In this document: one piece after another, positions 1 to 64,000 of the stretch
How positions within the stretch are numbered: the first letter of the stretch is position 1
Layout of the letters: each line of letters opens with the position of its first letter
Source of the DNA: an uncultured Kordiimonas sp.
GTDB lineage: Bacteria; Pseudomonadota; Alphaproteobacteria; Sphingomonadales; Kordiimonadaceae
Assembly (NCBI GenBank): GCA_947503625.1
Contig: CANNEK010000003.1
Span: forward strand, 744,001-808,000
Direction of reading: 5' to 3'
Length of the DNA: 64,000 bases
Program-made: the position numbers and the translations under genes
Notes under the pieces: model-generated
What the model saw: only the letters and a program-made list of their open reading frames with translations
Told to the model about the DNA's origin: nothing
Database searches by the model: none

Positions 1-63
1 AGGAACGCCGCTTTTGGGATCTTATCCGCGGATAAGCATATCCTGCACACATAAAGCTTGATG

Positions 64-101
64 AAGCGGCATGGTTATCTGACTATGCCGCTTTATTTTT
101 T
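64..101 (+). terminator. Rho-independent terminator upstream of hisI
   Basis: A perfect 9-bp stem (64-72 with 85-93) closes a 12-nt loop and is followed by a T-rich run. It would end a plus-strand transcript arriving from outside the window. The hisI start lies only about 20 bases further on, so hisI either has its own promoter inside this short gap or depends on read-through. Confidence 0.75.
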
Positions 102-112
102 GGAACATGACC

Positions 113-532
113 ATGACCAAGATTCAGTTTGCTGACCGATCAGACAGAACCGCCATTGAAACCGGTAATGGTTTTGCACCCAAGTTTGACGAGCGGGGCC
201 TGATCCCCGTGTTCACCAGTTGTGCCAAATCCGGCAAGGCACTGATGCAAGCCTGGATGAACGCTGAAGCAATCGAGAAAACAATCGAAACCGGGCAGGC
301 GCATTATTTCAGCCGGTCACGTGGTGAACTATGGCACAAGGGCGCAACATCTGGCGAATTCCAGATTGTGAAGCAGTTTCGCATTGATTGTGATCAGGAC
401 AGCTTGTGGCTGGTGGTAGAACAAAAGGGCGGTAAATGCTGCCATGTGGGACATGAAACCTGTTTTTTCCGGGAAATACCGGTCGGGCCCGGCGCCATCA
501 CAGACGGCAGGATAACACTGAAAACCAGATAG
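113..532 (+). CDS. hisI: Phosphoribosyl-AMP cyclohydrolase HisI
   Basis: Third step of histidine biosynthesis: opens the adenine ring of phosphoribosyl-AMP to give the ProFAR precursor; cytosolic, zinc and magnesium dependent. The protein is about 139 aa, normal for the monofunctional HisI domain with no HisE fused. Visible signatures are AWMN, the SRSRGELWHKGATSG block, the metal-binding DCDQD stretch, and two cysteine-bearing segments (GGKCCHVG and ETCFFR) that match the zinc-binding CH and SCFYR motifs. There are two in-frame ATGs at 107 and 113; a GGAA at 102-105 is better spaced for 113, which I chose. It stands alone here, away from other his genes, as is common for hisI in Alphaproteobacteria. 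A short hairpin overlaps its stop codon (531-545). Confidence 0.95.
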   Translation: MTKIQFADRSDRTAIETGNGFAPKFDERGLIPVFTSCAKSGKALMQAWMNAEAIEKTIETGQAHYFSRSRGELWHKGATSGEFQIVKQFRIDCDQDSLWLVVEQKGGKCCHVGHETCFFREIPVGPGAITDGRITLKTR

Positions 533-689
533 GCTTTATAAGCCTTCATATGCTGGTTGCCGGGATAGTAGGCACCCTGCTTGTTTGATCGACAATACTT
601 TCGACGCCAGTCCAACCCCGTCTCTCTGACCAAGATATCACGACAAAATTATGGTCACTCAGTAAAAAGTTATTAGATAACATTTCACC

Positions 690-861
690 GCAAAACCTGC
701 TCGCCTGACCGCAAGGGTGTGGCCCGGCGGCAGGGTTTGGTTACCTTGTAACAACTTATATCACTTGCGACACGACAGCGAAGAGACCCCAGCCCGAAGG
801 GTTGGATTTACGATCCTCTTAATAAAACACTTGCAGGCCACCTTGCGTGGCCTGTTTTTTT
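690..861 (+). ncRNA. Candidate structured RNA: four consecutive hairpins ending in a terminator
   Basis: The gap between hisI and the protease gene is about 415 bases and codes for nothing convincing. Its second half folds by eye into consecutive plus-strand hairpins. The first pairs 693-700 with 730-738 (one bulged G) plus an inner GCC/GGC pair (703-705 with 726-728) and a GCAA-capped tip near 709-716. The second is GTTAC/GTAAC (740-744 with 748-752). The third has an outer AAGAG/CTCTT pair (781-785 with 816-820) around a 7-bp stem (789-795 with 799-805) with a GAA loop. The last is the terminator at 834-861. This could be a small RNA or a leader that attenuates the protease gene at 948. I do not recognise the family; it does not match SRP RNA, tmRNA, RNase P or a riboswitch consensus that I can recall. 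Confidence 0.4.
834..861 (+). terminator. Rho-independent terminator ahead of the protease gene
   Basis: A 7-bp GC-rich stem (834-840 with 848-854), a 7-nt loop and a following run of seven T. It sits 87 bases before the protease start. It either ends the candidate small RNA described at 690-861 or is the off-switch of a 5' leader. Confidence 0.8.
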
Positions 862-947
862 ATTGCTCGTGTGAACTGCAAGGGCCGTGACAAACCGAAG
901 CCTTTTGCTTTATCGTTGGTCGGTTATTTTGATCACAGGACACTTTC

Positions 948-1796
948 ATGATTTGGCAGCGCACATTAGCGGCATACATGATCGGTTTTTTCTTCGCTCT
1001 CGGTGCGGGAACAATCGACGCGAGCGCTCAATCTTCCATACGGAAAGATCTGCCCGCAAACGCGCTGCCCAAAAACAGTGTAACCAGTTTTCATCGCCGG
1101 TCCGTCGCCAGCGACGAGATGCCATGGCAGGCCATCGGGCGCGTTAACATCGGCGGTCGGGCGCATTGCAGCGGCACACTGGTTGCCGAGAATGTTGTGC
1201 TGACAGCAGCGCACTGTTTGTTTTCCCGCCGTGATCAAAAAATGGTCGTTCCCGGTATCGTGCATTTTCTCGCTGGTTATTCGAAAGGTGAATACAAAGG
1301 GCATTCCAAAGTAAAATCCTACATCGTGGGCGACGGATACGATGGTTCAAAGGGTGCGGGACGGGCCAACCTGCCACATGACTGGGCACTGCTGACACTG
1401 GAGGTTTCGCTTGGCGAAGACCTTGGCTTTCTTACTGTTCCTTCAAACTGGTTTAATCCGTCACCGGAGGATACCGACCAACCCCCAACCACAGAGCGCA
1501 GACGCATCAGCATCGACTCGAATGTTACAACCGCGGGCTACCCTGGCGACAGGAAACACATTCTGTCACTGGAAGAAGACTGCGATATCCTGACAACCGC
1601 AGGCGAGGGTCGTATTCTTTTTACAAGCTGCGTTGCTTTAAACGGCGATTCGGGTGGGCCAATTTTGCAGAAAAATGCGGATGACTGGCACATTATCGGG
1701 GTTCAGACATCCGCCCTCAAGGCCAACAACAAGATATCCGGCGTTGGTCTGTCAGCAATTGTATATCAGCCCTATCTGGACTCGATCTCGCCCTAA
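948..1796 (+). CDS. Exported trypsin-like serine protease (S1 family)
   Basis: A 282-aa chymotrypsin-fold protease. The first 28 or so residues form a signal peptide (hydrophobic stretch around residues 8-20, ending near ASAQ), so it acts in the periplasm or outside the cell. The catalytic triad is visible: His89 in LTAAHC, Asp145 in HDWALL, and Ser235 in GDSGGP. Cys74/Cys90 and Cys212/Cys228 are placed for the usual disulfides of the fold. There is no PDZ domain, so it is not a DegP/HtrA protein. The start at 948 follows an AGGACA sequence. It is monocistronic between a terminator and gloB. Substrate is unknown. Confidence 0.88.
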   Translation: MIWQRTLAAYMIGFFFALGAGTIDASAQSSIRKDLPANALPKNSVTSFHRRSVASDEMPWQAIGRVNIGGRAHCSGTLVAENVVLTAAHCLFSRRDQKMVVPGIVHFLAGYSKGEYKGHSKVKSYIVGDGYDGSKGAGRANLPHDWALLTLEVSLGEDLGFLTVPSNWFNPSPEDTDQPPTTERRRISIDSNVTTAGYPGDRKHILSLEEDCDILTTAGEGRILFTSCVALNGDSGGPILQKNADDWHIIGVQTSALKANNKISGVGLSAIVYQPYLDSISP

Positions 1797-1907
1797 CATC
1801 CGCACTGGCGCTGCGAACACGCGGCGTATTGCGACTCGCCCCATCAAAATTTGGTCGCTATAGTAATGGCTAACTGACCATTTGCATTGAAGAACTTTGG
1901 GTGGGGC

Positions 1908-2684
1908 ATGACTGAAACCAGACTGGAAATCGCGCAAATACCTGTATTACAGGACAATTACCTCTTCCTGATCCATGATCCGGTATCTGGCGAAACCGGG
2001 ATCGTAGACCCGGCGCTTGAGGACGAAACCGTAAACGCACTGGGCGCACGCGGCTGGCAACCTACCTACATTTTCAACACCCACCATCACTGGGACCATG
2101 TCGGTGCGAACCTCGCCCTGAAGGAACGCTATGAGCTACAGATAATTGGCCCCGCTGCCGACCGGGACCGCATTCCGGGCATTGATATCGCTGTTGGCGA
2201 GGGCGACAGGATCCATCTCGGCGACCACGCCGCCGAGGTGTTGTTTGTACCGGGCCATACCAGTGGCCACATCGCTTATCATTTTGCCGATGATCAAGCG
2301 CTGTTTTGCGGCGACACGCTTTTTGCCATGGGCTGTGGAAGACTTTTTGAAGGCACACCCGACGAGATGTGGTCAAGCCTGTCAAAGCTGATGCTGTTGC
2401 CGGATGAAACAGCGGTTTATTGCGCCCATGAATACACCATGGCAAACGGCAGGTTCGCCCTGACGGTTGACCCGGAAAACAATGATCTGATCGCGCGCAT
2501 GAATGATGTCGAGCGACTGCGCGCAGATGGAGTTCCAACAGTTCCCACCAGTATCGGGCTGGAAAAAACAACAAACCCGTTCATGCGCCCCATGAGCGAA
2601 CACATACAGGAAACCATCGGTATGGTAGGTGCGCCCATCCCCAAAGTGTTTGCGGAAGTTCGCAAGCGCAAAGACAACTTTTAA
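1908..2684 (+). CDS. gloB: Hydroxyacylglutathione hydrolase (glyoxalase II)
   Basis: Hydrolyses S-lactoylglutathione to lactate and glutathione, the second step of methylglyoxal detoxification, in the cytosol. The 258-aa protein is a metallo-beta-lactamase fold with the diagnostic THHHWDH metal motif near residues 54-60, the GHTSGH histidine, FCGDTLF with the bridging aspartate, and the HEYT segment. The C-terminal HAGH domain is present with NPFMR and the basic RKRKDNF end that contacts glutathione. I start at the ATG at 1908, preceded by GGTGGGG; an in-frame TTG at 1887 would add seven residues not typical of the family. Confidence 0.93.
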   Translation: MTETRLEIAQIPVLQDNYLFLIHDPVSGETGIVDPALEDETVNALGARGWQPTYIFNTHHHWDHVGANLALKERYELQIIGPAADRDRIPGIDIAVGEGDRIHLGDHAAEVLFVPGHTSGHIAYHFADDQALFCGDTLFAMGCGRLFEGTPDEMWSSLSKLMLLPDETAVYCAHEYTMANGRFALTVDPENNDLIARMNDVERLRADGVPTVPTSIGLEKTTNPFMRPMSEHIQETIGMVGAPIPKVFAEVRKRKDNF

Positions 2685-2721
2685 ACCCGACCGGCTGACA
2701 TCAGCCGTGTGGAGACTTGTG

Positions 2722-4815
2722 ATGAAAAACCTCGCAATAGGACTGGTAATGAGTGCAGCGATAACCGGCGCAGTGTCCGCGCAAGATGAAGATCCCTACA
2801 TTTGGCTTGAAGACGTTGAAGGTGAACAGGCGCTGGCATGGGTTGAGGAACGCAATGCCCATTCCCTGGACATTCTGGAAGCAGACGAACGCTTCAATGC
2901 GCTGCGGGACAGCGCGCTCCGCGACTATAACGCACAGGATAAAATCGCTTATGGCAAACTGCTGGGCGGCGTGGTGCATAACTTCTGGCAAGATGAGAAA
3001 AACGTTCGGGGCCTGTGGCGCCGCGCCAGTCTGCGATCCTACAAATCGGGTGAACCGCGCTGGATTAACCTGCTGGACCTTGACGAGATCGCCCACGATG
3101 AAGGCGAAAACTGGGTTTTAAAAGGTCGTAAATGTCTGCCCCCGGATTTTGGCCGGTGCCTGATAGAGCTTTCCCGCGGTGGCGGTGACGCCATCGTTAC
3201 GCGTGAATATGACGCCGTTATGAAACGCTGGGCGGCGGGCGGTTTTGTTACCGAAGAAGCCAAACAGGAACTTGTCTGGCTTGACCGCGATACTGTATTG
3301 ATCGGAACGGACTTTGGCGAAGGCTCCCTGACGGAGTCAGGCTATCCAAACCGCACAAAAATCTGGCGCCGCGGTTATGCGCTTTCGTCGGAAAAACTCC
3401 TCCACGAAGGTGAGCCAACCGATATGGGCAGCTTCCCGTTTGCCAGTCACCGTGCAGATGGCAGCTATACGGGTGTCCTTCAGTATCCGGACTTTTTCAC
3501 TCAGATCATTCATATTTATGATGCTGAAAACGAGGAGATGCAGCGTCTGGACCTGCCGCTTGCAATCGATTTCAAAGGCATCTTTGCCAATGACCTTATC
3601 CTTCAGCTGCGCAAGGACTGGAGCATTGCGGGTCAGAACATCCCGGCGGGCGCCCTGGTTTCTGTCAACGTCGCAGACGCAGTCGGCGGCACAACGGCTT
3701 CGAACCTCAAGGTGATCTTCACACCCGGCGACAAAAACTCGATTGACGCCGTCGAAATTGGCAAGGACCGCATGTTCCTGAGCGTGCTTGAAGATGTTAC
3801 CGGCAAGCTATATTCCGCGAAGCCCTCCAACACAGGATGGGATGTTACCGAAATTGAAGTACCGGAAAACGGATCACTTGGCATCGTAAGCGCCGATGAG
3901 TGGTCGGATGCTGCGTTCCTGAACTTCGAGAGTTTCCTGCAACCTGACACCCTCTACACTGTCGAGCGCGGCGCAGCACCGGAAGCCGTGCAATCCCTGC
4001 CTGCTCGCTTTGCCGCAGACGGCCTGGTGACAGAACAGATGTTTGCCGCAAGCGCGGATGGCACAAAAGTGCCCTATTTCGTTATCCGCAAGGCTGACAC
4101 GGAAATGAATGGCAGCACACCCACCATGCTCTATGGGTACGGCGGGTTCGAAATTTCACTTACGCCTACCTATTTGCAAGGTTTCGGCAAGTTATGGATT
4201 GAAGCGGGCGGTGCCTATGTCATCGCCAATATCAGGGGCGGCGGCGAATACGGCCCGGCCTGGCATCAGGCGGCTCTGAAGGAAAACCGCCAGCGCGCCT
4301 ATGATGACTTTATCGCCGTTGCCGAAAACCTGATTGAAACCGGCCTGACAACACCGCAGCACCTTGGCATCAGGGGCGGCTCGAACGGCGGACTTCTGGT
4401 CGGCGTTATGGCAACCCAGCGCCCGGACCTTTTCAACGCGGTGATCTGCGCCGTCCCGCTTCTGGATATGCTGCGCTATCACACGCTTCTCGCCGGTGCG
4501 TCATGGGTCGGTGAATATGGTGATCCGGATGACCCGGCTGAACGCGCCTTCATCAGCGCTTATTCGCCGTATCAAAACATTAACCCGGAGACCGATTATC
4601 CCGAGATGTTCATCTACACGTCAACGAAAGATGACCGTGTGCATCCCGGCCATGCCCGCAAGATGACGGCGCGGCTGATGGAATACGGGAAGCCGGTGAT
4701 TTATTACGAAAATACCGAAGGTGGCCACTCGGCGGCGGCCAACCTGAAACAACGTGCCTACACAGATGCCCTGCAGGCAGTATATGCGCTCAAAAAACTC
4801 AGTGACGAGGAATAA
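2722..4815 (+). CDS. Exported prolyl oligopeptidase family (S9A) peptidase
   Basis: A 697-aa prolyl oligopeptidase: an N-terminal seven-bladed beta-propeller (roughly residues 80-420) and a C-terminal alpha/beta-hydrolase domain. The triad is Ser554 in GGSNGG, Asp637 in KDDRVHP (with the family arginine two residues later) and His669 in GGHSAA. It cleaves peptides after proline. The first 21 residues after the chosen ATG are a typical signal peptide, so it is periplasmic or secreted. An upstream in-frame start at 2629 would overlap gloB and bury the signal peptide, so I chose 2722, which has GGAG ahead of it. The M20 peptidase gene follows after three bases; the two form a peptide-degradation operon. 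Confidence 0.92.
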   Translation: MKNLAIGLVMSAAITGAVSAQDEDPYIWLEDVEGEQALAWVEERNAHSLDILEADERFNALRDSALRDYNAQDKIAYGKLLGGVVHNFWQDEKNVRGLWRRASLRSYKSGEPRWINLLDLDEIAHDEGENWVLKGRKCLPPDFGRCLIELSRGGGDAIVTREYDAVMKRWAAGGFVTEEAKQELVWLDRDTVLIGTDFGEGSLTESGYPNRTKIWRRGYALSSEKLLHEGEPTDMGSFPFASHRADGSYTGVLQYPDFFTQIIHIYDAENEEMQRLDLPLAIDFKGIFANDLILQLRKDWSIAGQNIPAGALVSVNVADAVGGTTASNLKVIFTPGDKNSIDAVEIGKDRMFLSVLEDVTGKLYSAKPSNTGWDVTEIEVPENGSLGIVSADEWSDAAFLNFESFLQPDTLYTVERGAAPEAVQSLPARFAADGLVTEQMFAASADGTKVPYFVIRKADTEMNGSTPTMLYGYGGFEISLTPTYLQGFGKLWIEAGGAYVIANIRGGGEYGPAWHQAALKENRQRAYDDFIAVAENLIETGLTTPQHLGIRGGSNGGLLVGVMATQRPDLFNAVICAVPLLDMLRYHTLLAGASWVGEYGDPDDPAERAFISAYSPYQNINPETDYPEMFIYTSTKDDRVHPGHARKMTARLMEYGKPVIYYENTEGGHSAAANLKQRAYTDALQAVYALKKLSDEE

Positions 4816-4818
4816 TTT

Positions 4819-6222
4819 ATGCTGAAGAAACTACTCGCCGCAGCGATTGTGGCAGGCTCTGTCTCGGCCACGGCACAGGCGGAAGACGCTCATAAGGATA
4901 TGCCGTTTGGCGCCAAGGCACTGGAGATTTACCGGACCGCGATTGGTATCAAATCAACGGCAAGTCACGGCGAGACACCTGAACTGGCACGCTATCTGGC
5001 AGATCAGTTTCGCGCCGGTGGCTTTGCTGACGAAGACATCCATATTTTTGAGATCGGCAACACCGCAGGGCTGATCGTGCGTTATCACGGCGACGGCTCG
5101 TCCGGCAAGGAACCGGTCAGCATTTCCGCCCATATGGATGTGGTTGAAGCCAACCCGGATGATTGGGAGAGAGACCCTTTCACCCTGATTGAAGAAGACG
5201 GCTATTTCTTCGGGCGCGGTTCAGCCGACGACAAACTCGGCATGACGGCGGTTACCGCAAACTTTCTGCGCCTGAAGGCCGAAGGCTGGGTGCCAAATCG
5301 CGACCTGATCATTACGTTTTCGGGCGACGAAGAAACCGGCATGCTGACAACACGTGCCCTGGTGAAGGAATTCCGCGCATTGACGGATAGCGAATTTGTC
5401 CTGAATGCAGATGCCGGCGGTGCAACGCTACCGGCAGACGGCGGAAGACCTGCCAGTTTCAGCATGCAGGCCGCGGAAAAGACCTATGCGACATGGGAGC
5501 TAACCGTTACCAACCCCGGCGGGCATTCAAGCCGCCCGCGCGATGACAACGCGATATATGAACTGGCCGCAGCGCTCATCAAAATTCAGGAGCACAAATT
5601 TCCCGTGCGTGCCAACGAGCTGACACGCCGTTTCTTCGAAGGCATTGGCAAACGAACTGAAGGCGAACTTGGCGAAGCCATGCGTGCGTTCGCGGCTGAC
5701 CCATCGGATGCGGACGCTATTGCTATGCTGCGCGCCAACCCGTCCTTTGTTGGCACCACCGGCACCACCTGTGTCACGACCATGCTGCGGGGTGGACATG
5801 CAGAAAACGCGCTGCCGCAGTCAGCCACTGCCACGGTCAACTGCCGTATTTTCCCGGGCGTCGGTGTTGACGCAACTGAAGCAGCACTGAAGGCCGTTGT
5901 GGGAAATGACGGCGTTCAGTTCACCATGATATCCGACCCGACAGAAACTGACCCGTCACCGCTGCGCGAAGACGTATTGGCCGCTCTTCAGAAAGCGGTG
6001 GATAACAAATTCCCCGGGCTGGAGATCATTCCCGCCATGTCGTCCGGCGGCACCGACGGCATGCATTTTCGGGCGGCCGGCATTCCAAGCTACGGCGTCA
6101 ACGGCGGCTACAGCAAGGCGAATGACACCAACGCGCACGGTCTGAACGAACGTATTCTGGAACAGACTTTTTATGACAACCTTGCACACTGGTATGTGTT
6201 GCTGAAGGCAATCGCAGGCTAA
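4819..6222 (+). CDS. Exported M20 family zinc peptidase
   Basis: A 467-aa metallopeptidase of the M20/M25/M40 family with a signal peptide of about 21 residues (MLKKLLAAAIVAG through TAQA). Metal and catalytic residues are visible: His105 in SAHMDV, Asp137 in GSADDK, Glu171/Glu172 in GDEETG, and the late HGLNER histidine. The dimerisation lid domain lies between about residues 215 and 340 (TNPGGHSSRP contains its conserved histidine). It probably releases amino acids from short peptides, following on from the S9 oligopeptidase encoded immediately upstream. Exact specificity cannot be read from sequence. Confidence 0.9.
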   Translation: MLKKLLAAAIVAGSVSATAQAEDAHKDMPFGAKALEIYRTAIGIKSTASHGETPELARYLADQFRAGGFADEDIHIFEIGNTAGLIVRYHGDGSSGKEPVSISAHMDVVEANPDDWERDPFTLIEEDGYFFGRGSADDKLGMTAVTANFLRLKAEGWVPNRDLIITFSGDEETGMLTTRALVKEFRALTDSEFVLNADAGGATLPADGGRPASFSMQAAEKTYATWELTVTNPGGHSSRPRDDNAIYELAAALIKIQEHKFPVRANELTRRFFEGIGKRTEGELGEAMRAFAADPSDADAIAMLRANPSFVGTTGTTCVTTMLRGGHAENALPQSATATVNCRIFPGVGVDATEAALKAVVGNDGVQFTMISDPTETDPSPLREDVLAALQKAVDNKFPGLEIIPAMSSGGTDGMHFRAAGIPSYGVNGGYSKANDTNAHGLNERILEQTFYDNLAHWYVLLKAIAG

Positions 6223-6249
6223 AAAAACTTAGGGGGCCGCAAGCCCCCT
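6221..6249 (-). terminator. Terminator for the minus-strand small-membrane-protein operon
   Basis: A 7-bp GC-only stem (6231-6237 with 6243-6249) with a CGCAA loop. On the minus strand the stem is followed by a T run (the A run at 6221-6227), so it fits as the end of the operon that starts at 7547. It also lies just after the M20 stop codon and may end both converging transcripts. Confidence 0.75.
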
Positions 6250-6282
6250 TCGCCGGTATACCGGGCCTGACAGCGACGGCCC

Positions 6283-6501
6283 CTAAGCGCCAAACAGCTT
6301 GCGCTTCAAGCAATTGAGCTCATCTCGCGCGGACCCGGGAGTGCCAACCAATGAACTGGTCGCAAAAAATCCTGCGAGCAAGATAAAGAACATAAATTCC
6401 GAATTTTCACTGCCGCGCATAATATAAGCAGTGGCCAGTATTACGACTGCCCATATGAGAGCATTGATGACGCGTTTCTTTATGCTTTTTGGGGCTTCCA
6501 T
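6283..6501 (-). CDS. Small two-helix membrane protein, paralogue of the next gene
   Basis: A 72-aa protein with two hydrophobic helices (about residues 12-28 and 35-52) and a basic C-terminal tail. I do not recognise a named family. It aligns along its whole length with the neighbouring protein encoded at 6572-6793: shared positions include K/N/L/WA near the start, a Y-x-x-R, a central N-x-x-M, an SLV after helix two and an RD in the tail. It is the last gene of a minus-strand operon with a membrane protein and an XRE regulator. Confidence 0.65.
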   Translation of the reverse strand: MEAPKSIKKRVINALIWAVVILATAYIMRGSENSEFMFFILLAGFFATSSLVGTPGSARDELNCLKRKLFGA

Positions 6502-6571
6502 TTTGTTTCCTTTGCAGTTTTAGGGGACGGCTTCGATGCTTCGTTGGTCTTTGGGTCGGTCTCGATGGGCC

Positions 6572-6793
6572 TTACAGGCCAAGTTTCTTCATAAAACCAC
6601 GGAACTGATCACGGAAGCTGTGGCGATCTGAAACAAGACTGTCGGCCACAAAAATACAACCGATGACCGCAAACAGCATCAGCATACCGTTCTGTCTATT
6701 GCGTATCAGATGATAGGAGAGCAAAAGGCCCCCGGCCCAAAATAGTACATTAGTGAGTTGCTTTTTGTTTTCGGTCTTGTGCGAACTACCCAT
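6572..6793 (-). CDS. Small two-helix membrane protein, paralogue of the previous gene
   Basis: A 73-aa protein with a polar basic N-terminus, two predicted transmembrane helices (about residues 14-30 and 36-53) and a charged tail ending KKLGL. It is a diverged tandem copy of the protein encoded at 6283-6501, with the same length and layout. Function unknown. The position behind an XRE regulator and a larger membrane protein suggests these act together at the cytoplasmic membrane. Confidence 0.65.
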   Translation of the reverse strand: MGSSHKTENKKQLTNVLFWAGGLLLSYHLIRNRQNGMLMLFAVIGCIFVADSLVSDRHSFRDQFRGFMKKLGL

Positions 6794-6861
6794 TTTCTAT
6801 CCTCATACTCTTTTGTTTATCTTCTGTCATGACGCGGACGGTTCATACGCTGTGACGATGG

Positions 6862-7068
6862 TCAGTCAGCCAGCGAAAAAATCTCTTCCACGGGCGCGCC
6901 AAAATGACGGGCGATTTTCAAGGCAATCACTGTGGAGGGCACGAATCTTCCTACCTCTATGGTGCTGATGGTTTTACGAGAGACACCTATAGCGTCTGCC
7001 AGATCACCCTGGCTCATGCGATGTTCCGCCCTGAAAACTCGAATACGGTTGTTGAGATCAGCACTCAT
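6862..7068 (-). CDS. XRE family helix-turn-helix regulator (stand-alone HTH)
   Basis: A 68-aa Cro/CI-type DNA-binding protein that is almost only the helix-turn-helix: the MSQGDLADAIGVSRKTIS segment (residues 18-35) is the HTH, followed by EVGRFVPSTVIALKIA and the PVEEIF end typical of YozG-like regulators. There is no sensor domain. Its start codon overlaps the stop of the upstream membrane protein gene (ATGA-type overlap at 7065-7068), so the two are translationally coupled. The repeats at 7592-7650 are the obvious candidate for its own operator. Confidence 0.9.
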   Translation of the reverse strand: MSADLNNRIRVFRAEHRMSQGDLADAIGVSRKTISTIEVGRFVPSTVIALKIARHFGAPVEEIFSLAD

Positions 7069-7547
7069 GAGCTGGCCTCATCATCAAAATCATCTTCCTC
7101 AAGGTCATCATCGACCTGCATTTGCAGATAAAATGAGAGGCTGGTCACCAGAAGCATGGCTGCAAGGACAGCTTTGATAAAAAACAAGGCGGGCAGCGTG
7201 CTCTCACCGGCACCTAAAACCCCCTGCAACACCACAAGCGCAAGCGCAACAAACGTAAATCCATGCAGGCTTGCCTTCTTATATATTTCAACCACGAAAC
7301 TCTCTGGCTCCCGGTGGGGGGAATCGCTTTTCCACCTATTCCACATGAGCTTCAAGGTGCTGGGTGCCACAACGATTATTATGACTACCGACAAAGTCCT
7401 TCTGACATAGCGCAGAACTTCGTCCGTGGCGGCATCAACAAAATACCCGGCACAATCGATCACCAACGCGATGGCGAGTAGCAAAAGCCCGAGTGTGACG
7501 CGGCCCAAAAAACGTTCATAAAATTGTGCAGCAGATTGTTGCGCCAT
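7065..7547 (-). CDS. Four-helix membrane protein coupled to an XRE regulator
   Basis: A 160-aa integral membrane protein with four hydrophobic segments (about residues 16-38, 46-65, 93-112, 118-143) and a very acidic C-terminal tail (DDDLEEDDFDDE). I do not recognise the family beyond its resemblance to the membrane proteins often found paired with YozG-like HTH genes. It is the first gene of the operon, so it may sense a membrane or growth signal and influence the regulator; that is inference. The acidic tail faces the cytoplasm if both termini are inside. Confidence 0.75.
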   Translation of the reverse strand: MAQQSAAQFYERFLGRVTLGLLLLAIALVIDCAGYFVDAATDEVLRYVRRTLSVVIIIVVAPSTLKLMWNRWKSDSPHREPESFVVEIYKKASLHGFTFVALALVVLQGVLGAGESTLPALFFIKAVLAAMLLVTSLSFYLQMQVDDDLEEDDFDDEASS

Positions 7548-7591
7548 TCTTATTCAACCCTGTTTAAAACTATTCCGATAGCCTGAAATAG

Positions 7592-7650
7592 TACCTCAAC
7601 TTACCTTATTGATACCTTAAGGTTACATTTAGGTCAGCATGTGTAACATG
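7592..7650. promoter_or_regulatory. Repeated TACCT motifs and inverted repeats, candidate XRE operator
   Basis: Upstream of the minus-strand operon, TACCT(T) occurs at 7592, 7602 and 7613, that is every 10-11 bases, or one helical turn. The last copy forms the perfect palindrome ACCTTAAGGT (7614-7623). A second inverted repeat, CATGT-gta-ACATG, lies at 7638-7650. Helically phased repeats 45-100 bases before the start at 7547 are what an autoregulating small HTH protein would bind. No experiment supports this. Confidence 0.45.
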
Positions 7651-7683
7651 TCAAGAAGATTTGTTTGAGGCACTTCCAAGGAT

Positions 7684-7698
7684 ACGCCCTAAGGGCGT
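7684..7698. promoter_or_regulatory. 15-bp inverted repeat in the divergent region upstream of cysG
   Basis: ACGCCCT-A-AGGGCGT is a perfect 7-bp inverted repeat around one central base. It lies between the minus-strand XRE operon and cysG, about 235 bases before cysG. It could be an operator for either direction. The rest of the 386-base gap is AT-rich with further short GAAAATTTTC-type repeats and no gene that I can support. Confidence 0.35.
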
Positions 7699-7933
7699 TC
7701 TATTTTCAATTTCGCGCACAGCAAAGCACCACTCACCTATCTTTTTCCAAATATGGAGAAAATTTTCGCACTCACGGCAATGTGAGGCTATATTGAAGAA
7801 AATTTTTCTACTTAATACGGTAATATCTTCTCGTTTGTAGTATTTTGTTCCAACGACTACCTGTTGCAGCGTTGGATAGCCTCTTCAATGCGCAGCGATG
7901 TGCTGACGAGTGGCATTGAAGGAGCAGAGGGCC

Positions 7934-9352
7934 ATGACGAACATCCCGGTATATTTGACAGCCGAAAAGCACCACATCCTGATTGTGGGAGCAACATCAG
8001 CAGCAATGGCCAAGCTTGCCTTGTTTCATGCAACAGGTGTGCGCATTACTCTGGTGGGTGTTGGCAGCCTTAGCGCGGCGACAGCCGCAGGGCTGACAAC
8101 AGAGCTTACCGGCATTGAAACGCTGACAATTCGTGACCGTCCTTTTGTTCAGGATGATCTCTCTGACAAGTCCCTGATATACATTGGTGTCGAAGACGAC
8201 ATCACGGAAGAACGTGTTCTTCGCCTTGCGAACGCACGAAAACTACCGGTCAATGTGATCGACAAGCCTGCAAAAAGCAATTTCATCACACCAGCGCAAT
8301 TTACAAGAGGCCCGCTTCAGGTGGCGTTCTCGTCCGGTGGTTCCGCGCCCGTGTTTGTGCGCCGCCTGAGAAGCAGCCTGGAACGCATCTTGCCGCCATC
8401 CCTTGGGGTGCTGGCCGAAGCAGCAGGCAACATGCGCGGCAAGATCAAGTCTCTCATTCCTGATGGTACGCGTCGCCGTCTTTTCTGGGACCGTCTCTAT
8501 GATAATGCCGGCCTGTATGCTGACATGGAACAAAGTGAAGTAGAACGCCTTGTTGTTGAGGCCGCGCGCAATCACCGTGTTGGTGCCACAACAGGCCAGG
8601 TACAGCTGGTAGGGGCAGGACCCGGCGACCCGGACCTGCTAACAATCAAAGCGCACCGGGCACTGCAGCAGGCTGATGTCATCGTTTATGACCGGCTGGT
8701 AAGCCGTGATGTGCTGGCCCTTGCCCGCCGTGACGCAGACCTTGTGTTTGTCGGCAAGCGGGAAGGCGAACACGGTGTTGGGCAGGACGGCATCCATGAA
8801 ATTCTGATCCGTGAAGCCCTGGCAGGCAAACGTGTTGTACGCCTCAAAGGGGGTGATCCCATGTTGTTTGCCCGCGCCAGCGAAGAGCTGGACGCGCTGA
8901 GGGCAGAAGACATTCATGTGGAGGTCGTGCCTGGCATCAGCGCATTTCAAGGCATAGCAGCCTCTACACAAATACCGATGACTGACCGGGAATACTCCTC
9001 AAGTCTTACCCTTGTAACCGGTCACCTCAAAGACGGTGCTTTCAAAGACTGGGCGCGTCTTTCAGGCGAAGGCCAGACACTTGTTGTTTACATGGGCGTA
9101 CGCGGCGCAGCGAAGATTTCAGAAGGTCTGATGTCCGAAGGCGTCAAGGGTTCAACACCTGTCGCGGTTGTTGAAAATGGAACCCGCGCCAGCGAACGGC
9201 GCTTCTACGGCACGCTCGAAACGCTGCCAACAGTGGTTGCGCAAAACGCCGTGAAAAGCCCTGCATTATTGCTGATCGGCGACGTTGTTCAAAACGCGCG
9301 CGACCTGAATTTAACTGAGTACCAGCCACTGCTTGCAGCACAAGCCGTTTAA
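7934..9352 (+). CDS. cysG: Siroheme synthase CysG (two-domain)
   Basis: Makes siroheme from uroporphyrinogen III for the sulfite reductase encoded just downstream. The 472-aa protein has an N-terminal precorrin-2 dehydrogenase/ferrochelatase domain (about residues 1-200) and a C-terminal SAM-dependent uroporphyrinogen III methyltransferase (about 215-465), shown by VGAGPGDPDLLT, VYDRL, RLKGGDP, VPGISA and MTDRE. In the N-terminal domain the catalytic-type Asp110 (NVID) and the FSSGGSAPV serines are kept. However, the dinucleotide-binding GGGxVAxRK motif reads VGATSAAMAK (residues 18-27), which is unusual. Start: ATG at 7934 behind AAGGAG; a GTG at 7910 is in frame but lacks a site. First gene of the cys cluster. 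Confidence 0.93.
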   Translation: MTNIPVYLTAEKHHILIVGATSAAMAKLALFHATGVRITLVGVGSLSAATAAGLTTELTGIETLTIRDRPFVQDDLSDKSLIYIGVEDDITEERVLRLANARKLPVNVIDKPAKSNFITPAQFTRGPLQVAFSSGGSAPVFVRRLRSSLERILPPSLGVLAEAAGNMRGKIKSLIPDGTRRRLFWDRLYDNAGLYADMEQSEVERLVVEAARNHRVGATTGQVQLVGAGPGDPDLLTIKAHRALQQADVIVYDRLVSRDVLALARRDADLVFVGKREGEHGVGQDGIHEILIREALAGKRVVRLKGGDPMLFARASEELDALRAEDIHVEVVPGISAFQGIAASTQIPMTDREYSSSLTLVTGHLKDGAFKDWARLSGEGQTLVVYMGVRGAAKISEGLMSEGVKGSTPVAVVENGTRASERRFYGTLETLPTVVAQNAVKSPALLLIGDVVQNARDLNLTEYQPLLAAQAV

Positions 9353-9364
9353 CGGAGATCTGAA

Positions 9365-9688
9365 ATGGCTAAGAAAATTACCGGACCACAACTTGTTCTC
9401 GCCAATCGCCTTGACGATGGAAGAGCCGTGTTTTTAACCGCTGCCGGGAACTGGTCAAACAAAGTGGCTGATGCTGCTGTTGCTGCCAATGAAGAAGAAC
9501 TGTCCGCTTTGATGGCCATCGCCCAATCGGCCGAGGTTGCCAATCTGGTTGTCAGTGTCACGCCCGTTGCGGCGGACACGGCTGGCAACACAGTTGCACC
9601 CGCCCATATCAAATTTGCCATGCAGGCGCGCGGCCCCAGTGTCCGCTCCGACCTTGGCTACCAAGTTTCTCCAAACTGGGAGCAATAG
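9365..9688 (+). CDS. DUF2849 protein of the sulfur-assimilation cluster
   Basis: A 107-aa soluble protein of the DUF2849 family, which in Alphaproteobacteria typically sits between cysG and the sulfite/nitrite reductase gene, as here. Features are LVLANRLDDGRAVFL near the start and a short C-terminal LGYQVSPNW. No catalytic motif is visible. A strong GGAG site precedes the ATG and the gap to cysG is 12 bases. The context suggests a helper for siroheme or reductase assembly, but no function is established to my knowledge. Confidence 0.88.
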   Translation: MAKKITGPQLVLANRLDDGRAVFLTAAGNWSNKVADAAVAANEEELSALMAIAQSAEVANLVVSVTPVAADTAGNTVAPAHIKFAMQARGPSVRSDLGYQVSPNWEQ

Positions 9689-9690
9689 AA

Positions 9691-11346
9691 ATGTACGCTT
9701 ACGATGCCTATGACCACGCGATAGTAAACGCGCGTGTTGCCGAATTCCGCGATCAGGTTGAACGCCGCATGAGTGGTGAACTAACTGAAGAAGAATTCCG
9801 GCCCCTGAGGCTGATGAACGGCCTGTATCTGCAATTGCATGCCTATATGTTGCGGGTCGCGATCCCTTATGGCACTTTGTCTGCTGACCAGATGCGGAAA
9901 CTCGCACACATCGCTCGGCGCTACGACAAAGGTTATGGCCATTTCACCACGCGCCAGAACATCCAGTACAACTGGCCAAAACTGTCGGAAACACCCGATA
10001 TTTTACAGGAACTGGCCGACGTGGAAATGCACGCTATCCAGACATCCGGCAATGTGATCCGAAACGTAACAACAGACCAGTTTGCCGGCGCGACAGCCGA
10101 CGAGGTTGCAGACCCGCGCCCCTATGCCGAACTTATCCGTCAGTGGTCTTCGTTTCATCCAGAGTTTTCTTTTTTGCCACGCAAGTTCAAGATTGCGATC
10201 ACTGGTGCGCGCGAGGACCGGGCGGCGATCAAATGGCACGATATCGGCCTTGTGGTGAAAGAAAACGACGCTGGCGAAATTGGTTTTGAAGTACTTGCAG
10301 GCGGCGGCATGGGCCGCACGCCCGTGATCGCCAAAACTGTGCGCGACTTCCTGCCTGTTAAAGACCTGTTGAGCTATCTGGAAGCGATGCTGCGCGTCTA
10401 TAACGAGCAGGGACGCCGCGACAATAAATACAAGGCACGGATCAAAATCCTTGTCGAAGCGATGGGTATTGAAGAATATGCGCGTCAGGTTGAAGAGGAA
10501 TGGGTGAAAATAAAACACACCCCTATTGATGTGCCGGCGGAAGAAGTAGCCCGGATCAAGGCATTTTTTGCACCGCCACCTCTGGCTGTTTTATCCGAAG
10601 ATGTTCCTGAAGTTGATGCGCTTGCCGACAAAAACTTCATTTTCAAATCATGGCTTCATAACAACACCGGTCGCCATAAAGTGCCCGGCTATGTGAATGT
10701 CACCATTTCACTGAAACCTCATGGTGGTATTCCCGGCGACGCTACAGATGGACAAATGGACCTGGTTGCCACATTGGCCGACACCTACAGCCAGAGTGAA
10801 ATCCGCGTGAGCCATGAGCAGAACCTGATCCTGCCACATGTTGCCCGCAAAGATTTACCCCTCCTGTGGGCAGAACTGGACGCTGCCGGGCTCGGCACAC
10901 CCAATGCGGGCTTGTTGACGGACATTATTGCATGTCCCGGGCTTGACTATTGCTCGCTTGCAAACACGCGTTCGATCCCGATCGCACAAACCATCACCGA
11001 GCGTTTCGACGATATGAAACGCCTGATGGACATCGGGCCTCTGAAAATCAAGATCTCGGGTTGCATTAACTCTTGTGGTCACCACCATGCTGGCCATATC
11101 GGCATCCTTGGTGTCGATCGTAGGGGCGAAGAAAACTATCAGCTTCTGCTTGGTGGATCGGGTGCGGAAGACGCATCGAAAGCCGCCATCCTCGGGCCCG
11201 GGTTCGATGAGCACGGCATCGTTGATGCGGTGGAAAAAGTGGTCGCTGTTTATCTGGGTGAACGGGAAGACGGCGAAGAGTTTCTGGCAGCCTATCGGCG
11301 GCTTGGTGCAGACGTATTCAAGGAAGCAGTTTATGGTACTGATTAA
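9691..11346 (+). CDS. cysI: Assimilatory nitrite/sulfite reductase haemoprotein
   Basis: Six-electron reduction of sulfite to sulfide at a siroheme coupled to a 4Fe-4S cluster, in the cytosol. The 551-aa protein shows the two cysteine pairs that hold the cluster and bridge to siroheme: C-x5-C in ACPGLDYCSLA and C-x3-C in SGCINSCGHH. The two ferredoxin-like repeats typical of the family are present (first near residues 55-125 with GHFTTRQNIQYNW, second near 340-390). It lies two bases after DUF2849, whose last codons supply its GGAG site, and between the siroheme and APS-reductase genes, so sulfite is the likely substrate rather than nitrite. No flavoprotein partner (CysJ) is encoded here. Confidence 0.92.
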   Translation: MYAYDAYDHAIVNARVAEFRDQVERRMSGELTEEEFRPLRLMNGLYLQLHAYMLRVAIPYGTLSADQMRKLAHIARRYDKGYGHFTTRQNIQYNWPKLSETPDILQELADVEMHAIQTSGNVIRNVTTDQFAGATADEVADPRPYAELIRQWSSFHPEFSFLPRKFKIAITGAREDRAAIKWHDIGLVVKENDAGEIGFEVLAGGGMGRTPVIAKTVRDFLPVKDLLSYLEAMLRVYNEQGRRDNKYKARIKILVEAMGIEEYARQVEEEWVKIKHTPIDVPAEEVARIKAFFAPPPLAVLSEDVPEVDALADKNFIFKSWLHNNTGRHKVPGYVNVTISLKPHGGIPGDATDGQMDLVATLADTYSQSEIRVSHEQNLILPHVARKDLPLLWAELDAAGLGTPNAGLLTDIIACPGLDYCSLANTRSIPIAQTITERFDDMKRLMDIGPLKIKISGCINSCGHHHAGHIGILGVDRRGEENYQLLLGGSGAEDASKAAILGPGFDEHGIVDAVEKVVAVYLGEREDGEEFLAAYRRLGADVFKEAVYGTD

Positions 11347-11842
11347 TCTGACAGGTATTCAACCAACAGGCTACACAGTCCTGGTTGACGAGATTGCCCC
11401 CAAAGAGGGCGAAAATGTTGCAGTGCCGCTGACCCGGCTTCTGGAAGAGGACGAGGCATTCTTCGCGACCGCCGGCAGCATCGGTGTGATTGTTGATACT
11501 GAAACCTCGTTCGATGTTTTGGCGTCAGTGGTGGAAAAAATTGCTTTTGCCGTAATCGATTTTCCCGGATTTGCTGACGGGCGGGGCTTTTCGCTTGCTG
11601 TGCGATTGAGGAAAGACTTTTCTTTCAAAGGCGAGATACGGGCAACCGGTCCTGTTATTCCGGATCAGGCATTGTTTTTACTGCGCGCCGGTTTCGACAC
11701 AGTTGAGACAGTTGAAGAACGCAAATCAGCTTTCGAGGCTGCTCTCGAGCGCTTCCCGGCCTACTATCAAACAGACTTTGGTGGCCAGACCTCAGTTGCC
11801 CATGCCCGCCATTCTGCTGAGGGGCAAAGGAAAGCATCGTGA
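11333..11842 (+). CDS. DUF934 protein of the sulfur-assimilation cluster
   Basis: A 169-aa protein matching the DUF934 family, regularly found next to cysI and cysH. The recognisable core is the long central stretch with FPGFADGRGFSLAVRLR and the IRATGPVIPDQALFLLRAGFD segment. No cofactor motif is visible. The ATG at 11333 overlaps the end of the reductase gene by 14 bases, and its own stop overlaps the cysH GTG, so all three are translationally coupled. Role unknown; an accessory function in sulfite reduction is the reasonable inference. Confidence 0.87.
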   Translation: MVLINLTGIQPTGYTVLVDEIAPKEGENVAVPLTRLLEEDEAFFATAGSIGVIVDTETSFDVLASVVEKIAFAVIDFPGFADGRGFSLAVRLRKDFSFKGEIRATGPVIPDQALFLLRAGFDTVETVEERKSAFEAALERFPAYYQTDFGGQTSVAHARHSAEGQRKAS

Positions 11843-12591
11843 CTGCGGCAGCCGCCATCGAAAACGGCAGCTATTTCGATACGCTATCAGCGGTCGATTA
11901 TCTGGATGCAAGGTACGCAAGCTCTTCGCCTCACGATGTGATCGACGGTGCGCTCAAGTATTTTGGCAGACGCTTTGCCCTGGTGTCTTCATTTGGCGCG
12001 GAGTCCGCCGTTTTGTTGCATATGGCTGCGGAAGTCTCGAAGGACATTCCTGTTCTGTTCCTGGATACTGGCAAATTATTCGGCGAAACCAAACGATACC
12101 GCGACCAGTTGATTGAGCAGCTTGGTTTAGATGACGTTCGCACACTCACGCCTGACGTGAATGACGTGAATGCGAAAGACCCCAAAGGGGCCCTGTGGGC
12201 ATCCGATACCAACGCATGCTGTTACATCCGAAAGGTCGTGCCTCTCTCGACCGCACTTGAAGGCTTTGAGGGCTGGGCATCCGGCCGCAAGCGTTTTCAG
12301 GGTGGTGTTCGATCGCTCCTTCCTCATTTCGAAGCATCTGATGGTCGGGTAAAGGTAAACCCATTGGCTTTCTGGACCAAAGATGATGTGGTTGAATACC
12401 GTGAGCAACACAGCTTGCCGCAACACCCGCTGGTGACAGAGGGCTTTGCCTCTATCGGATGCATGCCATGCACCGACCGCATCGAAGAAGGCGAAACAGA
12501 GCGCGCCGGCAGGTGGCGGGGCCAGACCAAAACTGAATGCGGCATCCATTTAACAATGGCGGAAAACAGCAAAGTTCTGTCTTCGACTTGA
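11839..12591 (+). CDS. cysH: Adenylyl-sulfate (APS) reductase CysH, iron-sulfur type
   Basis: Reduces activated sulfate to sulfite with thioredoxin or a similar donor. The 250-aa protein has the PP-loop-like SFGAESAVLLH near the N-terminus, LDTGKLF, and the catalytic C-terminal ECGIH cysteine. It also carries CC-x2-RK (ACCYIRKVVPL) and CxxC (IGCMPCTDR), the four cysteines that bind a 4Fe-4S cluster; in this family that marks reductases that use APS rather than PAPS. It starts with GTG, overlapping the DUF934 stop by three bases. Last gene of the cluster. Confidence 0.93.
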   Translation: MTAAAAIENGSYFDTLSAVDYLDARYASSSPHDVIDGALKYFGRRFALVSSFGAESAVLLHMAAEVSKDIPVLFLDTGKLFGETKRYRDQLIEQLGLDDVRTLTPDVNDVNAKDPKGALWASDTNACCYIRKVVPLSTALEGFEGWASGRKRFQGGVRSLLPHFEASDGRVKVNPLAFWTKDDVVEYREQHSLPQHPLVTEGFASIGCMPCTDRIEEGETERAGRWRGQTKTECGIHLTMAENSKVLSST

Positions 12592-12771
12592 AGATCAGGA
12601 AGCTTTTCCTTTGGGTTAGCTTCTGAATAGCAGATATTCTTTGACAGCTATTGTTTTGCATTTGCCGAGCAACCATCTAGGGTAAGCTCGTTAAATTTTC
12701 TAACGCGCTGAAGGGTTGGCAAAAGCATTATCCGGAAACCTTTTCCAGACGATTTGGAAAGTAAAATTTTT

Positions 12772-13671
12772 ATGAAACGTTCGCTACTTCCCCTTAACGC
12801 CTTGCGCGCGTTCGACGCAGCAGCACGGCATATGAGCTTCAAGCAAGCCGCGGATGACCTGTCGGTAACACCTGCTGCAATCAGCCAGCAAATTCGCTCG
12901 CTGGAAGACTTTTTGGGTGTCGACCTTTTCAGGCGCACGAACCGGTCGCTGGTTTTGACTGACGCCGCGCAGCTATCGCTCATCCCGCTTAAGGAAGGGT
13001 TCGAAAAACTTGAAGAAGCGGTAGATATTATTACCGACTCCATCACATCGAATGTTCTGAAAGTGAGTGTTTCGCCGTCCTTTGCCAGCAAGTGGCTGGT
13101 ACCGAGGCTCGCCAGCTATTATGAACGAAGGCCTGATGCGATTGTTAAAATCAATGCAACGATGCAGGTTACCGATTTTAAAGCCGAGGATATGGATGTC
13201 GCGATCCGGTACGGACTTGGCAATTATGATGGTCTGGTTTCCGAGGAACTCCTGAGAGAGACGATTTTCCCTGTGTGTGCGCCCGGGCTTTTTGACGGTG
13301 AAGCCGCCACGCCTTGCGCTGTTCTCAAGCATACACTTATACACGACGACAGCTCTATTGAGGACGAAAGCGCGCCCAACTGGACAATGTGGCTAAAGGC
13401 TGCAGGCGTTGCCGCTCCTGACGGTGTGCCCGCATTACACTTCAATACCAATGCCCTTGCCATCGAAGCCGCTGTTGCAGGCCGCGGCGTTGCCCTTGCA
13501 AGATCTGCTATTGCAGGCGAGGATATAAAGGCGGGCAGGTTGATCAAGCCATTTGGCGAAGCCGTTCCCATCGATTTCGCTCATTATATTGTTTATCCGA
13601 AAGACAAAATTAAGAATGAACGCGTAGAAGATTTTATTGAATGGCTGCGCGAAGAAACCTCAAAAGATTAA
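12772..13671 (+). CDS. LysR family regulator, GcvA-like
   Basis: A 299-aa LysR-type regulator with an N-terminal winged HTH (PLNALRAFDAAARHMSFKQ at residues 6-24 and TPAAISQQIRSLE, the recognition helix) and a C-terminal periplasmic-binding-fold effector domain (from about residue 90). The opening is typical of the GcvA subgroup. The ATG at 12772 is preceded by GGAAAG; an in-frame TTG six codons earlier is less likely. It overlaps the next gene by 31 bases, so the two are co-expressed. Target genes are not evident from sequence; the cys operon upstream is transcribed in the same direction. Confidence 0.9.
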   Translation: MKRSLLPLNALRAFDAAARHMSFKQAADDLSVTPAAISQQIRSLEDFLGVDLFRRTNRSLVLTDAAQLSLIPLKEGFEKLEEAVDIITDSITSNVLKVSVSPSFASKWLVPRLASYYERRPDAIVKINATMQVTDFKAEDMDVAIRYGLGNYDGLVSEELLRETIFPVCAPGLFDGEAATPCAVLKHTLIHDDSSIEDESAPNWTMWLKAAGVAAPDGVPALHFNTNALAIEAAVAGRGVALARSAIAGEDIKAGRLIKPFGEAVPIDFAHYIVYPKDKIKNERVEDFIEWLREETSKD

Positions 13672-14420
13672 GCAAACAGGTTGCCTGCTCGGTAGCCCTG
13701 TTTCTGTCTTGTGCGGGCTTTTCCCCGGCACCCGGTCAAGCAGGGCCCGGCGATGCCGCTTGCATGAGGCTGGGTGCCGACGACAGCCTGGAGCAGTTTT
13801 ACCCTCTTTTCGAAAACCTGATCGCTGACATATATAAAACGGCTGGTTTTTGCGCGGTATCAGTGCCCATGTCGCCAAAGCGTATCGAGCAAATGATCGC
13901 CGCAGGTACGCTGGATGGGGACTGGATCAGAATTGAAGGCTATGCCCGGAGTTTTCAGCAAGACCTTATCGCGGTTCCGGTGCCGCTGTTTAAGGTAGAA
14001 TCCGTCTTTCTGTCGCGTCCAACGTCCAACTTTGACGGAACAGCTGCGGACCTGAAAGGACGGAGCGTGGGGTTTCAATCCGGTTTTCGCTGGATCGAAA
14101 AAAACCTTCCTCTATTTGGCGCTAAAACTGTCGAGATTCCTTCCGGTTTGCCGGTGAATGATCTTTTGGCTCGCGGAAGGTTCGAGGTTTTTGCAACCGA
14201 CGGCGTACGGGGTCACGCTATTCAAGCCAGAGGGCCGACAGGCAACATGCAATTGCGACTGCATTCATGGGAAAAAATCTCTTTCTACCACCTCGTGCAT
14301 AAGCGACATGCCGAAAAGGTCGAGCCACTACAGCACGCATTTGAAGCCGCCATCGCAAGGGGTGCATTTAAAGAGATATACGCGTTGCCCGGACTGGAAG
14401 AACCCAGGCAACGCAATTAG
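13641..14420 (+). CDS. Periplasmic solute-binding-like protein (ABC type 3 family)
   Basis: A 259-aa protein with a signal peptide (basic start, then VACSVALFLSCAGF to about residue 34) and a bilobal substrate-binding fold of the SBP_bac_3 kind. The clearest family cues are ADLKGRSVGFQSGFRWIEKNL and the later DLLARGRFEVFATDGV. No ABC permease or ATPase is nearby, so it may act alone, for example as a sensor or as an orphan binding protein, as many such proteins do in Alphaproteobacteria. It overlaps the end of the LysR gene. Confidence 0.72.
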   Translation: MAARRNLKRLSKQVACSVALFLSCAGFSPAPGQAGPGDAACMRLGADDSLEQFYPLFENLIADIYKTAGFCAVSVPMSPKRIEQMIAAGTLDGDWIRIEGYARSFQQDLIAVPVPLFKVESVFLSRPTSNFDGTAADLKGRSVGFQSGFRWIEKNLPLFGAKTVEIPSGLPVNDLLARGRFEVFATDGVRGHAIQARGPTGNMQLRLHSWEKISFYHLVHKRHAEKVEPLQHAFEAAIARGAFKEIYALPGLEEPRQRN

Positions 14421-14425
14421 CTGTT

Positions 14426-17059
14426 TTATTCCTCGAGCGCCTGTTCCTCAGCTTCTTCATCGGCGCGCGACCGATCGAATGCCGTTGAGAAAAACAAGGC
14501 ATTGAGGAACATTTTTTCAGCACCAACATAGGTTGCCCGAAAGTTTGGATTGTCCGCAAAAAGGATAACCGAGCCTGCACCCTGCCGTTCAGCTGTCAAC
14601 ATTGGCGTCCCTTTTATTTCACCAATTCGCTTTGGTGATGCATAGCCGGAGAGCAATGGTTGCTCGGTATAAACAGCTACTTGCGCATAAGGGTCTTTGG
14701 GCACCGGTAAAACAATGCTGGTGTTCCGGTTAGTGGTTACAAGTCGTCTGATATAACCGAAGCCAAGGGGGTGTGTGATATCAAGGTCGCTTTCAAATAA
14801 CGCGCCGCCAATCACATGCTCTGCATCCTTCTGGCCCTTGTCCGAATAAGACAGGCGTTCCGGCACCTCAGCTTCATCTTCTTTCTTCTTGGCATTTTCA
14901 GCAAACAGGTTTGCTGCCGCCCATTGCGCCCCCTGCCGGTGCGCAACAAATGTTCCACCTGCGCGTACCCAGCTTTCCACCTTCGAGGCCATTCTGTCGG
15001 ACAGTTTCACGCGCCTGCCCCCTACAAGCACAATGTGCGAGTAACGACTCAGGTCAACAGAGTTCAGGCGTTCGCTCCGCACAAGTGTTACCGGCATGTT
15101 CATCCGGTGGTCCAGCAAATGCCAAACCTCGCCCGCATCATAGGACGTAACCGCAGGGCCTGTGATCAGAAGCACTTTCGGGGCGTTCAAGTCCGATACA
15201 CTGTTGCGCCCGCCCAGATCAGCGCCAGCATCAAGTGTGTGCCCCGACGTAGCCGCATGAACCATCAGGCCATCGCGCTCAGCGATCATTCGCATCATGC
15301 TGTCAATTTCGGCTTGAGGAACCGTTTGCAGTTCTTTGGGTACAATGATTGCACCACGCTCGAACGGCACAACGCCCCGTGTGGTTTGCACACGGATGGG
15401 TTCTTTCGACACCCGCGCCATCACACCTTCCTGCAGCAGGCTATTGACTGCACGCGGGGCATAATAGTCTGACCAGCGGAACACATATGCGTAAGGTGCG
15501 TTGTCTGGAACCGGCCCGGGCGTGAAAGTGGCTACCGCAGGCGCGCCCACGCGGTTGCGCGGATTGGAGGTGACCTCGTCATACTCAAGGCCATAAGCAA
15601 GGGGCAATGTCCAGCCGGACACATCGTAGAAGACCTTGTCAGGAAACTCGGTAATCCGGTTAAACATTGATTTCGCCATGCGATACTGCGCCTGATCAAG
15701 GCTGACAATGAAGCTTTCCTCGCCGTAGGCCTTGCCGCCCGCATTGATGGAGCCCGACACCTGCGACACCTCAATTCTGTGTCGTGCAAGCAAATCCAGG
15801 AACATATTGAGGCGCGTTGGATCTTCAGGAGCGCGGAAAACATATGCTTTCACCCTGTCAGCGCGTGCCAGGCTTTCAGCTTCAGCATAAAATGCGCGCT
15901 GGAAAGCGTGCAACTTCAGGCGCATTGTTGCCGCGCCTTCAATCGTTGTCAGGCTGGTGCGAAAATGATTCCTGATATTGTTGGCGAACGTTTTAACGCC
16001 CTGCCTGCTCTCGCGCGCAATACCCATTTGTGCGCCGGCCTCGAATAGAATGCCCAGCGAACCGTTGACTTGCGGGTATGTAGACCCCTTGCCCACATAG
16101 AAATTGTCGAAGCCTTCTTCAGAGAAGTAGAGCTTGCCCTCACCGTCCATAAAGGCACGATGATATCCGGCGATTTCGACCAGCAGTTCCCGGGCCTGAC
16201 CCGGTATCAACGGATACTTGCGGGTCGGCACTCCGGGATGAAAATAATAGGTACTGTTTGGCCCCATCTCGTGCATGTCGGCTGTTACCTGCGGACGCCA
16301 CTCGTGCCATTTGGTGAGCCACGCCCGGCTTTCGGGCTGTGTCTGCAAAAGCCATTGACGATTGAGGTCGAACCAATAGTGATTGGTACGGCCACCGGGC
16401 CAATACTGGTTATGGATCTCATGAGCGGGGTCTGTTGCACGCACGTCTGAACCATATTGGGTCATCCAGCTTATGCGGCGTGAATGACCATCCGGGTTAA
16501 ACACAGCAGTGATCAAAACAACACTATTGTTAAGCTGATCTGTAGTTGCAGCATCTTGCGCGGCAGCCAAATGATAGAGCGTCGGAATCACTGAATCCAT
16601 ACCACTGGCTTCGGCGCCGTGAACCCCGTAATTCACCCACGTAACGACCGGCAGATCATCGGATGCCTCTTCGGCGCGCTCCGGATCGGTGCGTAAAACG
16701 TGGTTGGCTCTGATCTCGTCAATCCGCGCAAGATTTTCAGGTGAACTGACAGTTACAAACAGGATGGGGCGGTTTTCATGACTAAAACCAATGGTTTCCA
16801 CATTCATGCGCGGGCTTTTTTCAGCAAGGGCGCGAATATAACTAACCATCAAATCATGACGAGCTGGCTGATCACCAATATCGTGGCCAAACATCTCTGC
16901 GGGTTTCAGGACTGTCTGATCATATGACACCCCATCCACAAGAAAATAGTCGAGTGGTTCAGCAACAGCCTGGCTTTGCATCAGGATGCCTGGAGCCAGA
17001 ACCAGCACTGCGGCCAGCCGGCGAAACATTAAAAGCGTGCTTTGGATCATTCCGATCAT
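14426..17059 (-). CDS. Exported M14 zinc carboxypeptidase with GATase-like C-terminal domain
   Basis: An 877-aa peptidase with a signal peptide (hydrophobic segment LAAVLVLAPGILM). The M14 domain covers roughly residues 30-380: the HxxE zinc pair is His147 and Glu150 in VHGAEAS, NPDGHSRR and TADMHEMG follow in the order expected for this subfamily, and the GILFEAG glutamate is the likely catalytic base. After a linker, residues from about 630 (PKVLLITGPAVTSYDAGEVW, VLVGG) form a class-I-glutamine-amidotransferase-like flavodoxin fold, often seen in this large subfamily. Start: ATG at 17059 behind GAAGGG; a longer frame to 17146 lacks a site. The gene converges with the solute-binding gene, six bases apart. 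Confidence 0.88.
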   Translation of the reverse strand: MIGMIQSTLLMFRRLAAVLVLAPGILMQSQAVAEPLDYFLVDGVSYDQTVLKPAEMFGHDIGDQPARHDLMVSYIRALAEKSPRMNVETIGFSHENRPILFVTVSSPENLARIDEIRANHVLRTDPERAEEASDDLPVVTWVNYGVHGAEASGMDSVIPTLYHLAAAQDAATTDQLNNSVVLITAVFNPDGHSRRISWMTQYGSDVRATDPAHEIHNQYWPGGRTNHYWFDLNRQWLLQTQPESRAWLTKWHEWRPQVTADMHEMGPNSTYYFHPGVPTRKYPLIPGQARELLVEIAGYHRAFMDGEGKLYFSEEGFDNFYVGKGSTYPQVNGSLGILFEAGAQMGIARESRQGVKTFANNIRNHFRTSLTTIEGAATMRLKLHAFQRAFYAEAESLARADRVKAYVFRAPEDPTRLNMFLDLLARHRIEVSQVSGSINAGGKAYGEESFIVSLDQAQYRMAKSMFNRITEFPDKVFYDVSGWTLPLAYGLEYDEVTSNPRNRVGAPAVATFTPGPVPDNAPYAYVFRWSDYYAPRAVNSLLQEGVMARVSKEPIRVQTTRGVVPFERGAIIVPKELQTVPQAEIDSMMRMIAERDGLMVHAATSGHTLDAGADLGGRNSVSDLNAPKVLLITGPAVTSYDAGEVWHLLDHRMNMPVTLVRSERLNSVDLSRYSHIVLVGGRRVKLSDRMASKVESWVRAGGTFVAHRQGAQWAAANLFAENAKKKEDEAEVPERLSYSDKGQKDAEHVIGGALFESDLDITHPLGFGYIRRLVTTNRNTSIVLPVPKDPYAQVAVYTEQPLLSGYASPKRIGEIKGTPMLTAERQGAGSVILFADNPNFRATYVGAEKMFLNALFFSTAFDRSRADEEAEEQALEE

Positions 17060-17190
17060 TACGAGTCCCTTCCGTGAAAAAAGGAGCCTCATTATGCCCG
17101 GGCCCCAATCGTGGCCGGAAGAGTAGCGGCTGATTTCCAGCCGCACAAGGCCAGAAAATTCACAGGCCTGGCACCTGTTACACGGACTGG

Positions 17191-18423
17191 CTAACCAGTG
17201 GGTGCAAGGCCCTCAAAGTCTATCGGCGTGGTGATGTCCAGCGACCCGGCCTGATCGGGCATTTCATACTTCAAACCATTACCGCTGTTGACCACCAGCA
17301 CTTTTTCATCCGGTTTGATCCACCCTTCTTCAGCTCCGTTTTTCAGCGCCACAAACGCAGCAGCTGCCTCAGGGCACAGCATAAGACCTTCAAGCCCGCT
17401 GACTTCTCTCCACATGTCCATCAGCTCGTCTTCGTCGACAGCAACGACACGCCCCCCCGACAAGCGAGCAATGTCAATCACAAGAAAATCACCCACGGCT
17501 TGTGGCACACGAATGCCCGACGCCTTGGTATGTGCATTTTCCCATCGCTCTGCATGTTTCTTCCCGGCATCAAAGGCACGCGCCAAAGGGGCGCATCCAG
17601 CAGCTTGCACAACAATCATCCTGGGCCTTTTTGGGCCGATCCAGCCCAGCGCTTCCATTTCAGCAAAAGCTTTCCACATACCCACCACAGCTGTGCCACC
17701 ACCAGTTGGAAACAGGATTACATCAGGCAATTCCCATTGGTATTGCCCCGCGATCTCAAGCCCGAGCGTTTTCTTGCCTTCAAGGCGGTAAGGTTCTTTG
17801 AGAGTTGAAAGATCAAACCAGCCCATGCGTTCCTTGCCGGCAGCAACGATCTTGCCACAGTCATCGATATAGCCATTGACCCGCCATATCTTGCCGCCCT
17901 GCAGAGACGTTTCCGTCACGTTGATCAGCGGCGTATCATCAGGGCAAAAAATATAGGTCTCGATATTGGCGCGGCTGGCATATGCCGCCAACGCAGATCC
18001 GGCGTTGCCGTTCGTTGGCATCGCCAGTCTTTTCAGGCCCAGCTCTTTTGCCATGGAAACTGCTATGCCAAGGCCGCGCGCCTTAAAGCTCGCAGTTGGT
18101 AATCTGCCTTCGTCCTTGACCAGAAGCTCACCCTTGTGCCCGACAAACCCGGCAGCCTTGGCGCACTCAATGATCGGCGTAACCTGCTCCCCCAGACTAA
18201 TGATATTCCGGGAATGTTGTATTGGCAGCAATTCGCGCCATTTCCAGAAGCCTCCGGGCCGAGCCCAGATTTCGTCGCGATCTGCCTCGTTTTTCAAGGT
18301 ATCAAGATCGTACCGCGCCATCAAAGGCCGACCAGCCGCAGACAGATTATGAACTTCTCCCGCAGCGTAGGTGTTCTCGCCTGTCAGGCTGCACTCGAGA
18401 TGCGTAATATATGAACGTGCCAC
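17191..18423 (-). CDS. Threonine-synthase-like PLP enzyme
   Basis: A 410-aa fold-type II PLP enzyme annotated by similarity as threonine synthase, which converts O-phosphohomoserine to threonine. The PLP lysine is in LPTASFKARG, the phosphate-binding glycine loop is FPTGGGTAVVG, and TNGNAGSALAAYA binds the substrate carboxylate. The first 50 residues hold a short LECSLTG segment and spacer typical of the class-I-like short form. The start is GTG at 18423 with GAGGAAATT upstream. It faces away from the HNH gene. Other enzymes of the fold (for example diaminopropionate or cysteate-type synthases) cannot be excluded without a tree. Confidence 0.8.
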   Translation of the reverse strand: MARSYITHLECSLTGENTYAAGEVHNLSAAGRPLMARYDLDTLKNEADRDEIWARPGGFWKWRELLPIQHSRNIISLGEQVTPIIECAKAAGFVGHKGELLVKDEGRLPTASFKARGLGIAVSMAKELGLKRLAMPTNGNAGSALAAYASRANIETYIFCPDDTPLINVTETSLQGGKIWRVNGYIDDCGKIVAAGKERMGWFDLSTLKEPYRLEGKKTLGLEIAGQYQWELPDVILFPTGGGTAVVGMWKAFAEMEALGWIGPKRPRMIVVQAAGCAPLARAFDAGKKHAERWENAHTKASGIRVPQAVGDFLVIDIARLSGGRVVAVDEDELMDMWREVSGLEGLMLCPEAAAAFVALKNGAEEGWIKPDEKVLVVNSGNGLKYEMPDQAGSLDITTPIDFEGLAPTG

Positions 18424-18508
18424 AATTTCCTCTTTCCGGATTGGTCCAGCAACTTTAGAATTCCTCAAACCTTGGTTATTCGACACAGGACATGGCCGCA
18501 AGGGCGCA

Positions 18509-18838
18509 ATGAAAAGAATTCAAAAAATAGCGCTCGAAACACAGTACAGACTCAATAATCCAACAGAAAAAAACTGTTCTTTATGCGGCAGGCCACTGGG
18601 AAAACGTACGGAAAAACATCACCTTGTGCCAAAATCCCAAGGAGGCATCGACACAATTCCACTTCACGCAATTTGCCACCGCAAGATTCACGCCCTATTT
18701 AACGAGAAAGAACTGGCACGCTCGTATTTTTCGATTGAGGCACTGCTGGCGGACGAAAGCGTCCGGAAGTTTGTAAAATGGGTTCAAACAAAGCCCGCCG
18801 ACTTCTACAGCCGCACCCGGAAAAAGACCCGCACCTGA
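18509..18838 (+). CDS. Small HNH-endonuclease-like zinc protein
   Basis: A 109-aa protein: an N-terminal CxxC (CSLCGRPL), then the first HNH histidines in EKHHLVPKSQGG and the last in AICHRKIHALF. The second zinc pair reads HxxC rather than CxxC. The fold is the beta-beta-alpha metal nuclease fold; members act in DNA repair, restriction or mobile elements, but many are uncharacterised. It stands alone, divergent from the threonine-synthase-like gene, with AAGGG ahead of the ATG. There is no methylase or other defence gene beside it. Confidence 0.75.
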   Translation: MKRIQKIALETQYRLNNPTEKNCSLCGRPLGKRTEKHHLVPKSQGGIDTIPLHAICHRKIHALFNEKELARSYFSIEALLADESVRKFVKWVQTKPADFYSRTRKKTRT

Positions 18839-18866
18839 CGCCAGCAGTTTTTGAGTGGACAAATTT

Positions 18867-19790
18867 ATGTTGGACCAAGCGCCTATTTCTTTCGAGAAAT
18901 GGAGCAAATGCGGCAAGTATTTTGAGTGGGGCAATCACCATGTATTTTACCAGCGTGGTGGTAGTGGCGAGCCTCTGCTGATGATTCACGGCTTCCCGAC
19001 AGCATCCTGGGACTGGTGCTGGATTTCGAAAGATCTGGTCAACCGCTTCCACATGTTGTTACCGGACTTGCTGGATTATGGCCTGTCGTTGAATGCCAAC
19101 AAAAAGCCCTGTTCTGTAATGCAGCAGGCGGACATGATCGAAGCTTTGATGCAACACCGAAATATGCCGGATGCTCATATTCTTGCACACGATCTGGGAG
19201 ACACCGTCGCGCAGGAACTGTTGGCCCGGCATAACCAAAGCACGCTCTCTTTCAAGATAAAAAGTGTGATTTTCCTGAATGGCGGTTTAATCCCTGATTT
19301 GCACCGCCCGAGGCCTGCTCAGAAAGTGCTCGCTGGCGCACTCGGTCCTCTGTTTGCGCAAATTGTCCCGAAGAAAAAGATGCTGGCGGGCCTTGCCGAG
19401 GTTTTCGGGCGAAACACACGCCCCGAAGGTGAATTACTTGAAGAACTTTGGCCTGTGGTTCTCGGCGTGAACGGAAGAGCGGCCATGCCTCGCCGCATCC
19501 GCTATATGCAGGAGCGCCGCGCGCACGCTGACAGGTGGGTTGGTGCTATCCGTGACGCGAAACTACCCATGATGATGATCAACGGTATAGCTGATCCTGT
19601 GTCAGGCGGGCATGCCGCAGACGGATTTGCCAAACTGGCCCCCAAGGCCAAATTGGTGCGCTTACCGGAAATTGGCCATTTCCCTCAGATCGAGGCACCT
19701 GCCGCCGTGTCAGAACTGGTGCTGAAGTTCCATGATTGCATTGTGGAAAAACAGGCAAAAGGCAACGCGGAAGAATTCTCCGGCCAATAA
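18867..19790 (+). CDS. Alpha/beta hydrolase with aspartate nucleophile
   Basis: A 307-aa alpha/beta-hydrolase. The oxyanion motif HGFPTASWDW is at about residues 40-49. The nucleophile elbow reads AHDLGDT, with Asp in place of Ser, as in haloalkane dehalogenases and epoxide hydrolases. The acid and base are in GIADPVSGG and IGHFPQIE. The substrate is unknown; the HGFP-xxx-W order fits epoxide hydrolase or dehalogenase relatives. The ATG at 18867 has GTGGA upstream; an in-frame GTG four codons earlier is possible. No signal peptide. Confidence 0.82.
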   Translation: MLDQAPISFEKWSKCGKYFEWGNHHVFYQRGGSGEPLLMIHGFPTASWDWCWISKDLVNRFHMLLPDLLDYGLSLNANKKPCSVMQQADMIEALMQHRNMPDAHILAHDLGDTVAQELLARHNQSTLSFKIKSVIFLNGGLIPDLHRPRPAQKVLAGALGPLFAQIVPKKKMLAGLAEVFGRNTRPEGELLEELWPVVLGVNGRAAMPRRIRYMQERRAHADRWVGAIRDAKLPMMMINGIADPVSGGHAADGFAKLAPKAKLVRLPEIGHFPQIEAPAAVSELVLKFHDCIVEKQAKGNAEEFSGQ

Positions 19791-19914
19791 ACGATTTGTC
19801 GAACCATAGAAACCTGTTGACGCAACACTGTGGTTTAACACTTCGGTTTTTCGTACCCAAACCAGCATTCGCTCCGTGCAGAACTGCATCCTGCCCAGTC
19901 TATGGAGGCCCAAA

Positions 19915-20625
19915 GTGCTAGCCAATGTTGATTTTCTCAGAGCGGGAGCCGTGTTCTCTCTCTTGTCTGCGATCACCACTGCGATCTTGATTTTTGGTCC
20001 AAACCCCGTGTCACCGAACGGCTTTGAGGCAACACAGGCCTTACACTCTGATCCGATGCACCTTTACAAGAAATGGGTTCTGTTTTTGCATCCTCAGTTT
20101 GCTTTCCTTGCCGCACTTTCAGCGGGAGCTCTTCTTGGCAAACGCTCTCCTGCACTTATTATCATCGCACTTTTCTATTATGCTGTCTGGACCATCACGG
20201 AAATAACCCAGCAGGCCTATCTGATTGACGCACTTAATCAGATATGGCGACCAGCGTACCTCGCGGCTACCGGCACGGACCAGAGTCAATGGCGCACGTT
20301 GATCGTAGGGTTGCAGGGCGTCAGTGATAGCCAGTATTTTGTTCTGCTGTTTGGCTTCAGCATTGGATCAATTCTAATTGGCTGTGCATTTGTCAGAGAA
20401 ACCGGATTAGCGAAAATCATTGGCTATACCAGTTTGACAATTGGTACAATGAGTTTGCTTGCGTTCGCTTCCTATTACACACCCCTGACGGGCACAAGCA
20501 GCGTTATCCAAGGCTGGTATACATGGCTCTACCCTCCTGTGCAGATTGGTGTTCGCCTGCTGCTGGCATTCTGGCTATTTCAGCAAAGCACCCATATAGC
20601 AAATGGCCGCATTGGCGACAATTGA
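19915..20625 (+). CDS. Six-helix integral membrane protein of unknown function
   Basis: A 236-aa membrane protein with about six hydrophobic helices, starting with LRAGAVFSLLSAITTAIL. A conserved-looking HPQFAFLAALSAG and a tryptophan-rich WTITEITQQAY lie between helices. I do not recognise a family. I start at the GTG at 19915 because a clear GGAGG (19904-19908) lies six bases before it; the in-frame ATG at 19876 has no such site. It follows the alpha/beta hydrolase gene by 124 bases. Confidence 0.72.
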   Translation: MLANVDFLRAGAVFSLLSAITTAILIFGPNPVSPNGFEATQALHSDPMHLYKKWVLFLHPQFAFLAALSAGALLGKRSPALIIIALFYYAVWTITEITQQAYLIDALNQIWRPAYLAATGTDQSQWRTLIVGLQGVSDSQYFVLLFGFSIGSILIGCAFVRETGLAKIIGYTSLTIGTMSLLAFASYYTPLTGTSSVIQGWYTWLYPPVQIGVRLLLAFWLFQQSTHIANGRIGDN

Positions 20626-20653
20626 TGTAGAGCTGTCGCTCCGAGAATGAAGT

Positions 20654-20679
20654 CAAAGCTTTCCCTGTCGAAAGCTTTG
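20654..20679. promoter_or_regulatory. Inverted repeat upstream of the Bcr/CflA exporter gene
   Basis: CAAAGCTTT at 20654-20662 is matched exactly by AAAGCTTTG at 20671-20679, separated by 8 bases. It lies about 50 bases before the exporter start, with no T run after it, so an operator or a leader hairpin is likelier than a terminator. Confidence 0.4.
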
Positions 20680-20729
20680 GGATATTGCTTGCGCCTGCGC
20701 TTCTCCAAGCTGAAACGAGCGATCACGCC

Positions 20730-21956
20730 ATGTCTGATGACCCTGTTTATGAAACCTCTTCGCGCCCGGCCAGAGCAACGGCCCTTCTGGCATGTGCCGT
20801 TATTATAAGCGGTACTGTGCTGGGGCTGTCAGGCATGGACCTGGTGCTACCGGCAGTGCCTTCCATGCCCGAGATATTTTCGACGAGCGTTGCCTCATCA
20901 CAGCTTGTTCTTGCACTTTATGTGGCGGGTAGCGCCGCGGGTTTGCTGATTTTCGGCAGTCTCGCAAGCTTCATAGGCCGCCGCAGACTGTTCATCGGTT
21001 CGCTGGCGCTGTTTGCAATAACCTCCGCGATCGCATCGCTTTCCACGTCCATCGAAACACTGAACATCACGCGACTTCTGCAGGGGGCTGCAGCCAGTGG
21101 CCCCGCTGTGCTGGCACCCGGCCTGATCCGCAATCTGTTTTCCGAGCTTGGCTCCATTCGCGCGATCGCCGCCATGGGCAGCATTGAAGCCCTGACACCC
21201 GGCCTTGCCCCCATTCTGGGGGCGTGGCTCTACAGCGGCTATGGCTGGCAGGCGTCCTTCACCCTTACAGCTGCGCTAACGGCGGTTCTGGTGCTGGTTA
21301 TTTTACTGCGCCCCGGCCTGATACCAAGTATCGGCACCAAACAAAATACTGGTGTCGGCAGCTATATGCGGCTTTTGAAAAACCCGACATACCTTCGCTA
21401 TTCGCTGGGACATGCTCTGGTTTTGGGCGGGCTGCTGACTTTCGTTTTCTCGGCACCCGCTATCATTGTTCAAACCATGGGCGGCGATATTGACGACTTT
21501 ATCCTTATGCAAATGGTCGGCGTAGGCATTTTCATTGTTGCTGCCAACGTGTCCGGTCATCTGGTAAAATGGCTGGGGGTCGAGCGCGTTATTATGGCAG
21601 GGACAATCATCGCCCTTGCAGGCAGTTTGGCTTTGCTCGGCTACGCCCTGTTCGGCGTGAATGACCCCGGTCATCTAAAATATCTTTTCTGGTTACTGAA
21701 TGTAGGGCTTGGCATACGTGGCGGCCCGGGGTTTGTTCGCGCACTTTCTGCGGCGGACGGCGATGATGACCGTGCGTCTGCATTGTTGATCTTTTTTGTA
21801 ACCATGATTGCCTCGGGCAGTACGGCACTTGTGGCACCTTTCATAACGCTTGGGTTATGGACACTCACGATTGTGGTGTTTGCTATTGTGTTGCCATCAT
21901 TGTTGCTAATGCTATTTATCAAGCCGCTTGCTGCACCTGTTGAGACTACCAACTAG
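20730..21956 (+). CDS. MFS drug-resistance exporter, Bcr/CflA family
   Basis: A 408-aa 12-helix major facilitator of the Bcr/CflA drug:proton antiporter type in the inner membrane. Signatures: the first helix with GMDLVLPAVPSMPEIF, the loop motif GSLASFIGRRRLFIGSL (motif A), and the RLLQGAAASGPAVLAPGLIRNLF segment (helix 4 and motif B). It would expel amphipathic compounds; sulfonamide, bicyclomycin or amino acid export are known for relatives. ATG at 20730 chosen because the upstream in-frame codons are not hydrophobic and lack a site. Eleven bases separate it from the transaminase gene, suggesting one transcript. Confidence 0.88.
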   Translation: MSDDPVYETSSRPARATALLACAVIISGTVLGLSGMDLVLPAVPSMPEIFSTSVASSQLVLALYVAGSAAGLLIFGSLASFIGRRRLFIGSLALFAITSAIASLSTSIETLNITRLLQGAAASGPAVLAPGLIRNLFSELGSIRAIAAMGSIEALTPGLAPILGAWLYSGYGWQASFTLTAALTAVLVLVILLRPGLIPSIGTKQNTGVGSYMRLLKNPTYLRYSLGHALVLGGLLTFVFSAPAIIVQTMGGDIDDFILMQMVGVGIFIVAANVSGHLVKWLGVERVIMAGTIIALAGSLALLGYALFGVNDPGHLKYLFWLLNVGLGIRGGPGFVRALSAADGDDDRASALLIFFVTMIASGSTALVAPFITLGLWTLTIVVFAIVLPSLLLMLFIKPLAAPVETTN

Positions 21957-21966
21957 AGGAATTGCC

Positions 21967-22818
21967 ATGTCTCGTATTGTTTATGTGAACGGGTCGTACG
22001 TTCCAACGTCTGAAGCGTATGTTCATATCAACGATCGCGGCTATCAGTTTGCTGATGGCGTTTACGAAGGCGTTTCAGTGCGGGGCGGCAAGACGATCGA
22101 TCTGGAGCCACATCTGGACAGGCTTTGGCGTTCCATGACCGAACTGGATATGTCAGCACCTATGGGCCGCGCGCCCATGAGGCTGGTGCTGAAAGAAGTG
22201 ATCCGCCGCAACCGGGTTGCTGACGGTTTCCTCTATCTACAGGTTACACGCGGCGAAGCTGTGCGCGACCATGCGTTCCCCGAAGTATCCATTCCTTCGT
22301 TCGTCGTGACCTGCCGCCGCTTGAGCTTCGACGCGGTGCGCGCGAGGGCAGCAAAAGGCGTGGCGGCTTCCACCCAGCCAGACATCAGGTGGGGCCGGTG
22401 TGATATAAAAAGCACGTCCCTTCTGCCCAATATTTTAGCCAAACAGGCAGCGCGCGAAGCAGGGGCCTTCGAAGCTGTTCTGGTCGATAAAGACGGTTTT
22501 GTCACTGAGGGCAGCAGCACAAATATCTGGATCGTCACAAAAGATGGCAAGCTGCAGACCCGTACCATTGAAGACAACATCCTGGCAGGCATTACCCGCG
22601 CCCGGGTAAAAACCATCGCTGAAGGCCTGCAAATGGCCGTTGAAGAAGGCCGTTTCACGGTTGAAGACGCAAAAGATGCACAGGAAATGTTTTTCACCAG
22701 TTCAACAAGTTGCGCCATGCCCATTGTAGAGCTGGACGGACAAAAAATTGGCGACGGAACACCTGGCCCCGTCGCGCAGCGCCTCATCGACGCTTATTTC
22801 AGTTATACTGACGACTGA
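21967..22818 (+). CDS. dat: D-amino acid aminotransferase
   Basis: A 283-aa class IV (fold-type IV) PLP aminotransferase. It opens with VYVNGSYVPTSEAYVHINDRGYQFADGVYEG, in shortened form the family start containing the DRGYQFADG motif. The PLP lysine is in DIKSTSLLPN and the phosphate loop includes EGSSTNIW. The pattern fits D-alanine transaminase, which supplies D-Glu or D-Ala for peptidoglycan, rather than the branched-chain enzyme. AGAGGA lies before the ATG at 21967. The MFS gene is directly upstream. Confidence 0.9.
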   Translation: MSRIVYVNGSYVPTSEAYVHINDRGYQFADGVYEGVSVRGGKTIDLEPHLDRLWRSMTELDMSAPMGRAPMRLVLKEVIRRNRVADGFLYLQVTRGEAVRDHAFPEVSIPSFVVTCRRLSFDAVRARAAKGVAASTQPDIRWGRCDIKSTSLLPNILAKQAAREAGAFEAVLVDKDGFVTEGSSTNIWIVTKDGKLQTRTIEDNILAGITRARVKTIAEGLQMAVEEGRFTVEDAKDAQEMFFTSSTSCAMPIVELDGQKIGDGTPGPVAQRLIDAYFSYTDD

Positions 22819-23241
22819 TCAGGCTGCCGCCTCGTCTGCTTTACTGCCCATGCCATTCAGCTTGGCGAGGGTAAAGCCAACAATCGCACCAACCACCAGA
22901 TGGATTGCGATTGAAACAGCCAGCGGTGCGGTGGACATATTCAGTCCGAAATAGGTAGCCATGTCCGTGGCGGCCAAATACCCGCCCATCAACAGGCCAA
23001 AGCGAATGCCCCTGCCCGTATCCGAACTTCCAACTGCCATGTTGAACAGCGCAACCACAACGCAGGTTTGAAAGAAATGGCCTGCATATGCGTACATAGC
23101 CATAGGGTCATTCTGTGGCCTCATCAGTTCCGCATTGGCCATAAACAAATCGCCAAAAACAAACATCGTCAACAAAACATAAAGCACTGCATAAATCACA
23201 TATGCGATCACGACATGCAGCAAATATTTTCCAATAGACAT
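22819..23241 (-). CDS. Four-helix membrane protein of unknown function
   Basis: A 140-aa protein with four hydrophobic helices (about residues 8-32, 52-71, 79-97, 104-126). The glycine-rich last helix (HLVVGAIVGFTLAKL) and conserved polar YAGHF loop give no family I can name. A good GAGGGGAGAAG site precedes the ATG. Its stop codon abuts that of the convergent transaminase gene with no gap. Confidence 0.7.
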   Translation of the reverse strand: MSIGKYLLHVVIAYVIYAVLYVLLTMFVFGDLFMANAELMRPQNDPMAMYAYAGHFFQTCVVVALFNMAVGSSDTGRGIRFGLLMGGYLAATDMATYFGLNMSTAPLAVSIAIHLVVGAIVGFTLAKLNGMGSKADEAAA

Positions 23242-23281
23242 ACTCTTCTCCCCTCAAGTTGCTATCCGGATACTCCTCACT

Positions 23282-24574
23282 TCATTTCTCTGTCGATTGA
23301 ACCAAATCGTTTTTGACATGCACGACCCGCTGCGGGTACGGGAACTCGATATCGTTTTCATGGAAAAGGTCCCAGATGCGTATCATCACATCGCTGGCAA
23401 CATTGGCAACACCGTGCTGCGGGTCTTCAATCCACATCCTGAGCTCCAGATCGACGCCGCTTTCACCAAAACCGGTCATCAGGGTTTTGGGTTCAGGCAC
23501 TTTCAGCACCCGGCTTTGGTCTGCCGCAGCGGCCACCATGAGCTCCATAGCCTTTTTGACATCGCTCTCATACGCGACCTGCACGGGGATCTTGCGCCGC
23601 ACCAGCCGGTGCGTATGCGACCAGTTGGTCACCGGCTGGGTGATCATATCTTCGTTTGGAATCAAAAATTCGGTGCCATCACGCGTGATCACCGACGTGT
23701 AGCGCGCCGCCAGCCTGTTTATGGTTCCATAGGTACCCGCCGTCTCGATCACGTCTCCCGGCTTGATCGAGCGGTCAACCAGCAGAATGATACCCGAAAT
23801 AAAGTTACCGACGACTTTCTGCAGGCCAAAACCAATACCGACACCAAGCGCACCACCGAATACAGCAAGCGCCGTGAGATCGATACCGGTGGCGTTCAAA
23901 GAGATCAGAAAAGCAATGGAAACCAGCAGGATTTTGCCCAGCTTGCTCATGAGCGCACGAATGCTGGGGGGCACACTTTCAGCGCTGCTCAACCGCCGTT
24001 CGAGAAGCGCAGACAGAGCAAAGGCGAGCCACATTAGAAACGCAAAACTGATGATCCCGGTCAGGATATCAAGAACGCTTATCTCCACATCACCAAGCGT
24101 AATCTGCGCGCCGTCCAACACCGTGCTGATGGGGTCCAGAAGCCCCATGATATTGAGGGCCGCCAATGTCCAGGCACCACCTGCGATCAAGCGAGCCAGC
24201 TCCCGGTTCGCAAGCAGACCAACAGCCAACCGAATAACCAGCCAGGCCATCAACAAACTGGCGGCGATATTAAGCAGATAGGTTGCCATGAGTGGCTCAA
24301 GCAAAATCCGGGCAGTAACAATCAACAAAATGGAAATTGCCGCCGTCAGGACAGGGTGGAGAAACCGTCTGTCCGCCTTTTGCACCAGCGGATGTTCGCC
24401 CGCTGCACGCAGTATGCCCTTATGTATCCATTTGCATGTGAAGTTTGACGACAGGATCGCAACACCGATCACGACCAGCTCGATCAGCCGCTCGGGTTCC
24501 AGAAAATTGGTCTGGAACCACGCCCAGCCATCCAGCAGATAAATATATAACTGTTCCAGAAGTCCGTCTTCCAT
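23282..24574 (-). CDS. Small-conductance mechanosensitive channel, MscS family
   Basis: A 430-aa inner membrane channel that relieves osmotic pressure. Several helices span residues 30-260, extra to the three of E. coli MscS. The pore helix is in FGGALGVGIGFGLQKVVGNFISG (glycine/alanine-rich, shown here in part: GGALGVGIGFGLQ). The beta domain carries DRSIKPGDVIET and the GTINRLAARYT segment; the cytoplasmic cage follows with PNEDMI and the last portion ending near EFPYPQRVVHV. It begins ten bases after the tadA stop and shares that transcript. Confidence 0.9.
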   Translation of the reverse strand: MEDGLLEQLYIYLLDGWAWFQTNFLEPERLIELVVIGVAILSSNFTCKWIHKGILRAAGEHPLVQKADRRFLHPVLTAAISILLIVTARILLEPLMATYLLNIAASLLMAWLVIRLAVGLLANRELARLIAGGAWTLAALNIMGLLDPISTVLDGAQITLGDVEISVLDILTGIISFAFLMWLAFALSALLERRLSSAESVPPSIRALMSKLGKILLVSIAFLISLNATGIDLTALAVFGGALGVGIGFGLQKVVGNFISGIILLVDRSIKPGDVIETAGTYGTINRLAARYTSVITRDGTEFLIPNEDMITQPVTNWSHTHRLVRRKIPVQVAYESDVKKAMELMVAAAADQSRVLKVPEPKTLMTGFGESGVDLELRMWIEDPQHGVANVASDVMIRIWDLFHENDIEFPYPQRVVHVKNDLVQSTEK

Positions 24575-24583
24575 TCGCCAAGG

Positions 24584-25036
24584 TTAACGCCGTTGGGCGA
24601 AAAAGTCTCTAAGCAATTGCGCCGCCTCGGTTTCAAGAATGCCGCCATAGATTTCAGGTCTGTGATGCGTGGTCGGTTGCTCAAATATCCGCGCGCCCAC
24701 GGTAACACCGCCACCCTTGCTATCCTCGGCACCGAAATAAAGGCGGCGAATGCGGGCAAAGGCAATGGCCTGTGCACACATGGCGCAAGGCTCGAGGGTC
24801 ACATACATGTCACAGCCTTCAAGGCGCTCTGATTGCAGAATATCCGCAGCCTTTCTGATGGCAACGATCTCGGCATGGCCGGTTGGATCTTTTGGCCCGA
24901 TAACATCGTTTCCGGCTGCAGCTATGATACGCCCTTTGGGCCCCACGATAACGGCACCAATCGGCACTTCACCGCGCGCCGCCGCAAATCTGGCTTCCTG
25001 AAGGGCCTGTCTCATAAAGGGAAAATCGTCAATCAT
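24584..25036 (-). CDS. tadA: tRNA-specific adenosine deaminase TadA
   Basis: Deaminates adenosine 34 of tRNA-Arg(ACG) to inosine; essential for decoding. A 150-aa cytidine-deaminase-fold zinc enzyme: the HAE motif with its catalytic glutamate (TGHAEIVAIRKA) and the PCAMCAQA pair of zinc cysteines are both intact. The N-terminal VPIGAVIV and the C-terminal helix are standard. A perfect AGAGGAG precedes the ATG, and the gene follows the serine hydrolase gene by nine bases on the same strand. Confidence 0.95.
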   Translation of the reverse strand: MIDDFPFMRQALQEARFAAARGEVPIGAVIVGPKGRIIAAAGNDVIGPKDPTGHAEIVAIRKAADILQSERLEGCDMYVTLEPCAMCAQAIAFARIRRLYFGAEDSKGGGVTVGARIFEQPTTHHRPEIYGGILETEAAQLLRDFFAQRR

Positions 25037-25045
25037 GTTCTCCTC

Positions 25046-26596
25046 TTAACCTGCTTTGGCTTCCGTGCCAATACAGCCGCCTTCGGAAACATGCTTAAAC
25101 AAGCCTCCTTGCCAGGTAAAAGTCAGGGCACCTGTCGCAGAATCTTTCCCCAGCTCTACTTCTTCAGGTTCTCCATAGGCACGTTCCAGCAAAAAAGCCG
25201 TCTGATTGGGACCAGTAATCATTTCCGCACTGTAATGGCCTGTGTTGAACAACAGTTTCCCGTCGGTCTCGCACACAGTTGCACTACCATAATCGGGAGA
25301 GTGGAAGCTGCCTGTGATTGCTACTCTTAGAGTGGCGGCCTCTAGTGTTGTGGCAGCGCGCAGGGCTTGTTCGCGAACGCGCACCCGATAATTCAGATAC
25401 CGCATTCGGCTTGCCGCCCGGCCTTCAAGGCGGCGTTTTGCATTTGCGTCCGCCGCATCCAGCCCAAGGGCATAGTCGATGCCCTGCAAAAAGCTGTTCC
25501 AGCCAAAAGTCCAGCCATATGCACGAGCCCCGTTGATGGAAGATATCACCAGATTGTCTTCGGGCATGAACCCGACAAAGATCATCATCCCGTTGTAGGT
25601 GCCGCCGTGGTACATGACTTTCCTGCCCGCATACTGACACGTGTTCCAACCAAGGCCGTATCCGCCACAGGTCATATCTGAATATTTCTTCGCGGGCGTG
25701 CGCGCCGCATAGGGTTGATGTGCAGAGTCATAAATTGACGGACTAAAAACACTTCGGTTCACGTGAGCCTGCAGCCATTTCACCATATCGTTGCTGGAGA
25801 TAAAGTGCCCTCCGGCAGGATGCATAAGGTCATCGGCTTTCGCGGCAGCGGCGGACCAACCGTTTCTATTAAGGGGTGCAAGGTCATTGCCGAGTCCCAA
25901 AACACTGATATCCACCTTGCTGGTGTGGTTGACCGCTGTTGTCAGTCCAAGAGGCGTGTGAATATCGGTAGCAAGCCAATCCTGCCACGAGCGGCCTGTT
26001 TGCTGCTCAACGATCGCAGCATAAACAAGGTAACCAATATTTTCATAGTCGAAAGTCCGGTCCAGCGCGGTTGAATTCCGCTCCAGAATTTCTTCATACA
26101 GGTTGGTTCCGGCGCCGCCGGTATAGGCCGTCCTGATGACCAGCACATCATTCAGGATACCCGAGGTATGGGACAATAAATCAATCATCGTGATAGTGCT
26201 TGCGTCAAGCGGTTCGGGTAACTCCAGAGACGGCCACATATCTGCAAGTGTGCTGTCCAGTGGTATGATCCCGTCTGCATCCAGTTTTGCCGCGAGCAGG
26301 CCCATAAAGCTCTTGGTAACCGACGCTATATAGAAACGGGTATCCATAGTTACCGGATTACCGTCCCCTAAAACCTGATTACCCCGCGTGCGGCTATAGA
26401 GCAAGTCATCGCCACTCGCGATGGCCAGCGTATAGCTCGGTGGTGTTAGGGCATCACTTTCAAGCTGCTGCATGAAAGTGCTCATCTGTCGGCTGAGGTC
26501 ACTATCACTGCTGCTGGCGCCCGACGCTGGAGCCATACCCACTATAAATATGGTCAAATACATCAGTATCGTTTTAAAATCGTCTCTGTCGGCCAT
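25046..26596 (-). CDS. Exported serine hydrolase, beta-lactamase (class C/ S12) family
   Basis: A 516-aa penicillin-binding-protein-like hydrolase. After a signal peptide (ending near ASGASS), the catalytic SxxK is Ser92-Val-Thr-Lys95, the YxN motif is Tyr184-Glu-Asn186, and HGGTYNG replaces the KTG box, as in many S12 esterases and peptidases. A C-terminal extension of about 130 residues follows the catalytic domain. The natural substrate may be a D-amino peptide or an ester; antibiotic resistance should not be assumed. GAGGATG lies before the ATG. First gene of a run with tadA and mscS. Confidence 0.85.
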   Translation of the reverse strand: MADRDDFKTILMYLTIFIVGMAPASGASSSDSDLSRQMSTFMQQLESDALTPPSYTLAIASGDDLLYSRTRGNQVLGDGNPVTMDTRFYIASVTKSFMGLLAAKLDADGIIPLDSTLADMWPSLELPEPLDASTITMIDLLSHTSGILNDVLVIRTAYTGGAGTNLYEEILERNSTALDRTFDYENIGYLVYAAIVEQQTGRSWQDWLATDIHTPLGLTTAVNHTSKVDISVLGLGNDLAPLNRNGWSAAAAKADDLMHPAGGHFISSNDMVKWLQAHVNRSVFSPSIYDSAHQPYAARTPAKKYSDMTCGGYGLGWNTCQYAGRKVMYHGGTYNGMMIFVGFMPEDNLVISSINGARAYGWTFGWNSFLQGIDYALGLDAADANAKRRLEGRAASRMRYLNYRVRVREQALRAATTLEAATLRVAITGSFHSPDYGSATVCETDGKLLFNTGHYSAEMITGPNQTAFLLERAYGEPEEVELGKDSATGALTFTWQGGLFKHVSEGGCIGTEAKAG

Positions 26597-26726
26597 TTTT
26601 CATCCTCGCTACTTTTTTCTGTTTTTCCTACCATTTACTACACTTGTAGAAATAAGCAAGAGACCTTTGCGGACGATGTTCAGGTCGCTATTGCGCAACA
26701 AGCGCCTCAAGCCTATGGTGCGCCCC

Positions 26727-27770
26727 ATGACAGATGATAAAAAAACTGAAGAAGCCGAAGACCGCGGCGAACGCATTGCCAAGGCGCTGGCACGTGCAGG
26801 TGTTGGCTCGCGCCGCGACGTGGAGCGCATGATCGGCGAAGGCCGCATTTCCATGGACGGCAAAACGCTTGAGACCCCGGCCGTTCTGGTTAAAAGCCTG
26901 AAGGGCATCAAGGTAGACGGCGAAGTGGTTGAGCAGGCTTCAGAGACAAAGCTTTGGCGCATGCACAAGACCCGCGGCATGCTGACGACACACAAGGATC
27001 CGGAAGGCCGTCGCACCGTTTTCGACAAGCTGCCCAAGCATATGGGGCGGGTGATCTCGGTGGGGCGTCTCGACATGAACACCGAAGGCCTGCTGCTTCT
27101 GACCAATGACGGTGCCCTTGCGCGCTGGATGGAGTTGCCCTCGAACGCTCTTGTGCGCAAATACCGTGTGCGGGTTTATGGCCGGGTTGACGAGAAAGCC
27201 CTGGCAAAACTGATAGATGGCATCACCATCGACGGCGTGCATTACGGCGAAGTGGATGCGAAACTTGAGGGGCGTTCCAGAAAAAGCCAAAAAGATGACG
27301 ATGGCCCCCGTCAATCGTCAGCCAATACATGGCTGACCGTTGCGATCCGCGAAGGCAAAAACCGCGAAGTCCGGCGTGTGATGGAGCATCTGGGCCTGAC
27401 CGTAAATAGGCTCATACGAACCAACTACGGGCCTTTCTCTCTGGGCACCCTGCCAATTGGCACGGCTGCGCAGGTTAACGACAAACAGTTGCGCGAAGTG
27501 ATGGCAGACTTTTTTGGCGAGGCACCAGACAGTGTAGCTGCGCCGAAGAAAACGCGTGATCCATCGAAGTGGGCGAAGGCAAAAAAAGAACCTCGTAACA
27601 AGCCGGGAGCCATTCGCCGCCGGAAAGGGTCTGACCAGCGCACAAACGAGAGATCACCTGAGCGCAAGGCAGGCCGGGGCGGTAGCAGTGACCAGCGCAA
27701 GGCCCGGCCTGAAGGCGAACGCAAAAAAGCGAGGCCGTCCGGCAATCGATCAAGGCCCCCCAAAAAATGA
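26727..27770 (+). CDS. rluB: 23S rRNA pseudouridine synthase RluB-like with basic tail
   Basis: Converts a uridine of 23S rRNA (position 2605 in E. coli RluB) to pseudouridine. It has an N-terminal S4 RNA-binding domain (RIAKALARAGVGSRRDVERMI) and the RluB/RsuA catalytic domain with the catalytic aspartate in VGRLDMNTEGLLLLTNDG; GKNREVRRVMEHLGL is the usual C-terminal motif. The last 75 or so residues are disordered and rich in Lys, Arg and Pro, probably contacting RNA. I start at 26727 because it places the S4 domain normally; ATGs at 26676 and 26715 are possible and none has a strong ribosome site. Coupled to rsmD by a 4-base overlap. Confidence 0.87.
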   Translation: MTDDKKTEEAEDRGERIAKALARAGVGSRRDVERMIGEGRISMDGKTLETPAVLVKSLKGIKVDGEVVEQASETKLWRMHKTRGMLTTHKDPEGRRTVFDKLPKHMGRVISVGRLDMNTEGLLLLTNDGALARWMELPSNALVRKYRVRVYGRVDEKALAKLIDGITIDGVHYGEVDAKLEGRSRKSQKDDDGPRQSSANTWLTVAIREGKNREVRRVMEHLGLTVNRLIRTNYGPFSLGTLPIGTAAQVNDKQLREVMADFFGEAPDSVAAPKKTRDPSKWAKAKKEPRNKPGAIRRRKGSDQRTNERSPERKAGRGGSSDQRKARPEGERKKARPSGNRSRPPKK

Positions 27771-28330
27771 CACGCATTATTGCCGGCCAGCATCGGGGGC
27801 GCAGGCTCGTCGTCCCCAAAGGCCAGAATGTTCGACCGACAACAGACCGCATGCGCGAACGACTTTTTTCCATCCTGATGCATGGCAAATACCCGACGCT
27901 GGGCGGAGCACGCATTGCAGATGTTTTTGCCGGCACGGGTGCACTTGGTCTTGAGGCACTTTCGCGCGGCGCCGCACACGTTACTTTTGTCGAAAAATCC
28001 CGAGATTCGCTTGATTGCCTGCGCGCCAATATCGCTGCCTTGCAGGCACAGGATCAGACAAACATTGTCGCCACCCAAGCCACAGCTTTACCTGCAAGCA
28101 ATCAGGCCTACGACTTCATTTTCATGGATCCGCCTTATAGAAAAGGCCTGCTGCTGCCAGCCCTTGAAAGCCTTCAGGCGCAAGGCTGGCTCACACATGA
28201 AACGATAGTGGTATGTGAACTGGCCAATGATGAAACGCTCGAGTTGCCATCGGGCGTCGATGTGATTGACGATCGCCAGCAGGGGCAGCAGCGGCTTATC
28301 ATCCTTGCGGTCGCAAGCCAAACCACCTGA
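27767..28330 (+). CDS. rsmD: 16S rRNA (guanine-966-N2) methyltransferase RsmD
   Basis: A 187-aa SAM-dependent methyltransferase that modifies G966 of 16S rRNA. It shows RIIAGQHRGRRLVVP at the N-terminus, the RPTTDRMRERLF segment, the SAM loop DVFAGTGALGLEALSRGA, and the catalytic DPPY. Its ATG overlaps the rluB stop (ATGA), a common pairing of rRNA-modification genes. Confidence 0.95.
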   Translation: MTRIIAGQHRGRRLVVPKGQNVRPTTDRMRERLFSILMHGKYPTLGGARIADVFAGTGALGLEALSRGAAHVTFVEKSRDSLDCLRANIAALQAQDQTNIVATQATALPASNQAYDFIFMDPPYRKGLLLPALESLQAQGWLTHETIVVCELANDETLELPSGVDVIDDRQQGQQRLIILAVASQTT

Positions 28331-28407
28331 TCAATCGTCAATATTCTCTTTGGATTTGAATGAATACGCGGCAGACTGGAGCCGGGTCTATAGAAAAGGT
28401 TTGGCAG

Positions 28408-30750
28408 ATGCGTGAACTAGAGGTTCGGTTGGCGCTGGTGTGTTTCGGTGGGGCATCACTCGCGGTTTACATGAACGGCGTGTCGCATGAGATATTGAAG
28501 CTGGTGCGCGCGTCAAAAGTTTATCACGGCCTGTCCACAGAACAGAAAGCTGACCTATCGCTGACCTATGATGATTGCGCCGGCGACCCAGCCTACTCAT
28601 CCGATACCGAGCGGCACTATTTCGAACTGCTGCAGGCGATTGGAAAAACTGTAGATTTACGGGTGATAGTAGATGTTATTTCGGGTGCCTCCGCAGGCGG
28701 AATCAACGGCATCTTCCTTGCCCGGGCGCTTGCTTTTGACCTCGACTTTGACCCCTTGCGCAAAATGTGGATGCAGCTCGGTGACATCGAAGAACTGATG
28801 GAAGAAGAGACTCTCGCCGAGCGATGGAGCAAAATCTACATGTATCCTCTGGTGTGGGCATTTGGGAACCGGATATGGAAAGGCGAACAACCTTATAAGG
28901 AAGCACGGCGCAAACTATCGCGCTTTGTTCGGTCGCGGTGGTTTGAACCGCCATTTTCCGGGACCCGCATGTTGAAGTGGATGATTGATGCCAACTGGAA
29001 CATGGGCGAGGCCAAACCAGGGTCGACACTGTTGCCGACGGGCCACCAGTTGGACCTCTTTGTCAGCCTGACCAACTTCTACGGGCAACAGCGGAAAGTG
29101 GCGATGCATGACCCTGAAGAGATCGACGAGCAACAACATAAGGTCAATCTAACGTTCAGCCACCTGCAAGGACCGCGTTCCCCGCGGTACAGCGATTTTG
29201 ACGATACCAACATTCCAGGCCTCGGGTTTGCGGCGCGCGCGACATCCAGTTTTCCTGGCGCATTTCCGCCAATGCGAATCAAAGACCTGAAGAGCTTCCT
29301 GAAGACTGAAGGCAGTGACTGGCCACATGAAACCGACTTTATGCAGAAGAACTTCTCTCTGCTTCAGGAAGAGCCTGATGAAATAGAACAGATGAGCTTC
29401 ATTGATGGCGGCGTTACAAATAACAAACCCTTTGCCAGTGCCATCAAGGCCATCACCAACAAACCTGCACACCGCGAAGTTGACCGACGGGTTATTTTTG
29501 TTGATCCGCGCCCGGGTGAACCCCTGAGCAAAAACCCGAACCTTGGCAAGAATGAACGTCCGGTTCCCGGTTTCTTTCGCGCCATACTGTCATCGCTGGC
29601 TGCAATTCCGCGAGATGAGCCCATTTTGGACGACCTGCAGGACATAGAGCAACAAAACAGACAAGCTCGTCGTTTCGAAACCGTTATGAAACGTATTGAA
29701 CTGGATGTCTCCGCTCTGGTTGATCGCATTCTGGTTCTGGAACCGGGTAAGCCCGTTTCAACAGCCATGCTCGCAAGCTGGCGGGAGCGCGCCCATGAAC
29801 AAGCTCATGTGGAGGCAGGTTTTGGATATGGAAGCTATGTTGAAGCCAAAGGCGTTCAACTGGTGGACCGGCTAAGCACATTCCTCATTGATTGGCAGCG
29901 GGAGCGCGGCTTAAAGGAACCACCAGTCCGTCTCACCGACATTACAGAATGGGCGCATGATGCGGGCTACCTGGGGTCCAGCGACGCAACCTGCAGGCAC
30001 ACCATTCCTTTCTTTCGGCGCTTTGATGTGGATTTCCGTGTAAGACGCCTGCGCTTCATGATCAAGCGGCTGAACCGCTATCTTCAGCAAGACCGGAACA
30101 AAGCCGGATCGGTTTCCTACTCGGAGCTGAAAGCTCAAATCTATGATAGTATTGCGCGGTACCGGCGACGGTGGCAGCCCAAATTCTATAACAATGTGCC
30201 GCTGGGTGAAACGGTGGTGGAAACCCTGAACAATATTGGCACCAAAATGGCCCTGGAAGACAGGGATTTTGAAGAAGATAAATTGCTCGCCGAAGCGATC
30301 AACTCTGTTGCCGACGAAAGCCTGCGCAAAACGCTTTTTCACGCCTACGTCGGTTTTGCCTTCTATGACATCGCCACGCTTCCCATGACCGCTCATGCCG
30401 ATTTGCTGGAAATAGACGAAGTGCGCGTCGACAGAATTAGCCCGCTCGACTGCACTGACCTTCATGGAGACGACGAAAACGGGCCATTAATGGGTGACAA
30501 GCTTTTCAACTTCGGGGCATTTTTCAGCCGCCGCGCCCGTGAGAACGATTATATCTGGGGACGCATTCACGCTGCTAACCGATTGGTGGATTTCCTTTGT
30601 GATGCCGCGGGTGAAGATGTTGTATGCGGCAATCTGGATCTTGTCGAATTGCGTAAAAAGCTAGCACTTTCCATACTGGAAACTGAAGCGGAGCACACGG
30701 TTGCAAGTGAAGAATTGATTGCAAAACTCAGGAAAAACTTCAGCTTTTGA
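28408..30750 (+). CDS. Patatin-like phospholipase with DUF3376-type C-terminal region
   Basis: A 780-aa protein. The patatin domain holds the serine-aspartate dyad: Ser95 in SGASAGG and Asp333 in IDGGVTNNKPF; the oxyanion glycines are in CFGGASLAVYMNGV near the N-terminus. The long helical C-terminal half resembles the DUF3376 region of patatin-related proteins. It probably hydrolyses membrane lipids or acyl esters; there is no signal peptide. The family usually begins with an MRELEVRLALV-like sequence, which fits the ATG at 28408 with AAAAGG upstream; the in-frame ATG at 28360 would add 16 residues. It follows rsmD by about 80 bases. Confidence 0.85.
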   Translation: MRELEVRLALVCFGGASLAVYMNGVSHEILKLVRASKVYHGLSTEQKADLSLTYDDCAGDPAYSSDTERHYFELLQAIGKTVDLRVIVDVISGASAGGINGIFLARALAFDLDFDPLRKMWMQLGDIEELMEEETLAERWSKIYMYPLVWAFGNRIWKGEQPYKEARRKLSRFVRSRWFEPPFSGTRMLKWMIDANWNMGEAKPGSTLLPTGHQLDLFVSLTNFYGQQRKVAMHDPEEIDEQQHKVNLTFSHLQGPRSPRYSDFDDTNIPGLGFAARATSSFPGAFPPMRIKDLKSFLKTEGSDWPHETDFMQKNFSLLQEEPDEIEQMSFIDGGVTNNKPFASAIKAITNKPAHREVDRRVIFVDPRPGEPLSKNPNLGKNERPVPGFFRAILSSLAAIPRDEPILDDLQDIEQQNRQARRFETVMKRIELDVSALVDRILVLEPGKPVSTAMLASWRERAHEQAHVEAGFGYGSYVEAKGVQLVDRLSTFLIDWQRERGLKEPPVRLTDITEWAHDAGYLGSSDATCRHTIPFFRRFDVDFRVRRLRFMIKRLNRYLQQDRNKAGSVSYSELKAQIYDSIARYRRRWQPKFYNNVPLGETVVETLNNIGTKMALEDRDFEEDKLLAEAINSVADESLRKTLFHAYVGFAFYDIATLPMTAHADLLEIDEVRVDRISPLDCTDLHGDDENGPLMGDKLFNFGAFFSRRARENDYIWGRIHAANRLVDFLCDAAGEDVVCGNLDLVELRKKLALSILETEAEHTVASEELIAKLRKNFSF

Positions 30751-30771
30751 TGTGATGCCAATGGCGCTGCG

Positions 30772-32205
30772 TCAACCAGCCAGGCCACCCATCAGCATAT
30801 ATTTGATTTCCAGATATTCATCGAGGCCATGGCGTGAACCCTCACGCCCGATGCCGGATTCCTTAACACCACCAAACGGCGCAACTTCTGTTGACAGAAT
30901 GCCTTCGTTGACACCCACCATGCCGTACTCTAGCGCTTCCGCCACACGCCATACCCGGCCCAGATCACGCGCATAAAAATATGCAGCCAGTCCGTAAGGC
31001 GTGTTGTTTGCCATCTGAACCACGTCCGCTTCATTTTCAAACCGGAACACCGGTGCCACCGGCCCAAAAATCTCCGCGTGAGCGATGGCCATATCAGGTG
31101 TGGTATCAGCCAGAACCGTGGGTTCGAAATAGTTGCTTCCAACACTTGAGCGATCGCCGCCGGCAACTGCTTTTGCCCCTGCTTCCATGGCAGAGCGCAC
31201 CAGTTTTTCGACCTTTTCCACTGCAGCGGCATTGATAAGCGGGCCCACATCTATTCCGTCTTTGCTACCGTCGCCGACGGTTAGGCCGGCAACACGCCTG
31301 GAAAACTTTTCTACAAAGGCGTCATACACGCCGCTTTGGACGTAAAAACGGTTCGCGCACACACATGTCTGCCCTGCATTCCGGTATTTGGAAGCAATGG
31401 CCCCTTCAATTGCGGCATCAAGGTCCGCGTCGTCAAACACAATGAAGGGAGCGTTCCCGCCCAGTTCCATGCTGGCTTTTTTGACCGTATCTGCAGCCTG
31501 CCGCATCAGAATTTTGCCAACGGCTGTTGAACCGGTAAATGATATCTTCCGGATATCCGCGTGGGTGGTCAACACCTCACCAATAGCTGCAGGTTCCGTC
31601 GTGGTCACAATTTTAAAAACGCCTTCAGGCACGCCCGCATCAATCGCAAGTTTTTCGAGCGCAAGTGCAGACAAGGGGGTTGCTTCCGCGGGCTTAACGA
31701 TCATGGGGCAGCCCGCGGCAAGGGCCGGTGCTGCCTTGCGCGTGATCATCGCAACCGGGAAATTCCAGGGTGTGATGGCGGAAACAACGCCAACCGGTTG
31801 TTTGATGACAACAATACGCGCATTGGCATTGTGGGTCGGTATAACCTCGCCGTAAGCACGTTTTCCTTCTTCCGCAAACCATTCAAGGAACGACGCGCCG
31901 TAAGCAACCTCGCCGCGCGCTTCCACAAGCGGCTTGCCGCACTCTGCCGTGATAAGTGCCGCCAGCTCTTCACTGTGTTCCAACATCAGGGAAAACCAGC
32001 GTCTCAGGATCGCGGCTCTTTCCTTGGCGGTTTTCTTCGCCCATCCAGAGAGAGCCTTCGTAGCTGTGCCGACACAGCTTGAAACTTCATCCGCCGAATA
32101 GTCTCGAACGGTCATGAGATGCGCGCCGGTCGCAGGGTTTTGCACGCTCAGGCCCTCGCCGTTAATTGCATAGTCATCCAGCAAACTTGTAAGGCGTACG
32201 CTCAT
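30772..32205 (-). CDS. gabD: Succinate-semialdehyde dehydrogenase (NAD(P)+)
   Basis: Oxidises succinate semialdehyde to succinate in the GABA pathway. A 477-aa aldehyde dehydrogenase superfamily member: cofactor loop FTGSTAVGK, catalytic glutamate in MELGGNAPF, catalytic cysteine in NAGQTCVCANR and the EIFGPVAPV motif. The paired cysteines CVC and the family-specific ITPWNFPVAMI and KESGIGREGS fit GabD. Start: ATG at 32205 with GGAG seven bases upstream; ATG at 32211 overlaps that site. It is monocistronic and convergent with the patatin gene, 21 bases apart; no GABA transaminase is nearby. Confidence 0.9.
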   Translation of the reverse strand: MSVRLTSLLDDYAINGEGLSVQNPATGAHLMTVRDYSADEVSSCVGTATKALSGWAKKTAKERAAILRRWFSLMLEHSEELAALITAECGKPLVEARGEVAYGASFLEWFAEEGKRAYGEVIPTHNANARIVVIKQPVGVVSAITPWNFPVAMITRKAAPALAAGCPMIVKPAEATPLSALALEKLAIDAGVPEGVFKIVTTTEPAAIGEVLTTHADIRKISFTGSTAVGKILMRQAADTVKKASMELGGNAPFIVFDDADLDAAIEGAIASKYRNAGQTCVCANRFYVQSGVYDAFVEKFSRRVAGLTVGDGSKDGIDVGPLINAAAVEKVEKLVRSAMEAGAKAVAGGDRSSVGSNYFEPTVLADTTPDMAIAHAEIFGPVAPVFRFENEADVVQMANNTPYGLAAYFYARDLGRVWRVAEALEYGMVGVNEGILSTEVAPFGGVKESGIGREGSRHGLDEYLEIKYMLMGGLAG

Positions 32206-32467
32206 AATCATCTCCGTTCGGGCTTCAATATGTGCAGTGAAAATAGGCCGGTAGAGGGCAAACCGCAACAGACTTAACGCCAGGTAGTGACCACTAAAAG
32301 ATGTGTAATCCGTTCAGCAAGTGTTCACCGTATAAACACCATATTGGACACTAGAGGTTTGGCTTCTGGCGACCAAGCGCTGCGCAACGATCGTTTCGCG
32401 GGGATTGTGCGCCCGCACTGTTGACGTTAGGCTCTGGAGCGCTACATGACTGCGTGGGAGAAAATGT

Positions 32468-33718
32468 ATGTTTAATAAGACAAAAATCACACTTTTTTTG
32501 ATATTTTCCGCACTTACCAGCGCCATTATTCCTGCAGCTGCAGCGGGAGACCTATCCGAGGAAAAACTTAAAAGCCTTATGGACCATGTCGGCGCCTATG
32601 TCGAAAGTGGCCGCCTGGTGGGTGCCACAACACTTGTCGCCAAGGATGGTGAGGTTGCGCATTTCGAGACTTACGGCGAGATCAGCAAGGAAAACGGTAC
32701 CCGCATGTCGGAAGATGCCGTGTTTCGTATTTATTCCATGACCAAACCCATTACTGGCGTGGGTCTTATGATGTTGTGGGAAGAAGGCAAATTCAAACTT
32801 GATGACCCGGTGTCGAAGTATCTTCCTTCGTTCAAGGACCAACGAGTTTTTGCCGGCGTTAACGAAGATGGTTCCTTGAAGACCGTTCCCGCTGAACGGC
32901 CATCGACAATTCGGGACCTGATGACCCACACATCCGGCCTGACATACGGGGTATTTGGCAACACACCCGTTGACCAGCTTTACGGTAAAGCAGGCGTTTT
33001 CAATCCGGAATTGACACTTGCGGAGCAAACAGAAGTTCTGGGTAAGCTGCCGCTGTTGTATCAGCCGGGACAAGCCTGGGTCTACTCTCTTTCGGTTGAC
33101 GTTCAGGGCCGGCTTATTGAAGTCCTGTCGGGTCAAACGCTGGGCGAATTTTTCGCAGAACGTATATTTGCACCGCTGGGTATGACGGACACAGGCTTTT
33201 TCGTCCGCCCTGACCAGCTAGACCGTTTCGTGGAAATATATGCGCCAAATGAGGAGAAACAGCTGGTTGCTTACCGCGGCGATTTCTTTGGTGATTTCAC
33301 TGTAGAACCAAAATCAGAGTCAGGCGGCGGCGGCCTCGTATCGACCACGCTTGACTATTGGAAGTTTGCCCAAATGGTTGCAAACGGCGGTGAACTGAAC
33401 GGGGTGCGCCTGTTGAAACAAGACACAGTGGATATGATGCACCGCGATCATCTGCCCGAGAACCTGAATGGAATTGCTGGCGGTGCCCAGGGGCTTGGTT
33501 TCGGCCTTGGTTTTGCCGTTGTGCAGGATGTCGAGAAACAAGGCGGCGCGACCAATGAAGGTGAATACTTCTGGGGCGGCATGGCAAACACCATCTTCTG
33601 GATTGACCCGAAGGAAGACCTGGTCGCGATCTTCATGACGAATATTCTGCCGTCCGGAATTTACCCCTTGAGAAACGAACTGAGAGATAAAATCTATAGC
33701 GCAGTTGAAGCCGACTGA
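32468..33718 (+). CDS. Exported serine hydrolase, beta-lactamase (S12) family
   Basis: A 416-aa hydrolase with a signal peptide (about residues 1-26, ending AAAAG). The nucleophile motif is Ser90-Met-Thr-Lys93 and the tyrosine motif is Tyr206 in VYSLSVD, where the usual third-position Asn is Leu, as in the EstB-type esterases. HTSGLTYG and a C-terminal WGGMANTIFWIDP segment, which replaces KTG, are typical of this esterase branch. It is unrelated in detail to the other S12 protein at 25046-26596. A terminator follows. Confidence 0.87.
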   Translation: MFNKTKITLFLIFSALTSAIIPAAAAGDLSEEKLKSLMDHVGAYVESGRLVGATTLVAKDGEVAHFETYGEISKENGTRMSEDAVFRIYSMTKPITGVGLMMLWEEGKFKLDDPVSKYLPSFKDQRVFAGVNEDGSLKTVPAERPSTIRDLMTHTSGLTYGVFGNTPVDQLYGKAGVFNPELTLAEQTEVLGKLPLLYQPGQAWVYSLSVDVQGRLIEVLSGQTLGEFFAERIFAPLGMTDTGFFVRPDQLDRFVEIYAPNEEKQLVAYRGDFFGDFTVEPKSESGGGGLVSTTLDYWKFAQMVANGGELNGVRLLKQDTVDMMHRDHLPENLNGIAGGAQGLGFGLGFAVVQDVEKQGGATNEGEYFWGGMANTIFWIDPKEDLVAIFMTNILPSGIYPLRNELRDKIYSAVEAD

Positions 33719-33743
33719 ACGTTCTCTTCAGCAATAGACAGAC

Positions 33744-33772
33744 AAAGGCGGGCATCATTGCCCGCCTTTTTC
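33744..33772 (+). terminator. Rho-independent terminator
   Basis: A perfect 10-bp stem (33744-33753 with 33760-33769), 6-nt loop and T run, after the serine hydrolase gene. The A-rich left side also allows it to work for the converging tonB transcript from the minus strand. Confidence 0.9.
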
Positions 33773-33805
33773 GTTTCGCAGTAAGGCTCTTGCGCCCGGA
33801 CACCG

Positions 33806-34420
33806 TCAATCCTGCAGGTTGAAGCTAAAACGATAGCGGACGCCGGTTACCATCTGCGCGCTACCATTCACCACCTTTGGTTTGTATTTGAATTTAGCGG
33901 CAGCCTTGATGGCCTCTCTCTCGAAATATCCTTTCGGCTCGGCATCAATGACAATGATCGAACTGCGGGGAACGGAACCATCTGGCGCGACTGTCAGTTC
34001 TACGGTTACATAGCCTTCAATCGCTCGTTCCTGCGCGCGCACAGGATATTGTGCCTGTACGATCACGAGTGGCATATAGTCACCGTCAGATTGCCCGGAG
34101 TCTGGCCTTACCAGATCGGGCCCTGTAGGCCGAGGGGGAGGAGGCACAGGCGGGCCATCGCCCGAGGGTCCCGGTAGTACCTCCCTTTCAGGACCAATGA
34201 TCTCCGGGGGGGCTACCACTTCAGGTGGCTCGATATCCCATATCCGACGAGGCGGTTCCGGTGGTACCGGTTCCTGCACAAAATCGATAAATCTGCGCGG
34301 TTGCGGTTGATCAAGGTTGATATCGCCTTCACCACCGACAAGCAATTGCATGATTAGAAAAAGCCCTGACGTCACCAGCCCTGCAAGCGGGCCGACGGCA
34401 AACAAACGTGAGGAATTCAC
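33806..34420 (-). CDS. TonB-like energy transducer (second copy)
   Basis: A 204-aa protein with one N-terminal membrane helix (LAGLVTSGLFLIMQLLV), a proline-rich periplasmic linker (about residues 50-105, many PP and EP) and a C-terminal TonB fold (about 110-204) with QYPVRAQERAIEGYVTVE and FKYKPKVVNG. It would carry energy from an ExbB/ExbD motor to outer membrane receptors. Its C-terminal domain is very similar to that of the TonB encoded at 36370-36990, but the linker differs. It starts with GTG behind GGAG. Being outside the exb operon, with its own AT-rich upstream region, it may be expressed separately and use the same motor. Confidence 0.87.
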   Translation of the reverse strand: MNSSRLFAVGPLAGLVTSGLFLIMQLLVGGEGDINLDQPQPRRFIDFVQEPVPPEPPRRIWDIEPPEVVAPPEIIGPEREVLPGPSGDGPPVPPPPRPTGPDLVRPDSGQSDGDYMPLVIVQAQYPVRAQERAIEGYVTVELTVAPDGSVPRSSIIVIDAEPKGYFEREAIKAAAKFKYKPKVVNGSAQMVTGVRYRFSFNLQD

Positions 34421-34430
34421 AATGAGTCTC

Positions 34431-34495
34431 CATATTGTTATGTAGTAACTATACTATAACCATTGTGATATTTAAAGTTATAATATAACAATATG
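34431..34495. repeat. 11-bp perfect inverted repeat flanking an AT-rich control region
   Basis: CATATTGTTAT at 34431-34441 is repeated in inverse orientation as ATAACAATATG at 34485-34495, with 43 bases of very AT-rich DNA between. It begins 10 bases upstream of the second tonB start. It could be a pair of operator half-sites spaced about five helical turns apart, with the tonB promoter inside. No ends or target duplications typical of a mobile element are seen. Confidence 0.5.
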
Positions 34496-34554
34496 AGGGC
34501 TCAGGCCGACGCAAGCTGGCGTCCGCCTGAATGTGCTGTCGAATTCAGAAAGAA

Positions 34555-34866
34555 TCAGCGGCTGGGTTTTCCAGATGGCATGAGAAGGTGCACTATAAGG
34601 GCGCCGGCCGTCAGTGTTCCGCCCCAAACAACCACAAAGAGAGCGAAGCCAAGGAGTAGCTTTATTGGCAAAAGAAGTGCCCACCAAGCGCCGTCAACAG
34701 CTGGCAACAATTCTGATAGCCAGTACAGCGCAAGGGCCGCAACGTAAAGAAGTGGCGTGACAAGAAGATAATCGGTCCACCGATAATAGCCTGAGCGTAT
34801 CTCATCGCGCATAAGGATAAGAACGCCACAGCCGGAAAGAAATGCGAATGGAACAAGCCAGATCAT
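34555..34866 (-). CDS. Small membrane protein between the two TonB loci
   Basis: A 103-aa protein with three hydrophobic segments (about residues 2-18, 31-54, 64-95), the third long enough for two spans. No family recognised. It lies on the same strand as the TonB genes but is separated from the TPR gene by a terminator, so it is probably expressed alone or with the downstream tonB. Confidence 0.55.
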   Translation of the reverse strand: MIWLVPFAFLSGCGVLILMRDEIRSGYYRWTDYLLVTPLLYVAALALYWLSELLPAVDGAWWALLLPIKLLLGFALFVVVWGGTLTAGALIVHLLMPSGKPSR

Positions 34867-34941
34867 GGATAAAGTGTACGCCAGCGCGCAACCAAGTCAA
34901 AGCACATCAATTGTCTGGATGCCCAAAAAATACGCCTAAAG

Positions 34942-34968
34942 AAAAACGGCGCCCCCGAAGGAACGCCG
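34942..34968 (-). terminator. Terminator of the DUF3450-ExbB-ExbD-TonB-TPR operon
   Basis: On the minus strand, CGGCG (34968-34964) pairs with CGCCG (34951-34947) around a loop, followed by TTTTTC. It lies 26 bases after the TPR gene stop, marking the end of the operon. Confidence 0.7.
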
Positions 34969-34993
34969 CTTGGTATAATTTGTGGTCTTCCGA

Positions 34994-36349
34994 CTACCGT
35001 CCGGTCAGCATTTGCTCTCGGGCTTCTTCAGCCGCAAGATAACTGCGCCAGTTTGCAACAGCCCGGCGGTCTTTCGCTTCGTTAGACAAACGTGCCGCTT
35101 TGCTGAATGCGCGCTTGGCTTCGTCAAAGCGTTTCAACTCGGTCAAAACCTGACCATGCATCATCACACCAGCAAGCAACTTGGCTTTGTTCTTTTTGAG
35201 GTTTTCCTCATCATCTTCAAAGGCCTTTTGCATCTTAACGAGAGACGCTTCAGCATCAGCATAACGATCAACCTGCATCTGAACCTGCCCAATCTGCAAC
35301 CACAGATCTCCGTCACTTTCCGCACCAGCGGCAATCGAAAGCGGCTCAAGTGCTTTGCGGTACTCGGTGGCCGCCAGGTAACACTGCCCCATAAGCTTCT
35401 GATTTTCAGGTGTATCCTCAATCAGATTGTCATCAAGCCCACGCTTCATAATCCATGCGCACTTGATCGGTGCTTCGCGAGCGAGCTGGATTTGTGCAAC
35501 GTTAATCAGGCGTTGTTCATTGTCATCAAGGAAACCTTGCTTATAAGCAGCTTCAGTAATCGAGAAGGATGTCTCTTCGTCACCAAGCTCCTGATATATA
35601 CCAGCCAGCTGGCTCCAGTATGTCGGGTTGGGCCAACGAATAAGCAGCACTTCCAGCACATCACGAACTTTGTCATACTGGTTTAGTTCCCAGTGGGCCG
35701 ACAATGCCAGATTGTACCAGTTTTCCTTCACTTCAACAGTGTCGATAGACTCTGCCTGACTGATTGCCTGGTAGATGTAATCGAGGCTTTTGCTGAAATC
35801 ACTCAGCTGATAGTGCAACTGCCCGATAAAGGTCAGCTGAGCAACACCAACCAGTGTGGGGTCTACTTTTCTCTGCCAATCTTCAACAAACTGAAGTGAC
35901 TTTGTATAATTTTCTTCACTGAAATAGAGCTGAGCAAGACCATAGATGATCTGCATTTCCAGTGCTTCAGGGATGCTTTCCTTAAACGTCAGGATCATTT
36001 CGTACGCGCGAATCGTATCGGGCGTATTTTCCTTTTCGAAAGCGATCATCGCCCGCATCTGCCACACAACGGCTTTTTCGTAGTCGTTGATGTTCCGTTT
36101 CTCCATCGCCTTCTGAAGAAAAACTTCCGCAGCAGGAATATCGCTCAGGTCCATTGCTTCCTGGGCTTTTTGAACCTGCTTGTGCACATCAAGGCTCATA
36201 GCCGGAACCTTGCGTGTTTTCTGCTTTTTCTTCGGCGCTTCCTGTGCTGCTGCTGCATTCGCCAGCGGCGAGCCCTCTGGTACAGGCATCACCGCCAAAA
36301 CAGCTGCGGCTGCAATCGCCATTGGTATGGATTTAATAAACTTAACCAT
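34994..36349 (-). CDS. TonB-operon-associated TPR protein
   Basis: A 451-aa exported protein: a signal peptide (IPMAIAAAAVLAVMPV) followed by helical TPR-like repeats from about residue 50 to the end. Repeat cues include the recurring A-x-x-Y/F-x-x-A pattern, such as SKSLDYIYQAI and KRAFSKAARLS. Proteins of this sort sit at the end of TtpC-type TonB operons in Vibrio and related marine bacteria and are probably periplasmic scaffolds. A second ATG at 36349 is better spaced from AAAGG than the one at 36355. It follows tonB by 20 bases. Confidence 0.85.
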   Translation of the reverse strand: MVKFIKSIPMAIAAAAVLAVMPVPEGSPLANAAAAQEAPKKKQKTRKVPAMSLDVHKQVQKAQEAMDLSDIPAAEVFLQKAMEKRNINDYEKAVVWQMRAMIAFEKENTPDTIRAYEMILTFKESIPEALEMQIIYGLAQLYFSEENYTKSLQFVEDWQRKVDPTLVGVAQLTFIGQLHYQLSDFSKSLDYIYQAISQAESIDTVEVKENWYNLALSAHWELNQYDKVRDVLEVLLIRWPNPTYWSQLAGIYQELGDEETSFSITEAAYKQGFLDDNEQRLINVAQIQLAREAPIKCAWIMKRGLDDNLIEDTPENQKLMGQCYLAATEYRKALEPLSIAAGAESDGDLWLQIGQVQMQVDRYADAEASLVKMQKAFEDDEENLKKNKAKLLAGVMMHGQVLTELKRFDEAKRAFSKAARLSNEAKDRRAVANWRSYLAAEEAREQMLTGR

Positions 36350-36369
36350 GCTCATACCTTTCTTTCAGC

Positions 36370-36990
36370 TTAGTTGTCAGCCAGATTGAAACTGAAGCGA
36401 TAGCGGACGCCAGTCACTTTCTGACCCTTACCGTTAACAACCTTCGGCTTGTATTTGAACTTTTGTGCCGCCTTGATGGCATTACGCTCAAAATAGCCCT
36501 TTGGTTCCGCTTCGATGATAATGATCGATTCTGGTGGAACAGAGCCATCCTCGGCAACCGTCAATTCCACAATCGCATATCCTTCGATACCACGCTCCTG
36601 AGCGCGCCGTGGATACTGTGGCTGCACACGAACAAGCGGTAGATAGTCACCATCAGAGCTTGGTCCAAGGTCGATACCACCCAAATCAACACCGGCGCCA
36701 GAGTTAGCGCGCCCAATTGACAGATTCAATTTATCAGGCCCCTGAACATCCAACTGAGGTGTATCGATTTCCGGCGGAGGTGTTTCAACTTCCGGTGGCT
36801 TCTCCACCTCGCGCTCCATGCGCTGCGGTGGTTGTTCATCAATGTCCTGAACGACATCAACAAATCGGGCTCGCTGGTTTTCATCCAGGTTGACTTCACC
36901 ATCGCCTGCAACGAGAAAATTCATCACAAGAAACAGGCCAAAGGTCACGCCAGATGCAGCGGCCATTGATGTGGCTACCCGCGCAATCAT
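36370..36990 (-). CDS. tonB: TonB-like energy transducer of the ExbBD operon
   Basis: A 206-aa TonB protein: N-terminal helix (SGVTFGLFLVMNFLV), a linker rich in Pro and Glu (about residues 50-85) and the C-terminal domain with QYPRRAQERGIEGYAIVE, GYFERNAIKAA and FKYKPKVVNG. It links the ExbB/ExbD proton motor in the inner membrane to TonB boxes of outer membrane receptors. The gene starts on the stop codon of the upstream exbD, so it is translationally coupled to it. It is longer in the linker's acidic part than the copy at 33806-34420. Confidence 0.9.
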   Translation of the reverse strand: MIARVATSMAAASGVTFGLFLVMNFLVAGDGEVNLDENQRARFVDVVQDIDEQPPQRMEREVEKPPEVETPPPEIDTPQLDVQGPDKLNLSIGRANSGAGVDLGGIDLGPSSDGDYLPLVRVQPQYPRRAQERGIEGYAIVELTVAEDGSVPPESIIIIEAEPKGYFERNAIKAAQKFKYKPKVVNGKGQKVTGVRYRFSFNLADN

Positions 36991-37385
36991 CAGTTGGTCT
37001 CCGTAGCTATTGCTATTTTCTCGACACCAGCGTCGCGAATAGCATCATACACTTTCATTACCAGTACCGCGTCAGCTTCCTCGTCCCCCTGAATGGCAAC
37101 GGACCCTTTAGGGTTCTCTGCATGCAGCTTTTCAACAGCTGTCCGCAGCGCCTCAATCTTGGTTGCTTCGCGGTTGATATAGATTTCATCGTCAGCGGTT
37201 ACAGCGATCAAGATACTCACCTGTCTCTGCAACACCGCTGTCTCGGCGTCAGGCTTCAAAACGGTGATGCCTGCTTCCTTGACAAATACAGCTGTCACGA
37301 TGAAGAAGATCAGCATGATGAACACGATGTCGAGCATCGGCGTCATGTTAATCTCGGTATCTTCTTCTTGCGAATGTTTACGCAT
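36990..37385 (-). CDS. exbD: ExbD/TolR biopolymer transport protein (second of two)
   Basis: A 131-aa ExbD with one N-terminal helix (MLDIVFIMLIFFIVTAVF) carrying the essential aspartate of the NMTPMLD motif, and a periplasmic domain. It forms the proton channel with ExbB. The start at 37385 is chosen because GGAG is well spaced from it; an ATG at 37397 overlaps that site. A 59-base segment over the helix is almost identical in DNA to the neighbouring exbD. Confidence 0.92.
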   Translation of the reverse strand: MRKHSQEEDTEINMTPMLDIVFIMLIFFIVTAVFVKEAGITVLKPDAETAVLQRQVSILIAVTADDEIYINREATKIEALRTAVEKLHAENPKGSVAIQGDEEADAVLVMKVYDAIRDAGVEKIAIATETN

Positions 37386-37503
37386 TCCATTCTCCACTTC
37401 ACCTGAACACAGTCAGGTGCCTAGCCCCTATTTGGTTTCCCGCCATACCGAAACGTCAGGCATTTGGCAGGTTAGGCGACGGGACCACAGGCCCCGTCAT
37501 CAG

Positions 37504-37923
37504 CTATTTTTTCGGCGTCATGACAATCTTGTCCTGAGCAATCCCGATATCACGTGCTGCATCATAGATGCGAATGGATAACCCGAGATGGGAACCTTCC
37601 GCAGCCTGGATAACAACAGGTGCCTTGGGGCGCTCGACGCTTTCCTTCTTGATGATCGACGAAACAGACGAAATATCCACCCGCAGGAAATCGTGCAGGA
37701 TGCGGTTGTTTTCATCAATGATGAAAGCAATCGCCCGGTTTTCATCGTCTGGTGGCGGCGGATCATTCTGGGTTTCGTTGTCTTCCGGTTTGTTGATCTC
37801 AATGCCGGATTCCTTAACGAAAGAAGCTGTCACGATGAAGAAGATCAGCATGATGAACACGATGTCGAGCATCGGTGTCATGTTGACTTCTGCTTCGTCC
37901 TCTCCTTTTGAGAATTTACGCAT
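37504..37923 (-). CDS. exbD: ExbD/TolR biopolymer transport protein (first of two)
   Basis: A 139-aa ExbD: NMTPMLDIVF with the channel aspartate, one helix, then a periplasmic domain with an inserted acidic-proline stretch (ETQNDPPPPDDENR). It differs from the second copy beyond the helix. Two ExbD copies in one operon suggest a hetero-oligomeric channel or separate roles. It follows exbB by 22 bases; a 106-base gap separates it from the second exbD. Confidence 0.92.
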   Translation of the reverse strand: MRKFSKGEDEAEVNMTPMLDIVFIMLIFFIVTASFVKESGIEINKPEDNETQNDPPPPDDENRAIAFIIDENNRILHDFLRVDISSVSSIIKKESVERPKAPVVIQAAEGSHLGLSIRIYDAARDIGIAQDKIVMTPKK

Positions 37924-37945
37924 GTGTTAAGTCTCCAAACCTTGC

Positions 37946-38473
37946 CTAATGATCCATCGTCAGGCTGTCTTCAAGACGCTCTGCCTCACGTTTGGCCCGT
38001 CGCTCAATGTACGTACTGAGGAACACGCCCGATAGCGCAGCAACCATGCCTGCCATCGTCGGGATTGTTGCCTTGGACACACCTGCCGCCATGGCACGTG
38101 CGTTAGAGCTTCCCTGCGTTCCCATCACATCAAACACATCAATCATGCCGGTTACTGTTCCCAGCAGACCAACAAGCGGACACAAAGCCACCAGAGTCTT
38201 GATCAGATTCACGCCCTGAAACAGGTTGTGATTGATCTCGGAAATCATGGCAATGCGGATTTTATGCGCATACCAGGACTTCCGTTCTGCTCTGGCTTCC
38301 CATGCGCCCACAACCCGGTTCCTGTGCTTTTTATATTCAAGCGAATAGAACCAGATGCGTTCGATGATCAGCACCCACATTATGAACGTGACCGCGAGGA
38401 TCAGGAACAGGACGTCGCCGCCCCGTTCCATGAACGCCCTGATCGCGTCAAATGCTTCGGTTACTGCCAGCAT
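37946..38473 (-). CDS. exbB: ExbB/TolQ proton channel protein
   Basis: A 175-aa MotA/TolQ/ExbB family protein with three helices (about residues 18-35, 85-110, 125-150); the conserved LGLLGTVTGMIDVFDVM and GVSKATIPTMAGMVAALSGVFLS segments form the pentameric channel. It is the short, standard type. Its start overlaps the stop of the large TtpC-like gene (TAATG), so both are made together. Confidence 0.93.
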   Translation of the reverse strand: MLAVTEAFDAIRAFMERGGDVLFLILAVTFIMWVLIIERIWFYSLEYKKHRNRVVGAWEARAERKSWYAHKIRIAMISEINHNLFQGVNLIKTLVALCPLVGLLGTVTGMIDVFDVMGTQGSSNARAMAAGVSKATIPTMAGMVAALSGVFLSTYIERRAKREAERLEDSLTMDH

Positions 38474-39825
38474 TACGCGCCCTCTTTCTCAGCATGAACG
38501 GCAATGATACCAGCCGACTGCTCTTCAAGAATATGCACAACGCCTTTAGACGCACCTGATACGAAGCTGTGAAGCATCAAGGTTGGGATAGCAACCACGA
38601 GGCCTTCCACTGTCGTCATCAGGGCTGCCGAGATACCGCCTGCCATCTGAGATGGGTCGCCCGTACCAAACAGCGTAATCGCCTGGAAGGTTTCGATCAT
38701 ACCAGTCACTGTACCAAGAAGACCAAACAGAGGTGCAACGGCAGAGATCAGCTTGACAGCAGTCAGGAAGCGCTCAAGTGCTGGCGTTTCTTTCAGGATA
38801 GCCTCATCAAGCTTCAGCTCCAGAGTTTCAACGTCAACGTTGCGGTTCTGGTCGTAAACAGCCAGTACGCGACCAAGCGGGTTGTTCACGTCTGCTACTT
38901 CAGACTTAACCTGCTTCTTCACCTTGTTACCCACCATGAACAGGTAGAACCACTGGAAGATCGCCAGGATCACACCAATAGCTCCAAGCGCGAGCGTGAT
39001 ATAACCAATCGTACCACCCTGAGCGAGACGCTCTTCAATGGTTGGTTTCTCAACTTCAAGGTTCAGCAACTGACCGCGTGTCGGGTCAATGCCAAGGCCC
39101 AGAATACCGCTTGATGCAGATTCAAAGGCAGGAATGGTGCCTGTAAAGCGACCCGAAGGCTGCCGCTGTAGTTCAGCAACTTCACCACTGCTTGTCAGCT
39201 GCAGGAACTTGCCGTCACCAACGAGGCCAAAGTCACCAACACGCACAATTTCCATTGGCTGTACAGTACCGTCGTTCATGCGAACATTGTGATTGAATTT
39301 CTTCACTTCACCGGAGCCAACCATCTCAAGCATCATTTGTGCAGGCCATGCACGAATTTCTGCCAGAGTAGGCAGTTCGGAAGACTCGGCCGCTTTCTCT
39401 ACCAGCGTATCGATTTCAGCCATGCGGCCTTCGTTATCAATAGAGATATGAGAGCTTGAGATAACAGAGCGTGCATCACCTGCTGCTTGCTGCAGAACAC
39501 CGAACAGCTCGCTCAACTGACCGAGGCGTTCGCGCTGAATTTCCAGCTGGCGAGTGATCTCTTCTTCATTGTCACGACGAACACCTTCAAGACGCGCACT
39601 TTCACGCTCGAGAACCTGTTGACGTTGACGCGCCTGAGCCAGCAGTTGTTCTTGCTGGTCTCTGCGGGCAAGAAACTCTGCTTCGCGTTGCTTGTGACCT
39701 GCATCTTCAGTGATGCGACCTTCGCGCACTTTGTTAAGAAGTGCGCCCATGTCAGCGTCTTGCGCAGAAGCTGATACTGTTAGCCCCAAAGCCAGAAGGG
39801 CGGCGGATGTAATAATCTTTTTCAT
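38473..39825 (-). CDS. TtpC-like large MotA/TolQ/ExbB family protein
   Basis: A 450-aa protein with a signal peptide (KIITSAALLALGLTV...ASAQ), a periplasmic coiled-coil region (about residues 30-130, rich in Glu, Gln and Arg), a second periplasmic domain, and a C-terminal ExbB/TolQ module with three helices (TIGYITLALGAIGVILAIFQW, LLGTVTGMIETFQ, MTTVEGLVVAIPTLM). This is the architecture of TtpC, the extra component of Vibrio TonB2 systems. The ATG at 39825 has AGGGGAATT upstream. It follows DUF3450 with a one-base gap. Confidence 0.9.
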   Translation of the reverse strand: MKKIITSAALLALGLTVSASAQDADMGALLNKVREGRITEDAGHKQREAEFLARRDQQEQLLAQARQRQQVLERESARLEGVRRDNEEEITRQLEIQRERLGQLSELFGVLQQAAGDARSVISSSHISIDNEGRMAEIDTLVEKAAESSELPTLAEIRAWPAQMMLEMVGSGEVKKFNHNVRMNDGTVQPMEIVRVGDFGLVGDGKFLQLTSSGEVAELQRQPSGRFTGTIPAFESASSGILGLGIDPTRGQLLNLEVEKPTIEERLAQGGTIGYITLALGAIGVILAIFQWFYLFMVGNKVKKQVKSEVADVNNPLGRVLAVYDQNRNVDVETLELKLDEAILKETPALERFLTAVKLISAVAPLFGLLGTVTGMIETFQAITLFGTGDPSQMAGGISAALMTTVEGLVVAIPTLMLHSFVSGASKGVVHILEEQSAGIIAVHAEKEGA

Positions 39826-39826
39826 C

Positions 39827-40633
39827 TTAATTCCCCTGTGGCGCTGCAATTGGCAGAACGGTTACATCAGATTGCGTGCGACGCTGAGCCATACGGATCA
39901 ACTGACGTACAGGTGTTGTAAATTCACCCGAGACATCAGCCCATGTACCCGATGCAGCATCCCATGCGCGTGTTTCTGTGGTGTCTTTCGTTTGGTAATA
40001 AAAACCAATACGACCGAGACGCACAAAGTTCACGGTACGACCATCTTCAAGCGGGCCTTCGTAGGCGAAGAATGTGCGACCATATTGAACTTCAGTTTTA
40101 TATGCTTCGAGCACAATCCTGAATCGCTCAGGATCACTGACGTTCGGGTTATCCATTGCATCCCGCAGGCTTTGAATTCGATCACGGCGCTCTTCCAGAA
40201 GGAATGGAACATCCGCCTCGATAAAGTCCGAAAGATTGTTGATCATGTCGAGCATCAAGGGCGTGATCTGCCGCTTGATTTCATCGATCTGACCAATCGA
40301 AGTCTTGATCTTCTCAATCTCTTCGAGCTGTTTGGTGATCACGCGGTTTTGCTGAGCATTGTATGCTTCCAAACCCGCATTTGTTTTCAAAACCGCCCGG
40401 TAGTCATTGAAAAGCTTCTGGGTTGCGTCAGCAACACCGTCAATTCTTTGTTGTGACGCTTGCGCGAGTTTATTGGCTTCGTTCACCTCGTCTACGATCG
40501 ACTTGAGGCGAGCGTCTTGTGCATTAGCTACGGTTGCCCCTAGAAGGATCGAGGCGACCGCCGCCGTTGAGACAGCTATCCGTTTCACTTTAGCCTTATC
40601 CATTTTCTGCCCACATGGGTTTAATAATGCCAT
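39827..40633 (-). CDS. DUF3450 periplasmic coiled-coil protein of the TonB operon
   Basis: A 268-aa exported protein: an 18-residue basic lead, hydrophobic VAVSTAAVASILLGA-type segment (VSTAAVASILLGAT) and cleavage near ANAQ, then long alpha-helical coiled coil (about residues 40-150), then a small C-terminal domain with FVRLGRIGFYYQT. DUF3450 proteins open TtpC-type TonB operons in marine Gammaproteobacteria. I keep the ATG at 40633 because GGAG is seven bases before it; an internal ATG at 40603 also has a weaker site. First gene of the operon. Confidence 0.88.
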   Translation of the reverse strand: MALLNPCGQKMDKAKVKRIAVSTAAVASILLGATVANAQDARLKSIVDEVNEANKLAQASQQRIDGVADATQKLFNDYRAVLKTNAGLEAYNAQQNRVITKQLEEIEKIKTSIGQIDEIKRQITPLMLDMINNLSDFIEADVPFLLEERRDRIQSLRDAMDNPNVSDPERFRIVLEAYKTEVQYGRTFFAYEGPLEDGRTVNFVRLGRIGFYYQTKDTTETRAWDAASGTWADVSGEFTTPVRQLIRMAQRRTQSDVTVLPIAAPQGN

Positions 40634-41191
40634 TTTGGTCTCCAGTTACCTGAATGCCGCTACGGCTGTTTTAACCTTATAAAGATCTGGAGATTGAATG
40701 TTACTCCGAACCTTTACCCCTAATAAATTGGGTGGCGATCAACATACATTCCTTACCCGACCAAAGAACAGCCTGGTGTGAATACATGCCCAAATAATGG
40801 TTTTCCCGTACCTCTCCCAATTGTCCAGGTCATATGCGAATTGCTCCGCTTTGCTCTCGCTGTCTTTCACCTTCCACTATCGGGTAAGATGTAGACAATC
40901 TATTCCGCCGCCAACTGCCTGATGGCAATCTTTGGCTAAAGCAACTGACCCAGCTCGGAACCTATCATCCAAGAATCTTGTTCGATTCCAAGCAAAAATT
41001 TTACTTTTCTTATTTTCTCCCATGTGAATCGCATGAATTGGTTGATGTGTTGCCTGTTTCAGCCAATCCAGATTATGTAATAATATAACTTAATTAAGCG
41101 TATTGTCAAAGAATTTTACGCGCACGAACATGTCGCGACGCGAAAGCAACGCGCCGTGTTTCTTTCCTAAACGCGGTATATTCGGGGACCG
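40634..41191. other. 558-base intergenic region upstream of the TonB operon
   Basis: No convincing gene in either direction. It must hold the promoter of the minus-strand DUF3450-TonB operon. I see no Fur or Irr box that I would defend. A TAATATAACTTAATTAAG stretch near 41080-41097 is AT-rich and includes the palindrome CTTAATTAAG. A GTTCGATTC at about 40983 resembles a tRNA T-loop but there is no cloverleaf around it. Confidence 0.5.
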
Positions 41192-41395
41192 TTAGGTGAG
41201 GTCGCTTTGCTGGCCCTGCTTCATCTCCAATAGTACAGAAACAATGCCATGCCACTGATTTTCAGAGCTGATCTGGATTGCGGCATCAAGCCCCATATGC
41301 CCGGACAACCGCCTGGCCAGAGCTCGTGTTTGCTCTGACACACCGTTCGAGGGCGAGACAATTGATTTCTGAGAGAGGGAAGAACTGGAACTCAT
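41192..41395 (-). CDS. Small hypothetical protein
   Basis: A 67-aa reading frame beginning with a serine run and then an alanine/arginine-rich amphipathic stretch (TRALARRLSGHMGLDAAIQ) and ENQWHGIVSVLL. Composition looks like a real small helical protein, but the ribosome site is weak (AAGTCGAG). No homologue recognised. It lies alone between the TonB operon and pabB. Confidence 0.4.
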   Translation of the reverse strand: MSSSSSLSQKSIVSPSNGVSEQTRALARRLSGHMGLDAAIQISSENQWHGIVSVLLEMKQGQQSDLT

Positions 41396-41599
41396 ATAAA
41401 AACTCGACTTGAAGACTAAAGCGGTAACTGGACCATCAATCGCGCCAATGAAGATAAAGTTGAGTTCCGAAGAAAATATTAACAGCGAAAGGAAAGTTTG
41501 GAAGCAAATACACCTTTTTTCAAACCTGCGGCGATTCGTTCACCAGATTCGCGGGTCGGATCAGCGTCAAACAAATGCGCCGCTGTAATCTGGCGAAAA

Positions 41600-43459
41600 T
41601 CAGAATAGAATTTCTTCGGCCACCACCATCACCTCGCGCAGCCCCCGGAGCGCGTTGCCGATATAAATTGCCCGTGCAGACATCAAGTCTGAAGCATACA
41701 CATTCCGTTCCAAAATTTCATGCGGACCATTGTCAATAAGCTCCGTGCGCAACACGCCGGGCAGAGCGCCGCTGGAAAGCGCAGGTGTTGCCCAGCCATC
41801 CGGCATCTCGAGAAACAATGTACTGATAGCGCCCTCCACCAGTTCATCTTTTTCATTCAAAAACAAAATATCAGCCAGACCCAGGTCACGGGCGGCAACA
41901 GATGCCCGGTCATAGAGATCCCGATTTGTTGTCTTGTGCCGAAGCCACGGGTCATCGGATGCAAGGCGTACCTTGGCCAGCCCAACCTTAAGAGGGCTGT
42001 CATCTGTTTTCTCTAGAGATGAAAAAGATGTGCGGACAGAACCCTGTTGATCAACAGTTAATCGCAATCTGTAGATGGCATCGGTCGATGAACTTATCGC
42101 CGCCGACTCGCCACAGACTGCCTCGACAGCAGACCTGACATCACCCTCATTTATGGGGATATCGAAATGGCAAGCGCTATTGATAAGGCGGGCCATATGG
42201 CGCTCTTCCAGATAAACGTCGCCATTTTCGAGGCGCATCGTCTCAATCAAAGCGAATCCGGTATTGTTCGCCACGCGCTCCGCAAAACCGGATTTCAGCA
42301 GGCTTTCCGCGTATTCATCGTCAATCGCGCTATCATGGACAATCCCGCTGCCAATGCCAAGTCGGCCAGCACCATGCTTGTCGAATACGAGCGTGCGAAT
42401 AGGCACATTGAAAGACCAGTCGATTTCAGAACCGGCACCCGCCGGACTGAAATGCCCGATAGCACCGCAGTAAATACCGCGAGGATTTTGCTCCAGTTCT
42501 GCAATAACTTCCATTGCTCTTATCTTGGGCGCACCAGTAACAGACCCGCATGGAAACAAAGCTTTCAGCAATTCGGACGGTTTCAGCGACTGATCGCATT
42601 CGGCGGTGATACCCGAAGTCATCTGATGCAACGTTGGGTAACTTTCGATTGTGAACAAATCATCGACCGACACCGAACCCGGAATGGCAATTCGACTGAG
42701 GTCATTCCGAATCAAATCCACAATCATCAGATTCTCGGCTCGGGATTTGGCATCTGCGGACAATGAAATCGCCGCTGCTCTGTCTTCAACAATATTAGTG
42801 TGCCGAGCAGCTGTTCCCTTCATCGGGCGCGCGGCGATTTGGTTTCCGCGACGGCGCACAAAAAGTTCAGGTGACAAGGAGAGCACGCTCGTATCTCCTG
42901 TCTGTATCAATGCGCCATATTCAACAGGCTGCTCGGTTCGCAAAGCGTTATATAGTGAAACGATATCACTATTCGCCTGACAGGATCGCGGAAAAGTGTA
43001 GTTTGCCTGATAGATGTCACCGGCCGCGATATAGTCTTTTATCCTCGCTACGTTCTTTTGATAGCCGGCAAAACTTTGTCCGTGGCTGTTCAGGGTCAGG
43101 TCAGGCCCGGTTGTCCGGGCCGCGGGGTCCTGCAGCCAGTCGTCCACCTCGTCGCCGAACATCTCAAGGCAACTGTGTGTGACCAGCATCCAGATCAGCG
43201 GTTCTGTTGAAAAGCGATTGGTCACGTTGGCGATTTTTGGTTCAAAAGCCGCTGCGCATTCATAGGAGACCCAACCGGCAACATGAAAGCCGGCTGCCAC
43301 CGCTGCATCTATCTGCAGCAATGCCCCCGGGACATCAGCAAGCGTCTTTGCAATGACTACTCTTTCCGGATTACGGAACAAGAGTGAACGGCGCGCTTTC
43401 TCCGCAGACCTGCTATCGTCCAGCAAAACGTATGGGGGATTGGCACTTTGCAGTGTCAA
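41600..43459 (-). CDS. pabB: PabB-PabC fusion: aminodeoxychorismate synthase component I and lyase
   Basis: Two activities for p-aminobenzoate and folate. The first 380 or so residues are PabB (chorismate-binding): GDIYQANYTFPR, the ARPMKGTAARH motif, ENLMIVDLIRNDLSR, and LFPCGSVTGAPKIRAME. From about residue 385 a class IV PLP aminotransferase-like domain follows, as in aminodeoxychorismate lyase: NTGFALIETMRLENGDVYLEERH in part (ALIETMRL), a catalytic lysine in RHKTTNRD, and EGAISTLFL. The 36 residues before the homologous start look unrelated, so I start at the TTG at 43459 behind CGGAG; an ATG at 43567 is the longest frame. The gene stands alone on the minus strand. Confidence 0.88.
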   Translation of the reverse strand: MTLQSANPPYVLLDDSRSAEKARRSLLFRNPERVVIAKTLADVPGALLQIDAAVAAGFHVAGWVSYECAAAFEPKIANVTNRFSTEPLIWMLVTHSCLEMFGDEVDDWLQDPAARTTGPDLTLNSHGQSFAGYQKNVARIKDYIAAGDIYQANYTFPRSCQANSDIVSLYNALRTEQPVEYGALIQTGDTSVLSLSPELFVRRRGNQIAARPMKGTAARHTNIVEDRAAAISLSADAKSRAENLMIVDLIRNDLSRIAIPGSVSVDDLFTIESYPTLHQMTSGITAECDQSLKPSELLKALFPCGSVTGAPKIRAMEVIAELEQNPRGIYCGAIGHFSPAGAGSEIDWSFNVPIRTLVFDKHGAGRLGIGSGIVHDSAIDDEYAESLLKSGFAERVANNTGFALIETMRLENGDVYLEERHMARLINSACHFDIPINEGDVRSAVEAVCGESAAISSSTDAIYRLRLTVDQQGSVRTSFSSLEKTDDSPLKVGLAKVRLASDDPWLRHKTTNRDLYDRASVAARDLGLADILFLNEKDELVEGAISTLFLEMPDGWATPALSSGALPGVLRTELIDNGPHEILERNVYASDLMSARAIYIGNALRGLREVMVVAEEILF

Positions 43460-43698
43460 TGGTTCAGTCTCCGTTGAGAAAGAAAAATTGTGACGCGAAG
43501 CTGTTATGAAACAGCACCCTCTATACGTCAACCACCCTCGGCTGCAATCAGGGGCAACTGATTTCAAATCCGTCGATAATGCCTTCTGAACTTACACGCA
43601 ACCCCTGAAAAGCCCGCCAGCGCTGCGCAACAATAGCAGAGCATGCGAAAGCGTTTCAACTTGCGCTCAAAGCTTTCAACCAACCAGACCGAACAGCG

Positions 43699-45168
43699 TC
43701 AGTCCTGAGCAAAGGGGTCCGAGAATTTGATATCATTCAAAAAGGAATTGTCCGTCAGTGTTTCCATAAAGGCAATCAAATCGGCCTTCTCGGCATTTGA
43801 CAAATTCAGCCTGCGCACTGTGCCATTGTTATTACGCAAACGGTTCGACAAATTGGGGTTGTCCTGTACGCCGTCACTGTAAAAATCAACAACCTCCTGC
43901 AAGGTGGCGAAACGCCCGTCGTGCATATAGGGGCCACCCACTTCAACATTACGCAGCGACGGCGCTTTAAACTCCTGATCGCCGGCGCCCTGGTCGCCCG
44001 CCGTACTGATATCCAGGCCATTGTTATGGACGTTGTCGCTTACATGAGCGCTGGTCGAATGGCAGCTGTCGCAGTTACCACGACCTCGGAAAATATTCAT
44101 GCCGCGCATTTCCTGATTGGTAAACACCAGGTCAAAATCATCCGGATTGCCGTTCGCGGCTATGTAGGCGTCATCGAACCTCGACTCGTATGTCGCAAGC
44201 GAGCGTACAAACTGTGCAAGGGCACGCGAGATACGCTCGGAGGTCACAGTTGCATCACCGAAAGCATCTTCAAAAAGTGGTTGATAATAATCCACTTCCA
44301 TCAGCTTTGCCTCAAGCTGCGTTAATGTCATACCCATTTCTACGCTGTCCTGAATGGGTTGCAACACCTGGTCTTCCAGCGTGCTTGCACGCTCGTCCCA
44401 GAAGAAGCGACCACGTTCATAATAGCGCGCATTACCAAGCCGCATTGAGTGCCGCCCGGTCAATCCGCCGTCGAAGCCAACGCTCAAAACGGCAGGGTCA
44501 CTGAACCCGTTCGCCTGGATATGGCAGGAGGCACAGGACACCGTATCGTTAGCCGACAGCCTGGTATCATAAAAAAGCACCCGGCCCAGTGTCGCACCCT
44601 CGTCCGTTATCGGATTATTGTTCGGCGTATTGTCCGTACGGACAACATTCCCGAGAGCGGCATTTGGCTGTGTATAGTGAGCAGGCAGATCCTGATTGGC
44701 ATAGTTGAACAGTTGCGCTGGCAGAGTTGGTGCATCCGCAGAAGCTTCACCAATGATGATCAGAAAATTGTCCGATGCGATGCCGCCATTGCCATCATTG
44801 GCTTCAATAGTCACCACAACAGTTTCCGCCAGCGAAGGCGTACCAGATATTGTGCCGCCGTCTGCCGATAGCCCGGTGCCTGCAATGTCAAAGCTTATAC
44901 TATAGCTCAGGAGGTCGCCATCGTCGTCGGAGAAGGTCTGCTCAGACTGTGTTGCATCAAACGAGAAAGAAACACCGACATTTGCTGACTGGTCCGGCAC
45001 GGGTGAATTCACAGTTGGCGCCGTATTCGTCGCCGTTGGCGGTTCGGCGGTGCTGACAGTCTGAGCTGTCGTTCCTGAATCACCCTCGCCGTTGCAAGCC
45101 GTCAGAAAAAAGAGCAACCCGACAGCCGCGAAACGGGTCGGTTGTGAAGCAGGACTAATTGCATACAT
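43699..45168 (-). CDS. Di-haem cytochrome c peroxidase-like lipoprotein with N-terminal Ig-like domain
   Basis: A 489-aa exported protein. A lipobox (LLFFLTAC) ends the signal peptide at Cys25, so it is probably anchored in a membrane. A Thr/Pro/Ser linker leads into an Ig/cadherin-like domain (about residues 50-140, with SFDATQ, FSDDDGDLLSYS and GTISGTPSL). The CcpA/MauG domain (about 150-480) has two c-type haem sites, CASCH and CDSCH. It would reduce hydrogen peroxide, or act as a MauG-like oxidase, at the cell surface or periplasm. No MauG substrate gene or cytochrome partner is nearby. Confidence 0.87.
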   Translation of the reverse strand: MYAISPASQPTRFAAVGLLFFLTACNGEGDSGTTAQTVSTAEPPTATNTAPTVNSPVPDQSANVGVSFSFDATQSEQTFSDDDGDLLSYSISFDIAGTGLSADGGTISGTPSLAETVVVTIEANDGNGGIASDNFLIIIGEASADAPTLPAQLFNYANQDLPAHYTQPNAALGNVVRTDNTPNNNPITDEGATLGRVLFYDTRLSANDTVSCASCHIQANGFSDPAVLSVGFDGGLTGRHSMRLGNARYYERGRFFWDERASTLEDQVLQPIQDSVEMGMTLTQLEAKLMEVDYYQPLFEDAFGDATVTSERISRALAQFVRSLATYESRFDDAYIAANGNPDDFDLVFTNQEMRGMNIFRGRGNCDSCHSTSAHVSDNVHNNGLDISTAGDQGAGDQEFKAPSLRNVEVGGPYMHDGRFATLQEVVDFYSDGVQDNPNLSNRLRNNNGTVRRLNLSNAEKADLIAFMETLTDNSFLNDIKFSDPFAQD

Positions 45169-45320
45169 CCAGATTTTCTTTCATTCCCTGCGGTACTCAC
45201 GAAAAGGCAAAACACCTGGCACCGGCGACCCCACACCGGATACGGCCCTGGGTTTGAGAACCCTTCGAAAAAAACAAAAAAAGTCAGAAAGAAAAAGAAA
45301 GGGAATTGATGTACTTTAAC

Positions 45321-45348
45321 ACAAAATGCCCGCCACAAGTGGCAGGCA
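45321..45348 (-). terminator. Terminator after the minus-strand MAPEG gene
   Basis: A 9-bp stem with one mismatch (45327-45335 with 45340-45348) and a following T run in the minus direction (AAAA at 45323-45326). It lies 42 bases after the MAPEG stop and ahead of the peroxidase promoter. Confidence 0.65.
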
Positions 45349-45390
45349 CAAAAAAGGTTTGAAGTCTGTGCCTCGGCCAGACGAACGGCT

Positions 45391-45780
45391 TTACATAAGA
45401 CCGTAGCCTTTCAGAAGTCCGGCGATACTCGCGACAAGGATGGAAAGCCAGGTAAGCAGCGTGCCATAGAAGCGAAACGGGTTTTTGCCTTCAAATTTCC
45501 CTAGAGTAAGCCCGTGCATATAACGACCGACAACAAGCGCAACAGCAACACCCAACACCAGATACCAGCTCACGCGAGAATATTCGAGAAGCCCCACAAG
45601 AATTAGACCCATTGGCCCGTACTCGATCAGATTGCCCTGCGCCCTGCTGGCAGCCAGCAGTCCTTCATCGTCGCCTGTGCCAAGGTCCACTTTGGCACGC
45701 AGCCGGTTTTTCGAAACATTGTAAGACAGATACACAAGCAGCAATCCCAAAAAACTTGCTGAAATCAGTGTGATGGTCAT
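45391..45780 (-). CDS. MAPEG family membrane protein (first of two)
   Basis: A 129-aa four-helix membrane protein of the MAPEG family (glutathione-transferase-like and eicosanoid enzymes). Cues: the first helix ITLISASFLGLLLVYLS, then the conserved RAQGNLIEYGPMGLIL, and VGRYMHGLTL. It may conjugate or reduce hydrophobic electrophiles with glutathione. ATG at 45780 is backed by GGGAGAG; the longer in-frame start at 45861 has no site. It pairs with the paralogue at 46582-46971 on the opposite strand, with an SRPBCC gene between. Confidence 0.88.
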   Translation of the reverse strand: MTITLISASFLGLLLVYLSYNVSKNRLRAKVDLGTGDDEGLLAASRAQGNLIEYGPMGLILVGLLEYSRVSWYLVLGVAVALVVGRYMHGLTLGKFEGKNPFRFYGTLLTWLSILVASIAGLLKGYGLM

Positions 45781-45899
45781 AAGGTCTCTCCCTATATGGT
45801 CTATTCCCGGGCACAGACTGTAGGGGTTTACCCCCGCGGTCAAGGCTCGTGATCCGGCCATCGAAATGCGTAACAGTTGTTTTTGAGTGAGAACCTGCC

Positions 45900-46466
45900 T
45901 TGAGAGATCGTTTCTCTGACTGGAGTTTATACCACAAACTTGTGCTGGCGTTTGTTGCCGCGCTGGGGGTCGGGATTGTTATTCGCGCGATCCTTGTGAT
46001 CGACACAGCCTTTGAGGTGACATACCAACGCGACGTCAATGCCAGTGCAGAGACCGTCTGGTCTTGGGTCTCCGGAGACACGAACCGTGACAAATGGCAA
46101 GCCGAACTGATGGACCTTGTCGAGTTAACCGGGCCATCAACTGAACCGGGGGCCACACGGCTCGTATTCTGGAAGCGAGGTTTGAGGCGCTGGCAGGCCG
46201 TAGAGCGAACACGCGACATTATCCCCGGCAGGGTCCTCAGTCTTTATCAGTCTTCGGATCAGGATACGCGCTGGGTCAGCATATCGCTTCAGGTTATTGA
46301 TACCTGCACTACAACGGTGACTATCGAAGAGATTATTGAACCTTCGGAATATCTCAAGCGATTCTGGTTCTTCAACCAGCGCCCCCTGCACAATCAGAGA
46401 ATGGCGGCGTCTCTGGACGCACTTGAGCGCTGGACAAGCCGTGAAGATACCAGTTGCTCCGGATAG
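45900..46466 (+). CDS. SRPBCC (START-like) domain protein with N-terminal helix
   Basis: A 188-aa protein: one N-terminal membrane helix (LVLAFVAALGVGIVIRAILVI), then a ligand-binding START/Bet-v1-like domain (VTYQRDVNASAETVWSWVSGD as its opening, WFFNQRPLHNQ near the end). Such domains bind lipids or small hydrophobic molecules in a pocket. It begins with TTG at 45900 with GAGTGAG upstream; no better start is evident. It lies between two MAPEG genes. Confidence 0.72.
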   Translation: MRDRFSDWSLYHKLVLAFVAALGVGIVIRAILVIDTAFEVTYQRDVNASAETVWSWVSGDTNRDKWQAELMDLVELTGPSTEPGATRLVFWKRGLRRWQAVERTRDIIPGRVLSLYQSSDQDTRWVSISLQVIDTCTTTVTIEEIIEPSEYLKRFWFFNQRPLHNQRMAASLDALERWTSREDTSCSG

Positions 46467-46581
46467 CTGCCTGAAAAAGCTGCCAACAGCCGCTCCCTTC
46501 AGCGTTCACGAAACGGTGATGTAAGAACCTTTTTGTTTGTGCGTCGTTGTAGAGGCACACAGTAATTCTGGAGACCGTTTA

Positions 46582-46971
46582 ATGACAATTTCTCTAACGC
46601 TTCTGGCCGGGATCGGCCTTTTATATATTATCTTCGGCATCAATGTTGGTGTAATCCGCGGGAAAACAAACACCAACATAGGTGTCGGCGAGGACCACAA
46701 TCTGATGTTGGCAATCCGAGCGCATGGCAATCTCGCCGAATGGGCGCCAATTGCCGTCATGTTGATTGGTGCAATGGAGTATCTTGGTGCCTCAAAAGCG
46801 ATGGTGGCGTCGCTGGCCGGTGCCTATTTTATCGCTCGTATCCTGCAATCGGTCGGCATTTTGAAAGAGGGCGAAAAGCCACATCCTTTCAGGATTGCCG
46901 GAGCTCTTGGTAATGTCGTCACTATTATTTGGGCCAGCGTCTATGTTTTTCTGAACGCGGGCGCGTTCTGA
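46582..46971 (+). CDS. MAPEG family membrane protein (second of two)
   Basis: A 129-aa four-helix MAPEG protein with the same length and layout as the one at 45391-45780: AIRAHGNLAEWAPIAVMLIGAMEYLGAS and AYFIARILQSVGIL mark the conserved core (both shown partly). The ATG at 46582 has CTGGAG upstream. The glutathione-binding Arg, Asn and Glu of RAHGNLAEW are kept. Identity to its neighbour is moderate, so an old duplication. Confidence 0.88.
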   Translation: MTISLTLLAGIGLLYIIFGINVGVIRGKTNTNIGVGEDHNLMLAIRAHGNLAEWAPIAVMLIGAMEYLGASKAMVASLAGAYFIARILQSVGILKEGEKPHPFRIAGALGNVVTIIWASVYVFLNAGAF

Positions 46972-46992
46972 AGCGGCAAAAAAGGCGGGCCA

Positions 46993-47166
46993 TCAGGAAA
47001 CATCGAAGTCAGTGAATTCCCATTCATCAATGCGTTCCATCTCGTTGAGGAAAAGGTTTTCCGCTGCCACAACAGCTTCTTCTTCTGACGTGGCTTCCAC
47101 GTCAGTAACCCAATAAAAAGTACCGTGCGGCAGGGAAGCTTTCAGTGTCACTGTTTTTCGGGCCAT
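46993..47166 (-). CDS. Small conserved-looking acidic protein
   Basis: A 57-aa protein, MARKTVTLKASLPHGTFYWV at the start, with an acidic second half ending EFTDFDVS. The alternating pattern of strands and one helix suggests a compact domain, but I cannot name it. AAGGA lies nine bases before the ATG at 47166. Confidence 0.55.
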   Translation of the reverse strand: MARKTVTLKASLPHGTFYWVTDVEATSEEEAVVAAENLFLNEMERIDEWEFTDFDVS

Positions 47167-47313
47167 CCGGCAATGTCCTTTTATGTCGTATTGGCTGTTT
47201 TGCGTGCGAACCAGTTTCGTTTCGGTTGGCGCTCGGTCTAACACGAAGGTTTGCAGCCTGCAATCATCAGAAACAAATACGAGGTTCTGTCTACAAGACG
47301 GGTAAACGGGGCA

Positions 47314-48264
47314 CTAGGCCGTTATATCTTCCTGTCGCAGAAAGGCTGCGTTTAAATCCAGAAAATATTGAAACGGCCTCTTCTGGTTTTTTTTGAAACC
47401 CGACTTTGCTTTGTCGACGAAAGTTCTTCGGCTTTTAAAAACATCAAGCGCAGCTTCTGCGCCTTCCTCTTTGCGTAACAATGAAACTGCTTCCGAGAAG
47501 CCTTCGTTATCCATCAGAATATACGCTGTCGTGAGTTTGTTGAAATGAGAAAAACGCACCGGGTCACTCCATGGTGCCGGTTTGCCGCCGCGATAAATAT
47601 GCCCGATTTCCACTCCGTTGATCAGCTTGCAGCTGCCCCCTGTCATCCAGGCCTTGGCACTGATCAGCGGCTCTTCGCCGCCATATCGATGAAGGCCGCG
47701 ATAGCCATCAAAGCCCAGTATGAAGTCGCGCCTTACTGCATAGCATCCTCCCAGAACACACGGAATAAGGCTGGTTTGCTGCCCTTCAAATTCACGGATA
47801 TTCCAGTCAGCTTTCAGCCATTCACCAAACGAAGAGCGGTCCATCTTGACGCTTGCCCCCAGGCCGATCGGTGCGCCGCTATAATCGCCTCCCGGCTTCA
47901 ATGGCCTGCTGCGGGTGCAATAGAGAGTGTCCGGGTCGTCGTCTATCACGTCATTGATCACCTGATGCCAGTTCTGAGCGTAAAACCTCATATGGGCATC
48001 AAGGAAGATCACGTTTTCAGTTTTTGCCCAGGTCAGGCCTTTGTGGCGACTGTGAGCCGGGCCGATCCGGGCTTCATTTTCAAGATACCGGCAGCCATAA
48101 TGGTCAGCGATGGTTTCATAATCCCGCCCATCGTCAGACGCATCATCAATCAGCAGAATATCAACCGCATCACCACAGGTTTCCCGAATACCGCGGACAG
48201 TGCGTTCCACTTCATCGCCTTCGTTGGCGAAACAGATAACAGCTGTGAGGGTCGGTTCGGACAC
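47314..48264 (-). CDS. Family 2 glycosyltransferase
   Basis: A 316-aa GT-A fold glycosyltransferase: VICFANEGDEVERTV opens the nucleotide-sugar domain, LLIDDASDDG is the first aspartate motif, and LDAHMRFY is the DxH metal motif typical of the GalNAc-transferase-like branch; GGEEPLISAKAW holds the later acidic pair. The donor and acceptor are unknown. It has a GTG start behind AAGG. It sits 160 bases downstream of the acyltransferase on the same strand, which suggests work on a surface glycan. Confidence 0.82.
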   Translation of the reverse strand: MSEPTLTAVICFANEGDEVERTVRGIRETCGDAVDILLIDDASDDGRDYETIADHYGCRYLENEARIGPAHSRHKGLTWAKTENVIFLDAHMRFYAQNWHQVINDVIDDDPDTLYCTRSRPLKPGGDYSGAPIGLGASVKMDRSSFGEWLKADWNIREFEGQQTSLIPCVLGGCYAVRRDFILGFDGYRGLHRYGGEEPLISAKAWMTGGSCKLINGVEIGHIYRGGKPAPWSDPVRFSHFNKLTTAYILMDNEGFSEAVSLLRKEEGAEAALDVFKSRRTFVDKAKSGFKKNQKRPFQYFLDLNAAFLRQEDITA

Positions 48265-48426
48265 ATTGATACCTTGAAGGTTGTTAGTCTTGATCGGATG
48301 CGAAAACAGTTAAACTGTCTGGCGTGTTGCGTGCAAGCAAAAGGAAAAATCCGGTGCACCATCTGACTGCGGCAAGATCAGTTTTCTTCAGGCAGTTTTT
48401 TAACCAAAAAATACAGTTACCTATGC

Positions 48427-49398
48427 TCACACCGTGACGGTTTGTTGGTAGGCGCGCGTGCCCGCAGTATATAAAGACCATATCAGGATGGGTAGGAATA
48501 CCGCTCCGCCAAAGGCCAGAACAAATGCTGCGCTTCTACTAACATTTCCAGCAAAGAGAAACGTCATCAACTCGAATACAGGCAGATGCAGAAAAAACAG
48601 GTAAATTGATGCCGAAGCCAAGACGCGGACGCTACTCTGGATGAAACCCGGCACTCTGATTTTTGTGGTCGTTAGAATAGCTGCGATGCTAATGGACAGG
48701 AAAACCCACCTCGAAAGTTGGGAGTCAAAAGCGACTACAAAAACAAATCCGGAAAAACAAACCACTATCAACATAACTAGGGATTTCCATAGACGGGCGT
48801 TTTCTTCTGTTTGGGAGAAAAAATAAACCACCCAACCGAGAAAGAAATTCCAGGCAATATACTGCGGCTGCGCCCAGAAAATATCGGACTGGTAAAGACC
48901 GATAGCAACAGGAATAGTAGCGGTGACCACCAGCAGACCGAATGAAAAAATCTTGGAATGTCTTAGAAACCCTTTCAAATCAAACAGCCGGGCAAACACC
49001 GCCAATGCCAGAAAAATAGCGATAATGGCCTGTGGGTACCAGATCGGGTACCCGGAAACGGTTTCGTGATTCACTGCGGCACTGACGAAAATCAGTTCGT
49101 AAAAGTCGACTTTTTGCCTGACCACCGAATATATCAAGGTAAGAGCCAGCGATGGCAGAGCCAGTTTTCTGACATAGAAGAGCAGGTCGGTGACTATGTC
49201 ACGGTTGGTTTTGTACAACGTGAAGCGTGCGAAATTATATCCTGCCAAAGCCAATAGAATATTGAGACCGCCCGCCGCATCAACACGCCAATAAAGATGA
49301 GATACAACGATTTGGAGGATGGCAAACGCCCGGATAAAGTCCAGTGTAGCAACTTCTTTCCACGGCAGTGCGCCATTAGCTTCCGCGTTATTCCGCAA
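48427..49398 (-). CDS. Acyltransferase-3 family membrane protein
   Basis: A 323-aa membrane protein with about ten helices, of the acyltransferase-3/OafA type that transfers acyl groups from the cytoplasm to sugars outside. The family histidine and arginine are in LDFIRAFAILQIVVSHLYWR. No SGNH domain is fused. A TTG start at 49398 is backed by AAGGG; no ATG is better placed. It is divergent from the adenylation/carrier gene, with a 92-base shared promoter region, which suggests co-regulation. Confidence 0.82.
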   Translation of the reverse strand: MRNNAEANGALPWKEVATLDFIRAFAILQIVVSHLYWRVDAAGGLNILLALAGYNFARFTLYKTNRDIVTDLLFYVRKLALPSLALTLIYSVVRQKVDFYELIFVSAAVNHETVSGYPIWYPQAIIAIFLALAVFARLFDLKGFLRHSKIFSFGLLVVTATIPVAIGLYQSDIFWAQPQYIAWNFFLGWVVYFFSQTEENARLWKSLVMLIVVCFSGFVFVVAFDSQLSRWVFLSISIAAILTTTKIRVPGFIQSSVRVLASASIYLFFLHLPVFELMTFLFAGNVSRSAAFVLAFGGAVFLPILIWSLYTAGTRAYQQTVTV

Positions 49399-49490
49399 AG
49401 AGATTCCCTTTACTTACCTTCTGCCATACAGTCTATTCAGATTTCCAAGGATTTACAGTCTTTGGATAGGGTTGGGCGAAGATCAGGTCA

Positions 49491-51158
49491 ATGAAATTTG
49501 AAAATTTTAGCCAGTTCGGCGAGAAGGTTGCTGTTTACACCGAGAAGTCCGAAGCAAAAACCTACCTTGACCTGATGCGCGACATTGAAAGCCTGACGAC
49601 CCGCTTGGGCGCTGGACGAAAACTTGTTTTTCTGCACGCTGCCCGGAACTACAGCACAATCGTTTGCTACCTGACGTGCTTGAATGCTGGCCACCCTGTT
49701 CTTATGTTAGATGGACCGGTAGGAGCCCACGCAGCACTACATGAGCGATTCCGGCCCAATATCACTCTGGACTGCACGAGCGGCGAGATTATTGCCGCGA
49801 TCAATAATGTGCATCATATCCGGCTACATCCTGATCTATCGCTGCTGCTGACAACTTCCGGCAGTGCAGGGCTTCCAAAGCTGGTAAAGCTGACTTTGCC
49901 GAACCTGGCGGCGAATGCAACGTCAATAATAAAGTACCTGGGGTTGACCGAAACAGACACAGGGATAACCAGTCTGAACTTAAGCTACTCTTACGGACTA
50001 TCCTTGCTGAATACCCATTTGACGGTTGGTGCAGCCATTGTTCTGACCGACGCGAGCGTGTCAGACTCGATGTTTTGGCATCTGGTTGACCGCCACAAGG
50101 TCACAAATTGTGCTGGCGTGCCGCATCAATTTGAAGTTCTGAAGCAGATTGGCCATCGATTTGGTGAATTCCCGTCAATCAAGCTGATTACGTCAGCTGG
50201 CGGCAAACTTGAGCCTGACACCGCTCGTCATTTCATATCGCAAGCTCAGGAAAACGGCGCGCGTTTTTTCATCATGTACGGACAAACTGAAGCGTCGCCG
50301 CGGATCAGTTATTTACCCCCTGAGCTGGCAATGGAAAATGCCGATTGTATCGGCGTGCCGATACCTGGCGGACATATCGCACTGGTTGATGAAAACGATA
50401 TCGAAATTACCGACGCCAACACAATAGGCGAATTGGCTTACGTCGGCCCCAATGTGATGATGGGATATGCCGTCGACAAAAGCGATCTGGCTCTTCCGCG
50501 GTCAACACATACGTTGAAAACCGGTGACCTCGCGATATGCCAAACCAACGGTGTATATAAAATAACTGGTCGTAAGGAGCGCTTTATCAAACTTTTCGGC
50601 ATCCGGTTTGGGCTGGATGACGTTGCTTCACATTATACGAAAGACATCGCCCCATGCGCTGTCGTCGGTGACGACACCAGACTTATTGTAATTTTCGAGG
50701 CAATCGAAAATAACCGCTGCACACAGATCAGGGAGCAAATTGCGATGGATCTGAAAATAAGCCGCAGCGTGGTTGGGGTCGAAACCGTTTCTCGATTGCC
50801 TAGGCTGGCAAATGGAAAAATCAACCATGCCAGCCTGAAGCAGAAATACCTTGTGGTGGATAAGACAAACGGGTTCTGGTTGCGCTTCGCTCAAAACTTT
50901 GTGCTGGAATGGAAAGCTCTGTTTGGAAGGTCCGGACCTCGCCCAACCGCAGTCAAAAGAATATTTGAGCTTAACCTTGATACAGAAATCACAAACGACC
51001 ACCAGTCTTTTGCCGACTTGTCCGGCAATTCCCTGAACTATGTTGCCGTCGCCATAGACCTCGAAACCTATCTGGGCGAATTGCCCGATGACTGGCACAT
51101 ACTTTCAATTCATCAACTCGAGGCTCTGGCCCTGCCAAAACACACAAGTCAGATATAA
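49491..51158 (+). CDS. Adenylation (AMP-forming ligase) enzyme with C-terminal carrier-like domain
   Basis: A 555-aa ANL-superfamily enzyme. Visible core motifs: TTSGSAGLPKLVK (residues 121-133), Tyr263-GQTE, TGDLA near 344-348, GRKERFIKLFG, and the A10 lysine Lys443 in LANGKINHASLK. So it should be able to adenylate an acid and form a thioester. After residue 465 comes a segment of about 90 residues with LSGNSLNYVAVAIDLE; Ser514 is placed like the phosphopantetheine serine of acyl/peptidyl carriers (usually DSL). It is divergent from an acyltransferase-3 gene. The substrate (fatty, hydroxy or amino acid) is not evident. Confidence 0.85.
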   Translation: MKFENFSQFGEKVAVYTEKSEAKTYLDLMRDIESLTTRLGAGRKLVFLHAARNYSTIVCYLTCLNAGHPVLMLDGPVGAHAALHERFRPNITLDCTSGEIIAAINNVHHIRLHPDLSLLLTTSGSAGLPKLVKLTLPNLAANATSIIKYLGLTETDTGITSLNLSYSYGLSLLNTHLTVGAAIVLTDASVSDSMFWHLVDRHKVTNCAGVPHQFEVLKQIGHRFGEFPSIKLITSAGGKLEPDTARHFISQAQENGARFFIMYGQTEASPRISYLPPELAMENADCIGVPIPGGHIALVDENDIEITDANTIGELAYVGPNVMMGYAVDKSDLALPRSTHTLKTGDLAICQTNGVYKITGRKERFIKLFGIRFGLDDVASHYTKDIAPCAVVGDDTRLIVIFEAIENNRCTQIREQIAMDLKISRSVVGVETVSRLPRLANGKINHASLKQKYLVVDKTNGFWLRFAQNFVLEWKALFGRSGPRPTAVKRIFELNLDTEITNDHQSFADLSGNSLNYVAVAIDLETYLGELPDDWHILSIHQLEALALPKHTSQI

Positions 51159-51521
51159 GCGATATAGATGCTAGCGGCCGAGCTCGGCGCCAGCCAAGAT
51201 GAGCAGTTGCCTATTTGCAACAAAAAGACCTTCTTTTCGTGAGGCTGCAGCTTTCAGAAACAACGAAGATTGACGCAAGCTTATATTTTGCCTATCCGTT
51301 CCAACAGCAATCAATGAGAGAACAAATGATAGTCTGCTCGACATACAGAACCCTGCTTTCGACTGGCGCTTGCCGCTCAGTTACTGCAGTGCGTCTATGC
51401 TCGAGTGACATTGATCAAGCCTAACGGCTTCTCTTCTGTTCATCCGAGCTTCCTTCAGCGCTCGGATTTGATGATTTCCTTTCCGTAGCGTTTACCTAAC
51501 TCCCGATACGGAATTGATATT
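51159..51521. other. Intergenic region between the adenylation gene and the MATE exporter
   Basis: A 363-base gap with no gene that I support. A 69-codon open frame at 51215-51424 lacks a ribosome site and family resemblance. No clear terminator hairpin was seen after the adenylation gene. The promoter of the exporter gene must lie in the last part. Confidence 0.5.
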
Positions 51522-52922
51522 ATGGCTATCTTGGCCTCTGAAAATACTACTCAAAAAACCGAACTCCCTGGCAGCTGGCAGGGGGAAACGCGCGTTCTGC
51601 TGTCGCTCGGCATTCCAATGGCGCTCACACAGCTGGTCGCTTTTGCGGTGTACACGATCGATGTTTTGATGATCGGTCGCATCTCGCCAGAAGACCTCGC
51701 GGCGGCCTCGCTCGGCACGGTGATTTATTTCGCCCTGTGGATGGTGGGCTCGGGCCCGGTTATGGCGGTTTCGCCGCTTGTCAGTCAGGCGCTTGGCGCA
51801 AACCAGAATGATACCCGGGATGTGCGACGCTCCGTGCGCATGGCGTTGTGGGCGATTTTCCTGATGTTTCCGGTTGTGCTGGTGGCGCTGGCCCTCACCG
51901 AACCTGTTGCCCTGGCCCTGGGCCAGGACCCCAGGGTTTCAAGCAAAGCGGCAGACTATGTTTTGGCGCTGGCATTCGGCTGGCCGTTTGCGCTGGCAAC
52001 CATGGCGCTCCGGAATTTTTTGGCCGCTCTGGAGAAAACCAAAATACCGTTTTTGCTTGCAGCTTTGACAACGCTTCTTAACGCAGGGCTGAACTACCTG
52101 CTGATTTTCGGCACATTTGGTTTTCCCCGGCTGGAGCTTGTGGGTGCGGGCATTGCATCCTCTTTGTCCTACACGACCGGCTTTTTCCTGTTTGTTGTGT
52201 ACATCATGCTCGATAAACGCGCCAAAACGTTCGACCTGTTTCACCGGTTCTGGAGATCGGACTGGCAGCGTCTGCGTGAAGTTGTTGCGCTCGGCTGGCC
52301 GATCAGTCTCACAACCATTTTTGAAGGCATGCTGTTCAATTCTGCCGTCATATTGATGGGGTTGATCGGCATCATGGAAGTGGCGGCATACCAGATTTCC
52401 ATTAACGTCGTGGCGCTTGCCTTCATGCTGCCGTGGGGTCTTTCCATGGCAGGCGCTGTTCGTATTGGTCTCGCCAAGGGCGCTGAAAACATGGTTGCCG
52501 TCAAACGTGCCGCGTCGGTTACGCTGGTGGCCGCCACTCTGTCGGTTGTTGCGCTGGCGTTTGCTATTGCCATGTTCCCGATGAACGTTGTCGCGTTCTA
52601 TCTGGAATCTGACGATCCGGCGAACGCCGCTGTTATTCGCCTGGTGCTCCTGTTTCTACCGATTGCCGCACTGTTCATGGTGTTCGATGCCGCACAAGTG
52701 GCAGCAAACCAGTTGCTAAGAGGCTTGAAAGACGTGCGCTGGCCGATGTATCTGACCGGTGTCAGCTATTGGGTGATCGGGTTTCCGGTGTCCATGCTGC
52801 TCGGGTTGGGCACGTCGCTCGGTGCTGTTGGCATCTGGTACGGGCTGACAGCCGGGCTGATTGCTGCCACGTTTTTTCTGGGTGGTCGGCTATGGTGGAT
52901 AGCGTGGCGACCAAAGAAGTAA
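51522..52922 (+). CDS. MATE family multidrug/sodium antiporter
   Basis: A 466-aa, 12-helix inner membrane exporter of the NorM-like MATE family. Two similar halves are seen, each starting with a LGIPMALTQ or LGWPISLTTIFE helix; the VSPLVSQALGANQND and GMLFNSAVILMGLIG segments are typical. It would expel cationic drugs or organic metabolites using a sodium or proton gradient. Preceded by the 363-base gap; followed by a hairpin. Confidence 0.9.
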   Translation: MAILASENTTQKTELPGSWQGETRVLLSLGIPMALTQLVAFAVYTIDVLMIGRISPEDLAAASLGTVIYFALWMVGSGPVMAVSPLVSQALGANQNDTRDVRRSVRMALWAIFLMFPVVLVALALTEPVALALGQDPRVSSKAADYVLALAFGWPFALATMALRNFLAALEKTKIPFLLAALTTLLNAGLNYLLIFGTFGFPRLELVGAGIASSLSYTTGFFLFVVYIMLDKRAKTFDLFHRFWRSDWQRLREVVALGWPISLTTIFEGMLFNSAVILMGLIGIMEVAAYQISINVVALAFMLPWGLSMAGAVRIGLAKGAENMVAVKRAASVTLVAATLSVVALAFAIAMFPMNVVAFYLESDDPANAAVIRLVLLFLPIAALFMVFDAAQVAANQLLRGLKDVRWPMYLTGVSYWVIGFPVSMLLGLGTSLGAVGIWYGLTAGLIAATFFLGGRLWWIAWRPKK

Positions 52923-52932
52923 TTCAACCTCA

Positions 52933-52965
52933 CAAAAAGAGAGGCGGCTGTGAATGGCCGCCTCT
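52933..52965 (-). terminator. Terminator after the acyl-CoA dehydrogenase gene
   Basis: A 9-bp GC-rich stem (52940-52948 with 52957-52965) with a T run on the minus strand (the A run at 52934-52938). It lies between converging genes and may also stop the exporter transcript. Confidence 0.75.
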
Positions 52966-53003
52966 TGCCCGAAGCAGAAACTTTGAGAAACTTGGCCGCC
53001 TTT

Positions 53004-54143
53004 TTATAGCGTGCGGCCAATCAGCTCTTTCATGATTTCAGACGTGCCGCCATAGATACGCTGCACCCGGCTGTCGGTATAATGATGGGCAATTTCATAC
53101 TCTGACATAAACCCGTATCCACCGTGCAATTGCACACATGTGTCAACAACCCGGCCCTGCATTTCAGTGGTCCAGAGTTTTGACATCGCACCACCTGCTG
53201 CATCAAGTTCGCCTTTGATGTGTTTTGCCAGGCACTGGTCAACGAATGCCCAGCCAACCTCAAGCTCTGTTTTCATTTCCGCCATCTTGAAGCGCGTATT
53301 CTGAAAGTTCATAATCGGCTTGCCGAAGGCTTCTCGCTCTTTCACATACTGCAAGGTGATATCGAACGCGCGCTGCGCACCTGCCATCGCAATGAAGCCG
53401 ATTGAAAGCCGCTCTTGCGGCAACTGCTGCATCAGATACATGAACCCCGCATTTTCATGACCGATCATGTTGGTTGCCGGAACCCGCACTTCATCGAAAA
53501 AGAGTTCAGACGTGTCAGATGAATGCTGGCCGATTTTATCGAGGTTCCTGCCGCGCCTGAAACCCTCGCGGTCAGCTTCGACCACAATAAGGCTAACGCC
53601 CTTGGCACCGGCATCAGGGTTGGTTTTACAGGCAACAATAACAAAATCACAGTTTTGGCCGTTGGAAATGAAGGTCTTGGAACCGTTAATCACATAGTGA
53701 TTACCATCCAGTTTCGCGGTGGTTTTGATACCCTGCAAATCGCTCCCGGTACCCGGTTCGGTCATCGCAATTGCACCAACCATCTCGCCTGTGGCCATCT
53801 TGGGCAAAATACGTTCCTTGAGATCGTCAGAACCATAGTCTTTCAAATACGGTGCAACGATATCAGAGTGAACAGCAATGCCAGCGCCGCCGCCTCTGTT
53901 ATAAATCTGCTCTTCATTGATGATGCAGTTGAAGCGGTAGTCACCGTCGACACCGCCGTACTCCTCGGGCATCTGCGGGCAAAGCAGTCCGGCGTCGCCA
54001 AGTTTGTTCCAGAACGCACGAGGCACCTGCCCGGCATCGCTCCATTCCTTTCCGTAAGGTGTAGCTTCCGCCTGGAAAAACTTCCGAACAGCGTCCCTGA
54101 AGATATGATGTTCTTCTTCGTAAATTGCGCGTTGTGCCAGCAT
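53004..54143 (-). CDS. Acyl-CoA dehydrogenase, LCAD-like
   Basis: A 379-aa FAD-dependent acyl-CoA dehydrogenase of fatty acid or branched-acid oxidation. It has AMTEPGTGSDLQ (FAD and substrate binding), TFISNG, REAFGKPI, LHGGYGFMSEY and the C-terminal IYGGTSEIMKELIGR. The position of the MCAD catalytic Glu (YEG) is Gly here, as in the long-chain (LCAD) type, where the base sits in LPQERL; Glu244 is that residue. A palindrome at 54221-54238 lies about 80 bases upstream. Monocistronic, ending at its own terminator. Confidence 0.92.
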   Translation of the reverse strand: MLAQRAIYEEEHHIFRDAVRKFFQAEATPYGKEWSDAGQVPRAFWNKLGDAGLLCPQMPEEYGGVDGDYRFNCIINEEQIYNRGGGAGIAVHSDIVAPYLKDYGSDDLKERILPKMATGEMVGAIAMTEPGTGSDLQGIKTTAKLDGNHYVINGSKTFISNGQNCDFVIVACKTNPDAGAKGVSLIVVEADREGFRRGRNLDKIGQHSSDTSELFFDEVRVPATNMIGHENAGFMYLMQQLPQERLSIGFIAMAGAQRAFDITLQYVKEREAFGKPIMNFQNTRFKMAEMKTELEVGWAFVDQCLAKHIKGELDAAGGAMSKLWTTEMQGRVVDTCVQLHGGYGFMSEYEIAHHYTDSRVQRIYGGTSEIMKELIGRTL

Positions 54144-54220
54144 GTATCGCCCCTTCAGTACTCAATAGAACTTTCTCGTTAATATCAAAATGGGGCGGTT
54201 GGAGGGGCAAGTCAAATTTT

Positions 54221-54238
54221 ATGGACTGATCAGTCCAT
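54221..54238. promoter_or_regulatory. Perfect 18-bp palindrome, candidate TetR-type operator
   Basis: ATGGACTGATCAGTCCAT is a perfect palindrome 78 bases upstream of the acyl-CoA dehydrogenase start, in its promoter region. TetR-family regulators of fatty acid oxidation bind such palindromes. It is followed by six T on the plus strand, so a minimal terminator with a GATC loop is an alternative, but no plus-strand gene arrives here. Confidence 0.5.
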
Positions 54239-54265
54239 TTTTTCATGAAAACAAGCGCAGGATAC

Positions 54266-54290
54266 AAAAAAGGGAGCGAAAACGCTCCCT
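54266..54290 (-). terminator. Terminator after the minus-strand small exported protein gene
   Basis: A perfect 8-bp stem (54271-54278 with 54283-54290), AAAA loop, and six T on the minus strand (A run at 54266-54271). It ends the gene at 54315-54668 just before the promoter of the acyl-CoA dehydrogenase. Confidence 0.85.
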
Positions 54291-54314
54291 CGAACTTCAG
54301 AATTATGTCAGGCT

Positions 54315-54668
54315 CTAGCTGCTGCGGGTCTGCCTGCGATACGCCCTGATCGCTTCGTTCAACTGAATTTGCAAATCACGACGACCATTATGCAATTCGT
54401 TCAAATCTTCCTGCCGGCGGGCGACCTGTTCTTTGGTCATGTAAGGCGCGATCAACGAGCTGCGGCGCTCCATGCATGTGATAAACTTGTCGACCTCGCC
54501 AGAAAACGCCAGAACCATATCCCGCGCCTGCTTGATATCGTCTGCGCTCGCGGTCTCACCCGCAGGTACAGCAGGTATATCTACGGGCGGCTGGCCACAG
54601 TCTTTTGCTTGCGCTGGAACGGCAAACCCCATCACCAGACCAGCAATTATACCAAGGTTTTTCTTCAT
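54315..54668 (-). CDS. Small exported helical protein
   Basis: A 117-aa protein with a signal peptide (MKKNLGIIAGLVMGFAVPA, cleaved near AQA) and a mature helical part with two cysteines (DCGQPP and FITCMERR), charged and glutamine-rich. I cannot name a family. The ATG at 54668 gives a normal signal peptide; longer in-frame starts at 54686 and 54746 are less likely. Confidence 0.65.
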   Translation of the reverse strand: MKKNLGIIAGLVMGFAVPAQAKDCGQPPVDIPAVPAGETASADDIKQARDMVLAFSGEVDKFITCMERRSSLIAPYMTKEQVARRQEDLNELHNGRRDLQIQLNEAIRAYRRQTRSS

Positions 54669-54789
54669 CTCTAATATCTCACTCATCAACAAATCAAATT
54701 GATGCACAAAACTGCACCATGTTACCCTAAATCTGAGAAATGGCAAATTCAGGGCACACTCGGGTCATACGCCCTGAACAGTCAGGTTA

Positions 54790-55563
54790 TCAGGCTTTCT
54801 TAGCCGCTGGTTTTTTAGCCGCTGTTTTGGCAGGCGTCTTTTTAGCAGCCGGTTTTTTGGCGGCTGGCTTCTTTGCTGGTGGCTTTTTGGCTGCAGCTTT
54901 CTTCGCCGGTGTTTTCTTCTTCTCGGCGGGCTTTGCCGCTTCAGCAGCAGGTGTTTCAGGTGCCGGAGCAGGCTTGGCAGCTTGCTGGGCTTCAGCAGCA
55001 GCTTTTGCGCGCTCTTCGTCTTCAGCCTTTGCCAGATCAGGGAACAACTGCCTGTAGACGGCATTCACGCGGCCGGAAACATCTGAAATCGCATCGGCGA
55101 TTGCCTGCAGGTTGTAGCCTACGCCCTGATAATAAAACACACGTGTCTCGGTATTATAGGCGCGGTAAATGCAGCTATCCGGTGTCTTGCCTTCATTTAA
55201 CTGGCGAAGGTCCCCAACATAGTCGAACACAACCTGCTGCCCTTTGGTGGCGGCAACCCACTCTTCGGTTTTCTGATCTGTTCGTTCCCACAGTTCAGCA
55301 AGGCGACGATCATTCAGCGGATGCTTTTCGTTCAGCTGCAGCGCTTTTCTCAGGGCTTCGCCCCTCCCGCGCGAGCGTGCGCGCGTCGGCCACAACAAAG
55401 AAGCAAGCTGGCTGGCTGGCAGCAAAATCATCTGGCTGGCGAAAAGCACGCCGGGCCCTGCTTTGCTGTTCATTGCCTGATTGAAAAGATTGAAAGACGC
55501 CTCTGTATGCAGGCATTGGTTACGAAGCTCATGAACGTAGATCGCGAGCGTGTTGGTATCCAT
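54790..55563 (-). CDS. Protein with a lysine/alanine-rich histone-H1-like tail
   Basis: A 257-aa protein. Residues 1-165 or so form a soluble helical domain I do not recognise (LAIYVHELRNQCLHTEASF, VVFDYVGDLRQLNEGKTP, FYYQGVGYNLQAIADAISDV, each shortened in part). Then a Glu/Ala linker leads to a C-terminal tail of about 50 residues made of repeated PAKK, AAKK and KKPA units, as in histone H1 and AlgP-like bacterial proteins. Such tails bind DNA or polyphosphate. The start at 55563 excludes 70 unrelated upstream codons. Repeats make the opposite strand read as a false hydrophobic protein. Confidence 0.7.
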   Translation of the reverse strand: MDTNTLAIYVHELRNQCLHTEASFNLFNQAMNSKAGPGVLFASQMILLPASQLASLLWPTRARSRGRGEALRKALQLNEKHPLNDRRLAELWERTDQKTEEWVAATKGQQVVFDYVGDLRQLNEGKTPDSCIYRAYNTETRVFYYQGVGYNLQAIADAISDVSGRVNAVYRQLFPDLAKAEDEERAKAAAEAQQAAKPAPAPETPAAEAAKPAEKKKTPAKKAAAKKPPAKKPAAKKPAAKKTPAKTAAKKPAAKKA

Positions 55564-55871
55564 ATCAGTGTTAACCCTAATAGTGTTAAACGTTTCGGTA
55601 CTATGCCGTGTCATATGCCGGTTTTCAAACCCGCCATTGCCACATCCAGATATACTGTCGCACCGCCATTGACCGGCACCGATAGCACAAGCCTCCAGCC
55701 CTTTCCAGTATGGAATCCGACTTTGGCGGGATGGTCCGAAGAACAGGAAACAAAGACCCGCAGTGAACGGCAAGGCAGTCTTTCAATAAATAGATAAAAT
55801 TTGAAATAGTCTTTAACTGGTTTTTTAAACGACATCGGTTATGATCAACTTGGGTAAAAATGGGTGCCAAT

Positions 55872-56282
55872 ATGGCAGAAACAAACGTTTCAACAGCTGT
55901 GTCTGCTGGTGCAGGCACGGTTTCGCGCGCGGGCAGCGCAAGCGGTTCAACACGGACTGGCGCGCTGCGCCCGGTTTCTGCTGTTGCGCCGACATCCCAG
56001 TCTTTCTCCCAAACGCTTGCAACGCCACGCAGCACAGAAATTGAAGATATCATTGTTCCGGCGTTGGAGCCGGGCACGGGACGACTATCAAGCGTTGTTC
56101 AGTTGATGCTGGCAGAGACCCGGGCGCAGGAAGACCAATCCGATTTTCTTGACAAGGCAATACTTGATCAGGCCACTTCAAGTTATGCGCAAAGCCAGGC
56201 GAGTGTAAGAGAAACCATCGGCCTGACCCAGCTCGCGAACAACGGCGTGATACCAAAGGCAGCGGGCGAAACCTCAGCCTGA
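55872..56282 (+). CDS. Hypothetical protein with disordered N-terminus
   Basis: A 136-aa protein: first half rich in Ser, Thr, Ala and Gly (low complexity), second half helical with LSSVVQLMLAETRAQEDQ and SYAQSQASVRETIGLTQL. No family recognised. An ATG at 55860 in frame is possible. It is divergent from the Lys/Ala-tail gene. Codon use looks like the neighbours, so I think it is real, but the evidence is modest. Confidence 0.5.
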   Translation: MAETNVSTAVSAGAGTVSRAGSASGSTRTGALRPVSAVAPTSQSFSQTLATPRSTEIEDIIVPALEPGTGRLSSVVQLMLAETRAQEDQSDFLDKAILDQATSSYAQSQASVRETIGLTQLANNGVIPKAAGETSA

Positions 56283-56364
56283 CCAACACATGGCTTTCGC
56301 GGACAATACGGTATCTTCGTAATGTTTGACGAAGACAGCAAAGCACCGCGCTATGAACGAGGGA

Positions 56365-56901
56365 TCAGGCTTCGGGGGCTCCGGTTGCAGTCAGGATAAT
56401 CCTCAGCCAACGATTAACCCTGTCAGCATGATCCGCCTTGTCGCTATCACCAACGGGCTGCCGGCTATAGATTGCGGCCGTAGAGCTGTAAGCACTCACA
56501 GGAATAATCTTTACCGTTACCACTGCAGGGAACGTCTGCCCCGGGAGCCGCTCGGTAAAATCAAACTGGTTAGCCACCAAATCAAACCTGAACGTCGCAA
56601 TTGTCGGGTTGCTATCTGCAAAGTCGATCAACAGCTGCCTTAACTGCCCCGCATCCACAGGGAATTCCGGGCTTACACCATCAGCGATTGCCGTGCCACA
56701 AACGTCAGGGGGGCACAAAAGGTAGCCATTGTTTTCAGGAACATAGTCAAGCTCGTTGAACTCAACCGGCGGCAGGTTTCCTTCCTTGCCGCCAAAAATA
56801 TCTTCACCGCCCCCTATCTGCACAATGAAATAGAGAGCAAGAAGCCCGACCAGAACGATCAGGCTCAGACCAACAGCGATGGAACGAAATCGATCCAGCA
56901 T
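56365..56901 (-). CDS. DUF1499 family membrane-anchored protein
   Basis: A 178-aa protein with one N-terminal helix (AVGLSLIVLVGLLALYFIV) and a DUF1499 domain: NGYLLCPPDVC, the SPEFPVDAGQLRQLLIDF segment and the AIYSRQPVGDSDKADHADRV end in part. DUF1499 proteins are widespread in Proteobacteria with unknown role. The ATG at 56901 has AAAGG six bases upstream; a GTG one codon earlier is in frame. It is downstream of the SCP2 gene by about 20 bases. Confidence 0.85.
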   Translation of the reverse strand: MLDRFRSIAVGLSLIVLVGLLALYFIVQIGGGEDIFGGKEGNLPPVEFNELDYVPENNGYLLCPPDVCGTAIADGVSPEFPVDAGQLRQLLIDFADSNPTIATFRFDLVANQFDFTERLPGQTFPAVVTVKIIPVSAYSSTAAIYSRQPVGDSDKADHADRVNRWLRIILTATGAPEA

Positions 56902-56921
56902 CACAGGCCTTTCAAGGCTAA

Positions 56922-57221
56922 TCAGCCCAGGATTGAACCCAATTGAAGCGCCAGGCTCATATCGCCTTCCACCCGGATTTTCCCGGTCATGAACGCCATT
57001 TGAGGGTTAAGGTCACCTTTGGCAACTTTCAGGAAGTTCTCAACGCTCACCTTCACGGTGCAATCAGCTTCCGTGTCCTCATTATCGATAACGGTCGGTG
57101 AAGACTTGCCGTCGATGCGTACTACGCCGTCATCAGTAAAATCAAATTTGATAATGGCTGAAATAGGTGAGTGCGCCCCAACACGGCCGCGCATTTCTTC
57201 TGTAATTTGTTCGAGGTTCAT
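56922..57221 (-). CDS. SCP2 sterol-binding-like domain protein
   Basis: A 99-aa single-domain SCP2 protein: ISAIIKFDFTDDGVVRIDG, then DCTVKVSVENFLKVAKGDLNPQMAFMTGKIRVEGD in shortened form (GDLNPQMAFMTGKIRVEGD), the family hallmark. These small proteins bind acyl or sterol-like lipids. CGGAGATAAAA precedes the ATG at 57221. It is 20 bases upstream of the DUF1499 gene on the same transcript. Confidence 0.92.
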   Translation of the reverse strand: MNLEQITEEMRGRVGAHSPISAIIKFDFTDDGVVRIDGKSSPTVIDNEDTEADCTVKVSVENFLKVAKGDLNPQMAFMTGKIRVEGDMSLALQLGSILG

Positions 57222-57275
57222 TTTTATCTCCGTTAACGATGCACAGAATATTGGACCGATGCGTCCATAAATCAA

Positions 57276-58025
57276 TCAGTTATTATCATCTTCGCCGCTT
57301 TTGCCTTTGTTCCTGAGCTTTTTCAGGAAGCTACCGGCCTTTTGCTCCAGTTCACCGCGCGCATTGCGGGCAATATCTTTCAGCTTACCTTCTGCGCCAG
57401 CGGCAACAAGCGCTTTGGTAATCTGTGGCTCAAGTGTATCCATCACGTGACGGGCAATTTCCTGCGGCGACAAGCCTTTCTCGTCTGTACCCAGATTGCT
57501 TAAGGTAAAATCAGCAAGCTTGACGTCTTCATCGACATCAACAATCCCGCCTTCCGCCTGCACCATGATTTGCGGCGCGCGCACAGCGAGACTGCGAATA
57601 GTAAGCGTAAGCGGCTGCCCACCAACTTCGCTGGGCCCCATATTCTCGGTCAGTTTTTTCTGCAAAGCCTGAAAATTCGACTGGCTTCCTATTAACCGGG
57701 CGTCGAACATCGGCTGATCAATGACAATCTCGTCAACGATCACATGATCGTTCAGCAATGTACCTGTCTCCACCTTCATGGAAAACTCGCCAAGCTGGAC
57801 CATCGGGCCTTCGCCAAAACCGTCGGGCTGGCCAATAGCCAGATCTTTTACATTCACTTTACCGGATAGTGGTGAAATCGAAACGCTGCCGACGGAAACG
57901 TCAACAGACATAAATTCCGGCCCTGCCGTTTCAACACCGGTTTTTATGACGGAGTTAAGCTGTGTGTAAACCAGAACGCCTCCAATCCCCAGAAGCACCA
58001 AAAAACCTACCAGCAATTTCTTCAT
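57276..58025 (-). CDS. AsmA-like membrane-anchored protein
   Basis: A 249-aa protein with one N-terminal helix (LLVGFLVLLGIGGVLVYTQL) and an AsmA/DUF748-type periplasmic beta-rich domain (VDVSVGSVSISPLSGKVNV, shortened here; PDGFGEGPMVQLGEF; VDEIVIDQPMFDARL). The C-terminus is a basic helix ending KKLRNKGKSGEDDNN. AsmA-like proteins help move lipids or assemble the envelope. ATG at 58025 has GGGAGG upstream. With SCP2 and DUF1499 it forms a small lipid-related set. Confidence 0.78.
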   Translation of the reverse strand: MKKLLVGFLVLLGIGGVLVYTQLNSVIKTGVETAGPEFMSVDVSVGSVSISPLSGKVNVKDLAIGQPDGFGEGPMVQLGEFSMKVETGTLLNDHVIVDEIVIDQPMFDARLIGSQSNFQALQKKLTENMGPSEVGGQPLTLTIRSLAVRAPQIMVQAEGGIVDVDEDVKLADFTLSNLGTDEKGLSPQEIARHVMDTLEPQITKALVAAGAEGKLKDIARNARGELEQKAGSFLKKLRNKGKSGEDDNN

Positions 58026-58298
58026 CATGATCCTCCCGTTGGGGCACGCGTAAAAATTCAGTTCACCCATGCCTGTCATTAGCAATGCAATAAGGCAAGA
58101 TAATGTAAGAATTTATTGATAAAACACCATCATAAATGTCTTAACCTTGGCGCCATGATATGCCAGCATGTCGATTATTTGCTACTTAGGGCCATGATTT
58201 TCATAGGGTATTCTATTCTGGCGCAACAGTTGCACATGTGTGCTCGTAACTAAAACGCATGTGCTGGCAACCAGCATGGCAAAAGGAACGCGGAGTTT

Positions 58299-59882
58299 AT
58301 GAACACGGTAACACAGGTTCTGTTGCTGATTTCCTATGCGATTTTCGGGATCGCAGCCGCCATGTTTCTGCCGATGCTGGGTATTACGCCCTCAACGGCA
58401 CAACTGATTGGCGCTCTGGTTTTCGTCTCCATCTGGCAAATTCAATTGTCTTTCTTTGGCAAAGGCAACGATGACATCGATATGATTGATATGCACCGGG
58501 TGGACGAAATAGAGCAGCTGACGCTTAAGCTCAGGAAAGAGGTCACTGCCCTTAAAGAGAGTGTCGACGAGCAGTCCGAAAAGGGCGATGCCAAAGACAA
58601 GAAACTCGTCAATGAATTAAAAACGCTGCAAGAATTTCTGATTCAGGTCATGCAGAAGGAAAGCGGGAAAAAAGGCGGCAGGAAGCCTGCAGGCAAAACT
58701 TTGGCCGACAAGGCCTCTGATGGTCAGGCCGACAAAGTGACCGCCGGCGGAATTGAAAAACCGGGATTGGCGGCCGATGGAGCTGCTTTGGTTGCCGCCG
58801 AAGAAGAACAGGATCAGGAAGTTGCATCTGAACTGGACATTGCCGAGGGCGACGTTGAAAACTTCGATAGTGACGAAGACCTTGACGAATTGGACAGTGC
58901 AGACGGCCCGGATCTTCCTGATGAACCCGGTAAACCCGATGACAGCAGCCTTGAAGGATTGCCGTCACCGCAACCGAACACAGTGAACACACCGACAATA
59001 GCAGCAGCCAGCAAGCCCTCTGCAAGAGCAATAGGAACTCCGGCTGCGAAGGCTCCAGACCCCTCGAGAATGAAAACGCACGCACAGCGCAGAGCCGAGG
59101 CCGCAAAAAAACGAGCCCCTATCCGGCTGATAAAACGCGAAGACCAGTTGCTTTCCGTTATCAAGAGTTCCTTGTCTGAAAACCGGGTAGACCTGTATTT
59201 GCAGCCAATGGTGTCGCTACCGTCACGCAAAGCCGCACACTTCGAGTGTTTCTCCCGCGTCAGAGACGAGGAAGGCCGCGTAGTTCTTCCGCGCCAGTAT
59301 ATGAAAGTGGCAGAAACCAAAGGCCTGATTGGCACGATTGACAACTTGCTCATGTTCAGGCTGATCCAGCTGGTACGTCGACTGGGTCGACGGCGTCCGG
59401 ACGTGCGCTTTTTTCTGAATATGTCGCGCTATTCCATCGCAGACGAAGAATTCCTGCCTCAGTTTATCGATTTTATGGTGTCAAACCCCGAGTTTGCCGA
59501 ACGCATTGTTTTTGAAATATCGCAGGAAGACTACCTGACCCTTGAAGACGAAACCGTTGAACGACTACACACACTGGGGCGTAAAGGGTTTGCTTTCTCA
59601 ATGGACCTGTTTACTGATTTTGATCAGGACTTTGCCGAGCTGGAAAAACGTAATTTCAAATACATCAAGGCAGACATGACGGATATCTTGGAAACCAACC
59701 CGGAGCCCGGTGACATTGAAGAGCAAAAAGCCTATCTGCGCCGTAGGGGAATGCAGTTGATCGCCAGCAAGATCGAAACCGAAGATATGGTAATTGAAGC
59801 GCTGGACAATCAGATTGAGCTTGCACAAGGCTACCTGTTTGGCGAACCTCTTGCCGCAGAAGAAATCGATACCGACCTATAG
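58299..59882 (+). CDS. tipF: TipF-like protein: two membrane helices, acidic linker, degenerate EAL domain
   Basis: A 527-aa protein: two N-terminal helices (about residues 6-28 and 34-53), a coiled coil (70-120), a long acidic linker (to about 240), and a C-terminal EAL-fold domain (about 280-520). Several catalytic residues are altered: EAL reads ECF, the DDFGTG motif reads MDLFTD, the second acid of ITE reads SQ, and AEGVE reads ASKIE; the Asn, Lys-x-Asp and QGYLF motifs remain. This matches TipF, a c-di-GMP receptor for flagellar placement in Caulobacter, and predicts binding without hydrolysis. cheY/cheZ lie close by. Confidence 0.75.
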   Translation: MNTVTQVLLLISYAIFGIAAAMFLPMLGITPSTAQLIGALVFVSIWQIQLSFFGKGNDDIDMIDMHRVDEIEQLTLKLRKEVTALKESVDEQSEKGDAKDKKLVNELKTLQEFLIQVMQKESGKKGGRKPAGKTLADKASDGQADKVTAGGIEKPGLAADGAALVAAEEEQDQEVASELDIAEGDVENFDSDEDLDELDSADGPDLPDEPGKPDDSSLEGLPSPQPNTVNTPTIAAASKPSARAIGTPAAKAPDPSRMKTHAQRRAEAAKKRAPIRLIKREDQLLSVIKSSLSENRVDLYLQPMVSLPSRKAAHFECFSRVRDEEGRVVLPRQYMKVAETKGLIGTIDNLLMFRLIQLVRRLGRRRPDVRFFLNMSRYSIADEEFLPQFIDFMVSNPEFAERIVFEISQEDYLTLEDETVERLHTLGRKGFAFSMDLFTDFDQDFAELEKRNFKYIKADMTDILETNPEPGDIEEQKAYLRRRGMQLIASKIETEDMVIEALDNQIELAQGYLFGEPLAAEEIDTDL

Positions 59883-59914
59883 CCGCCGTGTGGCTCTTCC
59901 AGGATAAGTAACGT

Positions 59915-60805
59915 ATGAACGACGACAGCTACAGCGATGCCGTCAGGCACATAAATGGCCTGAGAGATATTGCTGGTAATCTCGACCTTGTGATTTGCGA
60001 CCTGTGGGGCGTCATGCACAACGGCATTACCGCAAATCAGGCCGCGATCGAAGCCATCGTCTCGCTGCGCGAATCAGGCGTGCCCAGTGTATTTCTCTCG
60101 AATGCACCTAGGCCTCGCTACCATGTTCGCGGCCAGTTGCTTGCGATGGGTATGCCGGAAACACTGACGGACTATATTGTTACTTCGGGTGGGCTCGCTC
60201 GTGACGCAGTTCGCGAACACTTTAGTGGGGCTCGGCTCTATCACCTTGGGCCTGAAGGCGACCGCAATACCGTTGAAGGCCTGCCGGTTGAAGAAGTGGA
60301 GCACCCTGATGACGCGGACGTAATTCTGGCAACCGATCTGGATTTCAGAGACGTCGACCGTCACCGGGAATGGTTGAAACAGGCACAGGAAAAAGGGGTG
60401 CCACTGCTTTGCGCCAATCCTGACAGGGTCGTTCATGTTGGCAACAAACTATACACCTGCGCCGGCGCTGTTGCAGATCTTTATGAAAGCATGGGCGGAC
60501 CGGTTCAATGGTTTGGCAAGCCAACACCAGAGTCGCTTTGGGCATGTCTGGCAGAGCGCGGACTCAACGGCGATATCGACGGGTCACGTGTTTTGATGGT
60601 CGGAGACAGCCTTCAAACGGATATTGCGGGCGCTGTCGCAGCAAAATTCGGTAGCTTATTTATCGCTGGCGGCATACACCGCGAAGAATGGCAGGATGTG
60701 GAGAGAAGAATGCAGGAAAACAATCTCAAAAAAGCAGACTTCCACACTATTTTCGGGACTGGAAAACCGGTGCCTAATTCAATCATTGAAAACTTGATCT
60801 GGTAA
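59915..60805 (+). CDS. HAD-superfamily phosphatase, TIGR01459 family
   Basis: A 296-aa haloacid-dehalogenase-type hydrolase of class IIA. Motif I is DLWGVMHNG, where the usual second Asp is replaced by Gly (DLWG) as the TIGR01459 family does; motif II is LSNAPRPR, motif III FGKPTPESL, and motif IV MVGDSLQTDIAGA. Members are linked to ribF in many Alphaproteobacteria; here ribF is about 1.7 kb away with cheYZ between. The substrate is unknown. AGGA ahead of the ATG; 32 bases after tipF. Confidence 0.88.
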   Translation: MNDDSYSDAVRHINGLRDIAGNLDLVICDLWGVMHNGITANQAAIEAIVSLRESGVPSVFLSNAPRPRYHVRGQLLAMGMPETLTDYIVTSGGLARDAVREHFSGARLYHLGPEGDRNTVEGLPVEEVEHPDDADVILATDLDFRDVDRHREWLKQAQEKGVPLLCANPDRVVHVGNKLYTCAGAVADLYESMGGPVQWFGKPTPESLWACLAERGLNGDIDGSRVLMVGDSLQTDIAGAVAAKFGSLFIAGGIHREEWQDVERRMQENNLKKADFHTIFGTGKPVPNSIIENLIW

Positions 60806-60822
60806 CACTCTGGAAAGTCAGA

Positions 60823-61830
60823 CTAGCCAAACAGCGCGTCAATATCGTCCTGACTAACTTCGCCGCCGGACGGCAGTTCGACTTCTTCTTTCGCCGCTTT
60901 TTGTTCCGGCTTTTTATCCTCGTCAGTCTTTTCTGCTGCTTCTGCCTCCGCTTTTTTCTTTTCTTCCAGTTCTGCAACTGGATCGAAATCTTCAGAGAAC
61001 ATCGCATCCAGTTCGGCCGGACTTACGGCTTTCGGAGCTTCGACCTTGGGTTCCGGCTTCTTTTGTGGTTTTGGCGCAGCCTTGGGTGGGGGAGCAGGTT
61101 CTGGGGCAGGTTCTGGCGCAGGCGCTGCTGCCGGCTCCTGCGGTGCGGGAGCGGGTGCAGCTGGCGTCGCAGACGGCTCAGCAGCGGGCGTTCCTCCCCC
61201 CATCAATTCATCCACCTCATTCTGGTCGATACCTTCACCATCCAGCGCAGGGCCGGAAAGCAAAGCTTCATCGCCTTTCGGCTGATCATCGTCCATCGCT
61301 TCCTGGATGTCTTCTTCGGTGACCCCCATGAGGCTCCTGAGTTCAAGAACCCGTTCCTCAATATGAGACAGCGTCTGCACCACCTTGGAAATACGTTGAC
61401 CAGTAATATCCTGAAACGAGCATGCCTCAAAAATGCGCATCACAGCATCCATGGTGGTTGCCTGATACGCTTCATGGTCTTCCGTATCGGCACCCATGAT
61501 TTCTTCGGCAGCCTCCATAATGGTATTGGTTGCTTCTTCCGTCTGCTGAACAATGGCATCAAGTTCCAGTCCAGCACGTGGTATTCTGGCGCTTTCCAGA
61601 TCAACAGGTTGCAGGGACGCAATCTCTTTTCTGGCGTTAGTGATATAATCACTAAGCGCTCGGCATTCCCGGTAGATCGACGTGTCGATTGACTTGTAAA
61701 ACACGTTCATTGTGCCGATCAGCACCTCGGTAACCGAGGCAACATCTGTCAACGACAAGGCTGCCGTATTCTGCTTGCGCAGATTATCGACCAATAATTC
61801 GATCTGTTTGGAAAGACCGCTGTCTACCAT
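60823..61830 (-). CDS. cheZ: CheZ-family CheY-phosphate phosphatase with a motif-rich disordered tail
   Basis: A 335-aa protein. The helical core (residues 1-170) has the CheZ active site CSFQDITGQRISKVV, in which Asp141 and Gln145 match the catalytic pair of E. coli CheZ. From about 172 the chain is disordered, rich in Pro, Ala and Glu. It carries three similar short motifs: IDQNEVDELM (201-210), VSPAELDAMF (269-278) and VSQDDIDALF (325-334, the very end). They resemble the CheY-binding N-terminus of FliM (LSQAEIDALL). So the tail probably docks phosphorylated CheY. It overlaps cheY (TAATG) on the minus strand. Confidence 0.88.
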   Translation of the reverse strand: MVDSGLSKQIELLVDNLRKQNTAALSLTDVASVTEVLIGTMNVFYKSIDTSIYRECRALSDYITNARKEIASLQPVDLESARIPRAGLELDAIVQQTEEATNTIMEAAEEIMGADTEDHEAYQATTMDAVMRIFEACSFQDITGQRISKVVQTLSHIEERVLELRSLMGVTEEDIQEAMDDDQPKGDEALLSGPALDGEGIDQNEVDELMGGGTPAAEPSATPAAPAPAPQEPAAAPAPEPAPEPAPPPKAAPKPQKKPEPKVEAPKAVSPAELDAMFSEDFDPVAELEEKKKAEAEAAEKTDEDKKPEQKAAKEEVELPSGGEVSQDDIDALFG

Positions 61831-62216
61831 TAGAAATCTCCGACAACGGCCACCAGTTTTGTCTTCAGTGTCGCGGCGTTAAACGGCTTGACGATATAAT
61901 TGTTCACACCGGCTTTTTTGGCCGCTACGACATTGTCTGTTTTCGACTCCGCCGTCACCATGATGAAGGGGGTATCCTTCAACTGATTGTCTGCTCGCAC
62001 TTCCTTCAAGAACTCGTAACCTGTCATGGGTTCCATGTTCCAATCGGAAATGATCAAACCATATTGTTTTGCTCGGGATTTCTCGAGAGCCTGTGCACCA
62101 TCTGTAGCTTCGTCAACATTGTTGAAGCCAAGCTGCTTCAGAAGATTGCGCACAATTCTTAACATCGTTTTGTAGTCGTCGACGATCAGGATCGGCATAT
62201 CCATATCAACGGCCAT
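61830..62216 (-). CDS. cheY: Response regulator CheY
   Basis: A single-domain receiver (128 aa) that carries phosphate from CheA to the flagellar motor. Asp12/Asp13 style acid pocket (VDDY), phospho-acceptor Asp58 (ISDWNMEP), the switch Thr in VTAES and Lys in IVKPF are all present. It is upstream of cheZ with overlapping stop and start codons, so kinase output and removal are made together. GAGGTAATATT lies before the ATG. No cheA or motor gene is in the window. Confidence 0.93.
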   Translation of the reverse strand: MAVDMDMPILIVDDYKTMLRIVRNLLKQLGFNNVDEATDGAQALEKSRAKQYGLIISDWNMEPMTGYEFLKEVRADNQLKDTPFIMVTAESKTDNVVAAKKAGVNNYIVKPFNAATLKTKLVAVVGDF

Positions 62217-62298
62217 AATATTACCTCAAAGTTTCTGTTGCACCTTAGAGAAACGGAATGAAAAGCTGTCCTGCCTGTAATCCGCCCCTGAAACCGGA

Positions 62299-62395
62299 CA
62301 CTAGACCCGATCTAGTGAAGAATTGGTTAACCCATCATGCACTTATATTCAAATCATTCTCCCACCCTGTAATGACCCTGTAATAGCACTTGACA
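62299..62395. promoter_or_regulatory. Control region between cheY and ribF: inverted repeat and phased direct repeat
   Basis: The 304-base divergent gap holds CACTAGA-cccga-TCTAGTG (62299-62317), a 7-bp inverted repeat about 85 bases before cheY. Further on, ACCCTGTAAT is repeated exactly at 62364-62373 and 62375-62384, a period of 11 bases. TTGACA at 62390-62395 follows, a possible -35 box for ribF, though no clear -10 is seen at 17 bases. Confidence 0.4.
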
Positions 62396-62520
62396 TCCAT
62401 ACTATACGCTGATCGGTACGCAAACGTAATAGATTAGAGGTTGTGATGCCTACGTCTGTTGGTGTATCCAGCGCTGAGAAAATCGAACCCAGCAATCACC
62501 AACGAGGGAAATTCTGAACC

Positions 62521-63549
62521 GTGCGCGTTTTTCGTCATCCGGATGAATATTCAGCAAGTGATCGTGGTGCTGTCGTTGCCTTGGGTAACTTTGATGGATT
62601 CCACCGTGGCCATCAGGTGGTGATCGGCGAAGCGGGTCGACTGGCACGTGACATGGGGGTTCATCTGACCGTCGTGGTAACAGAGCCTCATCCCGTCAGT
62701 TTTTTTGCCCCGCATGTACCACCATTTCGGCTCACTCCGTTTCGGGAACGAGCGCAGCTTCTAGAAGCTTTTGGTGTCGATCAGCTTCTGGTTTTACCGT
62801 TTGATAAAAATCTGGCAGGTCTCAGCGCACAGGATTTTGTGAATGATATTCTCGTGGATGCCATAGGGGCCGTTCACGTGTGTGTCGGATATGATTATCG
62901 CTTCGGTAATGGACGCGGCGGCGGCACAGATGTATTGGCATGGATGGGCGAAATGGAAGGTTTTGGCCTGTCTGTTATACAGCCTGTAACGGTAGGTCTG
63001 GAAGGGTATGCCGGAGACGTTTATTCTTCAACACTTGTGCGTAAAGCCCTGCAGAATGGTCAGGCACGCAAAGCGGCCGCGCTGCTGGGGCATTGGTGGA
63101 GCATAAATGGACGTGTTTGTGAGGGAGACCAACGTGGTCGCACCATCGGGTTTCCGACAGCCAATCTTGAGCTTGGCGAGAGCCTGCAACCCAAGCTTGG
63201 TGTGTATGCGGTTCGCGTGACCATTGAGAACGAAAGCAAAATCTATAACGGTGTTGCCAATATCGGCAACCGGCCGACGTTCGATAAAAATGACGTCATG
63301 CTTGAAGTGCATCTTTTCGATTTTGATAGTGATCTTTACAATAAACATGTCCGGGTTCAGCTGGTGGCCTTTCTCAGGGAAGAAAAGAAATTCGACGGAC
63401 TGGAGTCTCTCAAGAGCCAAATCGCCCAGGATTCGCGGGTTGCCAAAATTGTTCTGGCGGAACCTGAAAACGACGCAGACCGGCTGGAAGCGCCAACGCT
63501 GGATCTCTATTTGAAACTGTTCCCAAAACCGCATGTCAGGGCACGATAA
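62521..63549 (+). CDS. ribF: Bifunctional riboflavin kinase/FAD synthetase RibF
   Basis: Makes FMN and then FAD from riboflavin. The 342-aa protein has an N-terminal nucleotidyltransferase domain (ALGNFDGFHRGHQVVIG, then GYDYRFGNGRGGGTDVL, and YSSTLVRKAL) and a C-terminal riboflavin kinase domain (GRTIGFPTANLEL, NGVANIGNRPTF, EVHLFDF). It starts with GTG at 62521 behind AGGGAAATTCTGAACC. FAD is needed by the acyl-CoA dehydrogenase and other flavoenzymes of the cell. Confidence 0.94.
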   Translation: MRVFRHPDEYSASDRGAVVALGNFDGFHRGHQVVIGEAGRLARDMGVHLTVVVTEPHPVSFFAPHVPPFRLTPFRERAQLLEAFGVDQLLVLPFDKNLAGLSAQDFVNDILVDAIGAVHVCVGYDYRFGNGRGGGTDVLAWMGEMEGFGLSVIQPVTVGLEGYAGDVYSSTLVRKALQNGQARKAAALLGHWWSINGRVCEGDQRGRTIGFPTANLELGESLQPKLGVYAVRVTIENESKIYNGVANIGNRPTFDKNDVMLEVHLFDFDSDLYNKHVRVQLVAFLREEKKFDGLESLKSQIAQDSRVAKIVLAEPENDADRLEAPTLDLYLKLFPKPHVRAR

Positions 63550-63614
63550 GGTAAAGAACCTGCAACGGCGCCGGCCAACTGGACCGGATTTTCCTTGCAT
63601 TCTGCACTAAGGGC

Positions 63615-64000
63615 ATGAACGATTTGCCGGTCACGGATTCTTGGGGAAGCTGGCTGGTGAGATCTATAACCTTTATTCTGTCACTTCTGCTGGTTTTGCC
63701 TTTAACAGCGCATGGCACTGCGCCTGACAAGAACACCCAACAAGCTATTAATGTCGCTACTTTTATGGATTTTCCGCCCTTCATCTCGGATGATGAGCCG
63801 AATGGTGGTATTGTTAGCTTGATTGTAAAAAAGAGTTTTGAAGCTGCCGGTCTTAACCCAATCTATTCGCTTGTGCCTTGGCGGCGATCGTTCCGCGCAG
63901 TGATGCGGGGTGAGTATTCCGCGTCATATTCATGGGCATACAGCGAAGAACGCGCCAGAGACTTCGAACTTTCGGCACCCATATTCAGTGTATCCAATCA
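63615..64000 (+). CDS. Periplasmic solute-binding protein (SBP_bac_3-like), cut by the window end
   Basis: The reading frame stays open from the ATG at 63615 to the last base, about 128 residues. After a signal peptide (ITFILSLLLVLPLTAHG), the mature start AINVATFMDFPPFIS and the GLNPIYSLVPWRRSFRAVMRG segment match the N-terminal lobe of polar amino acid binding proteins. A GTG at 63657, seven bases after GGGGAAG, is an alternative start that gives a shorter n-region. The 3' end is outside the window, so the family call is provisional. Confidence 0.68.
   Translation, partial: MNDLPVTDSWGSWLVRSITFILSLLLVLPLTAHGTAPDKNTQQAINVATFMDFPPFISDDEPNGGIVSLIVKKSFEAAGLNPIYSLVPWRRSFRAVMRGEYSASYSWAYSEERARDFELSAPIFSVSN

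Follow-up and report, generated by a model that had tools for sequence, protein, structure and literature searches.

Repeated FliM-like docking motifs in the extended tail of an alphaproteobacterial CheZ

The long cheZ gene in the window, the whole stretch of 64,000 nucleotides that was analysed, probably encodes a CheZ phosphatase whose extended C-terminus gives each subunit more than one tether for phosphorylated CheY (CheY-P). Three FliM-like peptides, here motifs 1, 2 and 3, are spaced along its tail, and they are unequal. Motifs 1 and 3 match known docking peptides strongly, while motif 2 is a divergent, family-specific candidate site, weak by similarity. Motif 1 aligns with the CheY-binding peptide that closes E. 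coli CheZ (1kmi chain Z); it is the docking site that CheZ normally has and no extra one, so the novelty is the tail extension and not three new sites. An earlier, sequence-only reading of a three-site tail thus stands to the extent that motif 3 and the divergent motif 2 are additions, and falls short for motif 1, the counterpart of the E. coli peptide.

The long CheZ and its tail

The three peptides are in frame in a single CheZ ORF on the minus strand, where the sequence-only reading had placed them (Table 1). The product scores 40.3 bits (E 4.2e-10) with the profile PF04344, for which the curated cut-off is 30.7, and can be aligned with E. coli CheZ in 1kmi chain Z up to residue 209. With NCBIfam NF008368 it scores 33.8 bits, below the cut-off of 257, and so it is a CheZ but no E. 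coli-type equivalog. D141 and Q145 of the catalytic segment are matched to positions 143 and 147 of the 1kmi chain, the DxxxQ pair, and both are invariant in alignments of 21 and of 49 sequences, the window CheZ included. The gene comes from a marine, Kordiimonas-like alphaproteobacterium, and the closest named relatives are from Kordiimonas and Kordiimonadaceae. The 125 residues that follow motif 1 are an added extension, apparently disordered, which holds motifs 2 and 3. The family set consists of 28 long CheZ tails from Kordiimonadaceae, the window's included, with the truncated CheZ of G022 (L057) left out; in the 27 where the linkers could be measured, the first is 30-68 aa and the second 38-65 aa long.

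Table 1. Features of the cheY-cheZ pair, in window positions and CheZ residues
Feature	CheZ residues	Window positions	Strand	Basis or remark
cheY, E. coli-like, 128 residues		61830..62216	minus	directly upstream of cheZ
cheZ (long type), 335 aa		60823..61830	minus	PF04344 match and alignment to 1kmi chain Z
Catalytic FQDITGQ	139-145		minus	D141, Q145
Motif 1, IDQNEVDELM	201-210	61201..61230	minus	14.5 bits; AF2 helix 203-210
Linker 1, Pro/Ala-rich	211-268	61027..61200	minus	no predicted secondary structure
Motif 2, VSPAELDAMF	269-278	60997-61026	minus	third-best profile position of the tail
Motif 2 block, VSPAELDAMFSEDFDP	269-284	60979..61026	minus	AF2 helix 271-279; 4.7 bits
Linker 2, Lys/Glu/Ala-rich, charged	285-324	60859..60978	minus	AF2 helix 284-300, then low-confidence coil
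Motif 3, VSQDDIDALF	325-334	60829..60858	minus	22.1 bits; AF2 helix 327-334

An AlphaFold2 (AF2) run on the window CheZ with 48 orthologues (mean pLDDT 73, pTM 0.37) predicted short helices at all three motifs, with the linkers mostly at low confidence. A further tail helix, 284-300, is outside the motifs, and so helices by themselves mark no docking site. With regard to the four-helix bundle typical of the CheZ dimer, the monomer model shows long helices, and its comparison with solved structures gave generic helical bundles (best Z 8.3), with 1KMI absent among the matches listed; as long helices match many proteins, this comparison is uninformative.

Elsewhere in the window, positions 58299-59882 of the plus strand encode an EAL-domain protein, with, by eye, hydrophobic segments near the N-terminus and a long acidic Pro/Asp-rich region ahead of the EAL domain.

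Scores of the motifs

The main profile spans 10 residues and was trained on docking peptides from outside the extended tails, namely 5 distinct peptides from FliM of relatives, 19 distinct ones among 30 non-alphaproteobacterial CheZ ends, and 14 distinct ones from short CheZ paralogues. On it motifs 3, 1 and 2 outscore every other position of the tail, with 22.1, 14.5 and 4.7 bits, and the next position is at -5.8; a FliM example peptide has 26.6 bits. The third-best score was never 4.7 or higher in 20,000 shuffles of the tail. With shuffles of the extension only, the second-best score reaches 4.7 with P 0.0001 and the best position is as high as motif 2 with P 0.015. A scan of all six-frame, stop-to-stop frames of at least 100 aa in the window (38,281 aa) ranks motif 3 first, motif 1 second and motif 2 15th, and for motif 2 this window-wide score is at chance level. 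Because of that rank, and of its -4.5 bits on a stricter profile trained on FliM and non-alphaproteobacterial CheZ only, motif 2 is by score a poor FliM match. The possibility of three equal copies was rejected for these reasons, and of the three docking motifs originally proposed two are strong and one is weak. Chance or low complexity as the origin of motifs 1 and 3 was rejected on the shuffles and on the counts of extended tails given below.

Across the genome a DNA pattern for [DE][IV]DA[LFM], run without its last N, is present at 36 places as against 8 for the reversed control. Thirty of the 36 were examined as loci, and in five of these (L097, L111, L115, L120 and L122, the window CheZ) the motif is at most 10 residues from the end of the frame. 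Among the 30 loci, no protein but the window CheZ has Ser-Gln preceding a terminal [DE][IV]DA[LFM].

Contacts and conservation

FliM residues in contact with E. coli CheY include L6, Q8, I11, D12 and L14 (PMC3774744). Equivalents of all five are present in motif 1 (anchors V206, D207, L209 and M210, with Q203 at FliM Gln position 8) and in motif 3 (anchors I330, D331, L333 and F334, with Q327 at that position). In motif 2 the anchors, hydrophobic and Asp, are retained (L274, D275, M277 and F278), but Pro stands in place of the CheY-contacting Gln. The acidic residue before its Leu-Asp, which the pattern proposed for the three peptides demands, is present in 4 and lost from 23 of the 27 family sequences with the block. 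The hydrophobic-Asp pair is common to all three CheZ motifs. In Caulobacter the FliM peptide WASERILNQDEIDSLLG, to which the FliM motif of the relatives is near-identical, shifted NMR signals of CleD, a CheY-like protein, in the presence of c-di-GMP, whereas the peptide with Ile-Asp changed to Trp-Ala did not (PMC5677366).

Motif 3 lies 114 residues past motif 1 and stops one residue short of the C-terminus. The terminal VSQDDIDALF plus one residue is present in 27 of the 28 family tails, the remaining one having VSQEDIDALF, and throughout the family it is consistently distinct from motif 1 (SQDDIDALF as against IxQxxVDxL[ML]). In codon comparisons with the window gene, where synonymous differences are near saturation, pN/pS is 0.011 for motif 3 (27/27 orthologues) as against 0.115 for the catalytic core (23/27 usable), and it is 0.213 for motif 1 (27/27) and 0.201 for the motif 2 block (25/27 usable); by this measure motif 3 is under stronger constraint than the catalytic core. 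Conservation in orthologues, which had been named beforehand as a point on which the proposal could fail, was found for motifs 1 and 3.

For motif 2 the conserved unit is the longer block V-x4-LD-x-MF-x-ED-[FY]-DP, kept in 27 of the 28 family tails, the window's included. Its extra invariant EDxDP is absent from the FliM peptides recovered, and among the tails inspected motif 2 has this form only in Kordiimonadaceae. It is this conservation, together with the predicted helix, that argues for motif 2 as a candidate site.

Partner proteins in the genome

The stop codon of the upstream cheY and the start of cheZ overlap by one base, 61830, and the closest solved structures to this CheY are those of enteric CheY (E ~1e-41). 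Of the 78 named loci with enough flank, 75 have a cheY no more than about 0.5 kb upstream of their long cheZ, the exceptions being L194, L195 and L203. S90, K91, T92, V95, K99, Y106 and V108 are present in 76 of 76 CheYs beside long cheZ genes, and K119 in 75, so that the likely docking face of the neighbouring CheY is nearly invariant across these loci. In E. coli, K122 of CheY contacts FliM, and FliM Q8 contacts CheY V108 (PMC3774744). Ala or Ser replaces K122 in 74 of the 76, and positions 92 and 99 are likewise unlike E. coli CheY, differences that count against CheY capture by the tail. The proposal that FliM-like docking motifs are repeated in the Pro/Ala-rich CheZ tail is supported, and the CheY beside it has a conserved docking face.

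FliM of the relatives was recovered at 29 of 30 loci (L346 excepted), each with one VLDQxEIDxLL in its N-terminal part, and the docking peptide of the genome's own FliM is VLDQDEIDSLLG. Separately, ahead of the docking motif, FliM in this genome and in relatives carries an acidic N-terminal extension in which an A-E-W-E-A-M-A-like block occurs twice (L004 on contig 4, L330, L331, L339, L340, L347-L349 and L351-L353), which adds another repeated linear motif to the switch complex.

In total, CheA is encoded once in the genome, CheZ twice and stand-alone CheY at least twice. The sole cheA is in an operon read by eye as cheR-cheB-cheY-cheW-cheA, on the same contig as the cheY-cheZ pair and about 515 kb from it. 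Its CheY is 37% identical to the window CheY, and face positions 90-92 are, by eye, Asn-Asp-Met in the operon CheY as against Ser-Lys-Thr in the window CheY. The second CheZ, a short paralogue of 216 aa on contig 4, is encoded near fliM, ends in NSQDEIDAIL and is without the extension. Around it, near 314759-317480 of contig 4, the genes look flagellar by eye, with a fliL-like gene before fliM and a MotB-like one after cheZ.

Extended tails in other Alphaproteobacteria

The survey comprised 203 distinct closed CheZ tails from a set of relatives, a named set and a class set. The class loci were 60, every second match among the matches listed without a locus, together with 29 from the same search. 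Dropped from the count were tails that were open or very short (2 loci in the relatives set, 3 in the named set and 2 in the class set), L094 and L288, whose core was not recognisable, and 47 tails identical to another, since the named set overlaps the unnamed one. A tail is termed extended if it has more than 90 residues past FQDxTGQ, a cut chosen once the tails had been seen.

Two strong motifs are present in 89 of the 112 distinct extended alphaproteobacterial tails sampled, three in 8, four in 7 and one in 8, so that 104 have at least two; 109 terminate in a motif. The expectation from shuffles is about 1.6 motifs over all 112 combined. The 91 short tails have one motif in 85 cases, two in 4 and none in 2, and each of the 30 non-alphaproteobacterial CheZs, which were the best-scoring of their search and hence the most E. 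coli-like, has exactly one, at its terminus. The tail count depends on threshold and training set: as the threshold goes from 14 to 6, the number of the 112 tails with at least two motifs rises from 86 to 109 on the full profile and from 25 to 107 on the strict one. At the threshold of the main count (10.4) the strict profile finds them in 69 of the 112, and it leaves 16 of the 91 short tails without their single motif. With regard to repeat number, the commonest complement of the extended tails sampled is two strong sites, with three or four in 15 tails. The textbook one-peptide CheZ is thus not the sole common form in this class.

The arrangements are varied. The tail of L183 has ASQDDIDALF three times plus a proximal site, L273 has four sites, and in L204, L215 and L216 two motifs are only 3 residues apart; across tails, the spacing from first to last motif is 3 to 214 residues. 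Weaker terminal motifs, DAIDAMF and DTIDAIF, close the extended tails of L264 and L267, and in L267 a GIDFDSV segment is repeated, possibly another repeated element. The CheZ tail of L059 / L199 ends in Asp-Ala-Val repeats running to the contig end, perhaps an assembly or repeat artefact.

In a quick tree of 135 rows the multi-motif tails are in two regions, with 11 label changes as against a shuffled mean of about 42. In a tree of 52 rows, single-motif rows separate a clade A of 17 rows, the window CheZ among them (support 100/100), from a clade B of 10 rows (99/97); the genome's short paralogue is in a clade apart from the long CheZ. The 52 rows are a chosen subset, without L282 and the single-labelled rows of clades A and B, among others. 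One joint multi-motif clade is rejected with an AU p of 0.014, a value that is indicative since the groups were named from the 135-row tree and single-labelled rows were omitted. The simplest reading is two gains of multi-motif tails, keeping in mind that counts by themselves cannot separate gain from loss.

What the extra motifs may do

In the sequence the ordinary peptide, motif 1, is just behind the catalytic helices, with a variable linker next and the near-invariant motif 3 closing the protein, and in Kordiimonadaceae the divergent motif 2 is between them. Each peptide would fold into a short amphipathic helix that sits on the alpha4-beta5-alpha5 surface of CheY-P, where FliM also binds. 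FliM and CheZ peptides share a single CheY face (PMC3774744), so one CheY should hold one motif at a time, and as CheY-P would take only one peptide, extra copies would give no tighter grip on one CheY. The copies may instead allow several CheY-P to be bound to a CheZ dimer simultaneously, make it likelier that a released CheY-P is caught again close to the active site, and put CheZ in competition with FliM for CheY-P. From the sequences we infer multivalent capture of CheY-P or competition with FliM.

A different partner for the distal motifs is the alternative that survives best, unlikely as it is. Motif 1 would then serve the neighbouring CheY, and motif 3 (and 2) another CheY-like receiver, such as the cheA operon's CheY or the receiver on CheA, with the tail recruiting or insulating and not multiplying capture. 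A second stand-alone CheY is indeed present in that distant operon, motif 3 consistently differs from motif 1, the conservation of motif 3 would look identical if its partner were another receiver, and Caulobacter has several CheY-like proteins sharing the FliM docking motif (PMC5677366, PMC7534056). However, the operon CheY has its Asn-Asp-Met just where the CheYs beside long CheZs are nearly invariant, and three copies of SQDDIDALF, as in L183, would be odd for separate addresses.

It is also conceivable, with still lower probability, that competition or buffering is the tail's main role, its distal motifs sequestering CheY-P from FliM with dephosphorylation little changed. The closeness of motif 3 to the FliM motif and its distance from motif 1 would suit such a role, and the single-motif paralogue encoded near fliM could do the ordinary job. 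Yet the active site can still be within reach of flexible tethers this long, and distant storage makes little sense for L204, L215 and L216 with their closely set motifs.

That the distal motifs are localisation or stability signals which resemble docking peptides and do not bind CheY is very improbable. Azorhizobium CheZ does have localisation determinants outside its docking peptide, but these are in the N-terminal helix and beside the catalytic motif (PMC7750401); the invariant EDxDP of motif 2, missing from FliM peptides, would fit such a signal, whereas motif 3 has 22 bits on the docking profile, near the FliM example. Chance or a low-complexity artefact has practically no probability left, for although the tail is biased in composition and motif 2 alone could be chance (P 0.015), the shuffles, the conservation and the two separate clades all tell against it.

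To return to extended CheZ tails as multiple tethers for CheY-P, a broader reading, which is tentative and on balance doubtful, is that Alphaproteobacteria at least twice made CheZ a multivalent CheY-P trap with 2-4 motifs per subunit (up to 8 per dimer), a cooperative phosphatase by which the signal is sharpened or buffered according to motif number. If that were true, motif number would be a dial changed repeatedly by evolution. E. coli CheZ is reported to be cooperative on CheY-P, with CheZ oligomerisation as the cause disputed (PMC2673030), and extra sites could strengthen such cooperativity. Natural tails form a series in which the motifs number one to four and span 3-214 residues, and this offers a test of motif number and of tether length as causes of cooperativity and signal sharpness.

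Comparison with known systems

Among the matches listed in open-licence PMC (titles and abstract starts), no description of repeated docking motifs in CheZ was found, and the string DDIDALF is in no open-licence PMC paper searched. The CheZ of Azorhizobium caulinodans (236 aa) has the same catalytic motif and an AxxFQ (ACSFQ in the window CheZ) but one C-terminal helix, residues 225-236, and the excerpt of PMC7750401 mentions no extension. CheZ of E. coli and Salmonella (PF04344, 1KMI) shares with the window CheZ the catalytic DxxxQ and one CheY-binding peptide past a linker, which corresponds to motif 1. Whereas the 30 CheZs sampled from outside the class stop just past this peptide, the window CheZ adds its 125 residues and, with them, one strong and one divergent motif. 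The short paralogue on contig 4 shares the catalytic core and ends in a docking motif, its only one, but differs in having no extension, in its location near fliM and in its clade. With the FliM docking motif LSQxEIDxLL all three CheZ motifs share the hydrophobic-x4-hydrophobic-Asp-x-hydrophobic-hydrophobic anchors, and motifs 1 and 3 its Gln as well. In FliM, however, the motif is a single N-terminal copy (29 FliMs) and its role is in motor switching, while in the window CheZ it recurs at the C-terminus of a phosphatase.
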